Shown piece by piece: positions 1-34,937 of a stretch of 34,937 nt of DNA. This DNA comes from Agathobaculum sp. Its GTDB lineage: Bacteria > Bacillota > Clostridia > Oscillospirales > Butyricicoccaceae. Position 1 is the first letter of the stretch, and each line of letters starts with the position of its first letter. Both the position numbers and the translations under genes were made by a program. The notes under the pieces are model-generated. The model searched no databases, had not been told where the DNA came from, and saw only the letters and a list, made by a program, of their open reading frames with translations. Location: positions 1-34,937 of the forward strand of contig NZ_JALFLA010000069.1 in the NCBI RefSeq assembly GCF_022775115.1. The letters run 5' to 3'.

Positions 1-35
1 CAGAAATGATAAAAGCCGCCTGAATAGGCGGCGTG

Positions 36-65
36 TTGACACTCTGCGGCGCACGATGGTATAAT
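36..65 (+). promoter_or_regulatory. Sigma-A promoter of the small toxin transcript
   Basis: A perfect -35 TTGACA at 36-41 and a perfect -10 TATAAT at 60-65 are separated by 18 bases. The promoter points at the 24-codon ORF at 131. The expected start of transcription is near 72, giving a leader of about 60 bases that can fold over the ribosome binding site. Confidence 0.8.
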
Positions 66-102
66 AAGTCGGGCGCTGTCGTTCCCAGCGGCGGGCGGTT
101 GG

Positions 103-125
103 CCACTCTCCTGTAAAGGAGGTGG
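103..125 (+). promoter_or_regulatory. Hairpin sequestering the toxin Shine-Dalgarno
   Basis: Bases 103-112 (CCACTCTCCT) can pair with 117-125 (AGGAGGTGG), with a single bulged T, across the four-base loop GTAA, a GNRA-type tetraloop. The 3' arm contains the whole Shine-Dalgarno sequence of the ORF at 131, so the folded mRNA should be poorly translated. Masking of the ribosome site is characteristic of type I toxin mRNAs. Confidence 0.6.
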
Positions 126-130
126 TGCAT

Positions 131-205
131 ATGGGTCAAAAACTCGTTCGAGTTCTGATATGGGCAATCATTTTGCTACATATTTTGACTATAAATGCGA
201 AATAA
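131..205 (+). CDS. 24-aa hydrophobic peptide, candidate type I toxin
   Basis: A short ORF encodes a basic N-terminus (MGQKLVR) followed by an uninterrupted hydrophobic stretch (VLIWAIILLHILTI) and a short polar tail. It has a very strong Shine-Dalgarno (AAGGAGGTGG) seven bases before the ATG, a near-consensus promoter upstream, and a convergent antisense promoter downstream. This is the layout of TxpA/BsrG-type and Clostridium type I toxin-antitoxin modules, in which a small membrane peptide is silenced by an antisense RNA overlapping its 3' UTR. The sequence itself does not match a peptide family I can name. It lies next to a phage endolysin, so it is probably prophage-borne. Toxicity is inference from architecture only. 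Confidence 0.6.
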   Translation: MGQKLVRVLIWAIILLHILTINAK

Positions 206-281
206 CCGCCCCATCAGCCAAAATGTAGCGGTTATTTCATAGCAACTACTTTAGGCCACCGCTCGTCGGCAGCGTCCCTTT
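195..281 (-). ncRNA. Putative antisense antitoxin RNA
   Basis: A minus-strand promoter (-35 TTGACT at 310-315, -10 TATAAT at 288-293, 16-base spacer) should start an RNA near 281 that runs back through 254-262 and the inverted repeat at 200-237 into the end of the toxin ORF, about 85 nt. No ORF is visible in it. Such an RNA would pair with the 3' end of the toxin transcript. The start and end are estimated from promoter and terminator positions. Confidence 0.5.
200..237. terminator. Bidirectional terminator shared by toxin mRNA and antisense RNA
   Basis: A perfect 10-bp inverted repeat (AAATAACCGC at 200-209, GCGGTTATTT at 228-237) overlaps the toxin stop codon. Either strand gives a stable stem followed by a T-rich stretch, so it can end both convergent transcripts and defines a region of RNA-RNA overlap. 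Confidence 0.6.
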
Positions 282-287
282 GTATGT

Positions 288-315
288 ATTATACCACACG
301 CGCCGCCAAAGTCAA
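288..315 (-). promoter_or_regulatory. Antisense RNA promoter
   Basis: On the minus strand, TTGACT (310-315) and a perfect TATAAT (288-293) are spaced 16 bases apart, facing the toxin gene. Confidence 0.7.
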
Positions 316-350
316 GGCGGGGCGTTTTTATTTGCCCCGGGAAAGGAAAA

Positions 351-1250
351 ATGATGAAAATCTTACTGATTGCCGGGCACGGCGGCACGCCATATGACCC
401 CGGCGCGGTGGCCAACGGCTACACCGAGGCGGTGGAAACCCGCCGCCTGATGTTCGCGGTCGCGCCGCTGCTGCGGGCATACGGCTTCGCGGTCGATATC
501 TACGACCAGCACAAGGATGCGTACAAGGTGGTAAGGCAGGGCGGCAGCCTGCCGCTGGACGGCGTGGACTATGCGCTGGAATTTCACCTGAACGCGGCGG
601 CGAAGGACTACACCGGTGACGGGCGCACGACCGGCACGGAGATCTGGATTCACACCAGCGAGAAAAGCGACGGCGTGGAGCAGGCCATCCTGCGGCGCAT
701 GGCCGCGCTGGGCTTCCGCAATCGCGGCGTCAAGCGCTCGGGCGGCTTCGCGGTGCAGCGGCATTGCACCGGGCGCGGCGTGTCTCACGCGCTGATCGAG
801 ACATGTTTTGTGGACGACAAGGACGATATGACCTTGTACAAGGCGAGATTCAACGATATCGCCCGCGCGATTGCGGACGGTGTGGCAGAGGGCTTTGGCA
901 AGGCAGTTGTGGAAAAGGAGGAGAACGAAGTGGTACAGAAGAAAAACGTGCGCATCGACGGCAAGGCGTATGAATGCGCCTGCATCGTAAAGAACGATGA
1001 GAACTACGTCCGTCTGCGCGATTTTACACAGGCCGGGTACGGCATCAGCTATGATGCAAAGACGGGCATGCCCGGCGTATTTGCGCCGCAGACGCGCACG
1101 GATGTGCCCGCCGCGAGCGATGAGGTGCAGGCCGCGGTAGACAAGCTGCAGACCGTATGCGGGCTGGAGGAGCAGACGATAGCGTATCTGCTGCGGTATC
1201 AGTACGGCGACGCGCTGCTGAAAAAGCTGGCAGCGGCGGTCGTGAAATAG
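351..1250 (+). CDS. Phage-type N-acetylmuramoyl-L-alanine amidase (endolysin)
   Basis: This is a 299-aa Amidase_3 family zinc hydrolase that cuts the amide bond between N-acetylmuramic acid and L-alanine in peptidoglycan. The expected metal ligands are visible as H10 (AGHGG), E26 and H79 (EFHLNA), with the catalytic glutamate E150 in LIETCFV. The catalytic domain covers about residues 1-185. After a charged linker, residues 200-295 probably form a C-terminal wall-binding or oligomerisation region of unknown family. There is no signal peptide, as expected for an endolysin that needs a holin. The start is ATG ATG; the second ATG (354) is better spaced from GGAAAGG. A strong terminator follows. 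Its place beside a toxin-like module and AT-rich cargo suggests the lysis end of a prophage. Confidence 0.85.
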   Translation: MMKILLIAGHGGTPYDPGAVANGYTEAVETRRLMFAVAPLLRAYGFAVDIYDQHKDAYKVVRQGGSLPLDGVDYALEFHLNAAAKDYTGDGRTTGTEIWIHTSEKSDGVEQAILRRMAALGFRNRGVKRSGGFAVQRHCTGRGVSHALIETCFVDDKDDMTLYKARFNDIARAIADGVAEGFGKAVVEKEENEVVQKKNVRIDGKAYECACIVKNDENYVRLRDFTQAGYGISYDAKTGMPGVFAPQTRTDVPAASDEVQAAVDKLQTVCGLEEQTIAYLLRYQYGDALLKKLAAAVVK

Positions 1251-1297
1251 TGTTCAAGTTGGACACAAGAAAGCCCCGGCCGGGAGGCCGGGGCTAA
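1250..1297 (+). terminator. Repeat unit plus terminator after the endolysin
   Basis: A dyad-like GTGTTCAA...GACAC element starts at the endolysin stop codon. It is followed by a perfect 10-bp stem (1272-1281 with 1286-1295, loop GGGA) and AATTATTT. A closely related unit lies at 2910-2958. Confidence 0.75.
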
Positions 1298-1392
1298 TTA
1301 TTTATGATTTGCTCATTCGTGGTCAAATCTATGCATAAATAGCGATATAGATAATAAAACAAATCTTTTCTGTCTATAACTTCAATTTTTGA

Positions 1393-1434
1393 TGTGGATA
1401 AATGGGGGTGGAGCTGTGCAAAACCTGTGGAGAA
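1393..1434 (+). promoter_or_regulatory. Three phased DnaA-box-like sites
   Basis: TGTGGATAA (1393-1401), TGTGCAAAA (1415-1423) and TGTGGAGAA (1426-1434) lie in the same orientation. The first two fit the DnaA-box consensus in reverse (TGTGNAWAA) and the third has one mismatch. Their starts are 22 and 11 bases apart, so they face the same side of the helix. They precede the promoter of the Panacea gene. They could bind DnaA or another repressor, or be a replication-origin relic. Confidence 0.35.
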
Positions 1435-1449
1435 ATTTACGAAAAGTTA

Positions 1450-1477
1450 TTGAATTCTATCATAGTCGTGATAAAAT
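1450..1477 (+). promoter_or_regulatory. Promoter of the Panacea-domain operon
   Basis: TTGAAT (1450-1455) and TAAAAT (1472-1477) are separated by 16 bases, just before the strong Shine-Dalgarno AAAGGAGGTG near 1485-1494 and the ATG at 1500. Confidence 0.5.
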
Positions 1478-1499
1478 AAAGGGGAAAGGAGGTGGGCGT

Positions 1500-1937
1500 A
1501 TGTATACCGCTAAACAAGTTGCTCGATATATCATCAATAAGTGTTCGGTTGAGGAGAATCCGGTTAGTAACCTAAAACTGCAAAAACTGCTCTACTTTGT
1601 TTGGGTCGAGTATCGCAAAAGTGCGCATGCAAGATTGTTTAATGATAAGATTTTTGCATGGCAGTTTGGGCCGGTCGTTCCTGAAGTGTATTATGATTAC
1701 TGTGCTTACGGGGGCATGGATATTGATGTCCGGTATAATGGTGATGAAATAGGGATTGCCGAGGAGGATGCAGCAGTTTTGGATGCATCGCTCGCCAAGT
1801 ATCGGAATTATTCGGTCAGCCGGTTGGTTGATATGACGCATGCAAAGGGAAAACCGTGGTATCAGGTCTATGTTGAACAGAGGGGAGTAAAAAAAGAAAT
1901 TCCGTTTAGCTTAATTGAACAGATGGAGTGCCGGTAA
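1500..1937 (+). CDS. Panacea-domain (DUF4065, SocA/GepA-like) putative antitoxin
   Basis: The 145-aa protein has the hallmarks of the Panacea domain: YTAKQVARYIINKC at the start, then SNLKLQKLLYFVW and the conserved FAWQFGPVVPEVYYDY segment, ending with an LIEQM tail. Panacea proteins include SocA and the PanA antitoxins, which neutralise many unrelated toxins encoded next to them (PanAT systems). The start chosen is the ATG at 1500 behind AAAGGAGGTG; the frame is open further upstream but the DnaA-like sites and promoter lie there. Its stop overlaps the start of the next gene (TAATG), so the two are translationally coupled. Base composition is far more AT-rich than the chromosome to the right, pointing to recent acquisition. 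The antitoxin role is inferred from family and gene order. Confidence 0.75.
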   Translation: MYTAKQVARYIINKCSVEENPVSNLKLQKLLYFVWVEYRKSAHARLFNDKIFAWQFGPVVPEVYYDYCAYGGMDIDVRYNGDEIGIAEEDAAVLDASLAKYRNYSVSRLVDMTHAKGKPWYQVYVEQRGVKKEIPFSLIEQMECR

Positions 1938-2902
1938 TGCTATCTGAACAAACGAGAGAGCGAGAAACCCAATTAAAGAACCTCTTGCGAGAACTGTCAA
2001 ACGAAGCGATAGATGAGGAAAAATGTGAAGCAATTACAAGTCGATTTGCTGCTATATATGAGGGCGGTTTCCGCCATCGCTACTCTGTGTTTCACCCACT
2101 GTTACAAGAGATTATTGCTTCATCAGATGCAGAACAAGGCGTTTCGGAGTTCCTCACTGTGAATCTGAATACGATAAGCAAGTATATTGAAAATAGATAT
2201 ATCAATGATGGCCAGGGTGAGCATAGCAAGATCTATCGTCCTATTTTTAAGCTTTGTGACCATATAAATTTGGAGCTAACCCGCATAAATGAGCAGCGCA
2301 ATCAAGAAAACAGGTTGTGTCAGTTGTATGTCCAAATTGAACAGGCTCAACATAATTTGGAGCTCGCTAGGACAGATGCGGAGGAAGCCCGCAAACAAGT
2401 GAATAAAGCCCAAACTGACATACTGGCAATTTTGAGTATTTTTTCGGCGGTTATCTTGGCTTTTATGGGTGGGACGACCTTCTTGAGCGGTGCAATGAGC
2501 AGCATCAGCGAAACACGAATTTATAAGTTCGTAATTGCCTGTTGCGTCTGTGGATTGATCATTTTCAATACGATTTTTCTATTGCTATACATTGTGTCGA
2601 AAATTATTGAAAAGCCAATCTATGCGCGATGTGAATCGCCTGATTGTACTTGTGATAATGGGCGTCCGCAATGTTGCGCATTGAACCGGGTACGAAAAAG
2701 GCTGCCATATGTCTTTTATTTTAACGTTTGTATATTAGCACTGCTGATTTCGACCGTTATCATACGGTACGCTGCTCCCACAGTGAAAGAATGGGCTCAT
2801 AATCATGAAGTATCCAGTTTGTCGGGGGCTGGGGATTCCTTGGGAAACGATGTTGGAGATGGGTATGACGCCAATCCGGAGCATGCGCAAGCAACACAAT
2901 GA
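1937..2902 (+). CDS. Coiled-coil three-TM protein, putative membrane toxin partner
   Basis: The 321-aa protein belongs to no family I can name. Residues 1-110 are predicted helical and charged, 115-160 look like a coiled coil (QIEQAQHNLELARTDAEEAR), and hydrophobic segments lie at about 163-185, 198-222 and 257-277. Between the last two is a cysteine cluster (C232, C237, C239, C246, C247) that could bind a metal. The C-terminal 35 residues are polar and acidic. The ATG at 1937 overlaps the antitoxin-like gene's stop, with GGAG eight bases upstream; a GTG at 1928 is an alternative. Being the only partner of a Panacea protein in a low-GC cassette ended by a terminator, it is the best candidate for the toxin or defence effector, acting at the membrane. 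That function is inference. Confidence 0.6.
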   Translation: MLSEQTRERETQLKNLLRELSNEAIDEEKCEAITSRFAAIYEGGFRHRYSVFHPLLQEIIASSDAEQGVSEFLTVNLNTISKYIENRYINDGQGEHSKIYRPIFKLCDHINLELTRINEQRNQENRLCQLYVQIEQAQHNLELARTDAEEARKQVNKAQTDILAILSIFSAVILAFMGGTTFLSGAMSSISETRIYKFVIACCVCGLIIFNTIFLLLYIVSKIIEKPIYARCESPDCTCDNGRPQCCALNRVRKRLPYVFYFNVCILALLISTVIIRYAAPTVKEWAHNHEVSSLSGAGDSLGNDVGDGYDANPEHAQATQ

Positions 2903-2909
2903 AATAATG

Positions 2910-2958
2910 GTGTTCAATTTGAACACAGGAAAGCCCGAGGCGTAATGCCTCGGGCTTT
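2910..2958 (+). terminator. Repeat unit plus terminator after the PanAT-like pair
   Basis: A GTGTTCAA...GAACAC dyad at 2910-2926 is followed by a perfect 12-bp stem (2930-2941 with 2947-2958, loop GTAAT). The first 28 bases match 1250-1277 at about 24 positions. Confidence 0.75.
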
Positions 2959-2970
2959 GTATTATCTGTT

Positions 2971-3123
2971 TTAACAATTAGCGCCACCAAGCTGCGAAAT
3001 CACGATCTTTGCGGCTTGCGATAAGGTACAATAAATTGCGCATAACTCGTGATAGCACTCGGCTTGCGGATTGGGGTTTTTGATTTTTACGGGGTATTGC
3101 AGTCTCTTGTCATAGGACCACAT
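2971..3123 (-). pseudogene. cotJC: Broken cotJC (manganese-catalase-like spore coat protein), N-terminal remnant
   Basis: The 50-codon frame starts MWSYDKRLQYPVKIKNPNPQ, the signature N-terminus of CotJC, the Mn-catalase-like protein of the spore coat. After a 16-residue foreign stretch it resumes AAKIVISQLGG, which in CotJC directly follows NPNP. Removing the 48 bp between two copies of CGGCTTGCG (3012-3020 and 3060-3068) restores a normal CotJC start. The frame then stops at a TAA only 12 bases from the terminator of the accessory cassette, so about three quarters of the roughly 190-aa protein is missing. Its ATG overlaps the stop of the cotJB-like frame (TGATG), as in an intact cotJ operon. 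The family match is from memory of CotJC sequences, not a search. Confidence 0.55.
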
Positions 3124-3275
3124 CAGCAATCAGCTCCTTCCCGCGGCCACGGGTCGTCGATCCATGTCCAGCGGCCGCTTCGGGTGTCTACCTCGCGCGT
3201 GGTCAGTGGGCCGAAGCGATCCTCATATTCGGCGGCGATATGTTGCAACAAGTTTGCAACATATTCCGTATGCAT
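3123..3275 (-). pseudogene. cotJB: Truncated cotJB (spore coat assembly protein), C-terminal remnant
   Basis: The 50-codon frame carries the CotJB C-terminal half: an AAEYEDRFGPLT segment, then GRWTWIDDPWP and a final PREGADC. CotJB proteins are usually about 80-90 aa, so the N-terminal 35-40 residues are gone. An in-frame TGA lies four codons before the first ATG (3275) and no Shine-Dalgarno precedes it. The lost part would have started close to a perfect 11-bp inverted repeat at 3238-3264. It overlaps the cotJC remnant in the normal cotJB-cotJC manner, so both are read as the decayed tail of one operon. Intact copies may exist elsewhere in the genome. A small unrelated phage gene pair is the alternative. 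Confidence 0.5.
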
Positions 3276-3374
3276 ACGCCATTTTCATCTGTTATATCCG
3301 TTTTAGTGCGAAAGTGAAATCCATCACTTTTAATGTTCCTCAAAAGGGAATACCCATAAAAACCCGTCAAACAC
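3276..3374. other. Non-coding junction between cotJ remnant and tRNA terminator
   Basis: I see no gene here. The only structure is a 7-bp dyad AAAGTGA (3311-3317) / TCACTTT (3324-3330), which could be a regulator site or the relic of the cotJ promoter region. Confidence 0.35.
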
Positions 3375-3406
3375 GCAAAAAAGCCGCCATAAAGGCGGCT
3401 TTTTAG
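3375..3406 (-). terminator. Rho-independent terminator of tRNA-Val
   Basis: On the minus strand, directly after the tRNA, AAAAAGCCGCC pairs with GGCGGCTTTTTT around a short loop and ends in six T residues. The arrangement is that of a textbook intrinsic terminator. Confidence 0.85.
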
Positions 3407-3407
3407 A

Positions 3408-3484
3408 TGGTGGAGTTGAAGGGGCTCGAACCCTTGACCTCTCGCGTGTGAGGCGAACGCTCTGACCAGCTGAGCTACAACTCC
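3408..3484 (-). tRNA. tRNA-Val (anticodon CAC), CCA encoded
   Basis: Read on the minus strand, the gene begins GGAGTTGTAGCTCAG and ends CAACTCC-A-CCA. The acceptor stem GGAGTTG/CAACTCC pairs perfectly, the T arm contains GGTTCGAGCCC, and the anticodon stem TTCGC/GCGAG frames the loop CTCACAC. That puts CAC at positions 34-36, reading GUG valine codons. The 3' CCA is encoded in the DNA. It is a single-gene unit with its own promoter (3502-3530) and terminator. It lies at the boundary between the accessory segment and conserved chromosome, so its 3' end is a plausible integration target, although I see no duplicated att core in the window. Confidence 0.95.
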
Positions 3485-3501
3485 GTTTTGGCTACTCCAC
3501 T

Positions 3502-3530
3502 ACTATACCAGAAAAAAACGAAGTTTGCAA
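3502..3530 (-). promoter_or_regulatory. Promoter of tRNA-Val
   Basis: On the minus strand, -35 TTGCAA (3525-3530) and -10 TATAGT (3502-3507) are separated by 17 bases and lie 17 bases before the tRNA 5' end. Confidence 0.75.
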
Positions 3531-3542
3531 GCCCTTTTCTAC

Positions 3543-3671
3543 TCAGCCCTGCCGATTTTTATCCAGACGGCCGAGCAGCGCGACCGCAAGCGCGATCAGC
3601 CCGAGCACCGTGAAGATGCCCGCCATGCCCTGCGCGAGCAGATGGATCGCCAGTATGACCGTTTGCTGCAT
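3543..3671 (-). CDS. 42-aa OadG-like membrane subunit
   Basis: This is a single-spanning peptide: MQQTVILAIHLLAQG, then a hydrophobic helix (about residues 15-35) and a basic tail ending DKNRQG. OadG/gamma subunits of sodium-pumping decarboxylases are small one-TM proteins that link the beta pump to the alpha subunit, and the GMAGIFTVLGLIALAVALL helix fits that family. The ATG at 3671 is preceded by GGGAGCG. It begins 19 bases after the OadB-like stop, so they form one operon. It lacks the usual C-terminal metal-binding and proline/alanine-rich tail, so it is unusually short. The frame extends upstream to 3767 but only as an overlap of the beta-subunit gene. Confidence 0.5.
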   Translation of the reverse strand: MQQTVILAIHLLAQGMAGIFTVLGLIALAVALLGRLDKNRQG

Positions 3672-3690
3672 CGTAATATCGCTCCCTTCT

Positions 3691-4818
3691 TCACATAAAG
3701 AACCCGAGGATGACGCCGCCTGCGACGACCGACGCGATCTGCCCCGCCACATTTGCGCCTGCCGCATGCATCAGCAGGTGGTTGGTACAGTCGGCTTCCA
3801 TGCCGAGCCGCTCGATCACACGCGCGGACATGGGGAAGGCCGATATGCCCGCCGCCCCGACCATCGGATTGACCTTGTTTTTGCAGAACAGGTTGAGCAG
3901 CTTGGCGAACAGCACTCCGCCGACCGAATCGAGCACGAACGCCAGCAGTCCGAGGCACAGGATGAGCAGCGTTTCCGGGGTGACGAATTGCTCAGCGCGC
4001 ATGGAAAATGAGATCGTCAGGCCGAGCAGCAGGGTGATGAGGTTGGCCAGCTCGTGCTGCGCGGTTTCGGACAGGCTGTGCAGCACGCCGCACTCGCGGA
4101 TCAGGTTGCCGAACATCAGAAAGCCGACGAGCGAGACCGACGCGGGCGCGACCAATCCCGCAATGATGGATACGATGATCGGAAACAGGATGCGCGTGCG
4201 GCGGCTGACCGCGCCGGGCGCATAGCGCATGTGCATCGCGCGCTCCTTTTCACTCGTCACCAGCTTGACGGCAAACGGCTGGATGATGGGCACAAGCGCC
4301 ATATAACTGTATGCCGCCACTGCGATCGCACCGGTGTAGCGCGAGCCGAGCACTTGGGAGACAAGGATGCTGGTCGGCCCGTCGGCCGCACCGATGATGC
4401 CGATGGAGGCCGCGTCGCGGATGTCAAAGCCGAGCGCCGCCGCCGCAATGATGGTCAGAAAAATACCGACCTGCGCGGCCGCGCCAAACAGGAACAGCTT
4501 GGGATCGGCCAGCAGCGGGCCAAAGTCTATCATCGCGCCGATGCCGATGAACAGCAGCAGCGGCAGCGCTTCGCTGGCCTCGATGCCCGTCTCGAACAGC
4601 CACTGGATGATGCCGTGCGCCTGCCCGCCGCCCTGCGTCACCTGATTGAGCACACCCGACAGCGGCAGATTGACCAGTATCGCGCCAAAGCCCATCGGCA
4701 GCAGCAGCGCCGGCTCATACTGCTTTTGGATGGCCAGCCAGATCAGCAGGCCGCCCACGCCGAGCATCACCGCCTGCTGCCATGTCAGCGAGAGCACACC
4801 CTCATACAAAAATGCCAT
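3691..4818 (-). CDS. OadB-family sodium ion-translocating decarboxylase beta subunit-like protein
   Basis: The 375-aa polytopic membrane protein matches OadB/GcdB/MmdB beta subunits, which couple decarboxylation of carboxybiotin to Na+ export. Residues 139-155 carry the signature IGIIGAADGPTSILVSQ; D146 corresponds to the essential aspartate of this motif. A second conserved region is near the C-terminus (NPMVGAAGISAFPMSARV, HAAGANVAGQI). The ATG at 4818 has GGGGG upstream; the longer frame to 4941 crosses the leader terminator and is rejected. No biotin-dependent alpha (carboxyltransferase) subunit lies next to it, only the 42-aa gamma-like gene. It sits behind a riboswitch resembling yybP-ykoY, so the pump, or a divergent cation exporter built on it, may answer manganese rather than carbon metabolism. 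The family call is firm; the substrate is open. Confidence 0.85.
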   Translation of the reverse strand: MAFLYEGVLSLTWQQAVMLGVGGLLIWLAIQKQYEPALLLPMGFGAILVNLPLSGVLNQVTQGGGQAHGIIQWLFETGIEASEALPLLLFIGIGAMIDFGPLLADPKLFLFGAAAQVGIFLTIIAAAALGFDIRDAASIGIIGAADGPTSILVSQVLGSRYTGAIAVAAYSYMALVPIIQPFAVKLVTSEKERAMHMRYAPGAVSRRTRILFPIIVSIIAGLVAPASVSLVGFLMFGNLIRECGVLHSLSETAQHELANLITLLLGLTISFSMRAEQFVTPETLLILCLGLLAFVLDSVGGVLFAKLLNLFCKNKVNPMVGAAGISAFPMSARVIERLGMEADCTNHLLMHAAGANVAGQIASVVAGGVILGFFM

Positions 4819-4884
4819 AGGAACCCCCTTGTTTGCACACACGGATGGAGACTGGAACGCCGGGGAGCAGGACAGGCCGCGGAT

Positions 4885-5020
4885 AAAAAAACAGACCTTC
4901 GCCTCCCGCTTGGGAAACGAAGGTCTGGTCGTTTGATGCAAAGCCAGAGCGGCGGCCGCCCATGCTTGTTGACTCTGCCGCGCGGCCGTGCCGCGCCGAC
5001 TACTCCCCTTTGTTTACCTG
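4885..5020 (-). promoter_or_regulatory. yybP-ykoY-like (Mn2+) riboswitch with intrinsic terminator
   Basis: The leader RNA has the two conserved blocks of yybP-ykoY aptamers: AAAGGGGAGTAG (5000-5011) and GTCAACA (4967-4973), separated by GC-rich stems. The P1 stem can form between 5007-5018 and 4913-4923. Bases 4918-4926 instead pair with 4893-4901 to make a terminator followed by seven T residues (4885-4891). The two folds share 4918-4923 and exclude each other. Ligand binding should stabilise P1 and allow read-through, an ON switch, as known for this Mn2+-sensing class. The assignment rests on motif recognition by eye. Confidence 0.7.
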
Positions 5021-5021
5021 C

Positions 5022-5051
5022 ATGGTAACATGGGGACAAACCGCTTGTCAA
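5022..5051 (-). promoter_or_regulatory. Promoter of the riboswitch-OadB transcript
   Basis: On the minus strand, TTGACA (5046-5051) and TACCAT (5022-5027) are separated by 18 bases, ending just before the aptamer. Confidence 0.6.
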
Positions 5052-5090
5052 GCGCAAAATGCGCTAAAATTCCGTTAAGGTGCGCAGCGC

Positions 5091-7367
5091 TCAGGGTGTG
5101 CTGCGCGTGTGGTATGCCGCGGGCGCAAAGCCGTCATAGACGTCGGCCAGCCCGACCGGCAGCCAGATGCCGCCCTCCTGCCGCATATGCACGCGCACGT
5201 CTTCGCTGCCGTCGCCAAAGCGCAGGCGCACAATGGCTGTCGTGCCGTTTTGGCTCTCGGTCACCGCGTCGATGCGGAAGGGACTGGTGTCCGGGGTGTG
5301 GCTGAAGATCGGCGTAATCGCACCCGCCGGGGTAGACAGCGCGCTGAGCGCGGCGCCGTTGAAGGTCTGCGCGCCCTCGTCCAGTTGCGGCCACGGCAGG
5401 CCCATTGCGTAATATAATCGGAATAAATCACTCTGCGTATAATTTGGAGCGACGCAGGCCTGCACATCGGTGATGACCGAGCGGCCGCCCTCCTGTCCGG
5501 TCGTCACAACATAGGCCGAGCGGTAGTCGGTCATGCCGCCGCCATAGCGCTGGAACACGACGATGTATTGCTCCGGCTTCTTGCCCGGCAGCAAAATAAA
5601 GTTGCGGTACGAGGGCGAGGAGCCGCCGAGCTTCCAGTTCCACGCATCCGCGTCCTGCTGGCGCTCGATGAATTTCTGCCGGTTTGCGGCCGATAGGATG
5701 GGGTACAGGTACTGACCGCTTTTGTAGGACACCGCGTGGGCGAACTGCTGGGTGAGGTCGGCAGTGTTGCGGGCGTTGCGGTCGTGCGCGTCCGTCCAGT
5801 CCTGCGGCAGCCAGCCCTGCCCAAATTGGTTGACAAGGATGATATGCGCTTCGCTCCCGTCGGCAAAGCGGTAGAGCACCTCGGCGACGCCCTCCGCCGA
5901 GCGGGAGTCGCCCCGGTAGACGACGCACGGGCCGACCGCGGCCACCGCGCCGCCCGCCAGCCCCAGCGTGCTCACCGCCGCGCGGGCGGGCGTGCGCAGG
6001 TCAAGCCCGGCAAGCTCCCACGCCGCGCCCTGCATATCCAGCAGGTCGGGCAGGCCGAGGTCGTTCTCATACAGCAGCCGAAACTCCTCAAAGCTGTGCA
6101 CACCGTCCGAGGTGTCCGCGATGATCTCGGTCTGCATGACCGCCGCCTTGCCGGCTTTTTCTCCAAACAGCAGCCGCTCGACCGTGCGCACGCGCGTTCC
6201 GTCGGCCTGGCGTTTGGCAAAGATCACATAGGTCTGCCCGCCCGCTGTTTTGACCGAATAGACGTGCCCGCTCTCGCGCGCCCACGCCTCGGCCAGCTCG
6301 GTGCGGCGCGTCTCGGTCAGCTTTTCCGCGTCCTCACCCACGGAGAACGCGCAGCCGAGCGACACCACCAGCACGGCCATCGCCAGCACAAGCGCCATGC
6401 CGCGCTTTTTGGCGCGCTTGTCAAACAAGCCCTCCAGCCGGTGCATCAGCGTCTTTTTGCCGCCCGTAAAGCAGGATACCAGTGCGCGCCGCTTGGCCTG
6501 CACCGCCGCCGCGCGCAGGATGGTTTCGCCGTAGGCGCGGCGCTGGGCACGGCTCATGCCGCGCGCGACCGCATCGTCGCATGCCAGCTCGATATCCTCC
6601 TGCGCAAAATAGGCCATCAGGTGTACGAGTGGGTTGAACCACTGCACCGCCCGCGCGAGCACGAGCGCCAGCTTGAGCCAAAGGTCGTGGTGCTTGTAGT
6701 GGGTCAGCTCATGGCGGATGACAAACGCCGCGTCGCGCGGGGACATGCTTTCATCGGGCAGATAGAGCACCGGGCGCACAAAGCCTGCCAGCATCGGGCA
6801 GTCCGCCGCGGGGGAGATGCGCAGCGGGATCGGCCGCGCGATGTCCAGCGCCCGTGCCGTCCGCTCGAACACGGCGCGCAGCGCCTCGCGCTCCGGCGCG
6901 CGTGCGTCACGGCGCAAGCGGCGCGCATAGCGCGTATAGCAGACAGCCTGCGCGCCCAGAAACAGCGCGCCGCCCGCCAGCCACAGCGCGGTCAGCAGCG
7001 CGGTGACGTTAAAGGTTGTCACCGGGTTGCGGTCGTACCGCTCGGCCACGGCGGCCTGCGTGTCGGTCAGCCAAGAATCGTTGGCCGGGTCGAGCACCTG
7101 CACCGCCGAGTGGCTCGCGCCCGAGGCGGGCAGGATCACCCGGTGCAGCAGATAGTTGGTGCGCGGGGTCACCTGCACGGGCGGCTCGGCCAGCGTAAAC
7201 TGCACCGGCGCCAGCAGGCGCAGCGCCAGCACAGCCCAGATCAGGCACATCGTCCGCGCGGGATAGTGCTTTTTGAGCGTTTGCCGAAGCAAAAGCGGCA
7301 CAAGCGCGGCCAGCGACACAGTCAGGCTGATCTGCACCAGGTCAAACAGCAGCTTTTCCCAATTCAT
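5091..7367 (-). CDS. M56-family (BlaR1/MecR1-like) membrane metalloprotease
   Basis: The 758-aa protein has N-terminal TM helices (about 7-28, 38-58, 118-142), the zinc-protease motif H219-E-x-x-H223 in RHELTHYKHHD, and ELACDD further on. Another TM lies at about 325-345, followed by some 400 extracellular residues. BlaR1-type proteases sense a signal outside and inactivate the BlaI-type repressor encoded beside them. Here the outside part is not a penicillin-binding domain, since I see no SxxK/SxN/KTG set. It contains two similar modules, each with an LF/LGLP segment, an A-x-S-x-L segment and R/F-GDGSE...WLP. So it probably senses something other than beta-lactams, such as a wall or envelope signal. 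The ATG at 7367 follows GGAGGG by seven bases and is 18 bases after blaI. Confidence 0.85.
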   Translation of the reverse strand: MNWEKLLFDLVQISLTVSLAALVPLLLRQTLKKHYPARTMCLIWAVLALRLLAPVQFTLAEPPVQVTPRTNYLLHRVILPASGASHSAVQVLDPANDSWLTDTQAAVAERYDRNPVTTFNVTALLTALWLAGGALFLGAQAVCYTRYARRLRRDARAPEREALRAVFERTARALDIARPIPLRISPAADCPMLAGFVRPVLYLPDESMSPRDAAFVIRHELTHYKHHDLWLKLALVLARAVQWFNPLVHLMAYFAQEDIELACDDAVARGMSRAQRRAYGETILRAAAVQAKRRALVSCFTGGKKTLMHRLEGLFDKRAKKRGMALVLAMAVLVVSLGCAFSVGEDAEKLTETRRTELAEAWARESGHVYSVKTAGGQTYVIFAKRQADGTRVRTVERLLFGEKAGKAAVMQTEIIADTSDGVHSFEEFRLLYENDLGLPDLLDMQGAAWELAGLDLRTPARAAVSTLGLAGGAVAAVGPCVVYRGDSRSAEGVAEVLYRFADGSEAHIILVNQFGQGWLPQDWTDAHDRNARNTADLTQQFAHAVSYKSGQYLYPILSAANRQKFIERQQDADAWNWKLGGSSPSYRNFILLPGKKPEQYIVVFQRYGGGMTDYRSAYVVTTGQEGGRSVITDVQACVAPNYTQSDLFRLYYAMGLPWPQLDEGAQTFNGAALSALSTPAGAITPIFSHTPDTSPFRIDAVTESQNGTTAIVRLRFGDGSEDVRVHMRQEGGIWLPVGLADVYDGFAPAAYHTRSTP

Positions 7368-7385
7368 ATCCCAACCCTCCAACTC

Positions 7386-7757
7386 CTACCGGCCTTGCGC
7401 GTCCAGAAAGGCGCGCAGCTCGTCGATATCCTTTGCCGTCAGCGCGCCTGCGCTGGACAGGCTGGCCACCAAATTGCCGACAGAGCCGCCGCACAGCCGC
7501 TCGACAAAGCTCTTGCTCTCGCGCTGGAGGTAGGCCTCCCGCCCGATGAGCGGCGCGTAGCAGTTGTGCCGCCCGGCCTTCTCGCACTTGAGAAAGCCCT
7601 TGTCGCACAGGCGTGAGAGGAAGGTCAGCACGCTGGTCGCCTTCCAGTCCTTATCCGCAAGCTGCTGCACCTCGGCCGCGGTCACGGGCGGCTCGAGCGA
7701 CCAGACAATCTGCATCACGGCAAGCTCCGCATCGGGCAGGCGTTTGATCTCTTTCAT
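7386..7757 (-). CDS. BlaI/MecI-family transcriptional repressor
   Basis: The 123-aa winged-helix repressor starts MKEIKRLPDAELAVMQIVW, the typical BlaI/MecI/CopY N-terminus, with the recognition region around WKATSVLTFLSRLCDKGFL. The C-terminal helices (about 80-120) form the dimer interface. Proteins of this family bind TACAnnTGTA-type dyads and are cleaved when the paired M56 protease is activated. It is the first gene of the blaI-blaR1 pair. Two dyads with CTA-N6-TAG cores lie upstream, one inside its own promoter, so autoregulation is likely. The ATG at 7757 has GGGAG upstream. The operon has no beta-lactamase gene. Confidence 0.85.
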   Translation of the reverse strand: MKEIKRLPDAELAVMQIVWSLEPPVTAAEVQQLADKDWKATSVLTFLSRLCDKGFLKCEKAGRHNCYAPLIGREAYLQRESKSFVERLCGGSVGNLVASLSSAGALTAKDIDELRAFLDAQGR

Positions 7758-7770
7758 ATTTTTCTCCCTT

Positions 7771-7786
7771 CTCTATAATTGTAGAG
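7771..7786. promoter_or_regulatory. BlaI-type operator, proximal
   Basis: CTCTA-TAATTG-TAGAG is a perfect 5-bp dyad with a 6-base centre in the leader of blaI. Its core has the same geometry as the operator at 7813-7836. Confidence 0.6.
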
Positions 7787-7812
7787 CATATTTTTCGTAC
7801 ATTTTCTACACT

Positions 7813-7836
7813 AATATTCTACGTTTATAGAATATT
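7813..7836. promoter_or_regulatory. BlaI-type operator overlapping the -10 box
   Basis: A perfect 9-bp inverted repeat, AATATTCTA (7813-7821) and TAGAATATT (7828-7836), has a 6-base centre. It covers the -10 box and much of the spacer of the blaI promoter, so a bound dimer would block RNA polymerase. Confidence 0.7.
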
Positions 7837-7844
7837 CCTGTCAA
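7816..7844 (-). promoter_or_regulatory. Promoter of blaI-blaR1
   Basis: On the minus strand, a perfect TTGACA (7839-7844) and TAGAAT (7816-7821) are separated by 17 bases. Confidence 0.75.
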
Positions 7845-7881
7845 CGATTTTTTATTTACAAATTGGTAACCGTTTGACCGA

Positions 7882-7910
7882 TTGACAGCCCCGCGGTTTT
7901 GCGGTATTCT
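7882..7910 (+). promoter_or_regulatory. Promoter of the 7980 gene
   Basis: TTGACA (7882-7887) and TATTCT (7905-7910) are separated by 17 bases. It is divergent from the blaI promoter, with 37 bases between the two -35 boxes, so BlaI might touch it indirectly. Confidence 0.6.
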
Positions 7911-7979
7911 AAAATAGACATAAAGTGAAATTTCTATGACTTGCGTACTACTTTACGATAGGATAAGGAGAAAATCCCC

Positions 7980-8414
7980 ATGCGAAGAGCGACGCTTGGT
8001 TTGGCGCTGAGCGGCACACTGCTTGCGGTGCTGCTGTTTGTCACAGGGCGAATGCTGTATATCAAGCTGCACGACCTGCGCTACGAGGAGATCGCCGGCT
8101 ACGGCATCCATGATGTGCTGGTGCTGAGTGAAAACGACACCGTGCTGCAAACCGTGACCGATGAGCAGCAGGTGACCGCGTTTGCTGCGCTGCTGTCCGG
8201 CTATACATACATCGAATATCCCCATTTCTTTAAGCCGGGGGACAACCAGCTGGCCGGCAACCGGCTGACCGTCACCTTTGAAAACGGCGCTTCGATCGGC
8301 GTCAACGCGGACGGCTATGTATTCGTCAACGGCAAGCTCAAGGACATTGAGGGCGGCCGAGGGCAGGAGTTTTATCACAAGCTGTACGTCCTGTTCTATC
8401 CAAACGCGGCGTAA
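7980..8414 (+). CDS. Small membrane-anchored hypothetical protein
   Basis: The 144-aa protein has an N-terminal signal anchor (residues 5-27, basic start MRRATLG) with no signal-peptidase II cysteine. The rest should lie outside the cell. Its short body includes LSENDTVLQTVTDEQQVTAF and VTFENGASIGVNADGYVFVNGKL, a beta-rich pattern seen in many secreted domains of Clostridia, but I do not recognise the family. AAGGAG lies eight bases before the ATG. It is divergent from blaI and followed after 14 bases by a small lipoprotein gene, so it probably forms an operon with it and the barstar-like gene. Confidence 0.6.
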   Translation: MRRATLGLALSGTLLAVLLFVTGRMLYIKLHDLRYEEIAGYGIHDVLVLSENDTVLQTVTDEQQVTAFAALLSGYTYIEYPHFFKPGDNQLAGNRLTVTFENGASIGVNADGYVFVNGKLKDIEGGRGQEFYHKLYVLFYPNAA

Positions 8415-8428
8415 ACGGAGGGAAGGCC

Positions 8429-8563
8429 ATGAAAAAGGCGATCGCGCTGGTGCTGCTGCTGACCGCTGGCGCGCTGACCGGCTGTACGGCGGACGTGGGC
8501 GTCATCGGCGGCGCGGATGGGCCGACGACGGTCATCGTGTCCCGTGCCGGGGGACAAGCGTAG
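8429..8563 (+). CDS. 44-aa lipoprotein with the OadB IGGADGPT motif
   Basis: The ORF encodes MKKAIALVLLLTAGALTGC, a clear lipobox signal (LTGC, cysteine 19), and a mature part of only 26 residues, TADVGVIGGADGPTTVIVS and a short tail. That part closely mirrors the signature loop of the sodium-pump beta subunit encoded 4 kb away (IGIIGAADGPTSILVSQ). A strong GGAGGGAAGG precedes the ATG and it starts 14 bases after the previous gene. A free-standing lipid-anchored copy of this motif cannot be a pump; its role is unknown. It is too regular (start, lipobox, motif, stop, good ribosome site) to be a chance frame. Confidence 0.7.
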   Translation: MKKAIALVLLLTAGALTGCTADVGVIGGADGPTTVIVSRAGGQA

Positions 8564-8643
8564 GAAGACGGCGGACGGCGGCCTGCGCCTTTGCGCAAAA
8601 GACCATACTGCGGCATACACGCTTCTGATGGGGGAGGGACGAT

Positions 8644-8913
8644 ATGCGGGAACTGTTGCTTGACGCGGGGAGCTTGGACACGCGCGCCAAGGTACACGAT
8701 GCGTTCAGCCGGACGTTTGGCTTTCCGGACGACTACGGCCGCACGCTGGATGCACTCTACGATCTGCTGCTCACACTCTGCGACACGCGCCTGACGCTGT
8801 GCCACGCGGAAGCGCTGGTGGACAACATGGGCAATTACGGCGAGCTGCTGCTTCGTGTGCTGGCAGGCTCGGCCGCGGAAAACCCCGACTTTATCCTCGA
8901 GATCGCGCTGTAA
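8644..8913 (+). CDS. Barstar-family protein (putative ribonuclease inhibitor)
   Basis: The 89-aa protein has the barstar-like pattern: a short beta strand and helix at the N-terminus (RELLLDAGSLDTRAKVHDAFSRTF), then FPDDYGRTLDALYDLL (barstar: FPxYYGxNLDALWDCL) and a late acidic helix. Barstar inhibits barnase-type RNases by covering the active site with its second helix. No RNase gene is adjacent, so it may guard against imported toxins or toxins encoded elsewhere. The ATG at 8644 follows GGGGGAGGG. It is probably the last gene of the 7980 operon; a strong terminator follows directly. Confidence 0.75.
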   Translation: MRELLLDAGSLDTRAKVHDAFSRTFGFPDDYGRTLDALYDLLLTLCDTRLTLCHAEALVDNMGNYGELLLRVLAGSAAENPDFILEIAL

Positions 8914-8920
8914 GGCATAG

Positions 8921-8953
8921 AAGCGCCCGAACCGTTTGGTTCGGGCGCTTTTT
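8921..8953 (+). terminator. Terminator after the barstar-like gene
   Basis: A perfect 13-bp stem, 8921-8933 with 8938-8950, loop GTTT, runs into T residues. The T-run is on the plus strand; pth on the other strand may use the same stem less efficiently. Confidence 0.85.
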
Positions 8954-8959
8954 ACAGCT

Positions 8960-9598
8960 TTAGATGCGCTTGCCGTTGAATTTCTGCGCGGCCGGTGCGC
9001 AGCCCTCCGCAATGATGCAGGCAGCCGCGTCGAGCGCATCGGCGCAGGCTTTGTCGATAGCCTGCTGCTCGTCCGGCGTAAAGCGCGACAGCACCCAGTC
9101 GGCCAGATCGTAGCCGGGATGCGGCTTGTCGCCCACGCCGATCTTGACGCGCGGGAAATCCTCGCTGCCGAGGTGGTAGATGATGTTCTTCAGGCCGTTC
9201 TGCCCGCCCGCCGAGCCTTTCGGCCGCACGCGCAGCGTGCCTACGGCAAGCGAGATATCGTCCGACAGCACGATGATGTGTGCAGGGTCGATCTTGTAAA
9301 ACGCCGCCGCGTCGCGCACGGACTCACCGGACAGGTTCATGAACGTCTGCGGCTTGACAAACAGCACGCGCTTGCCGCCCAGCGTGCCCTCGCCTACAAG
9401 CGCCTTGAACTTCATCCGGTCGATCCGCTGGCCGCTGCGCGCGCAATACAGCTCAAGCACGCGAAAGCCCGCGTTGTGGCGTGTATTATCATATTTGGCG
9501 CCCGGGTTGCCCAGACCGACGACCAGCCATTCGACTGGCTGCGCGGCTTTTGTGGCCTTTTGCGCGTCTAACTGCTTGAAAATATCGAATACGGACAT
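8960..9598 (-). CDS. pth: Peptidyl-tRNA hydrolase
   Basis: This is the 212-aa enzyme that cleaves peptidyl-tRNA dropped from ribosomes. The family signatures are present: WLVVGLGNPGAKYDNTRHNAGF with catalytic H41, KPQTFMNLSGESV, and GxGGHxGL-like GSAGGQNGLKNI followed by RVKIGVGDKPHPG. Canonical bacterial Pth begins about where W24 stands, so this copy has an extra 21-residue N-terminus (MSVFDIFKQLDAQKATKAAQ). The ATG at 9598 is supported by GGAG; no methionine or good site exists nearer to the core. It lies 61 bases downstream of the fakA-like gene, with the same orientation. Confidence 0.93.
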   Translation of the reverse strand: MSVFDIFKQLDAQKATKAAQPVEWLVVGLGNPGAKYDNTRHNAGFRVLELYCARSGQRIDRMKFKALVGEGTLGGKRVLFVKPQTFMNLSGESVRDAAAFYKIDPAHIIVLSDDISLAVGTLRVRPKGSAGGQNGLKNIIYHLGSEDFPRVKIGVGDKPHPGYDLADWVLSRFTPDEQQAIDKACADALDAAACIIAEGCAPAAQKFNGKRI

Positions 9599-9659
9599 GG
9601 TTTCACTCCAACACGACACGCCACCGCCCCACACCTGTCCGGCGCGGGGCGGCGCTGTG

Positions 9660-11306
9660 TTATTCCACAGAAAGAATATAATAGTAAACCGGCTGACCGC
9701 CGTTGATGACCGAGATATCCAACCCCTTGTTCTCCTTGAGCAGCAGGGCCTCGACCTCGGCGGCCTGCGCCTCGGAGACGCCTTCGCCGTAGATGACGGT
9801 GGCAAAGGTGCTGGTCTCGCGCACCATTTCGCGCACAAGCTTTTTGATGACCGCGTTTTCGCGGCCGCTCGCGCACAGCCTGCCCTCGTACAGCGAGAGG
9901 TACTCGCCTTGGCGGATCTTCTTACCGTCGAACTCGCTGTCGCGCGCGGCATAGGTCACCTGACCGCTGCGCACACCGCGCACCGCGGTCTGCATGGCGT
10001 CGGCAATGTCCTGCTCGCGCTTGCTGTCCGGGTCGACGGCCAGCATGGCTGAGATGCCCTGCGGGATGGTCTTGGTCGGTATGACGACGACCTTCTTCTC
10101 ATCGGACAGGCCGACGGCCTGCTCGGCAGCCATGATGATGTTCTTGTTGTTGGGCAGCACGAACACGATCTCGGCCGGCACGGCGTCCACCGCGTGAAGG
10201 ATATCGTCGGTCGAGGGGTTCATCGTCTGCCCGCCCTGCACGACCACGTCCACGCCGAGGTCGGTGAACACGTCCTTGAGGCCGTCGCCCGCGGCCACGG
10301 CGACAAAGCCGTACTTTTTCTCCGCCGGTACGATGACGCGCTCGCGGGGCGCATCGGCCGTGCCCTCGATCACCTTGGCAGTGTGCTGCTCGCGCATGTT
10401 TTCGATCTTAACGGTCAGCAGCGGGCCGAACTTCAGCCCCTCCTCCAGCGCCCGGTTGGGCGCGTCGGTGTGAACGTGTACCTTGACGATATCCTCGTCT
10501 TCAACGACGACGAGCGAATCGCCGATCTCGCTGAGGATGGCGCGCAGGCGGCCGACGTTGCGCGCCTTGTCCTTGCGCGCGGCGATGAATTCAGTGCAGT
10601 AGGTGAAGGTGATGTCCTCGTCAGCGATCGCCGCGAAATCCGCGCTCTCCTTGGTGGGTGCGGCGGCGGTGCGCTCCTTATGGATGCCGCGCAGTGCGTC
10701 GAGCATACCCTCGAGGATGGCCAGAAAGCCGCAGCCGCCCGCGTCCACCACACCGGCCTTTTCGAGCACAGGATTCTGGTGTACGGTCTCGGCCAGCGCC
10801 TCCTGCCCACGCTCGAGGATGGTGACCAGCACCTGCTCGGCCGAAAGCGAGGGATCGGCCTGACAGGCCTCGACCGCGCGCTGCGCAGCCACACGCGAGA
10901 CGGTCAGGATGGTGCCCTCGGCGGGCTTCATAACGGCCTTGTAGGCCGTGTCCACGCCCTCGCGCAGCGCCAGCGCCAGCTCGCAGCCGGCGGCCTCGTC
11001 CGCCTCGCGCAGCTTTTTGGCCATGCCGCGGAACAGCAGCGAAAGAATGACGCCCGAGTTGCCGCGCGCGCCGCGCAGCAGGGCGGAGGCCGTCGTGTCC
11101 GCGGCCTTGGCCAGTGTTGGCTCGCTGAGCTTGTGCAGCTCGTTCATCGCGGCGGCCATGGTCAGCGACATATTGGTGCCGGTGTCCCCATCGGGCACGG
11201 GGAACACGTTTAGCTCATTGACCTGTTCTTTTTTTTCGGCAATCGCAAGCGCGCCCTCTATCACCATGGACTGAAACAGCGCACCGGTTATCTTTTGATC
11301 TGCCAT
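9660..11306 (-). CDS. fakA: DAK2/YloV-family kinase, FakA-like
   Basis: The 548-aa protein has an N-terminal DhaL/DAK2 domain (about 8-200) with NVFPVPDGDTGTNM (nucleotide and Mg binding) and ARGNSGVI, a middle region, and a C-terminal DegV-like domain (about 300-548). FakA phosphorylates fatty acids held by FakB (DegV-type) proteins for entry into phospholipid synthesis. The gene lies directly after an Asp23-family gene, as with B. subtilis yloU-yloV, where recG is also nearby. In this window recG follows on the opposite strand beyond lexA. The ATG at 11306 opens the obvious family start MADQKITGALFQSMVIEGA. Confidence 0.88.
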   Translation of the reverse strand: MADQKITGALFQSMVIEGALAIAEKKEQVNELNVFPVPDGDTGTNMSLTMAAAMNELHKLSEPTLAKAADTTASALLRGARGNSGVILSLLFRGMAKKLREADEAAGCELALALREGVDTAYKAVMKPAEGTILTVSRVAAQRAVEACQADPSLSAEQVLVTILERGQEALAETVHQNPVLEKAGVVDAGGCGFLAILEGMLDALRGIHKERTAAAPTKESADFAAIADEDITFTYCTEFIAARKDKARNVGRLRAILSEIGDSLVVVEDEDIVKVHVHTDAPNRALEEGLKFGPLLTVKIENMREQHTAKVIEGTADAPRERVIVPAEKKYGFVAVAAGDGLKDVFTDLGVDVVVQGGQTMNPSTDDILHAVDAVPAEIVFVLPNNKNIIMAAEQAVGLSDEKKVVVIPTKTIPQGISAMLAVDPDSKREQDIADAMQTAVRGVRSGQVTYAARDSEFDGKKIRQGEYLSLYEGRLCASGRENAVIKKLVREMVRETSTFATVIYGEGVSEAQAAEVEALLLKENKGLDISVINGGQPVYYYILSVE

Positions 11307-11386
11307 TTACAACTCTCCCTGAAAATTCTCTGATTGCGGACGCGCGGGTCTCTGCCCGCGGCGGCGCGCCCTCTCTGCGGCGCGGC

Positions 11387-11737
11387 TCAGTCCGCCCGGA
11401 TGCTCTCTACGTAGATATCCACATTTTTCACGTCCACACCGGTCAGGCGCTCGACATGGTAGCGCACCTCTCCGATGATCGAGCGGCATACAGTGGCGAT
11501 GTTGACGCCGTGCTCGACCGCGATATGCAGGTCGATGTTGACGCCGCCGTCCGCGGCCTCCATCACCTTGACGCCGCGCGCCTGATTGTCCCGGCCGAGC
11601 AGGTGCGCCAGCCCGTCGCTCATCGAGCGGATGGTCATGCCCTTTACGCCAAAGCACGAGGAAGCCGCGTAGCCTGCGATGCCGGCCAGCACCTCGCTTG
11701 TGATTTCGATATATCCGAGATCGGTCTTGATCGTCAT
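11387..11737 (-). CDS. Asp23/Gls24-family envelope stress protein (YloU-like)
   Basis: The 116-aa protein spans the whole Asp23 domain: GYIEITSEVLAGIAGYAASSCFGVKGM at the start, VNIDLHIAVEHGVNIATVCRSI in the middle and a terminal GVDVKNVDIYVESI strand. Members sit at the cytoplasmic face of the membrane in Gram-positive bacteria and are linked to envelope stress. It is followed by the FakA-like gene after 80 bases, the usual partner. The ATG at 11737 has GGGAGGG seven bases upstream. Confidence 0.9.
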   Translation of the reverse strand: MTIKTDLGYIEITSEVLAGIAGYAASSCFGVKGMTIRSMSDGLAHLLGRDNQARGVKVMEAADGGVNIDLHIAVEHGVNIATVCRSIIGEVRYHVERLTGVDVKNVDIYVESIRAD

Positions 11738-11788
11738 AGAAAACCCTCCCTGCGTTCGGTTTGGTATGGTATTTGATATGGCTGTTCT

Positions 11789-11825
11789 TATTTTATATCA
11801 AATCTGCGCTGAATACAAGCAAAAT
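11789..11825 (-). promoter_or_regulatory. Putative promoter of asp23-fakA
   Basis: On the minus strand, TTGCTT is followed 17 bases later by a GATATAAAAT block that can act as -10. The region is AT-rich and divergent from lexA. Assignment is by eye and the exact -35 is uncertain. Confidence 0.4.
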
Positions 11826-11877
11826 ACGCGCTTTGCAAGCAGATTCGTAAAAATTTGCAAAATCGAGAAACAAATGT

Positions 11878-11906
11878 TTGATTTTTTGTCCAAGATAGAG
11901 TATAAT
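11878..11906 (+). promoter_or_regulatory. lexA promoter
   Basis: TTGATT (11878-11883) and a perfect TATAAT (11901-11906) are separated by 17 bases. The SOS box lies just downstream, over the expected transcription start. Confidence 0.75.
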
Positions 11907-11916
11907 ATAGAAAACG

Positions 11917-11930
11917 CGAACGAATGTTCC
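11917..11930. promoter_or_regulatory. LexA operator (SOS box)
   Basis: CGAACGAATGTTCC contains the Gram-positive SOS core GAAC-N4-GTTC at 11918-11929. Its position immediately after the -10 box means LexA represses its own gene. Confidence 0.85.
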
Positions 11931-11954
11931 TCGAGAGGGTAAGGAGTACCGCCT

Positions 11955-12545
11955 ATGAAGAAGATATCCGATAATCAGCGACGCATTTTAGAATATATCA
12001 GCACGTTTTCGATGGAGCACGGCTATCCCCCCTCGGTACGGGAGATCTGCGCGGAGGTAGGGCTGCGCTCGACCTCGACCGTACACACCCACCTGAAGAA
12101 GCTGCAGGAGGCCGGCTATCTGGAGGCTGACGACCATAAATCCCGCGCGCTCGCGCCGGTCAGCGGGCCGGTGATGGTGCCGCGCATCCCGATCCTCGGC
12201 CGCGTGACGGCGGGCGTGCCCATCCTCGCGGTGGAGGAACATGTCGGTTATGTGCCGTTTGAGCCGGCCGCGTCGGGCGGCAGCTATTATGCGCTGCGCA
12301 TCCGCGGCGACTCGATGATCGGCGCGGCCATTCTGGATGGCGATTTGGTCGTCGTTCGGCGGGATACCGAGGCGCGCGACGGCGATATCGTCATCGCGCT
12401 GCTCGAGGACGAGGCGACCTGCAAAACGCTGCGCATCACGCGGGACGGCGTGTGGTTGATGCCGGAAAACCCGGCCTACACGCCGATCGACGGTACGGGC
12501 TGCCAGATCCTCGGCGTGGTCAAGGCGGTCTATCGGGAGTATTGA
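11955..12545 (+). CDS. lexA: LexA repressor of the SOS response
   Basis: The 196-aa protein has an N-terminal winged helix (about 1-65, with PPSVREICAEVGLRSTSTVHTHLKKL) and a C-terminal S24 peptidase domain. The self-cleavage site is A86-G87 in GRVTAGVP, with catalytic S120 (GDSM) and K157 (ATCKTL). RecA filaments on damaged DNA trigger cleavage and release the SOS regulon. The operator at 11917 shows autoregulation. The gene is followed by recG after 62 bases on the same strand, which may place this helicase under partial SOS control. Confidence 0.97.
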   Translation: MKKISDNQRRILEYISTFSMEHGYPPSVREICAEVGLRSTSTVHTHLKKLQEAGYLEADDHKSRALAPVSGPVMVPRIPILGRVTAGVPILAVEEHVGYVPFEPAASGGSYYALRIRGDSMIGAAILDGDLVVVRRDTEARDGDIVIALLEDEATCKTLRITRDGVWLMPENPAYTPIDGTGCQILGVVKAVYREY

Positions 12546-12607
12546 GCCGGTAAGGCAGGCCGCCGAGTGTTGCACAAGCAGGCCGCAGGCGCGATGGAGG
12601 GAGCTTT

Positions 12608-14653
12608 ATGCCCGCATTGGACGATAGCGTGCAGTTTGTCAAGGGCGTTGGCCCGAAAAAGGCAAAGCTGCTGGAAAAACTGCATATCGCCACCCTGCGG
12701 GACATGCTCGAGACCTACCCGCGCGATTATGAGGATCGAAGCCATCCCGTGCGTATCGCGGATATCACGGAGGAAGGCAAGTACGCTGTGCGCGCGGTCG
12801 TCGGCGTCGAGCCCAAGGTCAGCCGCATCCGCAAGGGGTTGACGCTGGTCAAGTGCACCGTATTTGACGAGAGCGGTACGCTGGCCGTCACCTATTTCAA
12901 CAATCCGTATGCCGCGGCGCAGCTGCGCGTTGGGCAGGAATACCTGTTTTACGGCCGGGTGCAGGGCACGGGGCGCGCGCGGGTGCTGGTCAGCCCGCAG
13001 GCGGAAAAGATGGCCGGGGGAGAGGACAGCCCCGGCCGCATCGTGCCCGTTTATCCGCTGACCGCCGGGCTGACCCAGCGCGACATGGCGCGCGTGGCCC
13101 AGGCCGCGCTGGCCGCTGTGCCGGGTGAATGGCCTGACCCGCTGCCTATGGTGCTGCGCGCGCGCTACCGCCTGCCGGATGCCGCCGAGGCGCTCGGCGC
13201 GATCCACGCGCCGCGCACGCTGGACGATGTGACCGAGGCGCGCCGTCGGATGGTGTTTGAGGAGCTGTTTTTGCTCTGCTGCGGCTTGCAGCAGCTCAAG
13301 GAGCGGCGGCGGGGGGAGGATGGCATCCCGTTTGCGCCGGTGGATAACGGATGGGCGTTTTGGGATGCGCTCCCCTTCGCGCCGACGGGCGCGCAGCGGC
13401 GTGCCATCGGTGAGATATGCGCCGACTGCGCCTCCGGACGGCCGATGAACCGGCTGGTGCAGGGCGATGTCGGCGCGGGCAAGACGGTCGTTGCGGCGGC
13501 GCTGTGCGCGTTGGCCGCGCGCAGCGGCTGGCAGGCTGCTTTTATGGCGCCGACCGAGATACTCGCCGCCCAGCACGCGGAGACGCTGTCCGCCCTGCTC
13601 GGCAAGCTGAACCTGTCGGTCACGCTGCTGACCGGTTCGATGACTGCCGCGCAAAGGCGCGCCGCCCTCGCTGCGATCGAGACGGGCGCGGCGCAGGTCG
13701 TGGTCGGCACCCACGCGCTCATCCAGCAGAGCGTGACCTTTCACCGGCTGGGCGCGGTCATCGCGGATGAGCAGCACCGCTTCGGCGTGGCGCAGCGCGC
13801 CGCGCTCGCGGCCAAGGGGCATACGCCGCACACGCTTGTGATGTCGGCTACGCCCATCCCGCGCACGTTGGCGCTCATCATGTACGGCGATCTGGATGTG
13901 TCCGTGCTCGACGAAACACCGCCCGGCCGCCGCCCGGTCGAGACCTACGCGGTCGGCAAAAACATGCGCAAGCGCATCACTGCGTTTATTGACAAGCAGC
14001 TCGAAGCGGGCGGACAGGTCTATGTAGTCTGTCCGCTGGTCGAGGAGGGGGAGACCGGCCTGAAAAGCGCCGAGCAGCACGCCAAGGACTTGCAGGCGGC
14101 GCTGCCGCACCGGCGCGTTGCTGTGCTGCACGGGCGCATGAAAAATGCGGACAAGGAGCGCGTCATGCGTGCCTTTGCCGCGTGGGAGTATGATGTTCTG
14201 GTCGCCACGACCGTGATCGAGGTAGGTGTGGACGTGCCCAACGCCAACCTGATGGTCGTTGAGGATGCCGACCGCTTCGGCCTGTCGCAGCTGCACCAGC
14301 TGCGCGGGCGGGTCGGCCGCGGCGCGCGGCAATCCTACTGCGTGTTCTTTGGCGCGGACAAGGGCGAGACCGCGCGCGCGCGCCTGAAAACACTCTGCCG
14401 CACGAATGACGGCTTTGAGATTGCGCGCGCCGATCTGGCGCAGCGTGGGCCAGGGGACTTTTTCGGCCGGCGGCAGCACGGCTTGCCCGCGCTGCATGTG
14501 GCCGACCTCGCCGCCGACCTCGCCCTGATGCAGTCCGCACGCGAGGAGGCCGAGGCCATCCTTGCTGCCGATCCCGGGCTGGCGGGTTATCCGGAGCTGC
14601 GCGCGCGCGTGCAGCGGATGTTCGCGCAGCGCGGCGACGAGGCGTTTAACTAA
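12608..14653 (+). CDS. recG: ATP-dependent DNA helicase RecG
   Basis: The 681-aa protein has the RecG order: N-terminal wedge/OB domain (about 60-150), a helicase domain with Walker A GDVGAGKT and the DExH-type box DEQHRFG, the SATPIPRT motif III, then the second RecA-like domain with GRVGRG and the TRG motif region (QRGPGDFFGRRQHG). It reverses stalled forks and processes branched DNA. The ATG at 12608 lies behind GGAGGGAG. The length is normal for the family. A strong bidirectional terminator follows. Confidence 0.97.
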   Translation: MPALDDSVQFVKGVGPKKAKLLEKLHIATLRDMLETYPRDYEDRSHPVRIADITEEGKYAVRAVVGVEPKVSRIRKGLTLVKCTVFDESGTLAVTYFNNPYAAAQLRVGQEYLFYGRVQGTGRARVLVSPQAEKMAGGEDSPGRIVPVYPLTAGLTQRDMARVAQAALAAVPGEWPDPLPMVLRARYRLPDAAEALGAIHAPRTLDDVTEARRRMVFEELFLLCCGLQQLKERRRGEDGIPFAPVDNGWAFWDALPFAPTGAQRRAIGEICADCASGRPMNRLVQGDVGAGKTVVAAALCALAARSGWQAAFMAPTEILAAQHAETLSALLGKLNLSVTLLTGSMTAAQRRAALAAIETGAAQVVVGTHALIQQSVTFHRLGAVIADEQHRFGVAQRAALAAKGHTPHTLVMSATPIPRTLALIMYGDLDVSVLDETPPGRRPVETYAVGKNMRKRITAFIDKQLEAGGQVYVVCPLVEEGETGLKSAEQHAKDLQAALPHRRVAVLHGRMKNADKERVMRAFAAWEYDVLVATTVIEVGVDVPNANLMVVEDADRFGLSQLHQLRGRVGRGARQSYCVFFGADKGETARARLKTLCRTNDGFEIARADLAQRGPGDFFGRRQHGLPALHVADLAADLALMQSAREEAEAILAADPGLAGYPELRARVQRMFAQRGDEAFN

Positions 14654-14663
14654 ACCACGACAA

Positions 14664-14704
14664 AAAAGGACTTACCACCGGCGTTTGCCGGGGTAAGTCC
14701 TTTT
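14664..14704. terminator. Bidirectional terminator between recG and glgP
   Basis: Thirteen bases at 14664-14676 pair with 14692-14704, with an inner CCGGC/GCCGG stem. T residues follow on the plus strand and A residues precede, so it can serve both convergent genes. Confidence 0.85.
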
Positions 14705-14760
14705 GGTTTGCGCTTCGTATCAACGCGAAGGCGTTTGGGAATGCATTGCGCGGTGCGGTT

Positions 14761-17208
14761 TTAGAAAGCGAAATTGGTCTTGACGCGCCAAATGTTCTGC
14801 GCATACTCGGCCACCGAGCGGTCGGACGCAAAGCGGCCGGAGTTTGCGATGTTCATCAGCGACATATAGTTCCAGTTTTCAGTGTGGCGGTACATCGCGC
14901 CCACGCGCTCCTGCGCGGCCGCGTAGGAATCGAAGTCCTTGAAGATCATATACCGGTCGGCCGGGCCGCCGCCTACACCGTGCAGCAGCAGATTGGCGAT
15001 ATCGGTGTAATCCACGCCGTCGCCAAAGCCGGAGATCATATGGTCGATCACGCGCTTGATGACCCAGTTGGTCTGGTAGATCAGCATCGGGTTGTACGAG
15101 CCGGATGCGGCCAGCGCCTCGGCCTCAGGTGTCTCCATACCGAAGATGAAGATATTCTCCGGGCCGACCGCTTCGCAGATCTCGACGTTTGCGCCGTCCA
15201 TCGTGCCGATGGTCAGCGCGCCGTTCATCATGAACTTCATGTTGCCGGTACCGGAGGCCTCCTTGCCCGCGATCGAGATCTGCTCGGAAACCTCAGCCGC
15301 CGGCATGATCATCTCGGCCAGCGAGACCTTGTAGTCCTCGATGAACACGACCTTGAGCTTGTCGCCGATCGCGGGATCGTTGTTGATCATGCGTGCGATC
15401 GAGTTGATGAGCTGGATGGTCTTTTTGGCCACCGCGTAGCCCGGCGCAGCCTTGGAGCCGAAGATGAAGGTGCGCGGCACGAAATCCATGCTGGGGTTGT
15501 CCTTCAGCTTGTGGTAGAGCGAGATGATGTGCAGAATGTTGAGCATCTGGCGCTTGTACTCATGCAGGCGCTTGACCTGCACATCGAAGATCGAGTCCAT
15601 ATTGACTTCGATGCCGTTATGCTCCTTGATATAGTCGGCAAGGCGCTGCTTGTTGGCGCGCTTGATCTCGCCCAGCTGGCGCAGGAACGCCTTATCGCTG
15701 CCGAGGTTTGCAAGCACCTGCAGCTCGGACGGGTGGGTGCGGTAGCCCTTGCCGATCTTGGCCTCGATCAGCGAGGCCAGCGCGGGGTTGGCCTCGCACA
15801 GCCAGCGGCGGTGCGCAATGCCGTTGGTAACATTGCGGAATTTGGCCGGGTAGATATTGTAGAAATCGTTGAATACGCGCTCCTTGAGGATATCCGAGTG
15901 CAGCGCGGACACGCCGTTTACCGAGAACGAGCCTGCGATCGCCAGATGCGCCATGCGCACGGTGTTGTTGGCCACGATGGCCAGCTTGGAGATCTTCTGC
16001 ATATCGTTCGGGAAGAAGGTCCACAGCTCCTTGCAGAAGCGCTCGTTGATCTCGTAGATGATCTGCATGACGCGGGGCATCAGCTCCTGCATCAGCGACA
16101 CCGGCCAGCACTCGAGCGCTTCGGGCATGACGGTGTGGTTGGTGTAGGCCACAGACTGGCTGGTGATGTTCCACGCCTGCTCCCAGCTCATGTCGTTATC
16201 ATCCATCAGAATGCGCATCAGCTCAGGGATAACAAGGGTGGGGTGGGTATCGTTGATGTGCAGCACATGCTTGTGGGCGAAGTTGTCCAGCGTGCCATGG
16301 GTTGCCTTGTGCTTGGCGCAGATATCCTGCAGGGTGGCGGAAACAAGGAAATACTGCTGCTTCAGGCGCAGGGACTGACCCGCGCGGTGGTTATCCTCGG
16401 GGTAGAGGATCATCGAGATGGTTTCGGCCATCGCGTGCTTTTCCACCGCCTTGAGGTATTCGCCCGAGGAGAACAGCTTATAGTCGAGCGCGATCGGGCT
16501 TTTGGCTTCCCACAGGCGCAGGCTGGCGATATTGTCCGTGCCGTAGCCCGAGATGGGCATGTCATACGGCACGGCCAGCACGGGCGTATAATCGTGATAC
16601 TCGACGACCAGCTTGCCCGCGTCGTTAAAGTGCGTCTCCACCCGGCCACCGATCTTGACCTCGCGGGTGTCGTCCATGGCGGGGATGTGCCACACATCGC
16701 CCGAGGCAAGCCACGAGTCTGGCTCCTCAACCTGCGCGCCGTCCACGATCTTCTGTTTGAAGATGCCGTGCTCATAGCGGATGGAGTAGCCCGTGCCGCG
16801 CACGCCGATGGTGGCCATGCCGTCCATATAGCAGGCAGCAAGGCGGCCAAGACCGCCGTTGCCAAGGCCGGGGTCAGCCTCCTCCTCGAAGATATCGGCC
16901 ATCTGGTACCCCATGTCCGCCAGCGCGGCGGCAAGCGTGTCCAGCATACCGAGGTTATAGGCGTTGTTGCGCAGGCTGCGGCCGACAAGAAATTCCATGC
17001 ACAGATAGTGCACCTGCCGCTCCCCGTATTTTTCCACTTCGTTCTGCGTCTCGATCATATGCTCGGTGAGCGCATCGCGGATGACGAGCGCACAGGCCTC
17101 ATAGACCTGCTCGGTGGAAGCGTCCTCGACCTCGCGGCCGAAATGGCGCTGCAGCTTGCCTGCGATCGCTTCCTTCAGAGCGGTCTTGGTGTAATGGTTG
17201 TTTGGCAT
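14761..17208 (-). CDS. glgP: Glycogen/alpha-glucan phosphorylase
   Basis: The 815-aa GT35 enzyme releases glucose-1-phosphate from alpha-1,4-glucan ends. The PLP site EASGTGNMKFMMNGALTIGT is at about residue 655, and the N-terminal region has HYLCMEFLVGRSL and EADPGLGNGGLGRLAACY, both typical. Length equals that of maltodextrin/glycogen phosphorylases. It is the last gene of the glycogen operon, 37 bases after glgA. Its ribosome site is weak and distant (GAGGAG about 12 bases upstream), which may lower its level relative to the synthase. Placing degradation after synthesis in one transcript is usual in Clostridia. Confidence 0.97.
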   Translation of the reverse strand: MPNNHYTKTALKEAIAGKLQRHFGREVEDASTEQVYEACALVIRDALTEHMIETQNEVEKYGERQVHYLCMEFLVGRSLRNNAYNLGMLDTLAAALADMGYQMADIFEEEADPGLGNGGLGRLAACYMDGMATIGVRGTGYSIRYEHGIFKQKIVDGAQVEEPDSWLASGDVWHIPAMDDTREVKIGGRVETHFNDAGKLVVEYHDYTPVLAVPYDMPISGYGTDNIASLRLWEAKSPIALDYKLFSSGEYLKAVEKHAMAETISMILYPEDNHRAGQSLRLKQQYFLVSATLQDICAKHKATHGTLDNFAHKHVLHINDTHPTLVIPELMRILMDDNDMSWEQAWNITSQSVAYTNHTVMPEALECWPVSLMQELMPRVMQIIYEINERFCKELWTFFPNDMQKISKLAIVANNTVRMAHLAIAGSFSVNGVSALHSDILKERVFNDFYNIYPAKFRNVTNGIAHRRWLCEANPALASLIEAKIGKGYRTHPSELQVLANLGSDKAFLRQLGEIKRANKQRLADYIKEHNGIEVNMDSIFDVQVKRLHEYKRQMLNILHIISLYHKLKDNPSMDFVPRTFIFGSKAAPGYAVAKKTIQLINSIARMINNDPAIGDKLKVVFIEDYKVSLAEMIMPAAEVSEQISIAGKEASGTGNMKFMMNGALTIGTMDGANVEICEAVGPENIFIFGMETPEAEALAASGSYNPMLIYQTNWVIKRVIDHMISGFGDGVDYTDIANLLLHGVGGGPADRYMIFKDFDSYAAAQERVGAMYRHTENWNYMSLMNIANSGRFASDRSVAEYAQNIWRVKTNFAF

Positions 17209-17245
17209 TTCTTCTCTTGTCTCCTCACTGTTTTTGTCTTACCGG

Positions 17246-18682
17246 TCACCAGCCGAGAGCGGAATGGTAGACCTCGATATATTTATCCGCCGAGCTGCCC
17301 CAGCTAAAGTCGGCCTGCATACCCTGCAGGATGAGCTTTTTCCACGCCGGCTTGTTAAAGCGAAACACGCCGCAGGCCTCGCGGATGACATGGAGCATAT
17401 CGTGCGCATTGTAGCTTGCAAAGGTAAAGCCGTTGCCCGTGCCCGCGTAGTCGACAAAGGCGCGCACAGTGTCCTTCAGGCCGCCGGTCTCGCGTACGAT
17501 CGGGATCGAGCCGTAGCGCAGCGCGATCATCTGCGCCAGGCCGCACGGCTCAAATTTAGACGGCATCAGGAACATATCCGAGCCGGCGTAGATGCGGTTG
17601 GCCAGATCGCCCGCGAACAGGATGGACGCGGAGATTTTGTCCGGATAGCGGCGCTTGGCCTCAAGGAACATCTGCTCGTAGCGCCAGTCGCCCTTGCCGA
17701 GCACGATCAGGCGGATATCGTCCTGCAAAATGTCGTTCAGCACGGCTTCGACAAGGTCAAGCCCCTTCTGGTCGACAAAGCGGGTGACCATGCCGATAAC
17801 GGGCGTGTTCTCGTCGCCCGAAAGGCCGCAGAGCTTGAGCAGCTCGAGCTTGTTGACCACCTTGCCTTCAGGCTGCGCGGGCGAATAGGTCTTGAAGATC
17901 TTGGTATCGGTCGCGGGGTTGTGTACCTCCATGTCGATGCCGTTGAGGATGCCGTGCAGTTTGTAGCTGTTCATGCGCAGCACCGAATCGAGCCGGTAGC
18001 CGTAGTATTCGGTCTGTATCTCGTGGGCATAGGTAGGCGAAACGGTGGTGACCGCGGTCGAGGCCACGATAGCAGCCTTCATCAGGTTGACGTCGCCGTC
18101 CATCGTCATGAAGCCCGAGCGGAAGTGCGCGTCGTCAATACCGAGCACATACTCCAATATCTCGCGGCCGTAGCGCCCCTGATACTGGATGTTGTGGATG
18201 GTGAACACAGTCTTGATGTTCTCATAAAACGGGCGGGAGGAGAACATCAGATTGTAATACACGGGCACAAGGGCGGTCTGCCAGTCGTTGCAGTTGATTA
18301 CGTCCGGCCGCCATTCCAGATCGGGCAGCACCTCGAGCACGGCCTTGGAATAGTAGGCGAAGCGCTCGGCATCGTCATACTCGCCGTAGATCTGGCCGCG
18401 GGCGAAGTAATACTCATTGTCGATAAAATAATAGGTAACGCCGTCGGACTCATAGCGGAACAGGCCGCAGTATTGGTTACGCCAGCCGAGGCGGACATAA
18501 GCGTTTTTCAGATAATAGAACTTTTCGCGTGTGCCTTGGTCGATCGCTGAATAAAGCGGACAGAATACGCGCACGTCATGCCCTTTGGCGGCAAGCGCCT
18601 TGGGCAGCGAGCCGGCCACGTCGCCCAGACCGCCGGTTTTGACGAACGGCGCGCATTCGCTGGTCACATACATGATTTTCAT
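17246..18682 (-). CDS. glgA: Glycogen synthase (ADP-glucose)
   Basis: The 478-aa GT5 enzyme extends alpha-1,4-glucan from ADP-glucose. The ADP-glucose motif K15-TGGLGDV is near the N-terminus; FTIHNIQYQG, NGID and the C-terminal SKFEPCGLAQMIALRYG plus ETGGLKDTV are all present. The ATG at 18682 has AAGGAGG in the leader. A 178-base gap separates it from glgD, containing its own promoter-like -10 and a strong hairpin, so it can be transcribed apart from glgBCD. Confidence 0.97.
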   Translation of the reverse strand: MKIMYVTSECAPFVKTGGLGDVAGSLPKALAAKGHDVRVFCPLYSAIDQGTREKFYYLKNAYVRLGWRNQYCGLFRYESDGVTYYFIDNEYYFARGQIYGEYDDAERFAYYSKAVLEVLPDLEWRPDVINCNDWQTALVPVYYNLMFSSRPFYENIKTVFTIHNIQYQGRYGREILEYVLGIDDAHFRSGFMTMDGDVNLMKAAIVASTAVTTVSPTYAHEIQTEYYGYRLDSVLRMNSYKLHGILNGIDMEVHNPATDTKIFKTYSPAQPEGKVVNKLELLKLCGLSGDENTPVIGMVTRFVDQKGLDLVEAVLNDILQDDIRLIVLGKGDWRYEQMFLEAKRRYPDKISASILFAGDLANRIYAGSDMFLMPSKFEPCGLAQMIALRYGSIPIVRETGGLKDTVRAFVDYAGTGNGFTFASYNAHDMLHVIREACGVFRFNKPAWKKLILQGMQADFSWGSSADKYIEVYHSALGW

Positions 18683-18708
18683 AAAGAGCCGATCCTCCTT
18701 AGAGGGCT

Positions 18709-18742
18709 GTGCGGAAGCAGGAGTAGATCCCGCTTCCGCACT
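18709..18742 (-). promoter_or_regulatory. Hairpin in the glgA leader
   Basis: A perfect 10-bp stem (GTGCGGAAGC with GCTTCCGCAC) lies between a possible -10 TATAAT (near 18755-18760, minus strand) and the Shine-Dalgarno of glgA. No T-run follows on the minus strand, so it is not an intrinsic terminator for glgD. It may stabilise the processed mRNA or bind a regulator. Confidence 0.45.
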
Positions 18743-18859
18743 CCCGTATTCTTATATTATACTAAATTATTCCGTGACGCGACATTGGGATTTTTCACGA
18801 ACATTCTTGACTTTACAGCTCTATATTTGCTCAATTCTGATGTTTGGAGGCGGAGTTTA

Positions 18860-19987
18860 TCAAATGGAAGCGTATTTGGCCAGCGTAATGGGATAGTTTT
18901 CGTGCCCCATCATGGTGCGCCCCTCGCGCACGATCACATCGCGGTCGGCGATGACATGGCGCAGCGCGGCGTCCGACATGATGCGCCCGCCCTCCATGAT
19001 GATGCAGTCGCGCACCTCCGCGCCCTTGGCGATCTCCACATCCCGGAAGAGCACGCAGTTCTGCACATGGCCCTCGATGCGGCAGCCGTCAGCGATCAGG
19101 CTGTCCTCCACGCGGGCCTTGTCGCCGTAGTAGGTGGGCGCCTCGTCCTTGATGCGGGTCAGGATCGGCCGGGTGCGCTTGAACAGCTCGTCGCGCACGT
19201 CCTTGTCCAGCATATCCATGTTGGAGCGGAAGTAGTCGAAGGTGTTCTCGATCTTGCAGGCGTATTCGTTGAAGAGATACGCATTGACCGTGCCGTCGAT
19301 CAGCACGCGGGAGAGAAACTCGCGCTCGAAATGGATGCAGTTGTGGGTGACGCACTCGCTGAGCATATGGATGAGGAACTGGCGGCTCATCACATACACA
19401 CCGAGCGCCACATGCTTGCACTTGCCCTCGTTGGAATCACCCACGCGGATATCGACCGCTTCCTTTTTGCGGTTGAGCTCCACATAGGTGGTATAAAGCG
19501 TTTCCTGCTGCTTCTTGGCGCAGACCATGGTCAGGTCGGCGCCCGATTTCTCATGCCGGTCGATCACATCGTCGAGCGGGATGTTGGCGACAATGTCCCC
19601 GTCGGCGATGACGACATAGTCCGCACGGTTTTTCTGCAAAAAGGTGACCGCGCCGGCCAGCGCGTCGATCTTGCCGCGCAGCTCGCCGGTGATCAGCGGC
19701 GAGGACTTTTTGGAATAGGAATACGGCGGCAGCAGCGTGATGCCGGAATTTTTGCGGGACAAGTCCCAATCCTTGGCGCTGCCGATGTGGTCGATCAGCG
19801 ACTGGTATTTGTCCTTCATCAGCACGCCGACGCGGTAGATGCCCGAGTTTACCATGTTCGACAGCATAAAGTCGATCACGCGGTAGCGGCCGCCCCACTG
19901 CACGGCGCTGACCGTGCGGTGCTCGGTGATCTCGCGCAGATCGTTATCGTTATCAAAAGCGATGATGACGCCTACAACACTTTTCAT
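18860..19987 (-). CDS. glgD: GlgD subunit of ADP-glucose pyrophosphorylase
   Basis: The 375-aa protein is homologous to GlgC but lacks its catalytic core: where GlgC has LAGGRGSRL, this has MKSVVGVIIAFDNDNDLREI. GlgD is the regulatory partner that raises the activity of GlgC in Firmicutes. It retains the nucleotidyltransferase fold (YRVIDFMLSNMVNSGI) and the C-terminal left-handed beta helix. The ATG at 19987 sits 13 bases after the glgC stop, behind GGGGGCGG; the open frame extends to 20143 only as an overlap with glgC. Confidence 0.93.
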   Translation of the reverse strand: MKSVVGVIIAFDNDNDLREITEHRTVSAVQWGGRYRVIDFMLSNMVNSGIYRVGVLMKDKYQSLIDHIGSAKDWDLSRKNSGITLLPPYSYSKKSSPLITGELRGKIDALAGAVTFLQKNRADYVVIADGDIVANIPLDDVIDRHEKSGADLTMVCAKKQQETLYTTYVELNRKKEAVDIRVGDSNEGKCKHVALGVYVMSRQFLIHMLSECVTHNCIHFEREFLSRVLIDGTVNAYLFNEYACKIENTFDYFRSNMDMLDKDVRDELFKRTRPILTRIKDEAPTYYGDKARVEDSLIADGCRIEGHVQNCVLFRDVEIAKGAEVRDCIIMEGGRIMSDAALRHVIADRDVIVREGRTMMGHENYPITLAKYASI

Positions 19988-20000
19988 CCGTTCCGCCCCC

Positions 20001-21212
20001 TTAATTCTCGTCAGGCAGGTCGTGCTCTGCCATTTCCTTCGCGGCCAACTTGGCGCCGCGGCCGATGCGCACGCCCTCGGCCACAACGGCCACGCCCCAT
20101 TTGTCCACATCGCCGTCCGCCGGGCTGCCGCCGACCGACGCACCCTTGGCGATGACCGCGCCCGGTGCGATGATCGAGTAGCGCACGGCCGCGCCCTCCT
20201 CCACGACCACGCCCGGCATCAGGATCGAATATTCGACCTTGGCACCCTTGGCGATCTTGACATCGGAAAACAGCACCGACTGCGATACCTCGCCCGCGAT
20301 CTCGCAGCCCTCGGACAGCAGCGTGTGGTTGACGACCGCGTCCCGCGAGGTAAAATGCGGGGGCGAACCGGTGGTGCGGCCGTAGATTCGCCATGCGTCG
20401 TCAAACAGGTTCAGGCCGGAGCTGGGGCTGAGCAGGTCCATGTTGGCCTCCCACAGGCTCTCGATCGTGCCGACGTCCTTCCAATAGCCCTCAAAGCGGT
20501 AGGATACCAGCTTTTCGCCTGCGCGCAGCATGGCCGGGATGATGTTTTTGCCGAAATCGTTCGAGGAGGTCTCGTCCGCCTCGTCGTCGATCAGGTATTG
20601 GCGCAGCTGCTTCCAGGAGAAGATGTAAATGCCCATCGAGGCCAGCGTGGACTTGGGCTGGGCGGGCTTTTCCTCAAACTCATAGATCGTGCCGTCCGGC
20701 TTGCAGTTCATGATGCCAAAGCGCGAGGCCTCGGCCAGCGGCACCTCGAGCACGGCGATGGTCGCACTCGCGCCGGTCTCCTTGTGCTGCTGGAGCATCT
20801 TGTTATAGTCCATCTTGTAGATGTGGTCGCCCGACAGGATAAGTACATAGTCGGGGTCGTACTCGTCCAGAAACTGGATGTTCTGGTAGATGGCATTGGC
20901 CGTGCCCTTGTACCAGTCCGAGCCCTTGCCCTGCTCATAGGGGGGAAGGACGTATACGCCGCCGTTGAGCCGGTCGAGGTCCCAGGTCTGGCCCGCGCCG
21001 ATGTAGGAGTTGAGCACATGCGGCTCATACTGGGTCAGTACGCCCACCGTGTCGATGCCGGAGTTGACGCAGTTGGACAGCGGAAAATCAATGATGCGGT
21101 ATTTGCCGCCAAAGGGCACCGCAGGCTTGGCAACGTGCGCTGTCAGCGCGTACAGGCGGCTGCCGCGTCCGCCCGCGAGCAGCATTGCCACGCATTCTTT
21201 TTTTCGATACAT
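20001..21212 (-). CDS. glgC: Glucose-1-phosphate adenylyltransferase (ADP-glucose pyrophosphorylase)
   Basis: The 403-aa enzyme makes ADP-glucose from ATP and glucose-1-phosphate, the committed step of glycogen synthesis. Visible signatures are [45 protein letters not shown] and FEEKP; the C-terminal part is a beta-helix with regularly spaced hydrophobics. AAGGAGAG precedes the ATG at 21212. It is followed closely by glgD, with which it should form the heterotetramer. Confidence 0.97.
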
Positions 21213-21316
21213 GGATGACTCTCCTTTATGGTAGACTCAGGCGGCGCAGCGCCATGGCGCTTGCCGCATTGCGCGGCGCCGTCCCCTGTTATTGCACGCC
21301 GTTTGTCCGGCGTATA

Positions 21317-23440
21317 TCACTTGTCTGCATCTCCGGTCTTGGCCACGGCCTTGGACGGCACGGTGGCTACTGCTTTAGAGGGAGCGCGGGTCACCGCCTT
21401 GGTGGCCGTTGTGGCAACGGCCTTGGTGCCGGTCGTGGCGACCGCGCGGGTCTCGCGCTTGGACGCGCCCCGTCTGCCGGTCGTGGCCGCCTTTTTGGCG
21501 GCAGCTTCTTTCTTGGCGGCCTCGATCTCGGCCTTGGTGCGGCGCTTGGCGCGCGGCTTGCCCTTGAAGAACAGCACACCGAAGCGCGGTATCTCGACCG
21601 AGATGGACTGCGCCTGCCCGTGCATGGGCTTGTTCTCGCTCTTTACCTTGCCGTTTGTAAAGCCTGCTCCGCCGAATTTTGCCGCGTCGGAGGTGAAGAC
21701 CTCCTCATAGGTACCCGCGAACGGCACGCCGATGCGGTAGGACGACTGCAGCTCGGGCGAGAAGTTGACGATCACAACGATGTCCGAGCCGTCCCGCGCG
21801 ATGCGGCGGAAGGCAATGATGTTGTTGCGGTTATCGTCGTGGCTGATCCACGCGAAGCCGCGCCAATCGGTATCCTGCTCCCAAAGCTGCGGGGTGGCCA
21901 GATAGAACTGGTTGAGCGCCTTGACATAGTTGTGCATCTGCCGGTGTGCCGGGAAGTCAAGCAGCATCCAGTCCAGCCCGCGCTGGTAGGCCCATTCGGA
22001 GAACTGCGCGAACTCGCCGCCCATAAACAGCATCTTCTTGCCCGGATGCGCGGCCATGTAGCCGTACAGCGCGCGCAGGCCGCCGAACTGGTTTTCATAC
22101 GGGGGCGGCATCTTGCCGATCAGCGAGCATTTGCCGTGCACGACCTCGTCGTGCGAGAGCGGCAGGATGTAATTTTCCGAAAAGGCGTACATGAACGAGA
22201 AGGTGATCTTGTCGTGCATATCCTTGCGGAAGAACGGGTCGGCCGAGCAGTAGCACAGCATATCGTTCATCCAGCCCATGTTCCACTTGAAGTTGAAGCC
22301 CAAGCCGCCGTCGTAGCCCGGGCGGGTGACCATCGGCCACGCGGTCGATTCCTCGGCGATCATCATCACATCGGGGTGGTCGGTCAGAATATTCTCGTTG
22401 AGCAGGCGCAGAAAGTCGATCGCTTCCAGATTTTCGCGGCCGCCGTGCACGTTGGGCCGCCATTCGTGCTGGCGGTTATAGTCCAGATACAGCATCGAGG
22501 CCACCGCGTCGACGCGCAGGCCGTCCATATGGAACTTTTCGATCCAGAACATAGCCGAGGAGAACAGCAGGTTGCGGGTGGATACCTTGCCGTAGTCGAA
22601 CACGCGCGTGCCCCACTCCTTGTGCTCCATCTTGAGCGGGTCGGCGTACTCATACAAGTACGAGCCGTCAAACTCGACAAGGCCGCAGCCGTCTTTGGGG
22701 AAGTGGGCGGGCACCCAGTCCATGATAACGCCCAGACCGGCCTGATGCGCCGTGTCGACGAAGTACATCAGGTCCTTGGGCGTGCCGTAGCGGCTGGTCG
22801 CGGCGAAATAGCCGACGACCTGATAGCCCCACGAGCCGTCGAAGGGGTATTCGGTCAGCGGCAGCACCTCGATATGGGTATAGCCCATCTCTTTGACATA
22901 AGGAACCAGCTCGTCCGCCAACTGGCGGTAGGAATAGAAGTTGCCGTCGGCATGCACCTTCCACGAGCCGAGGTGGCACTCGTAAATATTGACCGGCGAG
23001 GAATAGGGCAGCTGCTCGCGCCGCCAGCTCAGCCAGCTCTCGTCGTTCCACGCATAGCCCTCGATGTCATACACCTTGGAGGCGTTGCCGGGGCGGGTCT
23101 CGGCATGGAAGCCGTAGGGGTCGGTCTTGTCAAAAACATCGCCTGACTTAGCCCATACACTATACTTATATGCGGCATATTCGGCAACATGCGGGATAAA
23201 GCACTCCCAGATGCCCTGCTCGTCCCGCTGCATGGGGGCGGCCTCGCGGTTCCAGCCGTTGAACTCTCCCATCACCGAGACACGCGCGGCTTCGGGCGCG
23301 TATACGCGGAACAGGTAGCCTTTTTCGCCGTCTTGCTCAAACGGGTGCGCGCCCATGTAGTCATACGCGCGGCAGTCTCTTCCCGAATAGAAAAGCTGAC
23401 TGCGTTTTTCGCAGGCCGACGATGCGCTCGTCTTTTTCAT
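21317..23440 (-). CDS. glgB: 1,4-alpha-glucan branching enzyme with a basic low-complexity tail
   Basis: The 707-aa GH13 enzyme adds alpha-1,6 branches to glycogen. It has an N-terminal CBM48 (VSVMGEFNGWN), DGLRVDAVASMLYLDY (nucleophile region), IAEESTAWP and LSHDEVVHG. After the C-terminal beta domain (ends about residue 627) there are 80 residues rich in Ala, Lys, Arg and Thr, first a helical KAEIEAAKKEAAAKKA stretch and then repeats of the type TKAVAT / SKAVAT. Ordinary GlgB ends before this. The tail resembles histone-H1-like basic tails and may hold the enzyme to glycogen, nucleic acid or the cell envelope, but that is speculation. It is the first gene of the glycogen operon; GGGAGAG lies before the ATG. 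Confidence 0.95.
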   Translation of the reverse strand: MKKTSASSACEKRSQLFYSGRDCRAYDYMGAHPFEQDGEKGYLFRVYAPEAARVSVMGEFNGWNREAAPMQRDEQGIWECFIPHVAEYAAYKYSVWAKSGDVFDKTDPYGFHAETRPGNASKVYDIEGYAWNDESWLSWRREQLPYSSPVNIYECHLGSWKVHADGNFYSYRQLADELVPYVKEMGYTHIEVLPLTEYPFDGSWGYQVVGYFAATSRYGTPKDLMYFVDTAHQAGLGVIMDWVPAHFPKDGCGLVEFDGSYLYEYADPLKMEHKEWGTRVFDYGKVSTRNLLFSSAMFWIEKFHMDGLRVDAVASMLYLDYNRQHEWRPNVHGGRENLEAIDFLRLLNENILTDHPDVMMIAEESTAWPMVTRPGYDGGLGFNFKWNMGWMNDMLCYCSADPFFRKDMHDKITFSFMYAFSENYILPLSHDEVVHGKCSLIGKMPPPYENQFGGLRALYGYMAAHPGKKMLFMGGEFAQFSEWAYQRGLDWMLLDFPAHRQMHNYVKALNQFYLATPQLWEQDTDWRGFAWISHDDNRNNIIAFRRIARDGSDIVVIVNFSPELQSSYRIGVPFAGTYEEVFTSDAAKFGGAGFTNGKVKSENKPMHGQAQSISVEIPRFGVLFFKGKPRAKRRTKAEIEAAKKEAAAKKAATTGRRGASKRETRAVATTGTKAVATTATKAVTRAPSKAVATVPSKAVAKTGDADK

Positions 23441-23466
23441 ATCGCATCTCTCCCTTTTACATAAAA

Positions 23467-23533
23467 CTGCTTAAAATGGCCGGGAACGGGGACTTTGTCC
23501 GCCTTTTATGCATCCCGCATGGTTTTTAAGCAG
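23467..23533 (-). promoter_or_regulatory. Structured leader of the glycogen operon, candidate cis-regulatory RNA
   Basis: On the minus strand, CTGCTTAAAA (23524-23533) pairs perfectly with TTTTAAGCAG (23467-23476), closing a roughly 47-base domain. Inside are possible small stems ATGC/GCAT, GGAC-AAA-GTCC and CCG/CGG, giving a multibranch shape about 25 bases before glgB. I do not recognise a known riboswitch class. Confidence 0.4.
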
Positions 23534-23557
23534 AAGCATTCACTTTAGTACGGGTAT

Positions 23558-23586
23558 AGTATACATCAAACCGGAAAAAAAGTCCA
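23558..23586 (-). promoter_or_regulatory. Promoter of the glgBCDAP operon
   Basis: On the minus strand, TGGACT (23581-23586) and TATACT (23558-23563) are separated by 17 bases. The predicted leader is about 110 bases long. Confidence 0.55.
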
Positions 23587-23790
23587 GCAATTTTACTTAA
23601 TTACCAGACTTTTCTGAGGGGAATTTTGTTGGGTTTACACATAACCTGTCGCAATTTGCCAAAAGGCGGCGGTGCGCAGCGGTACACAGGACACGCTGTG
23701 TCGGTCGCTTTGTGCAGTTTTTCGGTGATTTTACCATGCTTTGACGGTGATACGGCAGGTATTATGGACGATATATGCTGTTTTGCCTGC
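23587..23790. other. Intergenic region without a gene
   Basis: Between the glg promoter and the end of cinA I see no convincing ORF, RNA gene or repeat. The sequence has no clear terminator for cinA either. Confidence 0.4.
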
Positions 23791-25020
23791 TCAGAGCAGA
23801 TTGCGCCGGATGAGGTCGAGCGCAGACGAGGCCGCCTGCGTGCGCACGCGGTCGCGTCCATTTGCGCCGCGCAGCTTGTGGGTGAAATGCTGGCCGCCGC
23901 ACCAGACGCTCAGGTACACCAGCCCGACCGGCTTGTCCGCCGTGCCGCCGCCCGGCCCGGCCACGCCCGTGATGCCCACGCCCACATCCGCGCCGAGCGC
24001 GCGCGCCACGCCCTCGGCCATCTGCTCGGCCACCGCCGGGCTGACCGCGCCGTCAGTTTCCAGCGTCTGCGGGCTGATGCCCAGCAGGCGGATTTTGACC
24101 TCGTTTGCGTAGGCGCACACGCCGCCCAGATAATAATCCGAGCAGCCGGGGATGTCGGTGATGCGCTTGGACAGCAGGCCGCCCGTGCAGCTTTCGGCCA
24201 CGGCCAGCGTCAGGCCGCGCGCGCGCAGCCCCTCGCCCACGACCTGCTCGAGCGAATCGACGTCCACACCATACACGTCATCACCAAGGAGGGCGCGCAC
24301 CTTGCCGACGACCGGGTCGAGCAGCGCCTCGCACTGCGCAGGGGTATCGGCCTTGGCCGTTATGCGGGCATAGCACTCGCCGGTTTTGGCATAGGGCGCG
24401 ATGGTCGGGTTGGTCATTTCGGCCATCATGTCGTGCAGGCGCTCCTCCATGGCGCTCTCGCCCAGTCCGAACACGCGCACCCGGCGCGAAGCGATGCAGC
24501 CGCCCGCGAGGGGATAGAGATAGGGCATGGCGCACTGCTGCCACATCGGCTCGCACTCGCGCGGCGGGCCGGGCAGCATGAGCACATGCGTGCCGTCGGC
24601 CTCAAACGCGCAGCCGGGCGCGGTGCCCCATTGGTTGACAAATACTGTGCAGCCCTCGGGCAAATAGGCCTGTTTTTCGTTGTTGTGGGTCATCTCGCGG
24701 CCGATCTGGTCAAAAAATTGCCGGATGCGGTCAAGCGAGGGCTGGTGCAGCGTGAGTGTTTTGCCGAAAACGGCGGCAAGGGTCTCCTTGGTCAGATCGT
24801 CCAGCGTCGGCCCAAGGCCGCCGGTGGTGATGACGATGTCCGCGCGGCTGCGCGCGGTCTCGATCACCTGACGCAGGCGCGCCGGATTGTCGCCCACGAC
24901 GGTTTGGTAAAACACGTTGATGCCAAGCTCGCTCAGCCCTTGTGAGATGAGCTGCGCGTCGGTGTTGACGATATCGCCCAGCAGGATCTCCGTGCCGACG
25001 GCGATGAGTTCTGCGTTCAT
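23791..25020 (-). CDS. cinA: CinA-family protein (competence/damage-inducible, NMN deamidase type)
   Basis: The 409-aa protein has the molybdopterin-binding-like N-terminal domain (MNAELIAVGTEILLGDIVNTDAQ, TTGGLGPTLDD) and the C-terminal CinA amidase domain from about residue 255 (AVAESCTGGLLSKRIT, GITGVAGPGGG). Family members hydrolyse ADP-ribose and deamidate NMN for pyridine nucleotide salvage. The start is the ATG at 25020 behind AAGGAAT; the frame runs further up to 25119 but without a ribosome site or similarity. It lies downstream of thiI after 129 bases. Confidence 0.93.
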   Translation of the reverse strand: MNAELIAVGTEILLGDIVNTDAQLISQGLSELGINVFYQTVVGDNPARLRQVIETARSRADIVITTGGLGPTLDDLTKETLAAVFGKTLTLHQPSLDRIRQFFDQIGREMTHNNEKQAYLPEGCTVFVNQWGTAPGCAFEADGTHVLMLPGPPRECEPMWQQCAMPYLYPLAGGCIASRRVRVFGLGESAMEERLHDMMAEMTNPTIAPYAKTGECYARITAKADTPAQCEALLDPVVGKVRALLGDDVYGVDVDSLEQVVGEGLRARGLTLAVAESCTGGLLSKRITDIPGCSDYYLGGVCAYANEVKIRLLGISPQTLETDGAVSPAVAEQMAEGVARALGADVGVGITGVAGPGGGTADKPVGLVYLSVWCGGQHFTHKLRGANGRDRVRTQAASSALDLIRRNLL

Positions 25021-25121
25021 CGGTATTCCTTCTTTCGTGTTATCAACAAGGGGGAACGCCCCCCGCGAAGCCGCGTGCACGCGGTGCAATTGCAGCGGAG
25101 GGCGCGCCGCGCTTTCCATCG

Positions 25122-25144
25122 AGGGGACGGTGTCCCCTTTTTTA
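25122..25144. repeat. GGGGAC/GTCCCC hairpin after thiI
   Basis: AGGGGAC-GGT-GTCCCCT is a perfect 7-bp stem followed on the plus strand by seven T residues, though no plus-strand gene ends here. It may be a dispersed repeat element rather than a working terminator. A GGAC-AAA-GTCC stem occurs in the glgB leader. Confidence 0.4.
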
Positions 25145-25149
25145 GAGGC

Positions 25150-26319
25150 TTAGGGCAGGTGTATCACTTCGATGCCGTTTACCGCCTCGTCGACCAGTGC
25201 GTCGACGGCAAGGCGGCTCTCGGCCTCGACGATCTTGGGCAGCTTGGGCCGGGTGTTGGGGTGCTTGGGGGTAAAGACTGTGCAGCAGTCCTCATACGGC
25301 AGGATGGAGGTTTCAAACGTGTCGATCCGGCGGGCGATGCGTACGATCTCCTCCTTGTCCATGCCGATGCAGGGGCGGAAGACCGGCAGCTCGCATACCG
25401 CGCCGGTGACCGCCATGGCAGGCATGGTCTGGCTGGCGACCTGACCGAGCGATTCGCCCGTGATGAGCGCGCCGCAGCCGTGCTCGACGGCCACCCGCTC
25501 GGCAATGCGCATCATAAAGCGGCGCATGATGAGCGTAAACAGCTCCTCGTGGCACTGGGCGCGGATCTGCTCCTGTATTTTGGTGAACGGCACGACCATG
25601 ACGCTCATGCGGCCGCACCAGCGGGTCAGCTGGCGGCCGAGCGTGAGCACCTTTTCCTTGGCTTGCTCGGAGGTGTAGGGATAGCTGAAAAAGTGTACGC
25701 CGACCAGCTCAAGGCCGCGCTTGGCCATCATCCAGCCCGCAACGGGCGAATCGATGCCGCCGGACAGCAGCAGCGCGGCGCGGCCGTTCGAGCCGGTGGG
25801 CATACCGCCCGCGCCCGGCTCGGGGCCGGCGTGGACAAAGGCGTATTTTTCGCGTATCTCAACGTGCACGGTCAGGTCGGGGTGGTGCATGTCCGCGCGC
25901 ACGGCCGGGAACAGGTCGGCCAGCGCGCCGCCGACCTGCTGGCTGATCTCGGTCGAGGTCAGGGGGAACTGCTTGTCCCCGCGCTTGGTCTCGACCTTGA
26001 AGGTAGCTGCGCGCGCAAAGCGCGGCGCAAGGTAGCGCTGTGCGGTCTTGATGACGCTGTCTAGCGTCTTTTCCGGGCAGACGGCAGCGCGCGAGATGGT
26101 GGCAAAGCCGAAAATGTGCGCGGCGCAGTCCATCACCGCGTCGGCATCGGCACCCTCGGGCACTTCAACGTAAACGACCGACTGCCGCATGGAGATGGGG
26201 CAGTCCGCTACATGCTTCATCCGGCGGGACAGGTTTTTGAGCAGCCGATCCTCAAAGGCCTTGCGATTCAGCCCCTTGAGCACGATCTCGCCGCATTTGA
26301 GCAGCAATACTTCTTTCAT
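25150..26319 (-). CDS. thiI: tRNA 4-thiouridine / thiamine sulfur-transfer protein ThiI
   Basis: The 389-aa protein has the N-terminal ferredoxin-like and THUMP domains (about 1-165) and the PP-loop ATPase domain with LLLSGGIDSPVAGW. It adenylates U8 of tRNA for thiolation. It lacks the C-terminal rhodanese domain of enterobacterial ThiI, like most Firmicutes homologues, which take sulfur from a dedicated cysteine desulfurase. That partner is the gene nine bases upstream. AAGGAGA lies before the ATG at 26319. Confidence 0.95.
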   Translation of the reverse strand: MKEVLLLKCGEIVLKGLNRKAFEDRLLKNLSRRMKHVADCPISMRQSVVYVEVPEGADADAVMDCAAHIFGFATISRAAVCPEKTLDSVIKTAQRYLAPRFARAATFKVETKRGDKQFPLTSTEISQQVGGALADLFPAVRADMHHPDLTVHVEIREKYAFVHAGPEPGAGGMPTGSNGRAALLLSGGIDSPVAGWMMAKRGLELVGVHFFSYPYTSEQAKEKVLTLGRQLTRWCGRMSVMVVPFTKIQEQIRAQCHEELFTLIMRRFMMRIAERVAVEHGCGALITGESLGQVASQTMPAMAVTGAVCELPVFRPCIGMDKEEIVRIARRIDTFETSILPYEDCCTVFTPKHPNTRPKLPKIVEAESRLAVDALVDEAVNGIEVIHLP

Positions 26320-26328
26320 AGCGTCTCC

Positions 26329-27486
26329 TTATTCAGCTCTGTGGTGTTGAAGCGGGCGGGAAGGGCGCAGCATGGCCGCGCCCTTCTGCACAGCGGCGAC
26401 AAAGGCGTCCACGTCCTCCCTTGTGTTTTCCGGGCAGAAGGACACGCGCAGCGTGCAGTCGCTCTGCGCGCGCGGCAGGCCGATGGCCGTCAGCACGGCG
26501 CTCTGCCTGCCCTTGGAGCAGGCCGAACCGGCCGACACGCACACGCCCTCGTCGGACAGGATGCGCAGCATGACCTCGCTCTTGCAGCCGTCCACGACGA
26601 TGCTCTGTATATGCGGCACATCGCCGGGTACGGAAAAGCCGGAATAGGGCAGCGCGGCTGCCGCCCGCTCGCGCAGATACGCCGCCAGCGCCTGCACATG
26701 GGCGTTGTCCGCGTCCAAATGCGCCATGCGTATCTCGCACGCCTTGGCAAAAGCCGCGATCGCGGGCAGCGGCTCGGTGCCGGGACGGATGGCGCGCTCC
26801 TGCCCGCCGCCGGTCGTCAGGGGCGGCAGGCGCAGCCCTTTTTTGATATACAGCGCGCCCACGCCCTTGGGTGCGCCGATCTTGTGGCCGGATACGCTCA
26901 TCAGGTCGCAGCGCCACTGGGCGGGCGTCAGCCGCAGGCGGGCAAGCCCCTGTACCGCGTCGATGTGGAATAGCGCACCGGGGCAGCGCTCCTTGAGCAG
27001 CGCGCCCAGCGCGGCCACCGGCTGTACCGTGCCCAGCTCGTTGTTGACCAGCTGGCAGGACAGCAGCACGGTGTCCTCGGTCAGCGCGCCGGCCAGTGTG
27101 TCGGCTGTGATGTGGCCGTGTCCGTCCGGCGCAAGCCGGGTGACGCGAAAGCCCTGCTGCTCGAGCGCTTTGACCGTCTCAAGCGTGGCCGCGTGCTCGA
27201 TGGCAGTCGTGATGATATGCCCCTTTTTGTGGCGGTGCAGGTGCGCCGCGCCGCGCAGGGCGATGTTGGCGCTTTCCGTGCCGCAGGAGGTAAAGCAGGT
27301 CTCCTCGGGCAGACAGCCCATCGCCGTCGCGACCGTTTGGCGGCAGTCCTCCAAAAGCCGCGCGGCCGCGCGCCCCATTTGGTGCAGCGAGGAGGGGTTG
27401 CCGTAACCCTCACACATCGCCCGCACGGCGGCCTCGGCCGCCTCGGGCAGCACGCGGGCGGTGGCGGCGTTATCCAGATAATGCAC
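26329..27486 (-). CDS. Cysteine desulfurase (NifS/IscS class, ThiI partner)
   Basis: The 385-aa PLP enzyme turns cysteine into alanine and a protein-bound persulfide. Visible marks are YLDNAATARVLPEA, the PLP lysine in SVSGHKIGAPKG and the active-site cysteine in SAGSACSKG. The start is a GTG at 27486 (GTGCATTATCTGGAT) behind AGGAGAG. It is immediately followed by thiI, the same order as nifZ-thiI in B. subtilis, so it probably supplies sulfur for s4U in tRNA (and possibly thiamine) rather than for Fe-S clusters in general. Confidence 0.93.
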   Translation of the reverse strand: MHYLDNAATARVLPEAAEAAVRAMCEGYGNPSSLHQMGRAAARLLEDCRQTVATAMGCLPEETCFTSCGTESANIALRGAAHLHRHKKGHIITTAIEHAATLETVKALEQQGFRVTRLAPDGHGHITADTLAGALTEDTVLLSCQLVNNELGTVQPVAALGALLKERCPGALFHIDAVQGLARLRLTPAQWRCDLMSVSGHKIGAPKGVGALYIKKGLRLPPLTTGGGQERAIRPGTEPLPAIAAFAKACEIRMAHLDADNAHVQALAAYLRERAAAALPYSGFSVPGDVPHIQSIVVDGCKSEVMLRILSDEGVCVSAGSACSKGRQSAVLTAIGLPRAQSDCTLRVSFCPENTREDVDAFVAAVQKGAAMLRPSRPLQHHRAE

Positions 27487-27519
27487 GATGATCTTCTCTC
27501 CTTTATTCGATACGCCCTT

Positions 27520-27548
27520 ATTTTACAACGCAGCGCCCGCTTTTACAA
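27520..27548 (-). promoter_or_regulatory. Promoter of the cysteine desulfurase-thiI operon
   Basis: On the minus strand, TTGTAA (27543-27548) and TAAAAT (27520-27525) are separated by 17 bases. Confidence 0.6.
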
Positions 27549-27570
27549 GATGAAACCGTGTAATTCGGCA

Positions 27571-27599
27571 TTGAATCTCCCAGACGGCTATGCTATACT
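27571..27599 (+). promoter_or_regulatory. purA promoter
   Basis: TTGAAT (27571-27576) and TATACT (27594-27599) are separated by 17 bases. It is back to back with the desulfurase promoter, and no known purine riboswitch is visible in the 50-base leader. Confidence 0.7.
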
Positions 27600-27653
27600 T
27601 GAGACGTATGGCGTGCCGGAGCGCGTCCGTTTTACAGAAAGGAATGGAACACT

Positions 27654-28937
27654 ATGCCGTGTAAAGTGATTCTTGGCGCCCAGTGGGGCGACGAAGGCAA
27701 GGGCAAGTTTATTGATATTTTCGCTGAGGGAGCCGATCTTGTCGTGCGCAGCCAAGGCGGCAACAACGCCGGGCATACCGTTGTTGCGGGCGGGGAGCAA
27801 TATAAGCTCCAGCTCATCCCCTCGGGCATCCTGTATCCGAACTGCGTCAACATCATCGGCCCGGGCGTAGTCGTCGACCCGCGCAATGTGTTGCGCGAGA
27901 TCGACGGGCTGACCGCCAAGGGCATCTCGTGCGATAAGCTGTTCATCGACGCGCGCGCCCACTGCATCCTGCCGTGGCATCTGGCGCTCGACGCGCTGAG
28001 CGAGGCCGAAAAGGCCGAACAGGGTACGGCCATCGGCACGACCAAAAAGGGTATCGGCCCGACCTACATGGACAAGGCCGAGCGCAGCGGCATCCGTATG
28101 CATGATTTTGTTGACGAGGTGCGGTTTGAGAGCGTCATGCGCGAGGCCTGCGCCCGCAAAAACCGTGTTATCACCGGCGTGTACGGCGCGGAGCCGATCG
28201 ACGCGGACGCGGTCATCGCGGAATACCGGGTCTACGCCGACCGGCTGCGCTCGATGGTGCGCGACACGAGCGTGATGACCTACGAGGCCGTTCAGCAGGG
28301 CAAGGAGGTGCTGTTCGAGGGCGCGCAGGGCACGCTGCTCGATCTGGACATGGGTACTTACCCATATGTCACCTCGTCTCATCCGGTGGCGGGCGGCTGC
28401 TGCATCGGCTCGGGCGTCGGCCCGACCGCGATCAGCCAGGTCATCGGCATCTTCAAAAGCTACACCACCCGCGTCGGCGAGGGGCCGTTCCCGACCGAGC
28501 TGTTCGACGAGACCGGCGATTACATCCGCAAGGCCGGCGGCGAGTTCGGCACAGTTACCGGCCGCGCGCGCAGAACGGGCTGGTTTGACGCGGTGGTCGC
28601 GCGCTACGCGGTGCGCGTCAACGGACTGACCGATGTGGTCATCAATAAGATCGACCCGCTGCGCGGCCTGCCCAAGCTCAAGGTGTGCGTGGCCTACCGG
28701 CTGAAAAACGGCCAGACCGTAACCGAGCTTCCGGCCAACTTTATGGAGCTGGAGGGCTGCGAGCCGGTTTATGAGGAGTTCGACGGCTTTACCGAGGATA
28801 TCACAGGCTGCCGCTCGTGGGACGAGCTGCCCGCGGCCGTGCAGGACTATATCCGCCAGCTTGCGCGCATCATCGGCTGCAAGATCACCATGCTGGGCGT
28901 CGGCCCGGCGCGCGATCAGGTGATCACACTGGCGTAA
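27654..28937 (+). CDS. purA: Adenylosuccinate synthetase
   Basis: The 427-aa enzyme joins IMP and aspartate using GTP in AMP synthesis. The GTP loop GAQWGDEGKGK is at residues 8-18 with catalytic D13, and NNAGHTV, IGTTKKGIGPTYMDK and the later GRARRTGWFD are all family-specific. Length is standard. AAAGGAATGG lies before the ATG. It is transcribed alone and ends in a terminator. Confidence 0.98.
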   Translation: MPCKVILGAQWGDEGKGKFIDIFAEGADLVVRSQGGNNAGHTVVAGGEQYKLQLIPSGILYPNCVNIIGPGVVVDPRNVLREIDGLTAKGISCDKLFIDARAHCILPWHLALDALSEAEKAEQGTAIGTTKKGIGPTYMDKAERSGIRMHDFVDEVRFESVMREACARKNRVITGVYGAEPIDADAVIAEYRVYADRLRSMVRDTSVMTYEAVQQGKEVLFEGAQGTLLDLDMGTYPYVTSSHPVAGGCCIGSGVGPTAISQVIGIFKSYTTRVGEGPFPTELFDETGDYIRKAGGEFGTVTGRARRTGWFDAVVARYAVRVNGLTDVVINKIDPLRGLPKLKVCVAYRLKNGQTVTELPANFMELEGCEPVYEEFDGFTEDITGCRSWDELPAAVQDYIRQLARIIGCKITMLGVGPARDQVITLA

Positions 28938-28969
28938 ATGCAAAGCGCGGTGCAAAACAGCGATCGTGA

Positions 28970-29010
28970 GAAAACGAGTGGAAAAGAGACATTTTTCACT
29001 CGTTTTCTTT
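28970..29010 (+). terminator. Terminator after purA
   Basis: GAAAACGAGTG (28970-28980) and CACTCGTTTTC (28997-29007) form a perfect 11-bp stem followed by T residues. Confidence 0.75.
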
Positions 29011-29075
29011 ATGCGGCGCGCATGGTCATAGTTTGGCGCACAGACATATTCTGAAGAAAAAAGGGGTGCTTCGGC

Positions 29076-30485
29076 ATGAGTCATCAAACGCATACGCGGC
29101 ATAGCCGCGACAATTTCAAAAGCAGATGGGGCTTTATTCTGGCCTGCATCGGCTCGGCGGTGGGCATGGGCAATATCTGGCGCTTTCCGATCATGGTGCA
29201 TCAGTTCGGCGGGCTGACCTTCCTCCTGCCGTATTTTCTGTTCGTCGCGCTGATTGGTGCGTCGGGCGTGATCGAGGAGTTCTCCCTCGGACGCTGGGCC
29301 GGGGCGGGGCCTGTGGGCGCGTTCGGCAAATGTACAGCGACGCGCGGCAGCAGGCGCGCGGGCGAGACGATCGGCGCGCTGCCTATCATCGGCTCGATGA
29401 TGCTGGCGATCGGCTATACGGTCGTGCTGGGGTGGATATTCAAATATTGCTTTATGGGCATCAGCGGCAGCCTGTTTGCGCTCGGCACAGACATGGCCGG
29501 CATCGGCGGCGCGTTCGGCGCGACCGCGCCCGAGGCCGAGACACTGGGCGGGGCGCTGCGCATGATGGTCGACGGCGGCCTCGTCGGCGTGGGCAATGCG
29601 CTGTGGCAGCTGGTGGCGCTGGTGGTGTCGCTGGGCATCATGGGCATGGGCGTGGCCGGCGGTATCGAGCGGGCGAACAAGATCATGATGCCCGTGCTGT
29701 TTGTGCTGTTCATCGGGCTTGGCGTTTACATTTTCACGCTGGACGGCGCTGCCGCGGGCTACCGGTATATTTTCACGCTGCGGCCAGCCGGTCTGGCGCG
29801 GCCCGAGGTATGGATATACGCCTTCGGGCAGGCTTTCTTCTCGCTGTCGGTTGCGGGCAACGGCTCGGTCATCTACGGCTCTTATCTGTCCAAGGAGGAG
29901 GACATCCCCGGCTCGGCACGCAACGTCGCCGTGTTTGACACGCTGGCGGCCTTGCTCGCGGCGCTCGTCATTCTTCCCTCGATGGCGGTCATGCTGGGCG
30001 AGGGCATCAACGAGGTCAGCGGCGGCCCCGGCCTGATGTTCGTTTATCTGGTCAATGTGTTCAACGGTATGCCCGGCGGGCGGATCGTCGGCATGGTGTT
30101 CTTCATTTGCGTGCTGTTTGCGGGCGTGTCGTCGATCGTCAACCTGTATGAAGCGCCCGTTGCCTTTTTGCAGGAAAAGTGCGGGCTGCGCCGCATCGCC
30201 GCGGTGACGGCCATCGGCGCGGCGGGCGGCATCGTTTCCATTCTGATCCAGCCGTGGACGTCTCAGTGGATGGATTTGGTGTCCATTTACATCTGTCCGC
30301 TGGGCGCGCTGCTGGCCGGCGTCATGTTCTTCTGGGTGCTGGACAAGGAGACCGCGCTGGATGCGGTGCGCGAGGGCGCGAAAAGGCCGCTCGGCGGCTG
30401 GTTCTACCCGCTGGGCAAGTATGTTTACTGCGTGCTGGCGCTGCTCGCTCTCGTGGCCGGCGCGGTGTACGGCGGCATCGGCTGA
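29076..30485 (+). CDS. Sodium-dependent transporter of the SNF (LeuT/NSS) family
   Basis: The 469-aa membrane protein has the NSS signature near the start: RWGFILACIGSAVGMGNIWRFP, followed by LPYFLFVALIG and then about eleven hydrophobic helices. The unwound TM1 residues that hold Na+ and substrate in LeuT (A-x-G-x-GNIWRFP) are kept. These carriers take up amino acids with Na+; the substrate cannot be told from sequence. Residues 110-150 hold the usual TM3 region. GGGG lies about ten bases before the ATG at 29076. The sensor kinase begins 62 bases later, so it may share its transcript. Confidence 0.9.
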   Translation: MSHQTHTRHSRDNFKSRWGFILACIGSAVGMGNIWRFPIMVHQFGGLTFLLPYFLFVALIGASGVIEEFSLGRWAGAGPVGAFGKCTATRGSRRAGETIGALPIIGSMMLAIGYTVVLGWIFKYCFMGISGSLFALGTDMAGIGGAFGATAPEAETLGGALRMMVDGGLVGVGNALWQLVALVVSLGIMGMGVAGGIERANKIMMPVLFVLFIGLGVYIFTLDGAAAGYRYIFTLRPAGLARPEVWIYAFGQAFFSLSVAGNGSVIYGSYLSKEEDIPGSARNVAVFDTLAALLAALVILPSMAVMLGEGINEVSGGPGLMFVYLVNVFNGMPGGRIVGMVFFICVLFAGVSSIVNLYEAPVAFLQEKCGLRRIAAVTAIGAAGGIVSILIQPWTSQWMDLVSIYICPLGALLAGVMFFWVLDKETALDAVREGAKRPLGGWFYPLGKYVYCVLALLALVAGAVYGGIG

Positions 30486-30547
30486 GACGGACGCGGCCCA
30501 AGTCCCTGCGCGGCGGCATAGCTGTCATACAGAAAGGGAGTCTCGTC

Positions 30548-31354
30548 ATGAAACAGAAAGTAAATTACAGCTGGCTGGGGAGTCTCCTGCTTATTTTGCT
30601 GTCCGTGGTCTGCCTGCTTGTTGTCGTAGTGCGCAACGAGCAGGCGGTTCTGTCCTTCCCCATCCAGCAGCGATTTTTGGGGGAGTACAGCCGCAATGGG
30701 ATAACATGGCATCCGCTGCGCAGTGATACCGAGCTTTCCGCGCTGGACGGCGACCTGATATTGCGGGGGCATTTCAGCTACGATATCGGAGAGGGCGGGC
30801 GGCTTTACTATTATCAAAACCACATCGGCGTGACCTTTTACCGCAACGGCACGCTTTTGCAGGGGGACACAGTATCGGAGTTTGCCAGAGAAGGCTGGGC
30901 GCTTCAGCCCTCGATGTGCGGCAGCGGCTGGAGCTTCCTCTTCTCACCGGGTATCACCACAGAGGATACGGTCGAGATACACCTGCACGACCCGCACAGC
31001 CACGGCAATGCCAGCGCTTACCGGGATTTTCTGAACACGCTGTACAATTCGCCCAATACACCGTATATTTTGGAGGCCTATCTGCGGCCGTATAGTATGC
31101 CGTTTCAAATCGCGGGCGCTGTTTATCATCGTCGCGCTGATGCTGCTGGGCGCGGCGCTGGCCTCGGGCGTGCTGCGCATCCTGATGGACGGCGCAATCG
31201 GCAAATACGGCCTGCTTGCGCTGTTTATGGGCGGCTTCGTGATACTGGACAGTGTGGGTATCTCCTTCCTCAGCGAGCTGGTGGTGTTCAACACCTACGG
31301 GCGGCAGCTTTGCATGATGCTGGCTGTTTACTGCATGGGCATGTGCACCCGTGA
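30548..31354 (+). pseudogene. LytS-type sensor kinase, 5' part (frameshifted)
   Basis: The frame begins MKQKVNYSWLGSLLLILLSVVCLLVVVV, an N-terminal TM anchor, followed by about 150 extracellular residues with an all-beta look. Up to about 31120 the protein runs smoothly towards its second TM region (LRPYSMPFQIAG). There the reading changes frame: the following hydrophobic helix (ALFIIVALMLLGAALASG) lies in the +1 frame, while this frame continues as a meaningless arginine-rich tail to a stop at 31354. The likely cause is one extra base in the CGCGGGCGC stretch at about 31111-31119. Together with the next entry it makes one sensor kinase of about 605 residues. GGGAG lies before the ATG. Confidence 0.7.
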
Positions 31355-32372
31355 CGTGCTGACCGGCAAGCGGCGCAAGGCCGTCGGAGCGGCCATGCTG
31401 CTCTCCGCGCTGGTCGACTGCGTGCTGGTCGCGGTGTCCTTCACCGGCGTGACGGTCATCTATGACACAGGCGTTTACTGGGCGGCCGTGCAGGTGCTGC
31501 TCTGCCCGCTGTTGATGGCCTGCTCCATTTTGGAGCTGTGTCGGGGCGCGGCCGAAAACCGCAGGATGCTGCTGGCCGGCGTGCTGCTGTCGGGCGCGGT
31601 GCTGCTGGATATCGCGGGCGTAGGCAGAAGCATCTACTCCAGCGGCAGCTGCACCAAGGCCGTGTTTGCGCTGCTGTTTGTGTGCGCTGTCGCAAGGGCG
31701 GTCAAGCGCATCATCATCGACCATCAGGCGTCCATGCGGACGGAAAGGCTGGAACGGGAGTTGGAGGGCAGCAAGGCAGCCCTCGCGCTGAGCCAGATCC
31801 AGCCCCACTTTATTTACAACACCCTTGGCACGATCGAGCAGCTTTGCCGCGAGGAGCCGGATACTGCCTGCCGGCTGGTGCGCAATTTCTCGCTGTATCT
31901 GCGCGGCAACCTCAGCGAGATGGACAATCCCGCGCCCATCAGCCTGTCGCGGGAGATCGAGCATACCCGCCACTATGCCGAGATCGAGCACATCCGCTTT
32001 CCCGATATGGAGATACGCTTTGCGCTGCAAACCGATGACTTTATGCTGCCCGCGCTGTCCGTGCAGCCGCTGGTGGAAAACGCCATCAAGCATGGCATTT
32101 CCGGGCTGGAAACCGGTGGCACGGTCACTGTTTCCGCCTATGAAACGGAAAAGGCGTACTGCGTATGCGTGGCGGATGACGGCGTAGGCTTTGACACGAG
32201 CCTGCCGCAAAACGAGCGCAGGCATGTCGGCATCCGCAATATCCGCCGGCGGGTCGAGGTCATGTGCGGCGGTACGCTGACGATCAAGAGCGCGCCCGGC
32301 AAGGGTACGGCGGCAACCATTACGATACCAAAGGAAAGGGGGGAGGAGCATGGTCGCCATCACAGCGGATGA
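31140..32372 (+). CDS. LytS/YpdA-type histidine kinase, 3' part with TM and catalytic domains
   Basis: This frame carries about six TM helices (about 31125-31700; residues 1-185 from the ATG at 31140), a short coiled linker (MRTERLERELEGSKAALALS) and the His_kinase domain with the phospho-acceptor in QIQPHFIYNTLGTIEQL, followed by a HATPase_c domain with the N box (QPLVENAIKHGI), DDGVGFD and GKGT. The internal ATG at 31140 has no convincing ribosome site, so the real gene starts at 30548 and a +1 frameshift separates the two parts. The stop overlaps the response regulator start by 23 bases. If the frameshift is real, the sensor is inactive or only the membrane-plus-kinase part is made; if it is an assembly error, it is an intact gene. 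Confidence 0.8.
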   Translation: MLLGAALASGVLRILMDGAIGKYGLLALFMGGFVILDSVGISFLSELVVFNTYGRQLCMMLAVYCMGMCTRDVLTGKRRKAVGAAMLLSALVDCVLVAVSFTGVTVIYDTGVYWAAVQVLLCPLLMACSILELCRGAAENRRMLLAGVLLSGAVLLDIAGVGRSIYSSGSCTKAVFALLFVCAVARAVKRIIIDHQASMRTERLERELEGSKAALALSQIQPHFIYNTLGTIEQLCREEPDTACRLVRNFSLYLRGNLSEMDNPAPISLSREIEHTRHYAEIEHIRFPDMEIRFALQTDDFMLPALSVQPLVENAIKHGISGLETGGTVTVSAYETEKAYCVCVADDGVGFDTSLPQNERRHVGIRNIRRRVEVMCGGTLTIKSAPGKGTAATITIPKERGEEHGRHHSG

Positions 32373-33123
32373 TGAGCGCCCCATGCTGACCACGCTGACG
32401 GCGGCGGTCACGGCCTCGCCGGATATTGAGGCGGTATCGGCGTTTACCACCTGCTCGGCCGCACTCGCGTGGGCGATGGACAACCCGGTGGATATTGCGT
32501 TTTTGGATATCAGTATGCGCGGTATGGGCGGCATTGCGCTGGCGCAGAAGATCACGGAAATACAGCCGGACTGTAAGATCATCTTTTGCACCGGCTATAC
32601 GGAGTATGCGCTGGATGCCATGCAGATGCATGTTGCGGGCTATCTGCTCAAGCCGATCACGGCCGAGGCTGTGCAAAAGGAAATCGACCATATCAAGGGT
32701 GAGCGGGATAGGAAAAAGCTGCTGGCCGTCAAATGCTTCGGCAATTTTGAGGTGCGCGCCGGGGGCAGGCTGCTGAGCTTCAAGCGCTCCAAGTCCAAGG
32801 AGCTGCTGGCCGTGCTGGTCGACCGCAACGGCGCCGGGATAACGGCCAAGCAGATCTGTGCCAGAATATGGGCGGACGACGGCAGCGACAACAAGCATCT
32901 GAACTATCTGCACCAGCTTTTTGCCGACCTGCGCAGCGCACTGAAGGAGGCCGGCGCGGAAGCCGTTTTGCAGCAAAACGGACATAGCTACGCGCTGGAT
33001 ACCGAGCGGATCGACTGCGATTATTATCGGTTTCTCAAAAGCGGCAAGCCGGAATTTCACGGCGAATATATGGCCGGCTACAGCTGGGCGGAGGATACCT
33101 GCGGCCTGCTTTGGCAGCAATAA
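32350..33123 (+). CDS. Response regulator, receiver plus SARP/BTAD-like activator domain
   Basis: The 257-aa protein has a receiver domain (about 1-120) with the acidic pair D7/D8, phospho-acceptor D53 (AFLDISM), a conserved Thr in FCTGYTEY and K in LLKPI. A winged-helix domain (about 130-215, CFGNFEVRAGGRLLSFKRSKSKELL) follows, then a short C-terminal part ending GEYMAGYSWAEDTCGLLWQQ that resembles the bacterial transcriptional activation domain. SARP-type activators bind direct repeats beside the -35 box. Such repeats lie at 33212-33249, ahead of the next gene. The ATG at 32350 sits behind GGGGGGAGGAG and overlaps the kinase gene. Confidence 0.9.
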   Translation: MVAITADDERPMLTTLTAAVTASPDIEAVSAFTTCSAALAWAMDNPVDIAFLDISMRGMGGIALAQKITEIQPDCKIIFCTGYTEYALDAMQMHVAGYLLKPITAEAVQKEIDHIKGERDRKKLLAVKCFGNFEVRAGGRLLSFKRSKSKELLAVLVDRNGAGITAKQICARIWADDGSDNKHLNYLHQLFADLRSALKEAGAEAVLQQNGHSYALDTERIDCDYYRFLKSGKPEFHGEYMAGYSWAEDTCGLLWQQ

Positions 33124-33148
33124 AGCTACATAAAGAAAAACGGAAAGG

Positions 33149-33179
33149 GCGGTTTGACGTTTGTCAGACCGCTTTTTTT
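33149..33179 (+). terminator. Terminator after the response regulator
   Basis: GCGGTTTGAC (33149-33158) pairs with GTCAGACCGC (33163-33172), with one G-T pair, followed by seven T residues. Confidence 0.85.
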
Positions 33180-33211
33180 CGCAGCGCAAAATAATTTTAT
33201 AATTTTTCCAG

Positions 33212-33249
33212 TATACGGGTTATTTGTATTGCTATACGGGTTATTTGTA
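33212..33249 (+). promoter_or_regulatory. Two 17-bp direct repeats, candidate response-regulator operator
   Basis: TATACGGGTTATTTGTA occurs twice, perfectly, at 33212-33228 and 33233-33249, a period of 21 bases or two helical turns. The second copy ends immediately before the -35 position of the promoter with its TATAAT at 33274-33279. Confidence 0.7.
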
Positions 33250-33250
33250 A

Positions 33251-33279
33251 CGCTTTTGTCACGGCTGGTGTTTTATAAT
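33251..33279 (+). promoter_or_regulatory. Activator-dependent promoter of the surface protein
   Basis: A perfect -10 TATAAT (33274-33279) is present, but the -35 position (33251-33256, CGCTTT) has no similarity to TTGACA. A good -10 with a poor -35 next to direct repeats is the pattern of promoters that need an activator. Confidence 0.6.
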
Positions 33280-33420
33280 GCAACTATACATATCCTGGCG
33301 ATGGAGGTGAGAGCTGGTATGAGCATATGGTGTGCGGCAAGGCAGACCGGCCCGCCGCGGGGCAGGGTGCGTAGGAGCGCCATTGATAACCAATCCAAGA
33401 AAATGAGGGGGAGATCAACA

Positions 33421-33957
33421 ATGATACGCAAAATAACCGACAGGCTATTGTCCCTGCTGCTGGCGCTGTGCATGGTGGCGGGACTGCTGCCCACTGTTTT
33501 CGTGACAGCAGGTGCGGCAGACTATAACATCGGCTCCGGCGACGGGTTTAAGCTCAACGCCGACAGTTCGATTACAGCGACGTTTACCGTCAGCGACAAT
33601 AATTTGGATATGAGGGGCTGGCTGCTCTGTCTGATGTCCAGCAAGCCGGCAGTCAACAGCGCTACGAATAAGCTTACGGATGCCAATAATGCCCATCCGT
33701 ATTCTTATCGCAATTGTGCGTACTATTTCGCCGCTGACAGTACGGATAAAACAGGTCAAATCACGCTCACATGGGCGGCTGATGCCATGGATCAGAAGGG
33801 GAAGACAAAAACCCTTTCGCAGGTGATTAATGAGCAGGATTGGCATATCGTCATTGGCCCGAGACATTACAATACCGGGTGGGGAGACAGCGGCATTGGC
33901 GCGGGCACGGACGGCATCTGGGAAAACTGCGATTACTATGTCGGCGCCCAAAAGTGA
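33421..33957 (+). pseudogene. Secreted surface protein, 5' part (frameshifted)
   Basis: The frame starts MIRKITDRLLSLLLALCMVAGLL with a clear Sec signal peptide, cleaved near TAGAA-D at about residue 33, and GGGGGAG before the ATG. An in-frame ATG at 33319, also with a good ribosome site (GGAGGTGAG), would add 34 residues; I prefer 33421 because the signal peptide then stands at the N-terminus. The mature part (ADYNIGSGDGFKLNADSSITATFTV...) is of unknown family. The frame closes at a TGA (33955-33957) while the +1 frame continues with matching sequence style, so one base too many lies in the CCCAAAA run at 33947-33953. Predicted target of the regulator encoded upstream. Confidence 0.65.
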
Positions 33958-34937
33958 GGTTCTGGTCGATACAAGCAGAGCCACTTTTGACCCGAGCAAT
34001 GGTGAGCCTGTGGTAAAGTCGGTCGATGCGCCGCAAGACCCCACCTATAAGGACTACACCTTTGAAAGCTGGTACGACCAGCCCAACGGCTGGGGTACAA
34101 AGGCGAACGGCAGCTTTACGCTCGGCAATACCTACTACGCCCACTATACGAAGGACGGCAAGACCGTCTACACCCGCACGATGGACTTCACCGACGGCGC
34201 GGCCTTCACGCCGCCGGATAGCGGCGACGGCTATACGCTCGAGCGCAACAAGCAAGTCACCATCACAGAGAACGGCAGACCGACTGACTGGCAGACCGAC
34301 TGCCTGACCCTCGATAATATTCTGGTGGACACCGTAGACCCGTATGGCATCAAGGTGCCGGGCGATAAGTATCCCGGTTTCTGCATTGACCTGCCTGCGG
34401 GCACTGAGAGCATAATCACAGGTGGTCGTGTCATTGTGACCGGTACCGCTGTTCCGCGAGTTGCCGGTTTGCAGGGTGGTAAGTATCTGCTTCTGACCGG
34501 TTCGGGCACGCTCAACGTCACCGGCAATGATATCATCAGCGATGACAATGGTAGTATGTATAGCACTATTTCCTACGGCATCTCAATGTCCAAAACGCTT
34601 GACGCCCAGTTAATCGTAGATGGGCCGACAGTCAATGCCAGCGGTGGTAAGGGACTGCACTCGACGAAGTGGTGGATGACATCGAGCGTCGGTATCCAGC
34701 CTTATATTTTTATGTTTAACGGCAAGCTGACTGCCCGCGGCAACGAGGTGGCAAGCAGGGGCAGCAATGGCACGTCGAATGGCATTACGATTTATGACGG
34801 CGAGTTCTATGCTTATGGAAATGACAGTGGTATCGGCGATGGAAGCGGAAGCAATATCACCACCTACGGTGGCAAGATATACGCCACCGGCAAGACGCGC
34901 GCAACCGCTACGTACATTTACGACAAGAGTATGAGCT
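33956..34937 (+). pseudogene. Secreted surface protein, 3' continuation, runs off the window
   Basis: From 33956 to the window end the +1 frame is open for 327 codons with no stop and no start of its own. It begins EVLVDTSRATFDPSNG, followed by an InlB-like (Flg_new) repeat: PTYKDYTFESWYDQPNGWG...FTLGNTYYAHYT. After it come G/T/N-rich, short-strand segments (GGRVIVTGTAVP, GSGTLNVTGND, GGKIYATGK) typical of a beta-helix or carbohydrate-binding domain found in gut Clostridia surface proteins. It is the direct continuation of the 33421 gene after a single-base frameshift. The C-terminus and any wall anchor lie outside the window. An adhesin or glycan-binding role is inference. Confidence 0.6.

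Follow-up and report, generated by a model that had tools for sequence, protein, structure and literature searches.

A yybP-ykoY (Mn2+) riboswitch-type leader upstream of a decarboxylase-pump beta and gamma pair without an alpha subunit

In an Agathobaculum genome, a leader that belongs by sequence to the yybP-ykoY (Mn2+) riboswitch type precedes genes for a homologue of the oxaloacetate decarboxylase beta subunit (OadB) and for a small OadG-related, gamma-like peptide, with no alpha subunit in the operon. Many bacteria show the same arrangement, and it may point to a kind of metal-ion exporter that has gone unrecognised. Specifically, we put at about one half the probability that the pair forms an elevator transporter, induced by Mn2+ and independent of alpha, that either exports Mn2+ or assists in exporting it. 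The parts are of known kinds; their combination, and the reading of the alpha-less clade as a metal transporter, are new as far as could be seen. The elements lie in a window of 34,937 nucleotides (the whole stretch of DNA that was analysed), and a preliminary description made from the letters alone had given the coordinates and content of the segment 3543..5020 correctly. All features are on the minus strand:

5051..5022, minus strand: promoter, sigma-70-like, TTGACA-18-TACCAT, a consensus match only (one found against a mean of 0.1 in shuffles)
5016..4914, minus strand: aptamer of yybP-ykoY (Mn2+) riboswitch type, 103 nt (covariance models RF00080, R1 and R2)
5007..5015, minus strand: switch helix P1.1, 5' strand, partner 4915-4923 (pairs counted on alignment A3)
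4915..4923, minus strand: switch helix P1.1, 3' strand, doubling as part of the 5' arm of the terminator
4967, minus strand: adenine equated with the Mn2+ discriminator (A48 of X. oryzae, A41 of L. lactis), our placement from the ACA context
4927..4892, minus strand: intrinsic terminator, 16 pairs, then seven T
4818..3691, minus strand: oadB-like beta subunit of the alpha-less clade, 375 aa (PF03977, TIGR01109, signature residues)
3671..3543, minus strand: small OadG-related peptide, 42 aa, without the alpha-binding tail (NF040909)

The promoter-like site sits just upstream of the aptamer, and the leader, over a stretch that includes the terminator, folds at -78 kcal/mol with a z of -5.9, better than 200 of 200 shuffled sequences.

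The Rfam model RF00080 scores the window aptamer at 19.5 bits (E 0.0014, 321 bases searched), below its gathering score of 45. A scan of the whole window at gathering level returned tRNA only, and RF00080 gave no match at E<=0.001 over the window's whole genome. Across 87 genomes of the same bacterial family, searched with stricter filters, RF00080 found 30 places at E<=1, spread over 27 genomes and all below the cut-off; 16 lie directly before mntP (by position relative to PF02659 places), four lie upstream of oadB, one of a P-type ATPase-like gene and two of exchanger-like genes, the last three as judged by eye, and seven are unassigned. Because the 16 mntP leaders also stay below 45, the gathering score is a poor judge within this family, and we set it aside as arbiter of the aptamer.

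Models built from the family's own leaders bear more directly on its identity. Model R1 was made from 14 family mntP leaders and one P-type ATPase-like leader (alignment A2), with no oadB leader in training, and it scores the window leader at 47.6 bits (E 8.8e-9); it also matches 25 other family oadB leaders, which had been picked by motif, weakly in L066 (E 0.012) and L063 (E 0.11). The reverse model R2, made from 24 oadB leaders (alignment A3), gives 101 bits for the window, which is itself a member of the R2 training set, and recovers all 14 mntP leaders, 12 of them at E 2e-10 to 3e-6 and two at the higher values 6.8e-5 and 0.0015, as well as the P-type ATPase-like leader at E 0.035. At E<=0.01, R2 has two matches in the window's genome of 2.19 Mb: the window leader and C66:9369-9473, which adjoins the upstream side of an mntP gene at C66:8770-9213. 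The preliminary description had suggested an Infernal check with the yybP-ykoY model, and its outcome is divided: the published model falls short on this aptamer, but it does so likewise on the family mntP leaders, and R1 recognises the leader clearly. The riboswitch class that had been proposed is supported, in that models derived from mntP and from oadB leaders find each other's targets. Judged by sequence, the leader is of the yybP-ykoY (Mn2+) type, and Mn2+ would be its ligand, as in the class.

It is also worth considering the Na+-I (DUF1646) riboswitch family, which is included in Rfam. Its model gave no match at E<=10 in 4780..5100, and a Na+ riboswitch was rejected as the identity of the leader on that ground. 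The Na+-I RNA is likewise an ion riboswitch found before a decarboxylase Na+ pump gene, occasionally preceding that for oxaloacetate decarboxylase according to PMC9337991, but it is another RNA class.

The conserved core and the expression platform follow the known pattern of the class. In alignment A6, which comprises 66 oadB leaders aligned by R1 and is biased towards that model, its rows having been known beforehand to match, the discriminator adenine (window position 4967) is conserved in 66 of 66 leaders, as are GGGAGU and AGAC; the conservation of GGGAGU was selected for in the family rows, which a GGGAGU-type pattern had picked, whereas the adenine had not been used in this way. The window adenine occupies, in the same ACA context, the place of the invariant Mn2+-coordinating A48 (X. 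oryzae) and A41 (L. lactis) of the riboswitch structures (PMC6754395). On the same model-fitted alignment, 21 of 23 pairs have changed on both sides, with helices P1.1, P1.2, P2, P3.1 and P3.2 represented, and 89.4% of cells are paired, against 32-39% for slid versions. In the MAFFT alignment A3 of 24 close leaders, two-sided changes affect 10 of 33 pairs and 88.1% of cells are paired; most of the close relatives leave two P1.1 positions unpaired (19/24 and 23/24 rows).

The mutually exclusive P1 and terminator folds put forward in the preliminary description are borne out: P1.1 (5007-5015 with 4915-4923) and the terminator draw on the same bases, and therefore only one of them can form at a time. 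A terminator overlapping the 3' strand of P1.1 is present in 60 of 64 oadB leaders (L127 and L132 left out). Mn2+ shifts the L. lactis switch towards P1.1 and readthrough (PMC11087558), and because the terminator of the window leader uses the P1.1 3' strand as it does there, Mn2+-induced antitermination would be expected by analogy.

The genes that share this type of leader are informative. Run across the class, R2 gave matches in 40 of 391 genomes, one of them the window's own, and 29 class-wide loci read by eye comprise 10 with mntP-like, 10 with P-type ATPase-like, 2 with exchanger-like and 2 with ABC-ATPase-like genes, 2 with oadB (L127 and L132) and 3 unassigned. Within the genus, R1 was run over 25 genomes and, at E<=0.1, found 49 places spread over 24 of them; judged by position, 21 of these stand before mntP, 20 before alpha-less oadB and 8 at a third site, and none stands before an alpha-linked oadB. 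In the window's genome, the two R1 sites other than the window leader precede mntP and a Na+/Ca2+ antiporter gene (TIGR00367, PF01699), the latter being the third site, where the leader is weak (E 0.057); five other genus genomes look alike there by eye, so that this arrangement covers six of the 8. R1 also gave 0 matches at E<=10 over 34 alpha-linked sources (32 distinct loci), most of which reach about 1.5 kb before beta, but the genus-wide search is the better control because in most alpha-linked loci the beginning of the alpha operon lies outside the sequence covered. A role in Mn2+ export would be suggested by association, since the pair shares its leader type with mntP and with further cation transporters. 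A function as replacement for mntP was rejected, mntP being present in 25 of 25 genus genomes.

Recurrence of the pairing had been named as a check, and it is found across families. An R1 leader (E<=1e-3) is present at 38 of the best 80 alpha-less loci in named genomes; the scan that supplied these found more, and some of the 80 equal family rows (L135 = L064, L145 = L040). In 37 of the 38 the leader ends 56-176 nt before the oadB match, and at three further loci (L163, L164, L182) it is weak but in place. Record titles of leader-bearing loci include Agathobaculum, Dysosmobacter, Oscillibacter, Pseudoflavonifractor, Colidextribacter, Lawsonibacter, Marasmitruncus, Christensenella, Blautia and Eisenbergiella; L127 and L132, which lie outside the window's family and were found through the leader, are confirmed as oadB loci by PF03977, each with a short gamma-like frame. 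The other 42 of the best 80 loci have no leader match at E<=1e-3, and hence Mn2+ control would not be universal; among the best 80, the leader is absent from three Spirochaetota, three Bacteroidota and one Chloroflexota rows.

The beta protein of the window is a full member of PF03977 (489.7 bits; TIGR01109, 415.8 bits; both above cut-off), and comparison with its relatives reveals differences between two groups. We compared 120 alpha-less with 32 alpha-linked beta subunits, split by identity to the window protein with the line at 52%; Salmonella numbering was placed by hand, and some rows are near-copies. OadA or the carrier stands beside beta in 32/32 alpha-linked and 1/120 alpha-less loci (L189), a count that comes from own-genome queries and unequal flanks, with PF01039-type carboxyltransferases outside the search. 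The equivalents of the Na+-site residues D203, S382 and N412 (D146, S326 and N356 in the window protein), plus E40, are conserved in every row with a letter. The R304 equivalent is Arg in 16/120 alpha-less against 32/32 alpha-linked rows and the N311 equivalent is Asn in 59/120 against 32/32, the window protein having Ser and His at these places; in Salmonella, R304A and N311A moderately inhibit decarboxylation and hardly affect Na+ binding (PMC7274780, section 9). Four further positions separate the groups almost completely: E83 is present in 120/120 alpha-less and 2/32 alpha-linked rows, D297 in 119/119 alpha-less rows with a letter and 0/32, Q360 (replacing V416) in 118/118 with a letter and 0/32, and I97 (replacing T148) in 120/120 and 0/32. 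A144 also differs, in 119/120 alpha-less rows, but this difference is biased because A144 belonged to a pattern by which the 80 named loci had been searched for.

A tree was built from 104 alpha-less and 8 alpha-linked beta subunits by a quick method with SH-aLRT only and carries a long-branch warning; in it the alpha-less proteins form one side of a branch (100*). Mapping the leader as a label on this tree needs 18-19 changes, at least 10 of them forced by starred branches, which suggests that the leader has been gained or lost many times.

The small peptide matches NF040909 (OadG-related small transporter subunit) at 26.4 bits, above the cut-off of 25; NF040909 is the name of a sequence family rather than of a function. 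A gamma was recognised by motif in 72 of the best 80 named loci, with a median of 43 aa and 5 longer than 60 aa. In Salmonella the gamma residues bound to beta in the structure are 2-43, and deletion of 61-84 strongly reduces the binding of alpha but not of beta (PMC7274780, section 5); the 42-aa gamma of the window therefore corresponds to about the beta-binding part alone. Set beside the Salmonella oxaloacetate decarboxylase beta-gamma complex (6IWW, 6IVA; PMC7274780), the window pair has the same beta family with all Na+-site residues and a gamma of about the length seen in the structure; it differs in having no alpha in its operon, no gamma tail, Ser and His at R304 and N311, and E83, D297 and Q360. 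The suggestion in the preliminary description that the pair was recruited away from decarboxylation agrees with the clade-wide residue changes, the loss of the alpha-binding gamma tail and the recurrence.

These observations suggest the following mechanism. High intracellular Mn2+ would fold the leader, stabilise P1.1 and block the terminator, and oadB and the small oadG would then be transcribed. The beta and gamma proteins would assemble without alpha as the membrane core of a decarboxylase sodium pump. With no carboxybiotin, beta should be a secondary transporter; the beta subunit has a CPA/CitS-like elevator fold, in the cavity of which Na+ and H+ compete in the Salmonella protein (PMC7274780, section 6), and the pair would accordingly act as an elevator-type secondary cation transporter of that fold. 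Most likely, the transporter would serve to bring cytoplasmic Mn2+ down, and the probable route is export of Mn2+ itself against H+ or Na+, by way of the former Na+ cavity, which the extra acidic and polar residues may have altered. That Mn2+ is exported, whether directly or indirectly, appears the most economical reading because the riboswitch class induces exporters, because such partners are present in the same genome and because new acidic residues are fixed. A broader proposal, which we advance tentatively and at somewhat less than even odds, is that the alpha-less OadB clade with the small OadG makes up a new family of exporters for Mn2+ (or for divalent cations in general): a primary Na+ pump minus its biotin enzyme, changed at E83, D297 and Q360, and repeatedly placed under a Mn2+ riboswitch.

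Any such proposal must be weighed against the whereabouts of the alpha subunit. The operon without alpha, as first described, is supported: OadA and carrier queries from the window's own genome found nothing in the 4,080-base locus around the pair (L003), and among the best 80 named loci, with up to 6 kb on each side, they found OadA at 0/80 and the carrier at 1/80 (L189, about 4 kb upstream). The window's genome has one PYC_OADA match only, on contig C25 in an operon of the order OadA-OadG-carrier-OadB, and two further oadB genes, one in that operon and one on C53 behind a carrier-like frame near the contig start. The preliminary description had named an alpha subunit under the same control as evidence against its idea; the C25 alpha has its own beta, and R1 gave no match at E<=10 in its locus (L073), which covers about 450 nt ahead of OadA. 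The idea that genomes with alpha-less oadB strictly lack alpha was rejected, since a PYC_OADA protein occurs somewhere in 72 of the best 80 (31/31 plus 41/49; six weak, E 1e-30 to 1e-15) and in 35 of 38 family genomes with a fetched alpha-less locus. Eleven genomes with alpha-less oadB lack PYC_OADA, namely eight MAGs, G019 (97% complete), G070 (92%) and G086 (83%). The pair might then be an additional beta-gamma set that serves, in trans, the OadA and biotin carrier of the genome, an ordinary pump whose membrane part rises with Mn2+. The wide occurrence of PYC_OADA speaks for this, as does G018, which retains an OadA-OadG-carrier operon without the oadB that its sister G001 has there, but we consider it quite improbable: the gamma is without the tail that alpha requires, most of the beta proteins have lost the R304 arginine, they form one separate clade with fixed differences, OadA or the carrier adjoins beta in all of the alpha-linked loci, and the eleven genomes are without PYC_OADA, though a draft may miss it. 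In G018, the only beta found is the gene with a weakly scoring leader, and its residues are of the alpha-less type; the arrangement is what a partnership in trans would look like, despite those residues.

A different possibility is that beta and gamma form a Na+(/H+) transporter that aids Mn2+ export indirectly, for example by maintaining the Na+ gradient on which the co-regulated Na+/Ca2+-type antiporter would draw. The known Na+-site residues are all conserved, a leader of this type stands before the Na_Ca_ex gene (PF01699) in the genus, and in the Salmonella protein Na+ competes with H+ for the cavity (PMC7274780); nonetheless, the fixation of E83, D297 and Q360 in the alpha-less rows suggests a changed protein and the antiporter leader scores weakly in the window's own genome, and we hold this reading to be plausible but unlikely. 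It is far less credible that the leader is a yybP-ykoY variant shifted to another ion, such as Ca2+, with the pair handling that ion. The loop L3 on the 3' side of the discriminator does differ, most close oadB leaders having AACA-AGCAUG against the mntP-type AACA-UACU, and S. pneumoniae mgtA is described as a Mn2+/Ca2+ case in PMC9495176. Yet L3 also differs between two solved Mn2+ riboswitches (PMC6754395), the oadB leader L040 has the mntP-type AACAUAC, the P-type ATPase-like leader L086 has AACAGCAUGG, and the discriminator adenine is without exception in the oadB leaders. The mntP yybP-ykoY riboswitch, including the C66 copy, shares with the window leader the L1/L3 core, a P1.1 set against an overlapping terminator, and models that find one another; what distinguishes the window leader is its control of a decarboxylase-pump beta and gamma, together with the L3 difference after the discriminator in most close leaders. 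Counted against the preferred reading, a Mn2+-induced transporter independent of alpha, are the PYC_OADA proteins in 72/80, the G018 arrangement, the 42/80 loci without leader, the no more than moderate inhibition of Salmonella decarboxylation by R304A and N311A, the N311 equivalent that is still Asn in 59/120, and the presence of mntP in the same genome.

If the preferred reading is true, a family of primary sodium pumps gave rise to a transporter for metal homeostasis, with the energy source, and possibly the ion, changed within one fold, and the yybP-ykoY class gains another type of transporter as target. It would offer a testable new reading for many genes, chiefly in Clostridia, that currently carry the name oxaloacetate decarboxylase beta, and a direct assay is at hand in the riboswitch itself. 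Among open-licence papers, we found no report of a yybP-ykoY or Mn2+ riboswitch paired with oadB and nothing on the OadG-related small subunit; a paper on the Na+ riboswitch that touches on oxaloacetate decarboxylase mentions yybP-ykoY in its reference list only. In the main text of the 2013 regulon survey (PMC3766115), yybP-ykoY is present and no term begins with oad, sodium or decarboxylase.

The surroundings of the recurring pair vary. A conserved wider operon was not seen, the frames of at least 100 aa within 4 kb forming small clusters, the largest of them in 9 of the best 80 loci. A strong R1 match at L170 lies on the other strand and was excluded from the count. At L183, the one leader-bearing locus of the 38 with a gene in between, the leader is followed by a Na/phosphate-cotransporter-like gene (named by eye) and then at once by oadB.

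The window's bacterial family probably has more Mn2+ riboswitches than are annotated, because the gathering score of the Rfam yybP-ykoY model (RF00080, 45 bits) was reached in none of its 87 genomes despite 16 matches, all below that score, with the Mn2+ exporter gene mntP downstream.

Leaders of this type also precede other transporter genes. At two fetched loci (L129 and L131) the downstream gene, identified by eye, is ABC-transporter ATPase-like, which to our knowledge is not a usual yybP-ykoY target. At another (L183:67-3056), a leader of the type found in the window precedes a Na/phosphate-cotransporter-like gene (542 aa, identified by eye), and an alpha-less oadB follows immediately 3' of that gene; a single predicted Mn2+-type switch is here in front of two transporters. 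The window's own genome (G000) contains a further site, which scores higher in some sister genomes:

L222:122-234 (G000:C30:12421-12533), weak yybP-ykoY-type leader (E 0.057), upstream of a Na+/Ca2+ antiporter gene

Directly upstream of the window's riboswitch lie two genes:

5091-7382, minus strand, M56/BlaR1-type peptidase gene
7386-7757, minus strand, penicillinase-repressor-type regulator gene

The family genome G018 carries an OadA operon:

G018:C11:16500-22500 (L215), OadA-OadG-biotin carrier operon, without oadB

In its sister-genome counterpart (L216), by contrast, oadB is located between the carrier and a regulator gene.
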